37,872 bases of DNA from an uncultured Clostridia bacterium (lineage in GTDB: Bacteria; Bacillota; Clostridia; TANB77; CAG-508). The stretch covers positions 1 through 37,872 of the forward strand of contig CALXWU010000006.1 of the NCBI GenBank assembly GCA_944392505.1, read 5' to 3'. A program made the position numbers and the translations under genes. Positions 1-37,872 of this stretch are shown one piece after another. The notes beneath the pieces are model-generated. The model did not search any database and was not told where the DNA came from. It saw only the letters and a list, made by a program, of their open reading frames with translations. Numbering within the stretch: position 1 is the first letter of the stretch; the number at the start of each line of letters is the position of its first letter.

Positions 1-492
1 TCATCATACAATACAATTTCAAATTATGTAGATGCACTTATAGATAGCTATTTAATATTTAAAGCTAATAGATATGATATAAAAGGAAAAGAATATTTAA
101 AAACACAAGAAAAATACTATGCAGTAGATATAGGACTTAGATATTATATGTTAGGTCAAGGTTCTGGTAGAGATATGGAACATATATTAGAAAATGTTGT
201 GTATCTTGAATTGTTAAGACGAGGATATGAAGTATATATAGGAAAATATGACGAATTAGAAGTCGATTTTGTTGCTAAAAAGCCTGAAAATACAGTTTAT
301 TACCAAGTTGCATTGACAACAAGATCAGAGAGGGAAGAAGAAAATAAAATTTTAGATAGAGAACTAACACCTTTAAAGAAAATCAATGATAATTATCCTA
401 AATATATTTTGACATTAGATGATGATTTGGATGCCGACTTTGATGGAATAAAAAAGATAAATGTATTAGATTGGTTATTAAAGGAGAAATAA
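1..492 (+). CDS. AAA ATPase with DUF4143 C-terminal domain (3' end only)
   Basis: The reading frame is open from base 1, so the start lies left of the window and only about 163 C-terminal residues are seen. The visible part matches the DUF4143 domain that follows the P-loop domain in AAA_14-type ATPases: a helical stretch with YVDALIDSYLIF and YAVDIGLR, then the nuclease-like fold with ENVVYLELLRRGY and the D-F-V-A-K strand followed by YYQVA. DUF4143 has the look of a restriction-endonuclease-like fold (E...D...xVK-like), but no activity has been settled for the family. These ATPases are common accessory genes near mobile or defence loci in gut Bacillota. The next gene starts one base after this stop, so the two are probably translated together. 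Family call is good; function is unknown. Confidence 0.8.
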   Translation, partial: SSYNTISNYVDALIDSYLIFKANRYDIKGKEYLKTQEKYYAVDIGLRYYMLGQGSGRDMEHILENVVYLELLRRGYEVYIGKYDELEVDFVAKKPENTVYYQVALTTRSEREEENKILDRELTPLKKINDNYPKYILTLDDDLDADFDGIKKINVLDWLLKEK

Positions 493-493
493 T

Positions 494-757
494 ATGGATG
501 AATATATAGATTTTTTACAAGATGATAAGGATTGCTTAGATAGAATTAATAATTTTGAAAAGTATAACTATGCTGAATCTGAGATATGGGCATTTAATAA
601 GTATACTGATTGGGTAAATAAGAATCCGAAATGTGCTTTATGTTTAACAGGAAATATTAATATTCCTATCAACAACAAAGAAAAAGTATGGAATGCAATT
701 AATAATCTAAGAACTACATTAGATAAAATTGCAATGATTAACAATATAAAAATATAA
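494..757 (+). CDS. Small hypothetical protein (87 aa) coupled to the DUF4143 ATPase
   Basis: The gene starts one base after the upstream stop, with an AAGGAG Shine-Dalgarno site lying inside the end of the preceding gene, so translational coupling is likely. The product is soluble and acidic, rich in Asn, Asp and Lys, with no membrane segment. It has aromatic-rich helices (KYNYAESEIWAFNKYTDW) and a lone Cys pair (CALC). I do not recognise a family. The hairpin terminator directly after it ends the operon with the ATPase gene, which suggests the two work together, for example as an accessory or antidote subunit. That role is inference only. Confidence 0.65.
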   Translation: MDEYIDFLQDDKDCLDRINNFEKYNYAESEIWAFNKYTDWVNKNPKCALCLTGNINIPINNKEKVWNAINNLRTTLDKIAMINNIKI

Positions 758-767
758 TAGACTAAAG

Positions 768-815
768 AAAAGCAAAATAATAAGTAATTGCATATTACAG
801 AATTATTTTGCTTTT
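768..815 (+). terminator. Intrinsic terminator after the DUF4143 operon
   Basis: A perfect 14-bp stem (arms 768-781 and 802-815) with a 20-base loop is followed by a T-rich tract. The 3' arm ends in GCTTTT. The loop end and 3' arm (ATTACAG plus the TTTGCTTTT end) resemble those of the terminator at 5930-5971. Confidence 0.8.
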
Positions 816-887
816 ATTATATATCAATAAAAAATAAGTAAATGGATAATAGTTATAAAGACTATCATATTAAATTTGGAGGGAAAA

Positions 888-1415
888 ATGGAACAATTTA
901 AAATATTAAAAGATATAATAATTCCAATAGTATCTGCTATAATTGGAGGTTTATTTACTTTTTTAGGTGTATTCATAACAATAAAACATGAAAAAAAGAA
1001 AGAAAAGGAAGAAGAGAGATTAGCTAATAAACCACTATTTTATAGGTTAGATTTAAGGCAAGAGTATGATTATAATAAAGCAGTAGATTTTTGCTTAGGG
1101 GTAGGCAACTTTGACGATAAAGCAGGACAGATATTTGGGGTAATAAAAAATACGGACAATGCAATTTTAATTATCGAAGGCGTTTCCGTTAATAACAAAT
1201 TGTATAAATCACTATATGGAAATGTTATTGATAAAAATCAAATAGTTAACGTATATGTAAATGTTTCAAAAAAACTTGATGAAAGTGATGAAATCATATT
1301 TATAATAAAAGATATTATGGAAAATGAATATAAATATAAAGTAGAAGTACAATATAAAGATAGTGAATATAGCGAAATGATTGGATTTAAAGAAATAAAA
1401 AATATAAAATGTTAA
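888..1415 (+). CDS. Single-pass membrane protein of unknown function
   Basis: The product is about 175 aa. It has one hydrophobic N-terminal segment (residues about 10-31, IIIPIVSAIIGGLFTFLGVF) and then a highly charged stretch (KHEKKKEKEEER) that by the positive-inside rule puts the C-terminal domain in the cytoplasm. The remaining 120 residues look like a compact beta-rich domain with alternating hydrophobic strands and no Cys. I chose ATG 888 because GGAGG at 878-882 sits five bases upstream; the in-frame TTG at 876 overlaps that site and is unlikely. No family recognised. It stands alone between a terminator and a degraded stretch. Small N-anchored proteins of this shape are frequent in defence and mobile regions, but I see nothing that gives a function. 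Confidence 0.6.
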   Translation: MEQFKILKDIIIPIVSAIIGGLFTFLGVFITIKHEKKKEKEEERLANKPLFYRLDLRQEYDYNKAVDFCLGVGNFDDKAGQIFGVIKNTDNAILIIEGVSVNNKLYKSLYGNVIDKNQIVNVYVNVSKKLDESDEIIFIIKDIMENEYKYKVEVQYKDSEYSEMIGFKEIKNIKC

Positions 1416-1780
1416 TCGAAATCTTTTGTGAATTTAATGAAAAATAATATTTAGGGTATTTCAAAAGAAGATGACATAGAAAAAATAAATGCTATTTGAA
1501 ACTTACATAATTTATAAATATCGTAAAAATATTTTAGAAAAATATGGTGAAAAAAGTATTATTATGATATAGTAATAATAAATATGAAAATTTTATGTAG
1601 TAGTTATGAGAGTTAAGAAAAAATATTCATTGTTGAAAATACTGTTATTTATAATAATTTTATTAAGTAAATATAAAAACTACTAGAAACAGGATTAAAA
1701 AAATTGTAATTTTTAAATGTATGTTTACAAAATAATTATATTAAAGGATATAGTAGAAAAATAATTTAAAGGAGAAAAAT
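1416..1780. other. 365-bp stretch without a credible gene; possible remnants
   Basis: The stretch is very AT-rich. It contains a short open stretch reading ISKEDDIEKINAI that ends in a stop at about 1497-1499 and looks like debris of a coding region. A 26-codon frame at 1606-1686 reads as a basic start followed by a hydrophobic helix (MRVKKKYSLLKILLF...). No Shine-Dalgarno site precedes the latter, so it is more likely a decayed signal peptide than a gene. The AAAGGAG site just before 1781 belongs to the methyltransferase gene. Confidence 0.4.
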
Positions 1781-2635
1781 ATGATAGAGACGCCGTCACC
1801 TCTTAGATATCCAGGAGGAAAAACAATATTATATGATAAAATAAAAGAAATACTAGCAGAAAATAATTTATTAAATTGTACTTATATGGAGCCTTTTTCT
1901 GGGGGTGCTGGATTAGCTTTAAAGCTATTAATGAATAATGATGTTAGTCGAATTGTAATAAATGATTTTGATTATGCAATTTATGCTTTTTGGCATAATG
2001 TATTGTATGATACAAATAGATTTTGTAACGACATAGAATGTATAACAGTAGACTTAAAAGAATGGGAAAAGCAAAAAGAAATTTATAATAATCAAAATAA
2101 TTATTCAATGTATGAAATTGGATTGGCCACATTTTTTTTAAACAGAACAAATAGGTCTGGCATAATAAAAGGAGGACCAATTGGAGGAAGAAAACAAGAA
2201 GGCAAATATAAAATAAATTGTAGATTTAATAAGAAAATATTAATAGAAAAAATAAAGAAAATAGCAAGTTATAGGAACAGAATAAAATTATTCAAATATG
2301 ATGTAAATGATTTTATAAAAAGAGTAATTATGAGGCAAAAAGATGAGAATTTTTTCGTTTATTTTGATCCACCTTATATAAAAAAAGGTCCGGAATTATA
2401 TAAAAATCATTTTAACTTGGAAGAACATAAATATTTGTCGATAAATATCAAAGAAAAGTTATATGGCAAAAACTGGATAGTTACATATGATAAAAACCAA
2501 TTAGTACAAAAATTATATGAAAATTTTTGTATAGTTGAATTTGATTTAAAGTATTCAGCAGGAAAAAATAAAAAAGGAAATGAACTAATGATTTTAAGTA
2601 ATAATTTAACAATAGCTAATAAAAATAATTTATAA
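1781..2635 (+). CDS. D12-class DNA adenine N6-methyltransferase (Dam-like)
   Basis: This enzyme transfers a methyl group from S-adenosylmethionine to N6 of adenine in a short DNA target. The N-terminus has the class alpha signature: SPLRYPGGK at residues 6-14, then motif I EPFSGGAGLAL at about 38-48, and the catalytic motif IV DPPY at residues 196-199. Length (284 aa) fits the MethyltransfD12 family (PF02086). A near-ideal AAAGGAG precedes ATG 1781. The gene for an OLD-like ATPase starts 17 bases after its stop, with its own GGAGG, so the two are very likely one operon. Many D12 enzymes are orphan or phage methylases; here the pairing with a nuclease-like ATPase suggests self-marking in a defence module. 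The target site cannot be read from sequence alone; GATC is only the commonest specificity of Dam relatives. Confidence 0.9.
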   Translation: MIETPSPLRYPGGKTILYDKIKEILAENNLLNCTYMEPFSGGAGLALKLLMNNDVSRIVINDFDYAIYAFWHNVLYDTNRFCNDIECITVDLKEWEKQKEIYNNQNNYSMYEIGLATFFLNRTNRSGIIKGGPIGGRKQEGKYKINCRFNKKILIEKIKKIASYRNRIKLFKYDVNDFIKRVIMRQKDENFFVYFDPPYIKKGPELYKNHFNLEEHKYLSINIKEKLYGKNWIVTYDKNQLVQKLYENFCIVEFDLKYSAGKNKKGNELMILSNNLTIANKNNL

Positions 2636-2652
2636 CATTTTGGAGGATAGAA

Positions 2653-4299
2653 TTGATAGAAAGTATAAAATTTAAGCATTATAGGAAGTTAAAAGAAATA
2701 GAATTGCATTTTATTAAAGGTATTAATATAATTTCTGGAACTAATGGAACATGTAAAACTTCAGTTTTACATATTATTAGTAATTCATTTAAAGAACCTA
2801 CTAAAAATGAAAGTATGAAGGTTATTAGAGTTTTAAATAATAGTACCAACCCTAAAATTGAAACTTTGACGAAAGGAGATAAAAAATACGTTGACCCTGC
2901 AATAGGAACAACAGGGACACTATATAAAGCTAGATATTATAATAATGATATATTAGAATTTAGAAGAAAAAATGATAAAGAACTTGAAAAAACTAAAAAA
3001 AGATTTAGAATTATACCAAAATATTCAAAAGGAAAAAAAGAATCATTACCCGAAATGCCAGTAATCTATATGGGACTGACTAGATTAATGGCTTCTGGAG
3101 AAATAGATGAAAATGATTTTAAAAAGAAAAAAGATAGTTTACCAGTAGAACTTCAAGAGGAAATAGCAAAAATATATCAAGATTTAACTGGACAAATTAT
3201 TGATATTAGTACATATAAGGTAATGCAATTTAATGAAATGAAAACAAGGGCAGAATTTCAAACTGATTGTGATGGAATTGATTCAAATACTATTTCAGAT
3301 GGACAAGACAATTTACATATGATTTTAACAGCATTAGTTTCATTGAAATACTATTATATGAAAGAAAACAAAGAAAGTATTTTATTAATAGATGAGGTCG
3401 ATGCTACATTACATCCTGATTTACAATTAAAATTATTGAAAATAATGAAAAAATATAGTGATGAATGTAAAATACAAATTATTTGTACAACACATAGTCT
3501 TGATTTATTAGAAGAAGGTTTAAAAAGAGATTATTATAATGTGATTTATATTGATGATGATATTGAAAAAGTAAAGGTATTAAATGATGATAGATTGGAT
3601 ATATATAATATAAAGAGTAGACTATATGAAAAATCAATGGAGGATATTATGAAAGATAAGTATATTCCAATTTATACAGAAGATAAGGAAGCCAGAATTT
3701 TTTTAGAAATGATATTAAATTATTTTGCTGATACATTTGAAGAATTTGCAAGAATTAGAAATTATTTTTATTTAGCAGATTCTTATATTGGATGTGATAA
3801 TATGAAAAAATTATTTAAGGATAAAATATGTGGTAGGCAATTTAAGAATTGCATTGGAGTACTAGATGGAGATGTTTCTTTAGATGAAAAGAGTTTAGCA
3901 AATAATTTAATGAAACTTCCAGGAAACGATTCTATAGAAAGTTTGGTGTTTAAATATTCAAAAGAATTATTTGATAAAAACATATCGGAATTTTGGGATA
4001 GTGAATCTGTTTTGGATACGGCTATAAATAGAAAATATTATAGAGATAACATTTTAAAGGAAATTAATGAAATACCAATTAAAATTGCAGAAAATTCAGA
4101 ATGTAAAGAAAGAGAACTAAATAAAAAATGTTTTAACAAAGAAAATAACAAAACTTTTTTTGAATTAGTGTTAAAATATTGGATTAAATCACAAGATAAT
4201 AAAAGTGAATTAGAATATTTCTATAATGGAATTACAACATTATATGAGAAAACAGCTGAATTAAATGGAATAAACAGAAAATTGTTGAAAAGACAATAA
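2653..4299 (+). CDS. OLD-like AAA ATPase with C-terminal TOPRIM-like domain
   Basis: The start is TTG 2653, chosen because GGAGG at 2642-2646 is six bases upstream and the next in-frame ATG would remove the Walker A motif. The N-terminal ABC-type ATPase has Walker A GTNGTCKT at residues 29-36 (Cys in place of the usual third Gly, a variant I recall from related AAA_21 proteins). The signature-like region is near TISDGQDNLHMI, and Walker B ILLIDEVDATLHP has D247/E248. The C-terminal half has features of a TOPRIM fold: YTEDKEA with E343, then IGVLDGD with D405 and D407, then DSIESLVF. This is the layout of OLD-family nucleases. Downstream of a D12 methyltransferase it is a candidate effector of a two-gene defence system. 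The TOPRIM assignment is less certain than the ATPase. Confidence 0.8.
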   Translation: MIESIKFKHYRKLKEIELHFIKGINIISGTNGTCKTSVLHIISNSFKEPTKNESMKVIRVLNNSTNPKIETLTKGDKKYVDPAIGTTGTLYKARYYNNDILEFRRKNDKELEKTKKRFRIIPKYSKGKKESLPEMPVIYMGLTRLMASGEIDENDFKKKKDSLPVELQEEIAKIYQDLTGQIIDISTYKVMQFNEMKTRAEFQTDCDGIDSNTISDGQDNLHMILTALVSLKYYYMKENKESILLIDEVDATLHPDLQLKLLKIMKKYSDECKIQIICTTHSLDLLEEGLKRDYYNVIYIDDDIEKVKVLNDDRLDIYNIKSRLYEKSMEDIMKDKYIPIYTEDKEARIFLEMILNYFADTFEEFARIRNYFYLADSYIGCDNMKKLFKDKICGRQFKNCIGVLDGDVSLDEKSLANNLMKLPGNDSIESLVFKYSKELFDKNISEFWDSESVLDTAINRKYYRDNILKEINEIPIKIAENSECKERELNKKCFNKENNKTFFELVLKYWIKSQDNKSELEYFYNGITTLYEKTAELNGINRKLLKRQ

Positions 4300-4345
4300 C
4301 ATATAATAAAAAGTCCGGTTTTTCCGGACTTTTTATTATATGTTA
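4297..4345. terminator. Bidirectional terminator, 22-bp perfect stem
   Basis: Arms 4297-4318 and 4324-4345 pair without mismatch around a TTTTT loop. The left arm contains the TAA of the OLD-like gene and the right arm contains the stop of the convergent minus-strand gene. A/T tracts inside the stem give U-runs in both directions. Confidence 0.85.
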
Positions 4346-4633
4346 TTTAATACATACACCAATTAACTCAACTCCATCACAAAATCCATTTCTATAGTAC
4401 TTCTCATTCCAATAACAAAGATAATCCATAAAATTCTCATCAAGCTTATCTAATTGCTTTTTTACAAATTTTTGATTCTGCTTAGGAACATTCTTTAAAA
4501 TACTTTCACAAATTTCATCAAAATAAATATGATGTTTTTTATCTTCTTCGGTAAGTCTACCAAAAATTGTTTCTTCTCTAAAACTCAACCAATCTCTTAA
4601 AATATCATCATTAACTTCTCTAAAATTACTCAT
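4343..4633 (-). CDS. Small hypothetical protein (96 aa)
   Basis: ATG at 4633 is preceded by a clear GGAGG on the minus strand, so the gene is probably real. The product is soluble, helical and charged (MSNFREVNDDILRDWLSFREETIFGRLTE at the start, split here only for description), with an aromatic-rich C-terminal segment YWNEKYYRNGFCDGVELIG. I do not recognise the family with confidence; the last segment resembles small phage or mobile-element proteins of the kind that pair two long helices. Its 3' end shares the hairpin with the OLD-like gene. It lies beside a tRNA-Met remnant, which fits an accessory or element-borne gene. Confidence 0.6.
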   Translation of the reverse strand: MSNFREVNDDILRDWLSFREETIFGRLTEEDKKHHIYFDEICESILKNVPKQNQKFVKKQLDKLDENFMDYLCYWNEKYYRNGFCDGVELIGVCIK

Positions 4634-4984
4634 TAATATTTAACCTCCGTTTTTATAAATTTTAAAATTCTACACATCAAAACATCAAAAAACTTACAAT
4701 AACCAACTAAAGAATATATTGAAATTTCATATATTTGATGCCTCAAAAAATTGGGGACAAATTGGGGACAATCATTGCAAAAAAGTACATATTTTAACGA
4801 TTTCCATAATCTCACCAATTTGCCATAACCCTATTAAAACCAATAAAAACTCAAGTTAACAAAATTTCTCAAAAATCACAATTAAATGCTCATAACCCGA
4901 AGGTGGTAATTTCAAGTCTCTCCCCTGCCACCATAAATGTCATTAGAATTACAAGATAATCTTGCATATATTATCTCATTCCTC
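4634..4984. other. Gene-poor 351-bp stretch with tRNA remnant and tandem repeat
   Basis: It contains an 11-bp tandem repeat (AATTGGGGACA twice, 4749-4770) and a tRNA-Met 3' half (4889-4933, listed separately). A TTG-initiated 61-codon minus-strand frame crosses 4633-4818 but has no good ribosome site; I do not call it a gene. The mix suggests an old junction of an integrated element. Confidence 0.5.
4889..4933 (+). pseudogene. 3' half of a tRNA-Met gene (anticodon loop to CCA)
   Basis: The 45 bases match tRNA positions 32-76 with exact spacing: loop CTCATAA (anticodon CAT), stem half CCCGA, five-base variable loop AGGTG, T-stem/loop with TTCAAGT, acceptor half CCCTGCC, discriminator A and CCA. 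No matching 5' half (GGCAGGG, GCTC) precedes it. The T stem (GTAAT against CTCTC) no longer pairs. It is therefore a non-functional remnant, of the kind left as an attachment-site copy when an element integrates in a tRNA gene. Confidence 0.65.
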
Positions 4985-5464
4985 CTATATTCTTTTAGAA
5001 ACAATTATATCTCTAATAACATAACTATTCTTCTCGTAGAAATTTAACCCTTTAACATTCGGGCCAAAAACTTCTATATTAATTCTTTTACAATTAATAC
5101 TTTTAAAATATTCTTCCATTTTTTCTAGCAAAGATTTACCAATTCCATTTCCACGAATATTGTTTTTAACAATCAACTCAAGTATTGAACCAGTCTTGGC
5201 ACAGTCATTTGTTATCTTGTCAATTTCATCTTTTTCTTCCACTATTCCTATAACTAGTCCAATAACTATGTTATTTTCTAATGATAAATAAATCTTTCCA
5301 TTTTGTTTTCTTACTTTGTTCATATCCATTTTGAAAATATTTTCCCTATATTTAGGAAGCATTACTTGTGTATGCCAATCATCAATATCAATTAGATAGT
5401 TTTGTAATTCTACAAGTAAGTCTTTAATTTGCTCGTCGTATTTGGAATCATATTCTATAATCAC
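4985..5464 (-). CDS. GNAT-family N-acetyltransferase
   Basis: The 159-aa product carries the GNAT fold: the beta4 segment SILELIVKNNIRGNGIGKSLL contains the acetyl-CoA pyrophosphate-binding loop RGNGIGK (R/Q-x-x-G-x-G), and the C-terminal GLNFYEKNSY matches motif B (N-FYEK-GF type). Substrate cannot be named; small GNATs of this type acetylate amines, peptides or protein N-termini. The start is GTG 5464, chosen because GGAGG lies six bases upstream and the GTG overlaps the upstream TGA (GTGA, 5461-5464). This makes it the last cistron of a run with the 2H fragment. The product is of normal length and should be active. Confidence 0.85.
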   Translation of the reverse strand: MIIEYDSKYDEQIKDLLVELQNYLIDIDDWHTQVMLPKYRENIFKMDMNKVRKQNGKIYLSLENNIVIGLVIGIVEEKDEIDKITNDCAKTGSILELIVKNNIRGNGIGKSLLEKMEEYFKSINCKRINIEVFGPNVKGLNFYEKNSYVIRDIIVSKRI

Positions 5465-5715
5465 AATAATCCTCCTATTTTTATGTTTTTAATTATAATT
5501 GATTCTTCATGTTCTCCTATTAACTCGATTGATACTTCATCTACTTTTGTATCAAATTCATATTCAAATGAATCAACTTTTTTAATATCATTGCACCTTC
5601 CAATTGTAATGTGTGGAATATACTTGATAGATTTATTGAAATGATTAGGTATTATTTGTTTGTATATTTCATCGTGTAATTGTATAAGTCGTTGTTTTCC
5701 TTTATTTATATTCAT
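5461..5715 (-). CDS. 2H phosphoesterase (2'-5' RNA ligase-like), C-terminal half only
   Basis: The 84-aa product contains one H-x-T motif in YIPHITIGR (the second motif of the 2H superfamily), followed by a beta-rich tail. A full 2H protein has about 170-180 aa and two H-x-T/S motifs; the first is absent here, so the catalytic centre is incomplete and the gene is probably a truncated relic or needs a partner. ATG 5715 is favoured over TTG 5727 because GGAGG sits five bases upstream. The ATG overlaps the stop of the kinase remnant (ATGA), and the TGA overlaps the GTG of the GNAT gene. The neat overlaps suggest that translation still passes through all three. Confidence 0.65.
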   Translation of the reverse strand: MNINKGKQRLIQLHDEIYKQIIPNHFNKSIKYIPHITIGRCNDIKKVDSFEYEFDTKVDEVSIELIGEHEESIIIKNIKIGGLL

Positions 5716-5840
5716 AAATACCTCCAATTTTCAAGGATTATCTGATCCCTTTTTTTATCAATTTCTGTCCTGCTTGAGTTAAAATTAATTCCATCTAAAT
5801 GTATGGCTGGTATATTTAATTCTTTATTAACTTGTAACAT
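5712..5840 (-). pseudogene. Fragment of a P-loop kinase (FlaR/topology-modulation-like)
   Basis: A 42-codon minus-strand frame reads NKELNIPAIHLDGINF and ends IILENWRYL-stop. The ELNIP-x-x-HLD segment is typical of the small adenylate-kinase-like ATPases annotated as DNA topology modulation protein, right after their Walker A helix. The Walker A motif itself and the whole C-terminal lid and Walker B parts are missing, and no Shine-Dalgarno site precedes the only ATG (5840). I read it as a gene broken at both ends. Confidence 0.5.
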
Positions 5841-6039
5841 ATTTACATGGTAATACCATAATATTTTATATGTGTCAAGACATGCGCTTAATAATTAAAT
5901 TGAAGCTTCAATTAGTGCGGTGCAGAGATAAAAGCAAATTATTTATCTTATTACAGAAATAATTTGCTTTTTAAACAATTTATCAAGTATCCAACCTGAT
6001 TTTTTGCCCCTTACCTAGTAATCTTTTTTGAACAGGTTG
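5841..6039. other. Intergenic stretch with palindrome and terminator
   Basis: Besides the terminator at 5930-5971 it contains the 12-bp palindrome TTGAAGCTTCAA (5900-5911). No coding frame or promoter is evident. Confidence 0.4.
5930..5971. terminator. Intrinsic terminator, 15-bp perfect stem
   Basis: Arms 5930-5944 and 5957-5971 pair perfectly around a 12-base loop ending ATTACAG. It is read best on the minus strand as the end of the Rieske oxidoreductase transcript, about 70 bases beyond that stop, and carries A/T runs on both sides. Confidence 0.75.
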
Positions 6040-7683
6040 CTACAAATTTTTCACACTTGGTCCATATATTAAGTTCCCCTTATAATCATATCTTGAGCCA
6101 TGACATGGACAATCCCATGTTTTGTCCAAGTTATTCCAGGAAAGCTCACATCCTAAATGTTTGCAAACAGGATCTACTTTATAGATCTCTCCCTCCTTAT
6201 CTTTATATATACCTATTTTTTGTCCATTAACTTCAACTATCTTTCCTTCCCCCTCTTGTATTTGATTTGCTGCTTCTTGTGGTATTTCTAGTTTTTTTAT
6301 TACTAAAGAATTTACACTTTCCTTAACCATATTTGTAACTTCTTTTATGTTTTTTATTGGTTCTAATCTTGTTGCTTTAAAAACTTCTTCATATTCATTT
6401 TTCTCCCCTAATATCTTGTCTGTTATAATTCTTGCCGCTATGTTCGAGCTTGTTATACCCCACTTATTAAAGCCTGTTGCCACATAACAATTCTCCCATA
6501 ATTTTGACAATTCTCCTATATATGGTATTTTATCTAATGTTATACAATCTTCTGTATTCCAATGATATTTTATCTTTCCTTTTGGATAGATATTTCTTGC
6601 CACTTCTTCTAAGTATTTGTATGAATTACTTAAATCTATCTGTGCTCCTGTCTTATGATCAAATCCAGCTACAATAAGCAAATATTCGTCTCCATATTTT
6701 GCCGTTCTTAAAGATATTGTTGGCTCTCCCGAGTTTATATACATACCTTCAAATAGTCTTTCTTTTGTTTGCATTCCTATTGCATAACTTGTGGATTGAT
6801 ACATTTTAACAAAATAAAAACCTGGAATATTTACTATAGGATATTTTGTTGCAATAATTAAATATTTAGCTTTTATTTTATACCCATTTTCAAGTGTTAT
6901 AATATAATATTCGTCTTCATCTTCTGTCTCTACATCTATTGCTTTTGTATGTTCATAGATTTTTATTCCCGAATCGCTACATATTTTAGCTAAAGCATTT
7001 GCATATTTGTACGGATTAAATTGTGCCTGATGTTCAAACCTAATTGCTAATAGTGCTTTTATAGGAAGGAGATTTTTCATTCTTTCTTGAACTCCATTAG
7101 CTTCAAGGTTTATATTTTCTCTTACAATATTATCCACATCTATTTTTAGTTTTTGTGCATTGTTTTCCACACTTTCCACATATTCATCACAATGCAATCT
7201 ATTTAATTCTATATCAGGTGAATGCACTAATTCTGCTTTTCCTCCAAAATTATTTACCGCTTCTACCTCAGCTTTTATTTTTTGAACCTCTTGCACACTT
7301 TGCGTATATACGTATGCAGGCTGGTATTCAAAATCACAATCAATATTTTCTTTGTCAATAATATCTTTTATTTCTCTTATTGCTTCTTCATTAGCCTCAT
7401 AATACTTTCTTGCAAAATCTTTTCCTTTAGAATCTGTCAAATATTTGTAAATAAGTCCGTGTTGGCTTGTAATTTTTGCAGTACTATTTCCACTAGTTTG
7501 TCTACAAATTTCACCTTTTTCAAGCAAAACTGTTCTTATCTTGTACTTACTTAAATAATATGCAGTCGAAAGACCTGTAAGTCCACCGCCAATTATGCAT
7601 ATATCTGTTTTAATGTTTTGTTCTAATTTGTCAAATCTTTTTTTCTCTTCCTCACTTAAACTGTTTATCCAATAAGATTTCAT
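6040..7683 (-). CDS. FAD-dependent oxidoreductase (DAO fold) fused to a Rieske [2Fe-2S] domain
   Basis: The N-terminal domain (to about residue 430) is a DAO-type flavoprotein: the dinucleotide-binding loop IIGGGLTGLSTAYYL at about 31-45 and LLEKGEI follow the usual pattern, and GFNKWGITSS near 400 is the C-terminal FAD-contacting loop. The last 90 residues form a Rieske domain with both cluster motifs intact: CKHLGC and CPCHGSRY supply the two Cys and two His ligands, ending with GPSVKNL. This fusion occurs widely in Clostridia and Bacilli; its substrate is not established, though relatives are annotated as amino-acid oxidases or electron-transfer enzymes. Length 547 aa is normal. ATG 7683 has AGGAGG upstream. 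Single-gene transcript. No signal peptide is seen, so it acts in the cytoplasm. Confidence 0.9.
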   Translation of the reverse strand: MKSYWINSLSEEEKKRFDKLEQNIKTDICIIGGGLTGLSTAYYLSKYKIRTVLLEKGEICRQTSGNSTAKITSQHGLIYKYLTDSKGKDFARKYYEANEEAIREIKDIIDKENIDCDFEYQPAYVYTQSVQEVQKIKAEVEAVNNFGGKAELVHSPDIELNRLHCDEYVESVENNAQKLKIDVDNIVRENINLEANGVQERMKNLLPIKALLAIRFEHQAQFNPYKYANALAKICSDSGIKIYEHTKAIDVETEDEDEYYIITLENGYKIKAKYLIIATKYPIVNIPGFYFVKMYQSTSYAIGMQTKERLFEGMYINSGEPTISLRTAKYGDEYLLIVAGFDHKTGAQIDLSNSYKYLEEVARNIYPKGKIKYHWNTEDCITLDKIPYIGELSKLWENCYVATGFNKWGITSSNIAARIITDKILGEKNEYEEVFKATRLEPIKNIKEVTNMVKESVNSLVIKKLEIPQEAANQIQEGEGKIVEVNGQKIGIYKDKEGEIYKVDPVCKHLGCELSWNNLDKTWDCPCHGSRYDYKGNLIYGPSVKNL

Positions 7684-7700
7684 TTAATCACTCCTCCTGA

Positions 7701-7791
7701 TAAATGGGGACAGGTGTTTTTGTGACATTTTGGGTAATTTACACCTGTCCCTAATTATCGAAAATGTCACAAAAACACCTGTCCCCATTTA
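7701..7791. repeat. 31-bp perfect inverted repeat (REP-like palindromic element)
   Basis: Arms 7701-7731 and 7761-7791 are perfect reverse complements and contain GGGGACAGGTG and GTGACATTTT. The 29-base centre holds another copy of the core, CACCTGTCCCTAA (7742-7754). A second, overlapping palindrome pairs ATTTTGGGTAA (7728-7738) with TTACCCAAAAT (7789-7799), so two alternative folds exist. Related cores occur at 32067-32090 and more weakly at 13226-13279. Confidence 0.85.
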
Positions 7792-7800
7792 CCCAAAATT

Positions 7801-7838
7801 AAAAACCTAATTATAGTATTACCCATAATTAGGTTTTT
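7801..7838. terminator. Bidirectional terminator, 14-bp perfect stem
   Basis: Arms 7801-7814 and 7825-7838 (AAAAACCTAATTAT and its complement) flank a 10-base loop. Its main role is probably to end the minus-strand XRE/DUF2975 transcript before the Rieske gene. Confidence 0.75.
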
Positions 7839-7871
7839 AAACCTTCTTGTTTGAAATTATATTGGAAAAAG

Positions 7872-7969
7872 TTATCCACATCTTTAAATGGCATTAAGAG
7901 CTGGTTTGCCAAAAGTTATCCACAAAATTGCCAGAAATGTGAATAAAATGTGGATAGTTATGTGGATAA
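7872..7969. promoter_or_regulatory. Cluster of five DnaA-box-like 9-mers
   Basis: Sites matching TTATNCACA: 7872-7880 and 7916-7924 on the plus strand (TTATCCACA), 7938-7946 (TTATTCACA) and 7961-7969 (TTATCCACA) on the minus strand, and 7949-7957 on the minus strand with one mismatch (CTATCCACA). The two halves face each other, and AT-rich DNA (TATATATTTA) follows. The neighbouring genes are not those of a normal oriC. Confidence 0.65.
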
Positions 7970-8026
7970 CTATATATTTACATTTCATACTTTAATGGAG
8001 GTGCATTCGTTACTTGCACCCCCACT

Positions 8027-8230
8027 TCATTTTTTATACTCTAATATATCTCCTGGCTGGCAATCTAAGGCTTTACATATTGCTTCTAATGTGGAAAATC
8101 TTATTGCTTTTCCTTTTCCTGTTTTTAAGATTGATAAATTTGCCATGGTTATTCCTATCTTCTCTGAGAGTTCAGAAGAAGATATTTTCCTTTTTGCCAT
8201 CATTACATCTAAATTTACTATAATTGGCAT
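8027..8230 (-). CDS. XRE-family small helix-turn-helix regulator
   Basis: The 67-aa protein is little more than a Cro/CI-type HTH: helix 1 VNLDVMMAKRK, helices 2-3 SELSEKIGITMANLSILKTGK, then FSTLEAICKALDCQPGDILEY, the hallmark C-terminal end of the YozG/HTH_26 group. A strong AAGGGAGGG site precedes ATG 8230. It lies 13 bases after a DUF2975 membrane protein gene, a conserved pairing in Bacillota where the small XRE regulator is thought to control its own operon or to be modulated by the membrane partner. The transcript ends at the hairpin at 7801-7838. Confidence 0.9.
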   Translation of the reverse strand: MPIIVNLDVMMAKRKISSSELSEKIGITMANLSILKTGKGKAIRFSTLEAICKALDCQPGDILEYKK

Positions 8231-8243
8231 CTTCTTCCCTCCC

Positions 8244-8699
8244 TTATATTGTTAATTCATTTTCTTCTTTATAGTCAATGGCTTTTCTTAGTAGTTCTGA
8301 TAAAATATATCCTCCAAGCCATACTATTATAAAGACTGCGATTAAAATTATCTCAAAAATTGATACTATAAAAAACATTCCTATTATATACTCTATTGAT
8401 ATTATTAAAGAACAAATTGAAATTACTTTAAGATGCTTTACATTTTCCATTGTAAATGGATTATCTTGTTTTAGAGTATTAAATATTTTTATAAATTTGA
8501 AAACTATTATTAACGCTGGTATCCCTGATACATATAATATTACTAAAGCCGGGATATAATCTAAAACCGGATTAAATAATTCCACATATTTGCTTAACAA
8601 AAATGGTAAGGTAATATATATGATGATTCCTATTACAAATATTATTTTTAAACATATCTCTATAAAATTTGATAAACTGTTTTTTCCTGTTACTTTCAT
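8244..8699 (-). CDS. DUF2975 four-helix membrane protein
   Basis: About 151 aa with four hydrophobic segments, beginning MKVTGKNSLSNFI and ending with a charged tail (KAIDYKEENELTI). The sequence NPFTMENVKHLK in the loop between helices 2 and 3 is the characteristic DUF2975 motif (PF11188). I start at ATG 8699 because family members begin close to this sequence and AAAGGA sits just upstream; a longer frame from TTG 8750 would add 17 basic residues and run through a hairpin. The gene is followed by its usual XRE partner. Function is unknown; the pair is often linked to stress or envelope loci. Confidence 0.8.
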   Translation of the reverse strand: MKVTGKNSLSNFIEICLKIIFVIGIIIYITLPFLLSKYVELFNPVLDYIPALVILYVSGIPALIIVFKFIKIFNTLKQDNPFTMENVKHLKVISICSLIISIEYIIGMFFIVSIFEIILIAVFIIVWLGGYILSELLRKAIDYKEENELTI

Positions 8700-8706
8700 T
8701 TTCCTT

Positions 8707-8765
8707 TTGAGCCAACATTTATTTCTACTTTTAAACCTTGGATGAAGCAAGGTTTAAAGGCTCAA
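8707..8765 (-). promoter_or_regulatory. Leader hairpin before the DUF2975-XRE operon
   Basis: On the minus strand an 11-bp perfect stem (8730-8740 with 8748-8758, loop 7) is nested inside a 7-bp outer pairing (TTGAGCC 8707-8713 with 8759-8765). The outer 3' arm ends directly before the AAAGGA ribosome site of the gene. An additional AAAGGAG lies just upstream of the hairpin without a gene after it. Confidence 0.4.
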
Positions 8766-8795
8766 CTCCTTTCATAATATATTTATCTTCTATTC

Positions 8796-9488
8796 TCACC
8801 TTTCGTATTCATCATTATTCATAAAGATTTCTCGACTACATTTTCTGTATGCTTTCTCTTGAATAATTGCCATATTGTTTTTTGAATTAATTTTAATTCC
8901 ATCTATTGCAACATCTCTATAGTCCTTCACATATGCAAAAGCATAATAGTCGTTAAAAATATTTCGATTATTAGTGTCTAACTGTGTAATTCTTACTCTC
9001 CCTATGTCTTGTACATTTTGGTCTGGATCAATAATTACCCAGCTCGAATTCTCATGAACATCTTTTATATATGACGCTGCAAAAAAGTGTCCCTTTGTTG
9101 CAGCTTTACTTTCCCCTTTGCTCAACCCCTCTGCCCATTTCTTACTGAATGTTATAATCTGCATAGTTGGTATTCCCTTACTTCTGGCCAAGGCAGTATA
9201 TAAAGTAGCACTATCACAACAGCCTGTTCTTTCTCCAGAAAGCATAATTTCCTCTGCTGTTCTCTTGAATTTTCTTTCATCTTTAGGATTATTAAGTCTT
9301 TTTGTATTGGTATTTAGCCACACAATCAGTTTTCTAATAATTATTCCTTCTGTATCTCCTTCAATTTTATCTGATACCTTTTTTAAGTTATCTGTAATTT
9401 GTGTCATAGTTCCGCTCTCTAAATATTTACTTATATTATCAAACTCAGGTGGTACTATTAGTCCATTTCTATCCATTTTATCCCTCAT
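8796..9488 (-). CDS. Transglutaminase-like cysteine protease domain protein
   Basis: The 230-aa protein has the transglutaminase-like triad in order: Cys in ERTGCCDSATLYTALARSKGIP, His in KGHFFAASYI, and Asp in WVIIDPD. This is the TGc core (PF01841); such bacterial proteins cleave or cross-link peptides, and substrates are mostly unknown. There is no signal peptide, so it is cytoplasmic or works at the inner face of the membrane. ATG 9488 overlaps the stop of the DUF4173 gene (ATGA), which decides the start in favour of this codon over ATG 9476, though the latter has GAGGGAT before it. Coupling to a polytopic DUF4173 protein implies a joint task at the membrane. Confidence 0.85.
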   Translation of the reverse strand: MRDKMDRNGLIVPPEFDNISKYLESGTMTQITDNLKKVSDKIEGDTEGIIIRKLIVWLNTNTKRLNNPKDERKFKRTAEEIMLSGERTGCCDSATLYTALARSKGIPTMQIITFSKKWAEGLSKGESKAATKGHFFAASYIKDVHENSSWVIIDPDQNVQDIGRVRITQLDTNNRNIFNDYYAFAYVKDYRDVAIDGIKINSKNNMAIIQEKAYRKCSREIFMNNDEYER

Positions 9489-10969
9489 TCTTCATAATAA
9501 TTTTTTAATTCCTGCTTTACAATAAACCTATTAATATTAAAGTTCTTGAAATTAATATCTTCTACCTCTTCCTTCACATCTGACAAATAGTCGCTTACGT
9601 CGTCTCTTATTTCTAAATCTTCTACCTTTAGTTTGTCTATATCTTCCAATCTTTTAATTTGTAAGGCTGCATCTACTCCAAGTGTTTGTAGATAATAAAT
9701 ATCAATTTCGTAAGTTCCTGAAGTATCCTCAAAATATCTGTCTATATTTTTCTTAGCAATAAGATTGTCTATGTTGATGTAGTTAACTACAATATACATT
9801 ATTATTATAATGATAAAATACGTTTTTGGCAAGTTTATTTTCATGTCTAAAATATACATAACAGTTGGAATTATTAACATAACTTCTGTTATTAATACAA
9901 AATATACCATTAATCTTAAGAATGTATATCCATATTCTTGTTCATATAAATACATTCTATAGAATGATGAGAACAATATAATTAAAGTAAATACTGCTAA
10001 ACATAAATTCATTATTTTTGTGTAATTTAATTTCTTGCTTTCTTCTCCTCTTCTGCTTGTAATCAAGATTATAACTAAGTTGATTAAAGATACTGCCATT
10101 AATTGAAAGAAACCTTGTCTTGCATAACTAGCATAATCAAAATTTTCCATATTACCAGTTTTCATAAATAGTACCGAAATTTGTATATAGCAGAAAACAA
10201 TATACACTAAATTTAATATGGTTAATATTGTGTTTCCAATGGTTCTATCAATTGGTTTTTTATCTTTCTTTACTTCATCATCTACACAGAAGTCTCCATG
10301 AAGTATGTTATAGAAAATTGCTATTAAATATATTGACATTACTATTATTATAATTATTCTGAAAAATAAATTAACATATGTCGCACTATTAAATATATCT
10401 GCACTAAAAATTGTGCTTATTACATTTTTTACTTGATCTCCAAAAATACTATCTGCTGATGTTAATAGCCCTAACACCACACACAAAATTGGAATTGCAA
10501 TTAAAATTCCTAATACAATTTTCTTAATTTTTTCGTTCTTTTCTTCTGATACTTTTTTCTTTTTAAATACCCCAGAAATTGTCTCTACAATACTTCCAAC
10601 CGCTTCTTCTAAAAATTCCACAGGTCCTAAAATTAGGAATAAAAATTTCCATATAGTTTGACTAATTGATATTTTTTCAAATACCAGAAGCACCACCATA
10701 ATTGTAAATAAAATAATTAATGCTACTATATTTGCTACATAAAAAAATGAATTATTAAATATAAAATATGTAGCTGAAATTAAAAGTATTGGTATTGTTA
10801 AAATTAGAGCTTTCTTGTTTTTTATTTTGTCATTTTTTTGCATTATATAGATTATTAAAAATCCTAAAGCAATACAAAATAGGAATATTGATATTCCAAA
10901 CTTCTCTCCATAAAATAAAATAGAGTGTAATATTGCAAGCAAAAAGCTTCCTATCACGGCTATTTTCAT
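9485..10969 (-). CDS. DUF4173 polytopic membrane protein
   Basis: About 494 aa with 10-12 hydrophobic segments spread from residue 1 to about 400 and a soluble, acidic C-terminal tail (about 90 residues, with the VDAALQI repeat-like segment). The central motif ASYARQGFFQLMAVSLINL is the conserved DUF4173 (DUF4153-related) signature. ATG 10969 is preferred over TTG 11002 because GGGAAGG lies eight bases upstream and a consensus promoter (11005-11033) puts the transcript start close to 10998. The gene is translationally coupled to the transglutaminase-like gene. No function is established for the family; it occurs near envelope and two-component genes. Confidence 0.85.
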   Translation of the reverse strand: MKIAVIGSFLLAILHSILFYGEKFGISIFLFCIALGFLIIYIMQKNDKIKNKKALILTIPILLISATYFIFNNSFFYVANIVALIILFTIMVVLLVFEKISISQTIWKFLFLILGPVEFLEEAVGSIVETISGVFKKKKVSEEKNEKIKKIVLGILIAIPILCVVLGLLTSADSIFGDQVKNVISTIFSADIFNSATYVNLFFRIIIIIVMSIYLIAIFYNILHGDFCVDDEVKKDKKPIDRTIGNTILTILNLVYIVFCYIQISVLFMKTGNMENFDYASYARQGFFQLMAVSLINLVIILITSRRGEESKKLNYTKIMNLCLAVFTLIILFSSFYRMYLYEQEYGYTFLRLMVYFVLITEVMLIIPTVMYILDMKINLPKTYFIIIIIMYIVVNYINIDNLIAKKNIDRYFEDTSGTYEIDIYYLQTLGVDAALQIKRLEDIDKLKVEDLEIRDDVSDYLSDVKEEVEDINFKNFNINRFIVKQELKNYYEE

Positions 10970-11004
10970 ATAATAAACCTTCCCTTCTTTTTTATTATGC
11001 AATA

Positions 11005-11033
11005 ATAATACACTCTATTTTATTTTTCGTCAA
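11005..11033 (-). promoter_or_regulatory. Sigma-A promoter of the DUF4173 operon
   Basis: On the minus strand TTGACG (11028-11033), a 17-bp spacer and TATTAT (11005-11010). The expected start near 10998 leaves a short leader before ATG 10969. Confidence 0.7.
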
Positions 11034-11094
11034 TACTTTTTTATTGTTTTTCAATATTTTTTTATTAAGTTAAAATAAACTCGTCAGAAATTTA

Positions 11095-11844
11095 TTATAA
11101 TTTTATTAATCTTTTTAATATTTTTTCTTTTGGAGTAAATACCATATACTTTATAAAATATTTTTGTAATGGATTAAAAAATACCTCTAATAATAGAATT
11201 TCTTTTATCTTAAATTTAACGCCTTTCTTTTCAAGGTAATCACATGTGAATAATTTGCAGGATATGCATTTTGCACCACAGGTATAGTCTTCTTTTAAAT
11301 ATTCGCAGGGTGTAAAGTTATTTGGAATTATTGGCCCTAATAACTTGTTTTTATAATGGTGGCAACAACCTATATTAGAATTAGTATTTCTTTTTTCACC
11401 GCATTTATTGTTTTTAAAATCGCAAAGATTCTTCCCATAAAAAAAACTATCTAAGTAATCACATACTGTATCATAAATGTAATTATATCGTTCATATCTG
11501 GTTTTAAAAAGAATAGCGTTTATAGCTAAAATAAAATCGTTATGATCTCTATTATCTATATCATAGTTTTTCAGATAACCCAATAAAATCTTATCATCTT
11601 CTTTTATCCCTAGCATAATATTTCTTTTTTCAATTTTATTTTTTATATACAATAATTTTCTTAATTCTTTTTTATATAGTTCTTTTTTTAACTTATTAAA
11701 ATCGAATATTATTAAAAAATTTTTTTCTTTTATTATTTTATTTACTTTCAAATCCATAATATCATATGTATTTATAGATATATCATTTTTATCGCCGAAT
11801 ATTTTTAGAACATAATTATTACTTAATTCAATATTTGTTTTCAT
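11095..11844 (-). CDS. Cysteine-rich protein of unknown function (249 aa)
   Basis: The first 110 residues are Lys/Ile/Asn-rich and alpha-beta, without Cys. Residues about 125-205 hold a dense Cys/His cluster: a first group CDYL...CDFKNNKCG, then GCCHHY, CEYL, CGAKCISCKLFTCDYL, i.e. eleven Cys and two His, suited to bind zinc or iron-sulfur clusters. The last 40 residues form a helix with FNPLQKYFIKYMVFTPKEKIL, seen as amphipathic rather than membrane-spanning. I cannot name the family; the layout suggests a metal-binding or redox protein conserved in Clostridia. The ribosome site is weak (AGAAGAAG). It is separated by gaps of 92 and 132 bases from its neighbours and is probably a single-gene unit. 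Confidence 0.75.
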   Translation of the reverse strand: MKTNIELSNNYVLKIFGDKNDISINTYDIMDLKVNKIIKEKNFLIIFDFNKLKKELYKKELRKLLYIKNKIEKRNIMLGIKEDDKILLGYLKNYDIDNRDHNDFILAINAILFKTRYERYNYIYDTVCDYLDSFFYGKNLCDFKNNKCGEKRNTNSNIGCCHHYKNKLLGPIIPNNFTPCEYLKEDYTCGAKCISCKLFTCDYLEKKGVKFKIKEILLLEVFFNPLQKYFIKYMVFTPKEKILKRLIKL

Positions 11845-11976
11845 ATCTTCTTCTTTTCAAATTTATTATATCAACAATTGTGATACACTTAAACGTTAAC
11901 ACAACTTAACCTATATGTCAATATATAGTATAGATTAACTAAATAAGTGTGCCTTGTTTTTATGCGTTACATTTTC

Positions 11977-13116
11977 CTACTTTCTTTTTAAGACCGCTTC
12001 CACCTCTATTTCTCTATAATTTCTTTGTACTCGTAAAACCACAGTATCCCCCGGTTTTTTGGTATAAATATAACACCTTAAATCACACATTCTTCCTAAT
12101 TTATGGTCATCTATGGAAAGTAAAATGTCTCCCTCTTTTATTCCTGCACTTTCTGCTGCTGAATTTGTATTTACTCTAGCTACATAAATTCCTTCATTAA
12201 ATCTTAAATTTTGATCAATATATCCCAATACATTTTTATCAAAGGCAAATATTCCTAAACTTGCCTCCTCAAATTTTCCGCTTGTATTAAAACTTGCAAT
12301 TACAGATTTTACAGTATTTATAGGAATAGCGAAACTAATTCCTTCTGCTGAAGTTATTTTTACACCATTTATTCCTATTACTTGTCCATCTATATTTATC
12401 AACGGTCCTCCGCTATTTCCCGGATTTATTGTTGCATCTGTCTGTATTAAATCTTCCATATATGTTTCTTGTTCGTTTTCTTCAAATTTAATGGTTCTAT
12501 TTATCGCACTTACAATTCCGGAGGTAACACTTCTTTGAAATTCAAATCCTATCGGATTTCCTATTGCATATACAGTTTCTCCTACTTGTATTGCATCTGA
12601 ATCTCCTAAAGTTGCTACTGGTAGATGCTTTTGATTAATCTTTACGATCGACATATCTATATCAGTATTTGACCATACTACTGTTCCATCATATGTTTTA
12701 CCATCTACTAAGGTAACATAGCATTTGCTATACCTTTCTCCACTTACATGTGCATTGGTAAGAATATATCCATCTTTTCCCACAATTAACCCTGTTCCAA
12801 GACCTAAATTTGTAATATTTTCACTTGAAAATATGCTGTTCCCTGAATTTTTTACTTTAGAAATTCCTACAACTGTTGAATTTATATCAGCAATCATTTC
12901 TGTTACAGTTTTATCATTTTCTTTTACTTCTTCTACAGTTTGCAAGGTTCTTTCTATTGTAACCTTTTGTTCACTTAAATTTGTATCTGTAATTTGAGTC
13001 TTTTGATATAGTATGTAGGATAAAATTAAAATCAAAAAAACTAAAAGGATTATTAATACCTTTATTAATTCTCCCTTTAGTTTTTTATTTTTATCTTGTT
13101 TATAGTAATCCTTCAT
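11977..13116 (-). CDS. htrA: HtrA/DegP-type membrane-anchored serine protease
   Basis: A basic N-terminus and one transmembrane helix (about residues 19-37) anchor the 379-aa protein with its protease outside the cell. The S1C triad is intact: H123 in TNAHV, D152 in TDIDM and S235 in GNSGGPL. A single PDZ domain follows (about 285-379, with GIYVARVNTNSAAESAGIKEGD). This is the HtrA layout of Bacillota, used in quality control of exported proteins. GGAGG precedes ATG 13116. The gene ends about 130 bases before the cysteine-rich gene and is separated from the acyl-CoA ligase by a repeat-containing gap. I see no CssRS-like regulator beside it. Proximity to a predicted peptide-aldehyde synthetase is suggestive only, because aldehydes of this kind mainly hit Cys and Thr/Ser proteases of other classes. 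Confidence 0.92.
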   Translation of the reverse strand: MKDYYKQDKNKKLKGELIKVLIILLVFLILILSYILYQKTQITDTNLSEQKVTIERTLQTVEEVKENDKTVTEMIADINSTVVGISKVKNSGNSIFSSENITNLGLGTGLIVGKDGYILTNAHVSGERYSKCYVTLVDGKTYDGTVVWSNTDIDMSIVKINQKHLPVATLGDSDAIQVGETVYAIGNPIGFEFQRSVTSGIVSAINRTIKFEENEQETYMEDLIQTDATINPGNSGGPLINIDGQVIGINGVKITSAEGISFAIPINTVKSVIASFNTSGKFEEASLGIFAFDKNVLGYIDQNLRFNEGIYVARVNTNSAAESAGIKEGDILLSIDDHKLGRMCDLRCYIYTKKPGDTVVLRVQRNYREIEVEAVLKRK

Positions 13117-13225
13117 TTAATTTCCTCCACAAAATACATTTATTTGTATTTTGACCAGAAATGATTAGCTTTAAACAAGTTTACTTTAATTTCCTATATG
13201 TTTCTATTCAAATTTAGTATGTCTG

Positions 13226-13279
13226 TCCCCTGGTTCCAAATTTGGAACAAAATGTGTATCCCCTGGTTTCACACATTTT
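13226..13279. repeat. Palindromic intergenic repeat with CCCCTGG direct repeats
   Basis: Contains a 16-bp perfect palindrome GTTCCAAATTTGGAAC (13233-13248), a 10-bp direct repeat TCCCCTGGTT (13226-13235 and 13259-13268), and a 9-bp stem AAAATGTGT/ACACATTTT (13249-13257 with 13271-13279). Composition and the GTCCCC core recall the element at 7701. It overlaps the stop of the acyl-CoA ligase gene. Confidence 0.7.
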
Positions 13280-14966
13280 CTAATTTCTTAATTTCCACAT
13301 ATCTTTTTACTTTTTGTGTTGTTGTTTTTTCCATTGGTTCATTTGTAATGATTATTTCTTTTATATGTTTATATGTTGGTAGATCTTTGTTTATCTCTTT
13401 AATATCTTGCCAAATTAGCTCTTTGTATTCATCAACAGTTTTATCTCCAAAATGCTCCTTAATATTGTCCTCATTATACACAATTTTTGCACATAGCAAG
13501 GTATCTGTTTTTGATTTGTCTCTTGAATATACTAAGCTTTCGTCTACATATGGAAGTTTATTAATTAAAAATTCTAGTTCTTGTGGATAAATGTTTTTAC
13601 CATTTCTTAATACTATAATGTCACTCTTTCTTCCTGTAACAAATATATATCCATCTGAATCTATGTATCCATAATCACCTGTGTGAAGCCATCCATCTTC
13701 AAGTGCTTTTTTGGTTGCTGCTTCATTTTCATAATATCCCAGCATTATATTTGGACCTTTTCCTAGAATTTCACCAACACCATCTTTATCTGGATGGTCT
13801 ATTTTTATTTCCACATTTTTTAGTGGAATTCCTATTGAGCCAGCTCTTTTTCTGTCAGATGCTTCTGCTGTTAAAACAGGTGAGCTTTCTGTTAGTCCAT
13901 ATCCTTGTATTAGTTCTATCCCTAAATCATTATACCATTCTATTGTTGCTTTATCCATCGGTGCCGCTCCATAAAGCACTACTCTTAAATATTCGTCAAA
14001 TTGTTTTAATACTGGTTTAAATAGTTTTTTTCTTACATCTATTTTACATTTTAGTAATCCGTGAGAAAGTTTTGTCATTTTGTCTATTAAACCTTTTTTT
14101 CCACTATCACTAATTGCTTTTTGGATTTTTTTAGCCATGGTTTCTAGTACTAAGGGTACTGCAACAAATATAGTTACCTTAAATTCTTTTAAATTATCTG
14201 CTATATATCTTAAACCTTCGCAGAAGGCTATTGTAGCACCGCAATAAGTTCCATAAATAATCGTTATACTACATTCAAAGGTATGATGAATTGGTAGAAA
14301 TGATAGCAATGTATCTTCTGGTGTCATCATAAAATTGTATTGATAAGCAGAAACATTTTTGCAAATATTTTCTTGTGATAGCATAACTGCCTTTGGTTCA
14401 CTTGTAGTTCCTGAGGTAAATAACATAATATACATTTCATTTTCTTTTAATTTTACATCATCATATTTTGCTTTTCCTGCTTTTATTATATCCTCTCCAT
14501 CTTGTAGCATTTTTTCAAATTTTAGAACCCCAGCTTTATCAATATTATCCATACAGATTTTATGATTAATATTGCAGCCTTGTGATATAGCTTCATTTAC
14601 TGCATTTTCATATTTTTCATCATAAACAACAGTATCTACTTCACTTCTTTTTAAAAGCTTTTCTATTTCTTTATCTGTCAATGCTTTATCTAGCGGAACA
14701 ATTATACTTCCAGCTGTTACTACTCCTAAATATGTTACCACCCATTCGTATCTGTTATTTCCTATTACTGCTACTCTTCTAGCGTCTGAAGCTAGTACTT
14801 TTTCTGCCGCTTTCTTTATATCACTTACGAATTGTGAATAAGAGATTTCTTTAATCTCTCCCTCCTTTTTATACTTGAAAGCAATATTATCTCCAAATTT
14901 TTCATATCTTTTTACTAGCTCTCTAAAATTACTTACTTCTTCATAATATTCTGGTTTCTTTCTCAC
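13269..14966 (-). CDS. AMP-binding long-chain acyl-CoA ligase (fatty acid activation)
   Basis: The 565-aa enzyme belongs to the ANL superfamily and forms acyl-AMP and then acyl-CoA (or acyl-thioester on a carrier). Motifs in order: MLFTSGTTSEPKAVM (A3 loop), IHHTFEC, VVLYGAAPMD, IQGYGLTESSP (A5), WLHTGDYG (A7), GRKSDIIVLRNGKNIYP (A8) and TTTQKVKR with the C-terminal catalytic Lys. Start is GTG 14966 with AGGAGG five bases before it. The gene is divergent from the NRPS gene across 243 bp. In such clusters a ligase can supply the fatty acyl starter used by the first condensation domain, so it may belong to the pathway. However, similar ligases are widespread housekeeping genes in Clostridia, so the link is inference. 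Confidence 0.9.
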   Translation of the reverse strand: MRKKPEYYEEVSNFRELVKRYEKFGDNIAFKYKKEGEIKEISYSQFVSDIKKAAEKVLASDARRVAVIGNNRYEWVVTYLGVVTAGSIIVPLDKALTDKEIEKLLKRSEVDTVVYDEKYENAVNEAISQGCNINHKICMDNIDKAGVLKFEKMLQDGEDIIKAGKAKYDDVKLKENEMYIMLFTSGTTSEPKAVMLSQENICKNVSAYQYNFMMTPEDTLLSFLPIHHTFECSITIIYGTYCGATIAFCEGLRYIADNLKEFKVTIFVAVPLVLETMAKKIQKAISDSGKKGLIDKMTKLSHGLLKCKIDVRKKLFKPVLKQFDEYLRVVLYGAAPMDKATIEWYNDLGIELIQGYGLTESSPVLTAEASDRKRAGSIGIPLKNVEIKIDHPDKDGVGEILGKGPNIMLGYYENEAATKKALEDGWLHTGDYGYIDSDGYIFVTGRKSDIIVLRNGKNIYPQELEFLINKLPYVDESLVYSRDKSKTDTLLCAKIVYNEDNIKEHFGDKTVDEYKELIWQDIKEINKDLPTYKHIKEIIITNEPMEKTTTQKVKRYVEIKKLENV

Positions 14967-15145
14967 TAGACCTCCTATCCTTTCTTATCTATATTAATTT
15001 CACCTACGTCTTAACACTAGTTCTTTAATTTTTCCATATAAATTTTTTGTAAGTTTAATTAACTGTTTTTTATATTTCTATGATGTTCTTGTAAACTTAT
15101 GTTGTAAAATACTTCAAAAATTTCTAAATTTTGTCAATTTTCGTC

Positions 15146-15174
15146 TTGTCTTTTCCAGACATTGATAGTATAAT
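15146..15174 (+). promoter_or_regulatory. Sigma-A promoter of the NRPS gene
   Basis: TTGTCT (15146-15151), 17-bp spacer, TATAAT (15169-15174). The expected start near 15181 gives a leader of about 30 bases containing the AAGGGTG ribosome site. The rest of the 243-bp divergent region shows no clear operator. Confidence 0.7.
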
Positions 15175-15209
15175 TTATATATATAGTTTAATACAAGGGT
15201 GATTTTTTT

Positions 15210-18200
15210 ATGAAAAAGTACAATTTAACAATTCCGCAAAATAATATCTGGCTAGTGGAAAATTTTTATGATGATAAATCTATTAATATTTTAGCAGGCA
15301 CTTTCACTGTAAAAACAGGCTTCAACCCTGATCTTGCTAAAAAAACCATTAATAAATTTTTCGAATTAAATGATGCTACTAGATTAAAGTTTGTAAAAGA
15401 AGGTAGTACTTTATATCAATATGTAGAAGAATATAAACCTTTTGAGGTTATAGTAAAAGATATTTCTAAAATGACTGAGCAAGAGTCGATGAAATTAAAA
15501 CAAGAGCTCATTGCCGAGCCACTTGACATCTCAAAAAATCCATTTAATTTTATTCTTTTGGATAGAAAAGATGGCTATGGCGAGTTCCTATTAAAATGTC
15601 ATCACTTGGTTTCAGATGCTTGGTCTGTTTCTAAAATGGGAACAGCTTTACAAAACATCTACGAAAAGTTTTTAAATAATGACACTAATTTTGAAAAAGC
15701 ACCTAGCTATATTGACTTTGTTGTTGATGAACAGAGTTACATTGGTAGCGATAAATATATTAAAGATGAAGCCTTCTGGAAAGAATATTTAAGTAATTTT
15801 TCTGAGCCTGTCGGTTTAAAGTCTAAAGAAAATTTAACAACTAATGCTCGAAGATTCCACAGAGTATTAGCTGGAACATTAACTCAAAAAATTTATGATT
15901 TTTGTAAGAATAACAGATTATCTCCATATTCTTTATTCTTGTCTGCAATAGCAATTTATATTCACAGAGTTACAGAAAGTAACGATATTATTATCGGTAC
16001 TCCTGTTCTTAATCGCTCTAATTTTATTCAGAAACAAATTCAGGGCATGTTCGTTGCGACTGTCCCTGTCAGATTTAAATTTGATGGTGACATGAGCTTT
16101 ATTAACTTCTGTAATAATGCTGTTTTAAACAGTATGCAAATATTTAAACATCAAAAATTCCCATACAATAAAATAATGAAAGAGACTTCAAAAGAGAATA
16201 ATAATGAAAATTTATTCAATATTGCTTTCTCATACCAAAATGCAAGGGCTCAAATTAACTTAGAGAAGTATAATATTGATTGGATTTTTAGTGAAAAAAT
16301 TCAAGATGAAGTAGAATTCCATTTATTAGATCTAAATGACAGCGGACATTTAGAATTTGATATAGATTATTTAACAGATATTTTTGAAGAAAAAGAAATC
16401 GAATTTATTTATAGTAGAATATTAAATATTATTATTCAAGGAATGGAGCAAAATCCAAGTATTTCACAAATAGATATTATTTCACCAGAGGAAAAAAATG
16501 CGATTTTAAGTATTAATAATACAGTACACCCATATGCCTCAGATAAATCTGTGATTGAATTATTTGAAGAAGTGGTTGCAAAACATCCTAATGATACTGC
16601 CCTTATTTTCGAAGATAAGAAAATGTCATATGCAGAATTAGATAGAAAATCAAAGGAAGTTGCTGCCTTCTTACAAGCACAAGGGATTAATTCCAAGGAT
16701 AGAGTTGCTATTTGTATTGATAAATCCTTTAATTTGTTAATAGGAATTCTAGCGGTTCTAAAATGTGGGGCAACTTATGTTCCTTTAGATGCAAATTATA
16801 CTGATGATAGAAAGTTATATATTTTAAAGGAATCAAATGCTAAATTAGCTTTAAGTGATGATAGTTTTAATTTGAATTTTAGAAGTATAAATATTAATAG
16901 CGTACTTGCTAATTATGAAAAAGATAGCACAGGTTCAGCCGATTTCAACCCATGCTCTACTTCTAGCACCTCTCCTGTTTGTGTACTATATACTTCAGGA
17001 ACCACAGGTATGCCTAAAGGTGTGGAAATAATTAATAGAAACATTATAAAATTAGTTACTAATATAACATATATGGATTTTCCGGAAGATGCTAGAATTT
17101 TACAAGTTGCATCAACTGTATTTGACCTATCAATTTTTGAATTCTGGGCTTCACTATTAAATGGAAAAGCCTTATGCTTAATTACAAAAGATAATTTACT
17201 AAATTTCAAGTATTTAAAAAGTTACATTGATGAGAATAATATCAATATTATGTGTATTACATCAGTTTTATTCAATCAACTTGTTGCAAATCATATTAAG
17301 GTATTTGAAAATATGAAACAAATTTTAACTGGTGGAGATAAAATTTCCACTGAACATGTGAGAATTTTGAAAAATACATATCCTGATATTAAAATATATA
17401 ACTCATACGGACCTACGGAATGTACTTCTTTCTGTACCATGTATGAAATTAAAGATTTTAATAGTAAATACATTCCTATTGGAAAGCCAATTTCAAACTC
17501 TGCTGGTTATGTATTAAACTCAAAAAATGAATTAATGCCCTTCTATTGTTCTGGAGAATTAGCAATTGGTGGAGATGGTGTTTCAAATGGATATATCAAC
17601 AATCCAGAAAAAACAGCAGAAAAATTTATAGATAACCGCTTCAATAATGAGTTTATAGGTAAAAAGATATATAAAACAGGTGATTTGGTAAGACTTCACC
17701 CTGATGGAAATCTTGAATTTATTGGAAGAGTGGATAACCAAGTTAAGCTTCGTGGATATAGAATTGAATTAGATGAAATTAAGAGTATTGTTTTAAAATA
17801 TCCAGGTATTGAAAACTGTGCAATTGTGATTAAAGAAGATGCTTTTAATAAAAGTAATAAACATATTTTGATATATTTTACTGCTAAAGAAAAGATTGAT
17901 ATTTCTTCTTTAAATAAGTACTTAAGCAAAAACTTACAAGCATATATGATGCCTTCTGGAATAATGCAATTAGAAAAAATGCCTATGAATTCTAATTACA
18001 AGGTAGACACCTCAAAACTTCCAGAGATTGCCTTAAATACTAAAAAGCATATCAAACCAGAAACTGATATAGAAATAGATTTATATGACTTTATCAAAAA
18101 ACTATTGCATATAGAGAAATTTAGTATTGATGATAACTTATTCTCACTAGGTTTGGATTCACTTTTTGCTATAGAACTTGCTAATTACATTAGTGAAAAA

Positions 18201-21200
18201 TATAAGGTAAATATTTCAACTAAATTAATTTTAGAGAATAACACTATATTGAATTTGGAAGAATACATTAACGAAGCAAATAGTACTAGTGATAATAAAG
18301 AAAACATTATTGAAACTAATATTACTCCTGGAGAAAAGAGTGTTTATTTAGAATGGCTCAAAGAGCCTTCAAACACGCTATATAATGCTCCTTTTGAATT
18401 AAAACTTGATAGAAATATTAATCTTGATTTATTAAAAGAAAGCATTTTAAAAACCATACATAATAATAAAAATATGTGTGCTATATATAGCATTAAAGAT
18501 AATGAAATTACAAAATCCTTTGAAATGGATAAACCTTATGATATTAAAGTAGAAAACGTTTCAGATGAGGAATATTTGTTTATAAAAGAGGATTTTGCAA
18601 AACCCTTTAATTTGAATGAATTTCCTTTATTTAGAATAAACATTTATGTTACAGAAAAAAATGTTTATGTTTTGCTGGATATTCATCACATCATATTTGA
18701 TGGTTCTTCATTTATAATCTTCATGAAGGAAGTAGCTGATAGATATAATGGAGCTAAAGTAGAAGAGAAATCTAATAGCGATATATATATGAGTGTTCCT
18801 ACTGCTTTAATGGAAGCATCAAAAAAATTCTATTTAGAAGAATTTGCAGGGGATTTGCCTGTTAATGATCTTCCATATGACAAACCAAGAGAAAAAGAGC
18901 GTAAATTTGTTGGAAATCATATATCACTTGCTATGGATAATAAATTAACTAATAAAGTAAATGAATTTATTAAAAAACACTCTATAACTTTAAATACATT
19001 TTTACAATCTGCCTTCTCTATTATGCTATCTAAATACACATATAGTGAAGATATAATTTATGGAATTGCGTACTCTGGAAGGGAAAGTAAAGCTTTAGAA
19101 AACGTTGTAGGTATGTTTGTTAGAACTGTTCCATACAGGGTAAATATTGATTGGGATAATACTGTGCTTGGCTTTATGGAAAATACACAAAAACAGACCC
19201 TTGATTATATGTATTACAGTAACTATAGTTATGATAACTTGGTTAAGGATTTAGAATTGCCTCGTTTAAGTAATAGAAATGCTTTATTTGATGTAATGTT
19301 CGTGTGCCAAAATATGCATATAGATAGTTTTAAATTTGGAGATACCACTACCAAGTTTAACCCTGTAACTAGAAATACTTCTAAATTTGATTTTACATTT
19401 GAAGTAATTCCTTCAAGCGATAAAATAAATATAAATTTGGAATATGATGTAGAGTTATTCAGTGAGAAAAATATGTATAGAATGATTAATCACTATATCC
19501 ATATAATTAGTGAAATCCTTTTTAAAGCAGAAGCAAATTTGAAAGATATTGAAATGATTTTACCTGAAGAGAAAAAGCAAATAGAAAAATTTAGTGATAA
19601 CAAAACAAATTATCCTAAGAAAACAGTTTGTAAATTATTTGAGGAGCAAGTAGCAAAACATCCAGATAAAAAAGCGGTAGTTTTCGGAGATACGTTCTTA
19701 ACATATGCAGAGCTAAATTCTAAAGCGAATAAAATTGCCAGGTATTTAATTCAAAATGGTTTGAAACCAAAACAAGTTGTAGCAATTATGATTGATAAAT
19801 CTTTAGAATATTTGCCAGCAGCAATCGCCATATTAAAATGTGGAGCTACATATACTCCAATTATTGAGGATTTGCCTGATGAAAGAGCTAAATATATGAT
19901 CGAAAATGCAAAATCTGCATTTGTACTAACAACTAAGAAATTCTTCAGAAAAATTACTGAGGTTCCAGAAATATTTATTGATAATGAAGAATTATATAAT
20001 TCACTTCCAGATGATAATTTAAATTTAGAGTGTGATATAGATGATGTTCTCCACATTATATACACCTCTGGTTCAACTGGAGTTCCTAAGGGCAATATGA
20101 TTAAAAACAGAGGAATGGTAAGGCTTTTACTTGATACAAATTACATAGATTATACAGATAAAGATGTAATGGTAACTTCTGCCTCGCTAACCTTTGATAT
20201 ATCTGGATTTGAATTATGGGGTGCAATGCTTTATGGAATGACTCTGCATATGCTTACAAAAGAACAAATAATGAATATATCGTATTATTCAAACTATTTA
20301 ATAGAAAATAAAATCACTACAACCTTTTTAGCAACACCTATTTTCCACTTAATGGTTGAGGAAAATGTTGATATGTTTAGGAATATGAGTTCAATATATG
20401 TTGGTGGAGAAACCTTGCTTCCAAAATACACAAACATGCTATTTAAAGCATTTCCAAATATAAAAGTATATAACGCATATGGCCCAGCTGAAATAACAGT
20501 TATCTGTTGTGCACAATTAATTGATAGAATTTATGAAAGCTATGAAGACATTCCATTAGGAAAAATAGTATGTAATAACACTGTGTATGTTTTAGATAAA
20601 TGCCAAAAAATGTGTCCTATAAACATCCCAGGAGAGCTATATGTATTTGGTGATGGATTAGGCTATGGATATATAAATAGAGAAGATTTAACAAGAGAGA
20701 GATTTACATATGTTGATGGTTTTGAAGGATTATCATATAGAAGCGGTGATTTGACTAAATGGAACGATAAAGGTGAAATCAGATTCATGACTAGAATTGA
20801 CAAACAAGTTAAAATACGTGGTCAGAGAATCGAGCTCGCTGAAATACAAAATAAAATGTTAGAGCTAAAAGAATTAAAAGAGGCAGTTGCAATTGTAGTT
20901 ACAAATAATGAGAATAAATATATTATTGCATATTATACCACTAATACACCAATTACCTCAGAAGAAGTGCATGATTATTTAATAAAATATTTGCCAGATT
21001 ACATGGTTCCATATAAATTAGTAGAAGTTCCTGAAATACCATATACACATAATGGCAAAATAGATAGAGCAAGACTTCCAAAAGTAGAATTTGCCAAGGA
21101 ACATGCTGCAAACGAGCAAGTAACACCTGAAGAGAAGGTAATTGTAGATGCATTTAAGACAATATTAAAAACTAATAATATTTATTTAGATTCAAACTTC

Positions 21201-22583
21201 TTTGAAGTGGGTGGTGACTCTCTTGCTGCAGCAAGATTAGTGGCTGAACTTCAAACGCATAAGGTTTATGTGTCATATGGAGATATATTTAATTATTCAA
21301 CTCCTAGACAAATTTATGAGTATGTATATTTAAACCATATAAATGACATTATGTCTGGAAGAGTTTCTAAAGATATTAATTTTGATAGAATTGATAAGTT
21401 GCTACAAGAGACCAGCTATAAAGGCGAAGAAGTTAAATTATATGACCATATTGGAAATGTCTTACTTACTGGAGTAACAGGCTTCTTAGGTGTACATATT
21501 TTGAAGGAACTAGTATACAATGATAAAGTAGATAAGGTATTTTGCTTAGTAAGAGATAAAAATAATCTATCTTCAGAGGAAAGATTTAAAAAGCAATTAG
21601 CCTTCTTCTTCGAACCTGATATTGTAGAAAAAATAATGAGTAAAACTTCAGTAGTTAATGGAGATATTTCTAATCCAAATTTATTTAATGAAGAGTTTAA
21701 TGATAAAATTGATATCGTAATTAACTCTGCTGCCCGAGTAAAACATTATGGTGATTACAGTAAGTTCTATAACGTAAATGTATTAGGTGTAAAAAATATA
21801 ATTAAATATTGCACAGATCATAATGCAAGATTAATACATATATCTACACTTAGTGTTTCTGGTAATATCATAGAAGCTGGTCAAACAATGAAACAAGCAG
21901 TATTAAAAAATACACATTTCTATGAAAATAACCTATACATTGGACAAGATATAGAAAATGTATACGTAAATACAAAATTTGCAGCCGAAGTAGAAATATT
22001 AAATCAAATTATGGATTGCGGCTTAGATGCCAAAATATTAAGATTAGGTAATTTAACGGGAAGACTTTCGGATGGAAAATTCCAACCAAATGTAGAAGAT
22101 AATGCCTTTTCAAATAGAGTAAAAGCATTAACTGAACTTCATGCAATGCCAGAATCAATGTATGAGAAATATATTGAGATGACTCCAATTGATGTAGTAT
22201 CAGATGCAATTAATAAAATAATGGAGATATCAAATAAGAATATTGTTTATCATTTATTTAATCATAACCATATTCCTATGCCATATTTTGTTAAGATATT
22301 AAAATCTTTTGGTGTTAATGTAGAAATTCTAAACAAAGAGAGCTTTACACAATTATTGTATAGCTATATGGAAGATGAAGAAAAAGTAAAAATTATACAA
22401 GGAATTATTCCAGATATTGCAGAAGACGGAACTTTAGAGTATAATGATAATATCATTATAGATTCTGATATTACCAAAGAGATAATGCACAAGGTTGGTT
22501 TTGATTGGCCAACCTTAGGTGAGGACTATATTGTAAAGTATTTGGAATATTTGAATAAGATTGGCTTCCTAAATCTTAAATAA
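15210..22583 (+). CDS. Two-module NRPS, C-A-T-C-A-T-R, predicted dipeptide aldehyde synthetase
   Basis: 2457 aa. C1 (about 1-430) has H131-H132-LVSDAW, with Ala where most C domains have Gly. A1 (445-945): YTSGTTG at 594, YNSYGPTE, YKTGDL, catalytic K931. T1 carries S984 in LGLDSL. C2 (1030-1450) has canonical HHIIFDG at 1159-1165. A2 (1470-1965): YTSGSTG at 1618, YNAYGPAE, K1950. T2 carries S2004 in GGDSL. The terminal R domain (about 2080-2457) has GVTGFLG at 2088-2094, T2213 and Y2252-x-x-x-K2256, the Thr/Tyr/Lys set of NAD(P)H-dependent thioester reductases. No epimerase or thioesterase is present. Expected product: an N-acylated or free dipeptide aldehyde released reductively; free-amine forms cyclise to dihydropyrazinones and pyrazinones. 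By eye the specificity codes are DLFCLGSSFK (A1) and DIFFYGAVIK (A2), neither matched confidently. A leading C domain argues for N-acylation. Confidence 0.95.
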   Translation: MKKYNLTIPQNNIWLVENFYDDKSINILAGTFTVKTGFNPDLAKKTINKFFELNDATRLKFVKEGSTLYQYVEEYKPFEVIVKDISKMTEQESMKLKQELIAEPLDISKNPFNFILLDRKDGYGEFLLKCHHLVSDAWSVSKMGTALQNIYEKFLNNDTNFEKAPSYIDFVVDEQSYIGSDKYIKDEAFWKEYLSNFSEPVGLKSKENLTTNARRFHRVLAGTLTQKIYDFCKNNRLSPYSLFLSAIAIYIHRVTESNDIIIGTPVLNRSNFIQKQIQGMFVATVPVRFKFDGDMSFINFCNNAVLNSMQIFKHQKFPYNKIMKETSKENNNENLFNIAFSYQNARAQINLEKYNIDWIFSEKIQDEVEFHLLDLNDSGHLEFDIDYLTDIFEEKEIEFIYSRILNIIIQGMEQNPSISQIDIISPEEKNAILSINNTVHPYASDKSVIELFEEVVAKHPNDTALIFEDKKMSYAELDRKSKEVAAFLQAQGINSKDRVAICIDKSFNLLIGILAVLKCGATYVPLDANYTDDRKLYILKESNAKLALSDDSFNLNFRSININSVLANYEKDSTGSADFNPCSTSSTSPVCVLYTSGTTGMPKGVEIINRNIIKLVTNITYMDFPEDARILQVASTVFDLSIFEFWASLLNGKALCLITKDNLLNFKYLKSYIDENNINIMCITSVLFNQLVANHIKVFENMKQILTGGDKISTEHVRILKNTYPDIKIYNSYGPTECTSFCTMYEIKDFNSKYIPIGKPISNSAGYVLNSKNELMPFYCSGELAIGGDGVSNGYINNPEKTAEKFIDNRFNNEFIGKKIYKTGDLVRLHPDGNLEFIGRVDNQVKLRGYRIELDEIKSIVLKYPGIENCAIVIKEDAFNKSNKHILIYFTAKEKIDISSLNKYLSKNLQAYMMPSGIMQLEKMPMNSNYKVDTSKLPEIALNTKKHIKPETDIEIDLYDFIKKLLHIEKFSIDDNLFSLGLDSLFAIELANYISEKYKVNISTKLILENNTILNLEEYINEANSTSDNKENIIETNITPGEKSVYLEWLKEPSNTLYNAPFELKLDRNINLDLLKESILKTIHNNKNMCAIYSIKDNEITKSFEMDKPYDIKVENVSDEEYLFIKEDFAKPFNLNEFPLFRINIYVTEKNVYVLLDIHHIIFDGSSFIIFMKEVADRYNGAKVEEKSNSDIYMSVPTALMEASKKFYLEEFAGDLPVNDLPYDKPREKERKFVGNHISLAMDNKLTNKVNEFIKKHSITLNTFLQSAFSIMLSKYTYSEDIIYGIAYSGRESKALENVVGMFVRTVPYRVNIDWDNTVLGFMENTQKQTLDYMYYSNYSYDNLVKDLELPRLSNRNALFDVMFVCQNMHIDSFKFGDTTTKFNPVTRNTSKFDFTFEVIPSSDKININLEYDVELFSEKNMYRMINHYIHIISEILFKAEANLKDIEMILPEEKKQIEKFSDNKTNYPKKTVCKLFEEQVAKHPDKKAVVFGDTFLTYAELNSKANKIARYLIQNGLKPKQVVAIMIDKSLEYLPAAIAILKCGATYTPIIEDLPDERAKYMIENAKSAFVLTTKKFFRKITEVPEIFIDNEELYNSLPDDNLNLECDIDDVLHIIYTSGSTGVPKGNMIKNRGMVRLLLDTNYIDYTDKDVMVTSASLTFDISGFELWGAMLYGMTLHMLTKEQIMNISYYSNYLIENKITTTFLATPIFHLMVEENVDMFRNMSSIYVGGETLLPKYTNMLFKAFPNIKVYNAYGPAEITVICCAQLIDRIYESYEDIPLGKIVCNNTVYVLDKCQKMCPINIPGELYVFGDGLGYGYINREDLTRERFTYVDGFEGLSYRSGDLTKWNDKGEIRFMTRIDKQVKIRGQRIELAEIQNKMLELKELKEAVAIVVTNNENKYIIAYYTTNTPITSEEVHDYLIKYLPDYMVPYKLVEVPEIPYTHNGKIDRARLPKVEFAKEHAANEQVTPEEKVIVDAFKTILKTNNIYLDSNFFEVGGDSLAAARLVAELQTHKVYVSYGDIFNYSTPRQIYEYVYLNHINDIMSGRVSKDINFDRIDKLLQETSYKGEEVKLYDHIGNVLLTGVTGFLGVHILKELVYNDKVDKVFCLVRDKNNLSSEERFKKQLAFFFEPDIVEKIMSKTSVVNGDISNPNLFNEEFNDKIDIVINSAARVKHYGDYSKFYNVNVLGVKNIIKYCTDHNARLIHISTLSVSGNIIEAGQTMKQAVLKNTHFYENNLYIGQDIENVYVNTKFAAEVEILNQIMDCGLDAKILRLGNLTGRLSDGKFQPNVEDNAFSNRVKALTELHAMPESMYEKYIEMTPIDVVSDAINKIMEISNKNIVYHLFNHNHIPMPYFVKILKSFGVNVEILNKESFTQLLYSYMEDEEKVKIIQGIIPDIAEDGTLEYNDNIIIDSDITKEIMHKVGFDWPTLGEDYIVKYLEYLNKIGFLNLK

Positions 22584-22654
22584 AACTATGAGTAAGATTA
22601 AATGAATAGTCTCGAAAACAATTTAAAACACAAATGAAGGAGAAAGGATTAAAA

Positions 22655-24475
22655 ATGATTGATCGTTATGTAGAATTGCTGCTTTTTGTAACTTTAATTG
22701 CTACTATTTCACTAGCCTTTTTTACAAGGAAAAAGAAAAAAGAAGAATTGTATAGTCTATTTAGAATATTATTCGTTCTACTTTCTATACATGTATTTGC
22801 ACTGATGTTACTTTTCTATTTTAAAGATTCCTTTATGAATCAGGAAAATTTGCTATTTATTGATGGTATAAGCTATATTTCAACCTGCAATCTTCCTGTA
22901 ATACTATATTTTATCGCTTTAAAATATGAAAATAAAGAAGCAGACTTAAAAAAATACTGGCCTTTATTTATAATACCGGTTTTAACCATACTAATAATTT
23001 ATACAAATCCAATGCATCATTTATTCTGTAAAAATTACTCAATAAACGTATCAGATGTAGACTTAGGGCCATATTTCTATGTTCATATGATTTACACATA
23101 TGCCCTATTGGTTATCGGATTTATAAGGATAATAAAAACCTCTATAAAAAGAGCTGGATTTATATCGTTAGGTACTATTTTAATAATTATAGGAGCATGT
23201 GCACCTATAATACCTAACTTACTAGCTTCTCTACAGATTATGTCAATGGATACATATGTAACACCAATTATGTTTTTAATTACTGCAATTTGTTTTTACA
23301 TATCAATATTCCAATTGAACTCATTTGATGCTGTACCTATAGCTTTAAAAAATATTGTAAATATTATGACAGATGCATTTATAGTTATAGAACAGAATGG
23401 TAATGTAGCATATGTAAATAAATCCTTTATAGATAATTTAGCACCCTTAGTAAAATTAAATTTAAATGATAATTTGTATGAAAAGATGAATGCTTCTAAA
23501 CATACGAGTTACTCAGGATTAATAAAAGCAATTGAATATGCTGAAAAAACAGGAAATTTAACTAGACGTAGTTGGCATATTAGCAATTCTAAAGTTAGAA
23601 AATTTTTTGAAATAGATATACAGCCAGTAAAATCTGCAGAAAAAGCACAAACAATAATTGGTTTTCTGATTGTGTTTAAAGATGTTACACAGCATGTTAT
23701 AGATATTGAAACCATCCAATCCAACCAAAATCTTCTTATGGAGAGAGAACGTTTGGCATCTCTGGGACAATTAATTGGAGGAATTGCACATAACTTAAAA
23801 ACTCCAATTATGTCAATATCAGGTGCTGCCGAAGGATTAAATGATTTAATAAAAGAATACGATTCCTCAATTGAAGATCCAGAAGTTACCCCACACGATC
23901 ATCATGACATAGCTTCAGATATGAGTAGTTGGGTTTCAAAAATTAGATCATACACAGAATATATGTCAGATATTATTACAACTGTTAAAGAACAAGCTGT
24001 TACACTTTCAGAAGATCAAAAAGTTTCATTTACAGTAGAAGAACTTGTAAAAAGAGTAGATATTTTAATGAAACATGAATTGAAAAATGCTTTAATAACA
24101 CTTAATACGCAAATAAACGTTAAAGCAAATAAAACCCTACACGGAAATATAACTAGCTTGGTACAGGTAATAAATAACATGATTTCAAATAGTATTCAAG
24201 CATACAATGGAGAGCCAAATAAAACAATAGATTTAATCATAAATGAAGATAACAACTATATTACAATTTCAATTAGAGATTATGGCTGTGGTTTACCAAA
24301 AGAAGTACAAGATAAATTGTTTAAAGAAATGATAACGACAAAAGGGAAAAATGGTACAGGACTTGGATTATTTATGTCATACTCAACTATAAGAGCTCAC
24401 TTTAATGGTGACATTACATTTGAGTCTAAAGAAGGGGTAGGAACAACGTTTAGCATAATATTACCTATCAAATAA
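22655..24475 (+). CDS. 7TM-PAS sensor histidine kinase
   Basis: About 606 aa. Seven hydrophobic helices fill residues 1-230, with the NPMHHLF motif of the HisK_N-like 7TM sensor family (PF16927 type). A PAS domain follows (about 235-350, with AFIVIEQNGNVAYVNKSF), then the dimerisation/phosphoacceptor helix with H379 in GIAHNLKTP and an acidic, His-rich insert after it (VTPHDHHD). The ATPase domain has the N box MISNSIQAY, the G1 box DYGCGLP and the G2 box GTGLGLF. ATG 22655 is chosen because AAGGAGAAAGG lies 7-12 bases upstream; the in-frame ATG 22634 overlaps that site. The gene is 71 bases from the NRPS stop with no terminator or promoter between, so it is probably co-transcribed. The signal is unknown; a small-molecule or membrane ligand suits the 7TM input. 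Confidence 0.9.
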   Translation: MIDRYVELLLFVTLIATISLAFFTRKKKKEELYSLFRILFVLLSIHVFALMLLFYFKDSFMNQENLLFIDGISYISTCNLPVILYFIALKYENKEADLKKYWPLFIIPVLTILIIYTNPMHHLFCKNYSINVSDVDLGPYFYVHMIYTYALLVIGFIRIIKTSIKRAGFISLGTILIIIGACAPIIPNLLASLQIMSMDTYVTPIMFLITAICFYISIFQLNSFDAVPIALKNIVNIMTDAFIVIEQNGNVAYVNKSFIDNLAPLVKLNLNDNLYEKMNASKHTSYSGLIKAIEYAEKTGNLTRRSWHISNSKVRKFFEIDIQPVKSAEKAQTIIGFLIVFKDVTQHVIDIETIQSNQNLLMERERLASLGQLIGGIAHNLKTPIMSISGAAEGLNDLIKEYDSSIEDPEVTPHDHHDIASDMSSWVSKIRSYTEYMSDIITTVKEQAVTLSEDQKVSFTVEELVKRVDILMKHELKNALITLNTQINVKANKTLHGNITSLVQVINNMISNSIQAYNGEPNKTIDLIINEDNNYITISIRDYGCGLPKEVQDKLFKEMITTKGKNGTGLGLFMSYSTIRAHFNGDITFESKEGVGTTFSIILPIK

Positions 24476-24522
24476 CTTTGCAGTTAACTTTAACCGTTTT
24501 TGAAAAAAGTTTTAAATTAACC

Positions 24523-24551
24523 TTGATTTTTGCTTCATTTACTAATATAAT
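24523..24551 (+). promoter_or_regulatory. Sigma-A promoter of the REC-HD-GYP gene
   Basis: TTGATT (24523-24528), 17-bp spacer, TATAAT (24546-24551). It lets the regulator be made apart from the NRPS-kinase transcript. The leader AAAAGGTGATT resembles the AAGGGTGATT leader of the NRPS gene. Confidence 0.7.
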
Positions 24552-24574
24552 TACGGTATAAAAGGTGATTAGTT

Positions 24575-25630
24575 ATGAGAAAAAATGAAGTACATAGTCC
24601 ATCAAATGGATATAAAATTATTGCAGTAGATGATGAAGAAGGAATTGTAGATTCTCTTTCTATATTCTTAAAGAGATCTGGATATGAATTTACTGGAGTG
24701 ACTGACCCTTTAGAAGCAATTGAAAGAGTTAGAAATGAACATTTTGATTTAATGATTTTGGACTTCATCATGGAACCAATACATGGAGATAAAGTTGTAG
24801 AAGAAATTCGTAAATTTAATAAAGAATTATACATCCTATTGCTTACTGGACATAAAGATTTAGCACCACCGCTTGAAACTATTAGAAAATTAGATATTCA
24901 AGGATACTGTGAGAAAAGTGATAAATTTGACCAGTTATTGCTTTTAATTGAATCTGGTATTAAATCAATTGCCCAGATGAATGAAATAAAGCGAATTAAT
25001 TTAGAACTTTCAAACACATATGAAAAATTAGAAAAAGCATATCTAGATAGCATCCAAACTTTAAGATACACTGTTGAAGCAAAAGACCCATATACACGTG
25101 GCCACTCAGACAGGGTTTCTGCTTATTCTGTATTAATTGGAGAAAAACTTGGATTATCTGAGGATGATTTAAAAACTTTAAGAGTTGGCGGATTATTTCA
25201 TGACATTGGTAAAATAGGAATACCAGATAGCATACTTTTAAAAGAATCAAAGCTTACAGATGATGAATATTCAGAAATAAAGAGTCATCCAGCTATTGGC
25301 GCACACATCTTATGTAATGCAGAAGTATTTAAAGACATAATTCCTATTGTAAAACATCACCATGAAAGATATGATGGAAGAGGTTATCCATGCCAGTTAA
25401 AAGGTGAGGATATACCATATTTTGCAAGAATAGCAACTATTGCAGATGCTTTTGACGCAATGACCTCAAAAAGAACATACAGAAACTCTTTACCAATTGA
25501 TATAGTAAGAGCAGAAATAGAAAAAAATTTAGGAACACAGTTTGACCCAAAAATTGGTAAAGCATTCCTTGATATATTAAATAATGATTATGAAAAGATT
25601 GAGAAAATAAAAGAAGATTACCCATCTTAA
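24575..25630 (+). CDS. Response regulator with HD-GYP c-di-GMP phosphodiesterase output
   Basis: 351 aa. The receiver domain (about 13-130) has the acidic pair VDDEE, phosphoacceptor D63 in MILDF, and Thr/Lys switch residues (LLLTGHKD; YCEKSD). A coiled-coil linker (about 138-160) leads to an HD-GYP domain with all metal ligands and the signature: HSDR, H209-D210 in FHDIGKIG, KSHPAIGAHI, HHHERYDGRGYP, and ADAFDAM. Family members hydrolyse c-di-GMP. Being next to the kinase, it is the likely phosphotransfer partner, though a dedicated promoter separates it. Other HD-GYP-REC proteins have been found to work without c-di-GMP turnover, so output should be tested. The convergent pilin-like gene ends after a shared terminator. 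Confidence 0.93.
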   Translation: MRKNEVHSPSNGYKIIAVDDEEGIVDSLSIFLKRSGYEFTGVTDPLEAIERVRNEHFDLMILDFIMEPIHGDKVVEEIRKFNKELYILLLTGHKDLAPPLETIRKLDIQGYCEKSDKFDQLLLLIESGIKSIAQMNEIKRINLELSNTYEKLEKAYLDSIQTLRYTVEAKDPYTRGHSDRVSAYSVLIGEKLGLSEDDLKTLRVGGLFHDIGKIGIPDSILLKESKLTDDEYSEIKSHPAIGAHILCNAEVFKDIIPIVKHHHERYDGRGYPCQLKGEDIPYFARIATIADAFDAMTSKRTYRNSLPIDIVRAEIEKNLGTQFDPKIGKAFLDILNNDYEKIEKIKEDYPS

Positions 25631-25668
25631 GTTTTTATAATAAATTTGATAAATATAAATTTGACGAT

Positions 25669-25695
25669 AAATACAGGCTATTACAGCCTGTATTT
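25669..25695. terminator. Bidirectional terminator, 11-bp stem
   Basis: Arms 25669-25679 and 25685-25695 (AAATACAGGCT and its complement) with loop ATTAC. It ends both the HD-GYP gene and the convergent pilin-like gene. Confidence 0.8.
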
Positions 25696-25710
25696 ATTTA
25701 TTAATATATA

Positions 25711-27198
25711 CTATAATTCTAAAACATATGGGCTATCTGATGTTCCCTCACCATATACTATTTTAAGTCCCTCTTTTAGTGTAAATACTGGACGTATATT
25801 AAATGTATTCTCATAAGTGTAGTACATAGTTGAGCCACTATACATAGGGTCCACAGAAAGAAACATCCAACACGTACCACTACTAGTCCATATCATATAA
25901 GTAGTTACATCAGACTGCGTATCATTACTTTTTTGGCTTCTTAATGAAGCTAAAACATATGACGTTCCTATATCATTTATATGCAATTCTACTAGCTTAT
26001 CCACGTCTATTTTGCAATTATCCTTTTCCGACATAGGATAAGCACCAGTATTAAGTATATTATATTGATCATTATTACTTGGTTCATCTGGTAAAGTACC
26101 TACGCATCTTGCGCTTTTTGCATATGTTGTATTTAGATATTTACTCGCTTCCTCATTCAATCTGTTAATTAAATCATTATTAAAATAATCCAACATATCG
26201 GAATAATCATTCCCAACATAACTAGATTCAGAATCTGTTCCTATTGTCACTTGCCCTAAAGTCTCCATTGTTATTATTTGTATTCCATAGCTTGAATAGT
26301 TTTCATTCTCTGGTCCATACAATACTGCACATTTCCTCCTTACTCCAGTCTTGTCTACAAAATATACATAATCTCCTTCTTTTAATTTTGATTCAACTGT
26401 TATTACACGTTGTGGTGTTGTTATTATTACGCTAACTTCTGATGTTTTCCCAGCATTATCTTTTACTACTACTTTTAAGGTATATTTCGTTGAACCAGTT
26501 AAGCCCGTGTATTTGTAACTTGATGTGTTATTGCTAACTTTTTTAGTGTTATCTAAATAATATGTGTATCTTCCACTGGTTGCTAGTCCGCTTTGGCCAT
26601 CACTTGCTGTTACATTAAGTTGTACACCATCCCAAGTTAAGTCTGTTACTTCTATAGTTACTATTGGTGGTATTTCATCTAATATTTCTTTTACTTCATA
26701 TTCACTTTCATTTGTTCCATCATATAGCCTTGCATAGACTTTATTTCCATGTCTTAAATTTTGTATTGTTGCTCCACTTTGTATAGTTGTCCAATTTCCT
26801 GTTGTACTATTTACTTGATATTGCAATGTGAGCCCTGTCGAACTCGTTTTTACAACTACAGTTGCTGTTCCATTGCCTGTCCACTTTACATCTTCAAATG
26901 TTATAGCCCCGCCAGGTATTCCCGGCTCTGCTATTCCCATATCTTCAGCCATTAAATTCGCATACTCTTCAAATACCAAATTTGTTTTTTCTGTATCATC
27001 TGCTATCGATTGTTGAGCTGAGTCTTTAATTCCCTGCACCTTTTGCAGGAATCCATTATCTCCAAAAATAACACTTATTGCTACTGTAGATAAAATTAAT
27101 ATAATAACTATAGTAACAACTAAAGTTATCAGTGTAATACCTCCCTCACTCTTTATTCTCTTTAATTTTTTTATTACAGTATAATCATTTCCTTGCAT
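25711..27198 (-). CDS. Pilin-like secreted protein with FN3-like regions
   Basis: 495 aa. The N-terminus carries a type III (prepilin) leader and a hydrophobic helix: KSEGG-ITLITLVVTIVIILILSTVAIS, where processing would fall after Gly at about residue 20. The usual Glu at mature position 5 is absent (Ile-Thr-Leu-Ile-Thr). Residues about 100-270 hold two FN3-like beta repeats (GLTLQYQVNSTTGNW, then SGRYTYYLDNTKKVSN with YTGLTGSTKYTL). The C-terminal half ends in FNIRPVFTLKEGLKIVYGEGT, a segment typical of DUF6273-like surface proteins in gut Clostridia. GGAGG precedes ATG 27198. No pilus ATPase or prepilin peptidase is nearby, so it may be a cell-surface adhesin rather than a pilus subunit. 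Confidence 0.8.
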   Translation of the reverse strand: MQGNDYTVIKKLKRIKSEGGITLITLVVTIVIILILSTVAISVIFGDNGFLQKVQGIKDSAQQSIADDTEKTNLVFEEYANLMAEDMGIAEPGIPGGAITFEDVKWTGNGTATVVVKTSSTGLTLQYQVNSTTGNWTTIQSGATIQNLRHGNKVYARLYDGTNESEYEVKEILDEIPPIVTIEVTDLTWDGVQLNVTASDGQSGLATSGRYTYYLDNTKKVSNNTSSYKYTGLTGSTKYTLKVVVKDNAGKTSEVSVIITTPQRVITVESKLKEGDYVYFVDKTGVRRKCAVLYGPENENYSSYGIQIITMETLGQVTIGTDSESSYVGNDYSDMLDYFNNDLINRLNEEASKYLNTTYAKSARCVGTLPDEPSNNDQYNILNTGAYPMSEKDNCKIDVDKLVELHINDIGTSYVLASLRSQKSNDTQSDVTTYMIWTSSGTCWMFLSVDPMYSGSTMYYTYENTFNIRPVFTLKEGLKIVYGEGTSDSPYVLEL

Positions 27199-27355
27199 AG
27201 ATTTCCTCCTATCCTTTGTTTAAAATATAATTAATATTTTTCATAAACCTTTTTATTGCCTTATAAAAATTTTATCACTAATACTATTTATTTACAATAT
27301 TTTTAATAAATTTTATATACGATTTTATAATACAAAAATATATAAAATCCTATAA

Positions 27356-29590
27356 TTAACTTTTCATACTCAATTGTGCTTTCTGTCTATCTTTATCAAT
27401 TCCAATTACTTTTACTTTAACTACATCTCCAACTGAAACTATGTCTGATGGCTTTCTTACGTAACTATTGCTTAGTTCTGAAATGTGTACTAGTCCATCA
27501 TGTTTTACGCCTATATCTACAAATGCACCAAAATCCGTTACATTTCTTACTGTGCCCGTTAGTATTTGTCCCACTTTTAAGTCTTCAAATTTTAACACAT
27601 CTGCTCTTAACACTGGCTTTGGCATTTCTTCTCTTGGGTCTCTTCCTGGTTTTGAAAGTTCGTCTATTATATCTTTCAATGTTATTTCTCCCACGATTAG
27701 TTCTGCTGCAGTTTTATTTATGTTTATTTGTGATAATTTTGTCTTTATCTCTTTTAGTTTATCTTTATCTAGCAAGTCTTTTTTATCAAATCCAATATTG
27801 TTTAAAAGCTTTTCAGCTATTTCGTAGCTTTCCGGATGTACTGCTGTTATTTCTAATGGATTTTTGCCACCAAACACACGTATAAATCCCGCACACTGTT
27901 CAAATGCTGATTTTCCTAATTTTGGTACCTTTAAAAGCTCTTTTCTTTCTTTTATTTTTCCATTTTCATCTCTATATTTTACAATATTATTTGCAATTGT
28001 TTTGTTAATTCCCGATATGTATTGTAATAGTGATGGCGTTGCTGTGTTTACATCTACGCCTACTTTATTTACTGCGTCTTCTACTACACCTTTTAAGCTT
28101 TCTGATAATTTTTTCTGGTCTATATCATGTTGATATTGCCCTACTCCAATTGATTTTGGATCTATTTTTACAAGTTCCGCAAGTGGGTCTTGCAATCTTC
28201 TTGCTATTGAAATTGCTCCTCTTATTGATACATTTATATCCGGGTATTCTTCTGTAGCAAGTTTTGATGCCGAGTATACAGAGGCTCCTGCTTCTGATAC
28301 TATTGCATAATGCACATCTTTATTATATATTTCTTTTGCTTTTTTTATAACATCAGCTACAAATATCTCTGATTCTCTTGAAGCGGTACCATTACCAATT
28401 GCAAACATATTTGCATCATATTTGTTAATTAAGTTTAAAAGTGTTTTTGTCGCCACTTCTACATCATTTTGTGGTTCTGTTGGGTAAATTGTTGTTGTGT
28501 CTAATAGCTTGCCAGTTTCGTCAATTACCGCTATTTTACAACCAGTCCTATATGCAGGATCAAAACCTATTACAGTTAGGTTTTTTATTGGTGCACTCAA
28601 AAGAAGTTGTTTTGCATTTTTTCCAAATACTTTTATAGCCTTTTCTTCCGCCTTTTCTGTTAAGTTTGAACGTATTTCTCTATCAATCGATGGTTCTATT
28701 AATCTTTTCCAGCTGTCCTCTATCGCTGTTTTTAAATATTCTTCAAATTGTGTATGTCCTATTATTATATCTCTTTCAATATATGATATTATTTTTTCTT
28801 CAGGCTTATCAATTTTTGGCTTTAAGAATTTTTCTTTTTCTCCTCTGTTTATTGCAAGTATTCTATGGCTTGGAAGTTTGTTTATGCTCTCTTTAAAATC
28901 ATAATACATATTATAACTCGATTTTTGTTCTGGGTCCGCAGCCTTTACATTTATGACTGCTTCTCTGTAGCAAATATTCTTTATCTTTTTTCTGTATTTT
29001 GGGTTATCCGATATGTTTTCTGCAATAATATCTAATGCTCCTAAGATAGCTTCTTCTACATTTGCAACTATTTTATCTTTAGAAACAGAGTTATCCACAC
29101 TTTCCACATTGTCTGCCTGAATCATTTTGTCCGAATTCTCCACCTCCTTCACCTTTGTTACAAACTCTTTTGCAATCTCTTCAATAGGTCTGGTTTCTTT
29201 TTGCTCCATGATTATATTAGCAAATGGTTCTAATCCCTTTGCTTTTGCCACAGTTGCTCTAGTCTTTTTCTTAGGCTTATATGGTCTATATATATCTTCT
29301 ACCTCCGCTAAAGTTTTAGCCTCTTCAATAGCTTGTGATATTTCCTCTGTTAATTTTCCTTGCTCCTCTATAGATTTTGTTACCTCATCTTTTCTCTCTT
29401 CTAAATTTCTTAAGTATGAAAGCCTTTCTCCAAAGTCCCTTAAAATTTCATCAGAAAGTCCACCTGTAGCTTCCTTTCTATAACGAGCAATAAATGGAAT
29501 GGTATTGCCCTCATCTATTAATTTTATAGTTGCTGCTACTTGGGATTCTTTAATATTTAATTCCTCTGCAATAATTGATTTAATGTTCAT
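27356..29590 (-). CDS. tex: Tex-family RNA-binding transcription accessory protein
   Basis: 744 aa, the usual length. The N-terminal helical Tex domain begins with NIKSIIAEELNIKESQV and IPFIARYRKEATGGLSDE; the YqgF-like nuclease fold has VIGFDPAYRTGCKIAVID; the helix-hairpin-helix pair has TPSLLQYISGINKTIANNIV and LGKSAFEQCAGFIRV; the C-terminal S1 domain has VGQILTGTVRNVTDFGAFVDIG. Tex binds nucleic acid and affects transcription and ribosome-associated stress. A Ser/Asp/Asn-rich segment of roughly 20 residues near position 160 (SDKMIQADNVESVDNSVSK) looks like a linker insert. The gene is monocistronic and diverges from the DUF4352 gene. Confidence 0.95.
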   Translation of the reverse strand: MNIKSIIAEELNIKESQVAATIKLIDEGNTIPFIARYRKEATGGLSDEILRDFGERLSYLRNLEERKDEVTKSIEEQGKLTEEISQAIEEAKTLAEVEDIYRPYKPKKKTRATVAKAKGLEPFANIIMEQKETRPIEEIAKEFVTKVKEVENSDKMIQADNVESVDNSVSKDKIVANVEEAILGALDIIAENISDNPKYRKKIKNICYREAVINVKAADPEQKSSYNMYYDFKESINKLPSHRILAINRGEKEKFLKPKIDKPEEKIISYIERDIIIGHTQFEEYLKTAIEDSWKRLIEPSIDREIRSNLTEKAEEKAIKVFGKNAKQLLLSAPIKNLTVIGFDPAYRTGCKIAVIDETGKLLDTTTIYPTEPQNDVEVATKTLLNLINKYDANMFAIGNGTASRESEIFVADVIKKAKEIYNKDVHYAIVSEAGASVYSASKLATEEYPDINVSIRGAISIARRLQDPLAELVKIDPKSIGVGQYQHDIDQKKLSESLKGVVEDAVNKVGVDVNTATPSLLQYISGINKTIANNIVKYRDENGKIKERKELLKVPKLGKSAFEQCAGFIRVFGGKNPLEITAVHPESYEIAEKLLNNIGFDKKDLLDKDKLKEIKTKLSQININKTAAELIVGEITLKDIIDELSKPGRDPREEMPKPVLRADVLKFEDLKVGQILTGTVRNVTDFGAFVDIGVKHDGLVHISELSNSYVRKPSDIVSVGDVVKVKVIGIDKDRQKAQLSMKS

Positions 29591-29691
29591 TGTTTAATCT
29601 TTCTCCTCTCATTCTTTAGTAAAAAAATTATATCACTACTCTTAGCTTTTTAGCAAGCAAATTTAACTTTGTGATAATATCCTGTAATTAA

Positions 29692-29720
29692 TTGCTTTTT
29701 CTAAAGATATAATATATAAT
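29692..29720 (+). promoter_or_regulatory. Sigma-A promoter of the DUF4352-type gene
   Basis: TTGCTT (29692-29697), 17-bp spacer, TATAAT (29715-29720), with the transcript expected to start near 29727 and the GGGAGG ribosome site shortly before ATG 29755. Confidence 0.65.
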
Positions 29721-29754
29721 GAGTATATAATTTTTAAAAAGCAGGGAGGATTTT

Positions 29755-30441
29755 ATGGGAATTGCCTCATTTGTAGTGGGATTATTGGTTTTAATGTTAT
29801 CTCCATTTTTAAATATTTTGTTAGTTTTACCCGCAATACTGGGATTATTTTTGGGAATTATTGACTGTGTTATAAAATCGAAGAAAAAAGCAGCAAAAGG
29901 ATTTGCTGTTGCAGGAGTTGTGCTTTCTGCCATAGCATTAGTAGTTTGTATTGTAATTACAGGTGTAAAATATTTTCTTTATGACACAATTGCTTTCTCT
30001 TTTGACAACAATAACGAAACAACTTCTTTAGAAACAATTGAAGTTGCAGGTATTGGTGATACCGTATCTTTAGATAATGTTAATATTACGTTATTATCAA
30101 TAGATTATAATTTTACTGATTATTACAGTTATGCATATGTAGATGATGACTGCGTAATTATAAAAGCAGATTTTGAATTTAAAAATTTAGGAGAGTATAC
30201 CGAATACATTTCGTACTCTGATTTTAACTGTTATGCAGATAAATTTGAATGTGATAGCTTCTATTCTGTAGAAGATGCCTTTTTCCATTCAAGCTTGGAG
30301 TCAGGTGAAACAGGAACTGGCACTGTATATTTCGAAGTTCCAAAAGATGCAGAAAAAATACAAATAGAATTTTCACTTATAATGTATGATGATAATAAAG
30401 TAATTTTCGAGTCAACTTTTGGGGACGGAGCAAAAAATTAA
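29755..30441 (+). CDS. Membrane-anchored DUF4352-like extracellular protein
   Basis: 228 aa. Two hydrophobic segments at the N-terminus (about 3-35 and 48-72) resemble the DUF4190 module (GIASFVVGLL, then LGLFLGIIDC, KAAKGFAVAGVVLSAIALVV). The rest is a beta-sandwich of the DUF4352/telokin-like type (GDTVSLDNVNITLLS, later GETGTGTVYFEVP). Such proteins sit on the cell surface; no catalytic function is known. The domain is strongly acidic (many Asp/Glu). It has its own promoter and ends in a hairpin, so it is a single-gene unit. Confidence 0.8.
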   Translation: MGIASFVVGLLVLMLSPFLNILLVLPAILGLFLGIIDCVIKSKKKAAKGFAVAGVVLSAIALVVCIVITGVKYFLYDTIAFSFDNNNETTSLETIEVAGIGDTVSLDNVNITLLSIDYNFTDYYSYAYVDDDCVIIKADFEFKNLGEYTEYISYSDFNCYADKFECDSFYSVEDAFFHSSLESGETGTGTVYFEVPKDAEKIQIEFSLIMYDDNKVIFESTFGDGAKN

Positions 30442-30450
30442 CTCCGTCCC
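30422..30450 (+). terminator. Probable terminator hairpin overlapping the DUF4352 gene end
   Basis: GGGACGGAG (30422-30430) pairs with CTCCGTCCC (30442-30450) across an 11-base loop that contains the stop codon. The following T-tract is weak, so efficiency is uncertain. It lies between convergent genes. Confidence 0.5.
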
Positions 30451-30460
30451 AAATTTATAT

Positions 30461-32041
30461 TTATTCAATTCCTAAGTATTCATTATATGTTACTTCTCTA
30501 TCCACAAGTTTGTCTTGCTTTAAATCTATTATTCTATTTGCAACTGTTTGCGTTAGTTGGTGATCATGTGATGTAAATAATATAATCCCTTTATATTTCG
30601 TCATTCCTTCATTTAATGCTGTAATGCTTTCCATGTCTAAGTGGTTTGTCGGTTCATCAAATATTAATAAGTTTGCACCCGAAAGCATCATTTTGGAGAG
30701 AACACATCTTACCTTTTCTCCCCCGGATAGTACATTTACCTTCTTTAAGGCTTCTTCTCCAGAAAATAGCATCCTTCCTAAAAAGCTCCTTACATAAGTC
30801 TCATCTGGATCTTTTGAATATTGCCTTAACCAATCTGTTATTGACAAATCACAATCAAATAAATAGTTATTATCCTTTGGGAAGTAGTTGGTTGTTATCG
30901 TTGTTCCATAACTAATCCTTCCTGAGTCTGGCTCCAACTCTCCTGCAAGAATTTGAAATAATACTGTTTTTGCGTTTTCGTTGTCTGCTAGGAAAGCAAT
31001 TTTATCATTTGGCTTTACTGTAAAAGATACATTATTAAGTATTTTTTCTCCATTTATTGTTTTAGTAAGATTCTCTACTTTTAAAATCTCTTTTCCAGGT
31101 TCTCTATCTGGCTTAAAATCAATATATGGATACTTTCTATTTGATGGTTTAATTTCATCCAATTCTATTTTTTCTAATGACTTTTTTCTTGATGTTGCTT
31201 GTTTTGATTTTGAAGCGTTTGCGCTAAACCTTGCTATAAATTCTTGAAGTTCTTTTATTTTCTCTTCTTTCTTTTTGTTTGCCTCTTTCATTTGCTTTAA
31301 TGCAAGTTGGCTTGATTCATACCAGAAATCATAATTTCCTGGGTATACTTTAATCTTCCCGAAATCTACATCTGCAATATGTGTACATACTTTATTTAGA
31401 AAATATCTATCGTGTGATACTACAATTACTGTATTTTCAAAATTAATTAAAAATTCTTCTAGCCAATTTATACTCTTTAAGTCCAAATCGTTTGTAGGCT
31501 CATCTAAGAGTAGTATATCGGGATTTCCAAATAACGCTTGTGCTAACAATATTTTTACTTTATCCTTAGGCTCAATTTCACTCATAAGTTTATAATGCTT
31601 TTCTGGATCAATTCCTAAATCATTTAATAGAACTGCACCATCCGCTTCTGCATTCCATCCATCAAGTTCTGCAAATCTTTCCTCTAGTTTTGCAGCTTTC
31701 ATACCATCTTCTTCAGAGAAATCAGGTTTAGCATATATAGCCTCTTTTTCCTTCATAATGTTATATAGCTCTTGATTTCCCATTATTACAGTGTCCATTA
31801 CTGTATATCCCTCAAAAGCAAAGTGGTCTTGTTTTAATACAGATAATCTCTCGTTCTTATCTTTAGTAACTTCACCTTTACTAGGTTCTAATTCACCAGA
31901 TAACACTTTTAAAAATGTAGATTTACCAGCTCCATTTGCTCCTATTATACCATAACAGCACCCTTTATTAAATTTAATATTTACATCTTCAAATAATGTC
32001 CTTTTTCCAAATCTAATTGTAACTCCTGTTGCAGTTAACAT
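30461..32041 (-). CDS. ABC-F family ATPase (YkpA/YbiT-like)
   Basis: 526 aa with two nucleotide-binding domains and no membrane segment, the ABC-F layout of ribosome-acting translation factors. NBD1: Walker A GANGAGKST at 34-42, Walker B LLLDEPTNDLDL, H-loop VVSHDRYFL. The signature at 154-161 reads SEIEPKDK instead of the usual LSGGE-K. A linker of charged helices (about 245-305) follows. NBD2: atypical Walker A ADNENAKTVLF, normal signature VLSGGEKVRC, Walker B LIFDEPTNHLD, H-loop FTSHDHQL. The non-canonical second Walker A is known in YkpA-like proteins. GGAGG precedes ATG 32041. It is separate from the CorA gene by a repeat-containing gap. Housekeeping translation role is more likely than antibiotic resistance, but this cannot be settled here. 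Confidence 0.9.
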   Translation of the reverse strand: MLTATGVTIRFGKRTLFEDVNIKFNKGCCYGIIGANGAGKSTFLKVLSGELEPSKGEVTKDKNERLSVLKQDHFAFEGYTVMDTVIMGNQELYNIMKEKEAIYAKPDFSEEDGMKAAKLEERFAELDGWNAEADGAVLLNDLGIDPEKHYKLMSEIEPKDKVKILLAQALFGNPDILLLDEPTNDLDLKSINWLEEFLINFENTVIVVSHDRYFLNKVCTHIADVDFGKIKVYPGNYDFWYESSQLALKQMKEANKKKEEKIKELQEFIARFSANASKSKQATSRKKSLEKIELDEIKPSNRKYPYIDFKPDREPGKEILKVENLTKTINGEKILNNVSFTVKPNDKIAFLADNENAKTVLFQILAGELEPDSGRISYGTTITTNYFPKDNNYLFDCDLSITDWLRQYSKDPDETYVRSFLGRMLFSGEEALKKVNVLSGGEKVRCVLSKMMLSGANLLIFDEPTNHLDMESITALNEGMTKYKGIILFTSHDHQLTQTVANRIIDLKQDKLVDREVTYNEYLGIE

Positions 32042-32066
32042 CTTTCTATCCTCCTTGTCGTTTTAA

Positions 32067-32090
32067 CACCTGTCCCCTAAGTGACAAAAT
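32067..32090 (+). repeat. Copy of the CACCTGTCCCC...GTGACA repeat core
   Basis: Reads CACCTGTCCCCTAA followed by GTGACAAAAT. The first part repeats 7742-7754 and 7776-7786, and GTGACA repeats the arm of the 7701 element. Here it is a single, unpaired copy between the ABC-F and CorA genes. Confidence 0.6.
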
Positions 32091-32099
32091 AGTAATTTG

Positions 32100-33050
32100 T
32101 TAGTCTAGCATTCCCTTCTTCTTTAGCCAGATTGACACTACTACTCCAATTAATATTGAGATTAATACAATTATTACAAAGCCCAATGGATTATTTTGCA
32201 TTGGCACTGCAACATTCATCCCCCAATAGCTTGCAATCATTGTTGGTATAGCTAAAATGATTGTTATTGAAGTTAAGTACTTCATAACTCCATTTAAATT
32301 GTTTGAAATCATTGATGCGTATGCATCCATTGTTCCTGTTAGTATGTCTCTATATATTTTCGCCATTTCTATTGCCTGCTTATTTTCTATAATAGCATCT
32401 TCAAGAATATCCTCATCTTCATCATAAAGTTTAATTAAATTGCCTCTCATAGTTTTTTCCATGACAACTTCATTTGCTTTTAGTGAAGTAGTAAAATATA
32501 CCAATCCTTTTTCTAAGCTTAATAATTTTAATAGTGCTTTATTTTTCATAGAGTTTTTTAGCACATTTTCAGCTATTTCTGTTTCTTTATTTAATTTTCT
32601 TAATAAATTTAAAAATATTTCTGAATTTAAATAAAAGAGCTGTAATAACATTCTACTTTTCTTGTATGTGATTATATTCTTCATTTTCTTTTTTGAAAAA
32701 TCCTCTAAGATAGGATTTTTATTAAGTGAAACTGTTAAAATATAATCATCTCTGACAAAAATAACTCCTATTGGTGTTGTACTATATATTTTTTCACCTG
32801 ATTCAATTTCCATTATTGGCGTATCTATAATAAATAATATAGTATTATCATCATCTTCCACATCAATTCTGGCTTTTTCTTCTGAATCTAGTGCATATCT
32901 TATAAAGTCTTCTTGTATATGAATATTCTCACATACTTCTTTTATTTCTTCTTCACTCGGCGAAACCATGTTTATCCAATTACCTTTTATGAATTCGTTT
33001 GTTTCTTCAGTTATATTAGTTTCCATACTAGTACGATACATTTTAAACAT
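32100..33050 (-). CDS. CorA-family divalent metal ion transporter
   Basis: About 317 aa. The large cytoplasmic N-terminal domain (residues 1-255) has the CorA pattern (WINMVSPSEEEI; TPIGVIFVRDDYILTVS), a long helix rich in Lys/Glu, and two C-terminal transmembrane helices. The YWGMNV motif sits at the end of the first. Gly-Met-Asn is the selectivity motif of Mg2+/Co2+ channels of this family. ATG 33050 is chosen over GTG 33059 because GAGAGG is eight bases upstream and overlaps the GTG. Length is typical of the shorter CorA/YfjQ group. Located in the cytoplasmic membrane as a pentamer by analogy. Confidence 0.93.
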   Translation of the reverse strand: MFKMYRTSMETNITEETNEFIKGNWINMVSPSEEEIKEVCENIHIQEDFIRYALDSEEKARIDVEDDDNTILFIIDTPIMEIESGEKIYSTTPIGVIFVRDDYILTVSLNKNPILEDFSKKKMKNIITYKKSRMLLQLFYLNSEIFLNLLRKLNKETEIAENVLKNSMKNKALLKLLSLEKGLVYFTTSLKANEVVMEKTMRGNLIKLYDEDEDILEDAIIENKQAIEMAKIYRDILTGTMDAYASMISNNLNGVMKYLTSITIILAIPTMIASYWGMNVAVPMQNNPLGFVIIVLISILIGVVVSIWLKKKGMLD

Positions 33051-33119
33051 AGTAATCACCTCTCAAGATAATATATTAACATAATTAATTCAGAATTACA
33101 ACTTAAATCGCAAAAAATA

Positions 33120-33148
33120 TTGACAAAATATGTTTCAAGAATTATAAT
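33120..33148 (+). promoter_or_regulatory. Consensus sigma-A promoter for tRNA-Lys
   Basis: TTGACA (33120-33125), exactly 17 bp, TATAAT (33143-33148): a perfect consensus. The start near 33155 leaves a leader of about 79 bases before the tRNA. Confidence 0.85.
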
Positions 33149-33180
33149 TATTATATGTTTAAATTTTGAATTTAATTTTA

Positions 33181-33211
33181 AAGACCATTTGATTAAAAAT
33201 CAATTGGTCTT
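33181..33211 (+). other. Leader hairpin complementary to tRNA-Lys
   Basis: Arms 33181-33193 and 33199-33211 pair over 13 bp with one mismatch around loop TAAAA. GACCATTTGATTAA (33183-33196) is also the exact reverse complement of tRNA bases 33268-33281, which span the anticodon's last two bases to the end of the variable loop. Confidence 0.6.
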
Positions 33212-33233
33212 GTGTATCTAATTTAATTTACTT

Positions 33234-33309
33234 GCGCCATTAGCTCAGTTGGTAGAGCAGTTGACTCTTAATCAAATGGTCGGAGGTTCGAATCCTCTAT
33301 GGCGCACCA
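33234..33309 (+). tRNA. tRNA-Lys (anticodon CTT)
   Basis: Acceptor GCGCCAT pairs with ATGGCGC; D arm GCTC/GAGC; anticodon loop CTCTTAA; T arm GGAGG-TTCGAAT-CCTCT (one G-U); discriminator A and encoded CCA. Base pair 27-43 is G-A, a minor oddity at the end of the anticodon stem. Confidence 0.95.
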
Positions 33310-33320
33310 ATGTTTTTTAC

Positions 33321-33349
33321 GAGGAACTATGTATTAGTTCTTCTTTTTT
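33321..33349 (+). terminator. Terminator of the tRNA-Lys transcript
   Basis: Nine-bp stem (33321-33329 with 33335-33343, one G-U), five-base loop TGTAT and six T's (33344-33349). Confidence 0.8.
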
Positions 33350-33484
33350 GGGCCTGTCATATTAGCCTCTTCTCCTTCAATTCCTTGCCATATATTTAAA
33401 TCTTCTTAATTATATTGATTTAAATTCTATATTATGATAACATATTTTTAATTAATATTGTAATAAAAAATTTAGGAGTAACAA

Positions 33485-33760
33485 ATGAGTCTTGAAAAAT
33501 GGGAAGAAAAAATGAATAAGAAAAACTGGGAGGAAATGCAAAAATATAAAGAATTTAACAAGGAAAACTTTAAGGATGTAGAAAAGTTTTCTAACTTTTT
33601 CAATAAAATTTTTAATTTTTTTAGATTCTCTTTATTAGGGATTTGTATTATAGTAATTCTTATTGTATGTTTAATTTATTTATTTTATACTTCAGATCTT
33701 AAAACTAGATATGTATCTTCAGCTATTTCTATAAATTCACAAAAAATACAGAGCTTTTAA
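33485..33760 (+). CDS. Small single-pass membrane protein (91 aa)
   Basis: A charged N-terminal half (residues 1-40, Lys/Glu/Asn-rich, likely helical) precedes a transmembrane helix at about 48-70 (FSLLGICIIVILIVCLIYLF) and a short polar tail. AGGAG lies six bases before ATG 33485. It is followed by a terminator shared with the convergent VanW gene. I do not recognise a family. The orientation N-in/C-out is suggested by the charged N-terminus. Confidence 0.6.
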   Translation: MSLEKWEEKMNKKNWEEMQKYKEFNKENFKDVEKFSNFFNKIFNFFRFSLLGICIIVILIVCLIYLFYTSDLKTRYVSSAISINSQKIQSF

Positions 33761-33784
33761 ATTATTAAGCTGCTCTGTATTTTT
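33742..33784. terminator. Bidirectional terminator, 13-bp perfect stem
   Basis: Arms 33742-33754 and 33772-33784 (AAAAATACAGAGC and complement), 17-base loop. It ends the small membrane protein gene and, in the other direction, the VanW gene. Confidence 0.8.
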
Positions 33785-33805
33785 AATGATTATATTGTTT
33801 CCCGG

Positions 33806-35536
33806 CTATTCGTCTATTTCATTATTAGAATTTATATCGTTATTTTCTTCTTCATTACTTGTTTCTATTGTTTCTGCTGGTTTTGTCCCTCTACGTATAA
33901 TTCTAGTCATAGGATCATATGTGTCTTTTGAAAGTGAGGTTTTTGATACCACTTCCCCATTTAGCTTCAAAATTCTATATGCTTCACTCGTACAACCTGT
34001 ATATCCTGATTGCTCTACTACTTCTTTTCCCTCTGCTAAGGTTGGATCGTCTTCATATACAGTTGTATATGGTAAATATGAATTTACAACTGACTGTATT
34101 AATACTTCATATTCAGTTTCTTCTTTTATTCCATATATAGCCATTTTACAAACGCCATTTTTGGCTTCTGCTTCTATTCTGATAGGATAAGTTCTTGTGT
34201 TTTTAAATTGAAAGTCAATTGATCCCCATGCTACAGTGGCGTCTCTGCTTGCAGAAACATATGATGTAAGGAATTGATGATTGCTTCTATCTACAATTTC
34301 TAAATTAGCAAGAAGTGCTGCATTATATAGTGTAGATGAGGTTTGACATATTCCCCCTCCTACGTCTTGAACAACTCTACCTCCAGCATATGCGCCAGCT
34401 TCTTTGTACCCAGCTGCTATTGTTCTTTCTCCGACTGTTTGATTGTATGAGAATATTTCTCCTGGCATTACAATTGTCCCATCTATTTTTTCTGCTGAAA
34501 TTGATAAATTATTGCTTCTATTTTTATTACTTGGATCATATATAGTTGTGTATTCACTAAGCAAATCCGGAAAAGCTTCTTCTCCTAAATCATCTAAGGT
34601 CTTTTCTGCTAGTGTTATTTTTAAAGGAATTACATATTCATCTTTATCTTCTGATATAATTTCTTTTGCTGCTTCAATTGATACTGCAAAGTCAACTCCA
34701 TTTACGTGTGTGTGGACAGTTGTAGGATTTTTTGAAACATAAGCATCCTGAGGCTCTTTGTAAATTTCATTTCTAATTTTTTCAACGTCAATTGCTTCTG
34801 GCTGTACTTGTTCAGTTGGGATTGTTATTATATCATATATTTTGTTTATTTGTTTTAGTTCGTTTAGTATTTGTTCCTTTAACTCATCAGTTTTGATGGT
34901 TAGTCCTGCTTTTCCTTTTACAATAATAAGTTCTTCATCTTCTATATAATAGCTGCTTTGCACTACCGCTCCTGGTAATTTTGAAGAGATATCAGCAATT
35001 TTTTCTATTAAAGTTTCTTCATCATAATTTAAGCTACAGTCAATATCTTTTCCAAATAGCGTTACCCATAAAATTCCATAATTATTGGTAACAATATTTC
35101 CATCTCTTCCTATATTATAAGCTTGATTTACAGCATTTTCCACATCAAATACTGCATTAATTTGATTAGCATTTAAACTAGTTTCATAATCATCTTTTTT
35201 TAAAAATAATTCTTCTGAGATCTTTGCATTAATAACATCTTTTACAGCTTTATTTGCCTCTTCTCTAGTCATATTACTTACGTCTATTCCCATAATAGAA
35301 ATATTATCAAATATTTTTTCATTGTTGATATTTATTAAAGCAAAAATTACTGAAAATATTAAAACAAGAATTAGTATTGAAATAATTGCAATTGGCAATA
35401 TTAATTTTCTATCGTTTTTGATAACATTTTCTTTTTCTTCGCAACCCTTGGCATCATCATTTACTTTAATTTTCTTTACTTCTTCTTTATTTGTATTTGT
35501 TTCGAGCTTTTCCCCTTTTTCTTTATCTTTGCTCAT
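33806..35536 (-). CDS. VanW-family cell-wall protein (YoaR-like, PG-binding and G5 domains)
   Basis: 576 aa. A long charged cytoplasmic N-terminus (residues 1-45), one transmembrane helix (about 46-70), then a YoaR-type peptidoglycan-binding-like domain (with GIDVSNMTREEANKAV). The VanW domain follows (about 340-490: GEIFSYNQTVGERTIAAGY, VVQDVGGGICQTSSTLYNAAL, DRSNHQF), then a G5-like beta domain and an Asn/Glu-rich tail. VanW proteins are common envelope proteins of Clostridia; despite the name, they do not by themselves give vancomycin resistance, and their reaction is unresolved. GGAG precedes ATG 35536. No van genes lie near. Confidence 0.9.
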   Translation of the reverse strand: MSKDKEKGEKLETNTNKEEVKKIKVNDDAKGCEEKENVIKNDRKLILPIAIISILILVLIFSVIFALININNEKIFDNISIMGIDVSNMTREEANKAVKDVINAKISEELFLKKDDYETSLNANQINAVFDVENAVNQAYNIGRDGNIVTNNYGILWVTLFGKDIDCSLNYDEETLIEKIADISSKLPGAVVQSSYYIEDEELIIVKGKAGLTIKTDELKEQILNELKQINKIYDIITIPTEQVQPEAIDVEKIRNEIYKEPQDAYVSKNPTTVHTHVNGVDFAVSIEAAKEIISEDKDEYVIPLKITLAEKTLDDLGEEAFPDLLSEYTTIYDPSNKNRSNNLSISAEKIDGTIVMPGEIFSYNQTVGERTIAAGYKEAGAYAGGRVVQDVGGGICQTSSTLYNAALLANLEIVDRSNHQFLTSYVSASRDATVAWGSIDFQFKNTRTYPIRIEAEAKNGVCKMAIYGIKEETEYEVLIQSVVNSYLPYTTVYEDDPTLAEGKEVVEQSGYTGCTSEAYRILKLNGEVVSKTSLSKDTYDPMTRIIRRGTKPAETIETSNEEENNDINSNNEIDE

Positions 35537-35718
35537 AAAATCTATTACTCCTTCTTATTTTTATTTTATACCTTTTGCCAATTTTATATTACCATATTCC
35601 TCTAGTTTTTACAACACATTTTTCATCATAATTTTACAAAAATATATTTTTTTCACTAGACTTTTTTTTCCTTTTTATGTATAATAAATTTAAATTTTAT
35701 GAAAGAGGTTGATAAAAG

Positions 35719-36306
35719 ATGTTAGGTGATATGATTACTAGAATACGAAATGAAAAAAATGTTGCAAAATCAGAACTTGCAAGACGTACGAATATTAATA
35801 TAGGACATATTTCACACATCGAAAAAGAAGAAAGGAATCCTAGCCATAGAGCTTTAAGATCAATTTGTAGAGCTTTAGAAATTCCTTATCAACCATTAAT
35901 GTATATGTATGATAAAGTTTTTACTGAAGAGCAACTAGATAATAACATGCCTGAACATATTGCATATGATAAAGTTTTAGCAGTTGGGTCTTTAGATGCT
36001 TTTATTCCATGCCCGATAGATGTGCCAAATGCTTCAATTGCAGTAAAAATATCTGATGATACCATGAGTCCAAGGTTGGAAAAAGGTGATTATGCTTTTG
36101 TAGAATTTAATACTCCTCTAGAGAATAAAGATATTGGTATTTTCGAATTCAATGGAAAAATTATGATAAGAAGATATGTAATAAGAAAAGATTCTCTAGT
36201 ATTACGTGCAGATAATAAAAAATATTCTGATATAGTAATCTCTGACAATGATAAATATAATATAATAGGAAAGATTGTGGGAACCAATACCGGGTTAATT
36301 TTTTAA
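35719..36306 (+). CDS. XRE-S24 (CI/LexA-like) regulator with degenerate peptidase
   Basis: 195 aa. The N-terminal HTH (residues 4-60) contains KSELARRTNINIGHISHIEKEERNPS, a typical XRE/CI fold. The C-terminal half is an S24-like domain with the cleavage-loop-like LAVGS near 88-91 and ISDDTMSPRLEKGDYAF at 111-127. The catalytic Ser of the G-D-S-M motif is Thr here (T115), and the Lys of the general base site is Arg (R151 in IMIRRY), so RecA-induced self-cleavage is unlikely. The protein may instead sense by dimerisation or ligand. A TATAAT at 35680-35685 and GAGG precede ATG 35719. Neighbour genes give no target. Confidence 0.85.
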   Translation: MLGDMITRIRNEKNVAKSELARRTNINIGHISHIEKEERNPSHRALRSICRALEIPYQPLMYMYDKVFTEEQLDNNMPEHIAYDKVLAVGSLDAFIPCPIDVPNASIAVKISDDTMSPRLEKGDYAFVEFNTPLENKDIGIFEFNGKIMIRRYVIRKDSLVLRADNKKYSDIVISDNDKYNIIGKIVGTNTGLIF

Positions 36307-36353
36307 AATAATATATAAAAATATAAAATTTTACAATTTTTTTCAAAAATGTA

Positions 36354-36382
36354 TTGAATATTTTAAATTTTAATAATATAAT
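36354..36382 (+). promoter_or_regulatory. Sigma-A promoter of the CBM-like gene
   Basis: TTGAAT (36354-36359), 17-bp spacer, TATAAT (36377-36382). Confidence 0.7.
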
Positions 36383-36416
36383 CTATTATATTAACGAGAG
36401 ATAAAAGGAGTTTAAA

Positions 36417-36881
36417 ATGGAATTAGTAAAGAACATATTTTTTAATACTGATAAATTAATAGAAAATAGCACAGTAAAGATTTCTTATACAGGAAAATTA
36501 TTTCAAGATGACTCAGAAGAAGTCTTTGTTCATTATGGCTTTGGAAACAATTGGGATAATTTGAATGAAATACAAATGGAAAAAACAGAACTAGGATTTC
36601 AAGCTGAAATAGAGCTTAAATCTAGCGAAAGTTTAAATTTATGTTTTAGAAATTCAAATAATGAATGGGACAATAATGATGCACAAAACTATATTTTCCC
36701 TATTGAAAAAGCTGAACTAGCATTAGTAGTAAAAGATGAGGCTAGTATTGCATCTCCAAGAAGGTTAAGAAAAACATATTTATGGAGTAAAAAAATACGT
36801 TTAGCTGTATATAAAATAATTACATATTTACCAAAAATAATATCTGGTAATTATAAAAGAAAAGTAAATAATCAAGATTAA
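36417..36881 (+). CDS. Cytosolic CBM25/CBM53-like carbohydrate-binding protein
   Basis: 154 aa. Residues about 18-95 match the starch-binding CBM25/53 pattern: ISYTGKLFQDDSEEVFVHYGFG followed by NWDN, then LNLCFRNSNNEWDNNDAQNYIF, with the aromatic residues used to stack on sugars. The C-terminal 50 residues are basic and contain the segment RRLRKTYLWSKKIRLAVYKI. There is no signal peptide, so the protein should be cytosolic, for example bound to glycogen or to the membrane via the basic tail. AAAGGAG lies before ATG 36417. Its own promoter and terminator make it a single-gene unit. The binding partner is a guess. Confidence 0.7.
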   Translation: MELVKNIFFNTDKLIENSTVKISYTGKLFQDDSEEVFVHYGFGNNWDNLNEIQMEKTELGFQAEIELKSSESLNLCFRNSNNEWDNNDAQNYIFPIEKAELALVVKDEASIASPRRLRKTYLWSKKIRLAVYKIITYLPKIISGNYKRKVNNQD

Positions 36882-36932
36882 AATTTGATATTTTTGATAT
36901 TGCAATTCTTGAATAATTAATATTCTTCTTTT

Positions 36933-36973
36933 AAATAAACGATTTATACATATTAAGTATAAATCGTTTATTT
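36933..36973. terminator. Bidirectional terminator, 17-bp perfect stem
   Basis: Arms 36933-36949 and 36957-36973 with loop ATATTAA; lies between the CBM-like gene and the convergent SDR gene. Confidence 0.85.
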
Positions 36974-36974
36974 T

Positions 36975-37730
36975 CTACATATGCCAACCACCATTTATAG
37001 AGATAACTTCCCCTGTAGTATAATCATCTTCTATAAGCCATTTTACACATTTAGCAATACTTAGAGGAGACCCAATTCTATTAAGTGGAATTGCTGACTT
37101 GATTTCTTCAATATCTTCTTTTGAATATTCTTTATTCATATCAGTAGCTATAATCCCTGGTGCAATTGCATTAACACGTATATTAGAAGGGCCTAACTCT
37201 TTTGCCAATGCTTTTGTAAAACCAATTAGTCCAGCTTTAGCTGTAGAATAATGCACCTCCATACTACCACCTGTTATACCCCAAATTGAGGAAATATTAA
37301 TTATTACCCCTTCCTTGTTATGAATCATATTTTTAGCTGCTTCCCTAGTACAGTAAAAAGCTGATGTTAAATTATTGCTCATCATGTTATCCCAGTCATC
37401 ATCAGTTATTTCTGTAAATAATTTACTCTGTGATATTCCAGCATTATTAATAAGCACATCAATTTTGCCATATTTATTTATGGCGTAGTTTATGATGGCT
37501 GTAGCTTCCTCCTTTTTTGATACGTCTGCTTTAAAAATATCTACAGCATAGTCTTGTTTTTTTAGTTCACTTTCCACATCTTTAGCACATTGTTCTGATT
37601 TGTTATAATTTAAAATTACGCTATAACCTTCTTTTGCCAAGGTCTTAACAATTTCTGCTCCTATCCCCCTTGAGCCACCTGTAACCACTACTACTTTACT
37701 TACTATATTTTTTTCTTGATTTTCTACCAT
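36975..37730 (-). CDS. SDR oxidoreductase, YmfI-like (EF-P 5-aminopentanone reductase type)
   Basis: 251 aa, classical SDR. NAD(P) loop TGGSRGIG at about 17-24, NNAGIS, catalytic Ser in NISSIWG, and Y-STAK. The stretches ISQSKLF, SSIWG, EVHYSTAK, GFTKALAKELGPSNIRVN and IAPGIIATDMN fit the subgroup now named elongation factor P 5-aminopentanone reductase (B. subtilis YmfI) better than true FabG. YmfI reduces the modification on EF-P. FabG-like 3-ketoacyl-ACP reductase remains a possible alternative, although no fatty-acid synthesis genes are beside it. ATG 37730 is preceded by AAAGGAG at a rather long spacing (12). Confidence 0.8.
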   Translation of the reverse strand: MVENQEKNIVSKVVVVTGGSRGIGAEIVKTLAKEGYSVILNYNKSEQCAKDVESELKKQDYAVDIFKADVSKKEEATAIINYAINKYGKIDVLINNAGISQSKLFTEITDDDWDNMMSNNLTSAFYCTREAAKNMIHNKEGVIINISSIWGITGGSMEVHYSTAKAGLIGFTKALAKELGPSNIRVNAIAPGIIATDMNKEYSKEDIEEIKSAIPLNRIGSPLSIAKCVKWLIEDDYTTGEVISINGGWHM

Positions 37731-37764
37731 GATTTAAATTCGCTCCTTTATATGTTGGTGTTAA

Positions 37765-37799
37765 AAAAGAAGAACTAGGAAAATTCCAGTTCTTCTTTT
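37765..37799 (-). terminator. Terminator downstream of the edge tRNA-like sequence
   Basis: Arms 37765-37776 and 37788-37799 (AAAAGAAGAACT and complement) with a run of T's on the minus strand. It resembles the tRNA-Lys terminator (AGTTCTTCTTTT), as expected after a tRNA gene. Confidence 0.7.
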
Positions 37800-37803
37800 A
37801 GTT

Positions 37804-37843
37804 TGGAGCCACTTGTCCGACTTGAACGGACGACCTACTGATT
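37804..37843 (-). pseudogene. tRNA 3' part (interrupted, degenerate or cut by window edge)
   Basis: On the minus strand: CCA end, discriminator T, acceptor half AAGTGGC, a fully paired T arm GTCCG-TTCAAGT-CGGAC, variable loop and stem half TCAGT. The bases that should form the 5' anticodon stem do not pair with it, although AGTGGTA further on resembles a D loop. The 5' acceptor half GCCACTT would lie just past base 37872. It may be a remnant, an interrupted tRNA or an attachment site. U73 is common in tRNA-Gly and tRNA-Cys. Confidence 0.5.
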
Positions 37844-37872
37844 CATACTACTATAATTTTCATTACCACTAA

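Follow-up and report, generated by a model that had tools for sequence, protein, structure and literature searches.

The small hydrophobic signals of the CqsA/CqsS and LqsA/LqsS systems are made by a synthase whose gene adjoins that of a multi-TM kinase. CqsA and LqsA are PLP-dependent hydroxyketone synthases, i.e., no NRPS takes part in these systems. Staphylococcal agr is a pherotype locus like ComQXPA of Bacillus. For the latter, synthase/signal and sensor half are known to be hypervariable and matched (PMC12935306). Quorum sensing of Xanthomonas via Rpf/DSF is based on RpfF-RpfC-RpfG (PMC5391125).

Here, we compare these systems with a locus found in the window, i.e., the whole analysed stretch of 37,872 nucleotides, which comes from a Clostridia genome of 1.2 Mb that is 78% complete. 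With regard to Rpf/DSF, the locus shows the same layout of a (here putative) signal synthase, a multi-TM histidine kinase without large extracellular domain and a REC-HD-GYP regulator, the active site of which is present as well. It differs in that an NRPS takes the position of RpfF, the kinase is 7TM plus PAS compared to 5TM in Rpf, and chemotypes are switched in a coupled manner. No RpfF (enoyl-CoA hydratase-type) synthase was found among the scanned neighbouring genes, and the kinase is not a hybrid with its own REC and HPt domains, i.e., it is composed of 7TM-PAS-HisKA-HATPase only. With ComQXPA and agr, the locus shares a matched hypervariable synthase and sensor half, a conserved kinase half and regulator, and the fixed chromosomal position. 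Since an NRPS gene lies between flank and kinase, an NRPS-made signal is predicted, in contrast to the ribosomal peptides of ComQXP/agr, and the output is an HD-GYP protein where the known systems have a DNA-binding regulator. Our literature search returned no NRPS-kinase quorum-sensing system, which is weak evidence of novelty given that most subscription papers lie outside the search.

NRPS gene and predicted product

The original prediction described an intact C-A-T-C-A-T-R NRPS that has its catalytic residues and no thioesterase, and both Pfam and all core motifs agree with it. The gene is one intact, frameshift-free ORF (ATG at 15210, stop ending at 22583) and comprises the following features.

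15146..15174, + strand: promoter-like site TTGTCT-17-TATAAT 5' of the NRPS (consensus match only)
15210..22583, + strand: NRPS gene, C-A-T-C-A-T-R, 2457 aa (Pfam and core motifs)
15210..16499, + strand: C1, condensation domain of putative starter type (HHLVSDAW at residue 131)
16563..18020, + strand: A1 adenylation domain (pocket code DLFCLGSSFK)
18072..18284, + strand: T1 carrier domain (GLDSL 981-985)
18363..19583, + strand: C2 condensation domain (HHIIFDG at 1159)
19632..21080, + strand: A2 adenylation domain (pocket code DIFFYGAVIK, hydrophobic pocket)
21132..21329, + strand: T2 carrier domain (GGDSL 2001-2005)
21456..22574, + strand: R, terminal NAD(P)H reductase (GVTGFLG 2088, YVNTK 2252)

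Pfam reports two Condensation (E 2.8e-151), two AMP-binding (4e-142) and two PP-binding domains (9e-23) as well as a NAD_binding_4 reductase (6e-42), and the same scan of the 2457 residues found no thioesterase. Core motifs of A1 are NSYGPTE (residue 731), YKTGD (821), GRVDNQVKLRGYRIE (839) and the lysine in NYKVD (929), those of A2 are IIYTSGSTGVPKG (1616), NAYGPAE (1755), YRSGD (1843) and NGKID (1948). The carrier serines of T1 and T2 are both present (GLDSL, GGDSL), and so are the Rossmann and YxxxK motifs of R. Since full-length orthologues of 72-84% identity exist in three further genomes of the genus, one of them a chicken MAG, the NRPS is not an artefact.

The pocket codes were extracted against a PheA reference, which itself gave the expected PheA code. 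We know of no code that matches DLFCLGSSFK (A1) or DIFFYGAVIK (A2), for which reason an amino-acid substrate call was dropped for both domains.

C1 is the first C domain of the chain and has no carrier domain upstream. Its motif is HHxxxDAW and not HHxxxDG; among the relatives examined, first C domains as a rule have HHxxxD[AS]W. The PDB matches of C1 include 7c1h/7c1k-type C structures, which we take to be starter C domains, while the matches of C2 do not. Given the missing upstream carrier, the separate motif class and these structure matches, an acylated aldehyde is likely, i.e., the N-acyl cap that had been proposed from the leading C domain is likely, too. The further claim of an aldehyde-forming reductase gains from the intact R motifs, and release of a peptide aldehyde is predicted. 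Judged by domain order, the product is thus probably an N-acyl dipeptide aldehyde.

The NRPSs of ruminopeptin (rup) and of the gut cluster BGC0001686 have this exact order with an N-terminal C domain, two modules and a terminal reductase. AusA (aureusimine/phevalin) is also a dimodular NRPS with terminal reductase but, unlike the window NRPS, has no N-terminal C domain; for the AusA model NF047350, the window NRPS reaches 1609.4 bits and stays below the curated cut-off of 2500. Ruminopeptin from Ruminococcus bromii is an acyl dipeptide aldehyde of a gut NRPS (PMC12327764), and N-octanoyl-Met-Phe-H is the product of BGC0001686 (PMC8518294). Both come from gut Firmicutes NRPSs yielding acyl dipeptide aldehydes, and the suggested kinship of the window NRPS with this gut family is supported (PMC12327764, PMC8518294).

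Kinase, regulator and their association with NRPSs

The kinase and regulator genes 3' of the NRPS, which were not part of the original prediction, turned out to be key. They and the genes on the other side of the NRPS are listed below.

22634..24475, + strand: sensor histidine kinase 7TM-PAS-HisKA-HATPase (ATG 22655, preceded by AAGGAG, is the more likely start)
22634..23338, + strand: 7TM sensor domain of the kinase (PF16927), variable, NRPS-matched
23339..23683, + strand: PAS domain of the kinase, variable
23687..24472, + strand: kinase half, DHp with AHNLKTP and CA, conserved at 73-91% in the genus
24575..25630, + strand: response regulator REC-HD-GYP with full catalytic motif (HDIGK 209, HHERYDGRGYP 262)
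13269..14966, - strand: acyl-AMP ligase, divergent, kept beside the NRPS within the genus in every chemotype (see below)
11977..13116, - strand: HtrA-type serine protease, in many cases the next divergent gene within the window's family and family f4

A motif check shows the catalytic residues of both kinase and HD-GYP regulator to be intact. The structure model of the kinase (mean pLDDT 79, pTM 0.44, i.e., with uncertain domain placement) features seven helices of 19 to 30 residues each, followed by PAS, DHp and CA. Fold searches returned only kinase and PAS-kinase folds and none for the sensor parts. The acyl-AMP ligase is a possible supplier of the acyl starter, the link of HtrA to the locus is uncertain, and the cassette of NRPS, kinase and regulator holds no exporter gene. 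Elsewhere in the window (6040-7683, - strand), a FAD-dependent DAO oxidoreductase is fused to a Rieske iron-sulphur domain; this gene lies near the locus in several relatives.

A related NRPS-type match was found in 81/95 genomes of the order. The order-wide pattern is an NRPS of one, two or three modules, then a same-strand histidine kinase and usually an HD-GYP regulator. Within these 95 genomes, 39 of the 43 PF16927 kinases are placed directly behind a same-strand NRPS (gap of -41 to +230 bp). The four exceptions comprise a gap of 607 bp, a contig end, a second kinase in between and a kinase without NRPS. Furthermore, PF16927 is absent from 13/14 genomes that lack an NRPS match. That all 7TM kinases adjoin NRPSs is ruled out by a class-wide control, i.e., among the best-scoring 30 7TM kinase loci only two are NRPS-linked, both from the window's family.

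Three-module NRPSs of 3292 and 3493 aa precede the same kinase type (L074:1038-10916, L077:2814-13295). For the one-module NRPSs of the order, another kinase type in the same place has two TM helices, a large extracytoplasmic part and HAMP. In four one-module loci (L117, L119, L121, L124), two neighbouring ORFs cover the kinase, one of 404 aa for the sensor and one of 261-276 aa for the kinase part, which may reflect a split gene, frameshifting or a repeated assembly fault. Another locus (L086:1027-10302, genome G057) holds a one-module NRPS, a broken extracytoplasmic-type kinase, a broken 7TM kinase and a regulator; this looks like a half-finished cassette exchange, or like sequencing errors.

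In a profile search with the kinase half, the family was present in 47/391 genomes of the class. Outside the order, the kinase follows an NRPS in eight families, and the NRPS terminus is in some cases a thioesterase, a bare T domain or about 390 unannotated residues. Given this variation, it is the sensor kinase that stays constant, and the aldehyde represents one variant among others. The about 390 residues after the T domain in L139:5650-9951 and L146:2892-7214 match no Pfam family and are possibly an unrecognised release domain. No NRPS linkage of the kinase was seen in f56, where one examined kinase carries a dCache sensor, and in the single locus examined for f30, and an HD-GYP regulator was not found beside the kinase in the examined stretches of f5. 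One f43 genus has a 543-aa protein exactly at the NRPS position, before a 7TM kinase and an HD-GYP regulator (L142:4176-5807, L143:3854-5485, L149:3147-4778). This protein has no relatives in Pfam, NCBIfam or PDB and is possibly a different signal synthase.

Coupled variation of NRPS and sensor half

To assess coupled variation, we used 17 genomes of one genus, that of the window, with a single syntenic slot, the neighbours of which are, on one side, the acyl-AMP ligase and HtrA and, on the other, Tex and an ABC-F gene. Identities between species of the genus are mostly 80-95% for the flanks, about 89% for the regulator and 73-91% for the kinase half. NRPS and HK sensor half (7TM+PAS) form discrete chemotypes, i.e., both show identities of about 30-55% between and 56-89% within chemotypes. 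The identity drop inside the kinase is sharp and located at residues 340-370. The A-domain pocket codes do not vary within a chemotype and differ between chemotypes.

The Mantel correlation of NRPS A2 and 7TM is r=0.94 and remains at 0.94 given Tex and at 0.93 given the kinase half, compared to 0.12 for NRPS and Tex, a flanking housekeeping gene; significance is rough here, since the permutation treats related genomes as exchangeable. We also compared genome pairs matched for a Tex identity of 84-92%. Within chemotypes, these pairs show identities of 74% (7TM), 72% (NRPS), 82% (kinase half) and 90% (RR), while the respective values between chemotypes are 41%, 37%, 80% and 89%. Due to the matching, genome divergence is excluded as cause of the chemotype gap. 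For a one-module system with a different sensor type (six genomes), the sensor correlates with the NRPS at r=0.99 and the kinase at 0.04.

The trees of NRPS R and 7TM share their main groups, and these are not confined to single genera or families. Both trees group the window clade with another family, while the kinase half remains in its own family. An own-family clade is rejected by the AU test for R (p=0.009) and the sensor (p=0.023). The tree of the kinase half alone does not significantly reject the NRPS clade of the window (AU p=0.22). We thus dropped the kinase half alone as proof of recombination and base the argument on identity profile and correlations. Because of the physical linkage of NRPS and sensor, a single recombination event moves both. 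That is, what these sequence comparisons capture is a matched exchange of NRPS and sensor half, not ligand binding.

Proposed signalling role and alternative explanations

We consider it probable (about 70%) that the cassette serves cell-cell signalling, i.e., that the adjacent kinase binds the aldehyde or one of its derivatives as ligand and that this molecule thereby controls the turnover of cyclic dinucleotides. The putative starter C domain would take a fatty acyl group, two amino acids would be added by the NRPS, and the reductase would release the putative N-acyl dipeptide aldehyde by a chemistry known for this domain order. The lipophilic product would then leave the cell and bind to the downstream kinase via its membrane-embedded 7TM sensor, as suggested by the strict adjacency and the coupled diversification; a lipophilic acyl aldehyde would also suit this sensor, since it is almost wholly membrane-embedded in the model. 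Given the adjacent genes, the kinase would phosphorylate the REC-HD-GYP regulator, which in turn would change cyclic-di-nucleotide levels. Synthetase and sensor half would be swapped jointly at the fixed slot while kinase half and regulator stay, resulting in private chemotypes (pherotypes). The joint change of enzyme and sensor, as read from the gene sequences, suggests that the molecule serves these gut bacteria for private chemical signalling. Some results speak against this account: the cassette has no exporter gene, neither PilZ nor the c-di-GMP-I riboswitch was found among the searched members of the window's family, and of the two GGDEF proteins examined in this genome, one is a degenerate GGDEF-EAL protein and the other a REC-GGDDF protein.

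On the scale of the class, we lean, with somewhat less confidence, towards an unrecognised quorum-sensing family in gut Clostridia, in which the NRPS would make the autoinducer, the swappable HK sensor half would be the receptor and HD-GYP the output. NRPSs for peptide aldehydes are widespread among gut bacteria, which so far was attributed to the effect they have on host proteases. If the signalling explanation is true, gut NRPS aldehydes known as protease inhibitors would act as private bacterial signals. A matched receptor would give a reason for the retention of a 7-kb synthetase in uncultured Clostridia whose genomes comprise 1.2 Mb, and it would supply a receptor for such a molecule, which would make the question directly testable.

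Protease inhibition as the main role, which the original prediction had put forward, would mean that the acyl dipeptide aldehyde hits serine/cysteine proteases of host or competitors and that the two-component system only regulates or monitors. Acyl dipeptide aldehydes of gut Clostridium and Ruminococcus clusters do inhibit cathepsins and the proteasome (PMC8518294, PMC12327764), and the HtrA serine protease is often found beside the locus. However, the conserved partners are the sensor kinase and the HD-GYP regulator and not a protease target, and it is the sensor half, no protease, that diversifies as a pair with the NRPS. Related systems of the class keep the kinase with TE-terminated or otherwise reductase-less NRPSs, HtrA is missing in several families that retain NRPS and kinase, and the regulator's HD-GYP output comes without a DNA-binding domain. 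We thus regard this role as an unlikely main function, albeit signalling and protease inhibition could exist side by side. Still less probable is a mere linkage effect, i.e., the NRPS being fast-exchanging cargo that drags the neighbouring sensor half along without any ligand relation. The NRPS 3' end does adjoin the sensor 5' end, and the kinase half provides the conserved DNA that recombination requires. On the other hand, the kinase association is retained in about ten families with differing other neighbours, the sensor architecture (7TM or 2TM-extracytoplasmic-HAMP) changes with the NRPS type, and the variable block stops at the NRPS start, beyond which the divergent ligase stays conserved.

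ACPS-family matches are present in 91/95 genomes, nearly always one and of AcpS size (G000:C1:20534-20824 in the window genome, L001), and Sfp-type N-domains over the cut-off occur in only two genomes, which belong to another family and have them beside an NRPS. Without an Sfp-type phosphopantetheinyl transferase, the T domains might remain apo and the locus silent, with which the single AcpS-size enzyme per genome in the family would be compatible. This is very improbable in our view, since NRPSs are retained in the 81 genomes with preserved motifs and a promiscuous AcpS is the simpler answer. That is, as nearly all genomes have no Sfp-type transferase, AcpS presumably primes the NRPS carriers as well as the fatty acid ACP, and such priming is a second testable point.

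The window's genome encodes a second NRPS (L047:2820-9988, G000:C37), a one-module C-A-T-R enzyme that has a kinase (667 aa) and a regulator (321 aa) of its own. Its kinase is only 31% like the first one.
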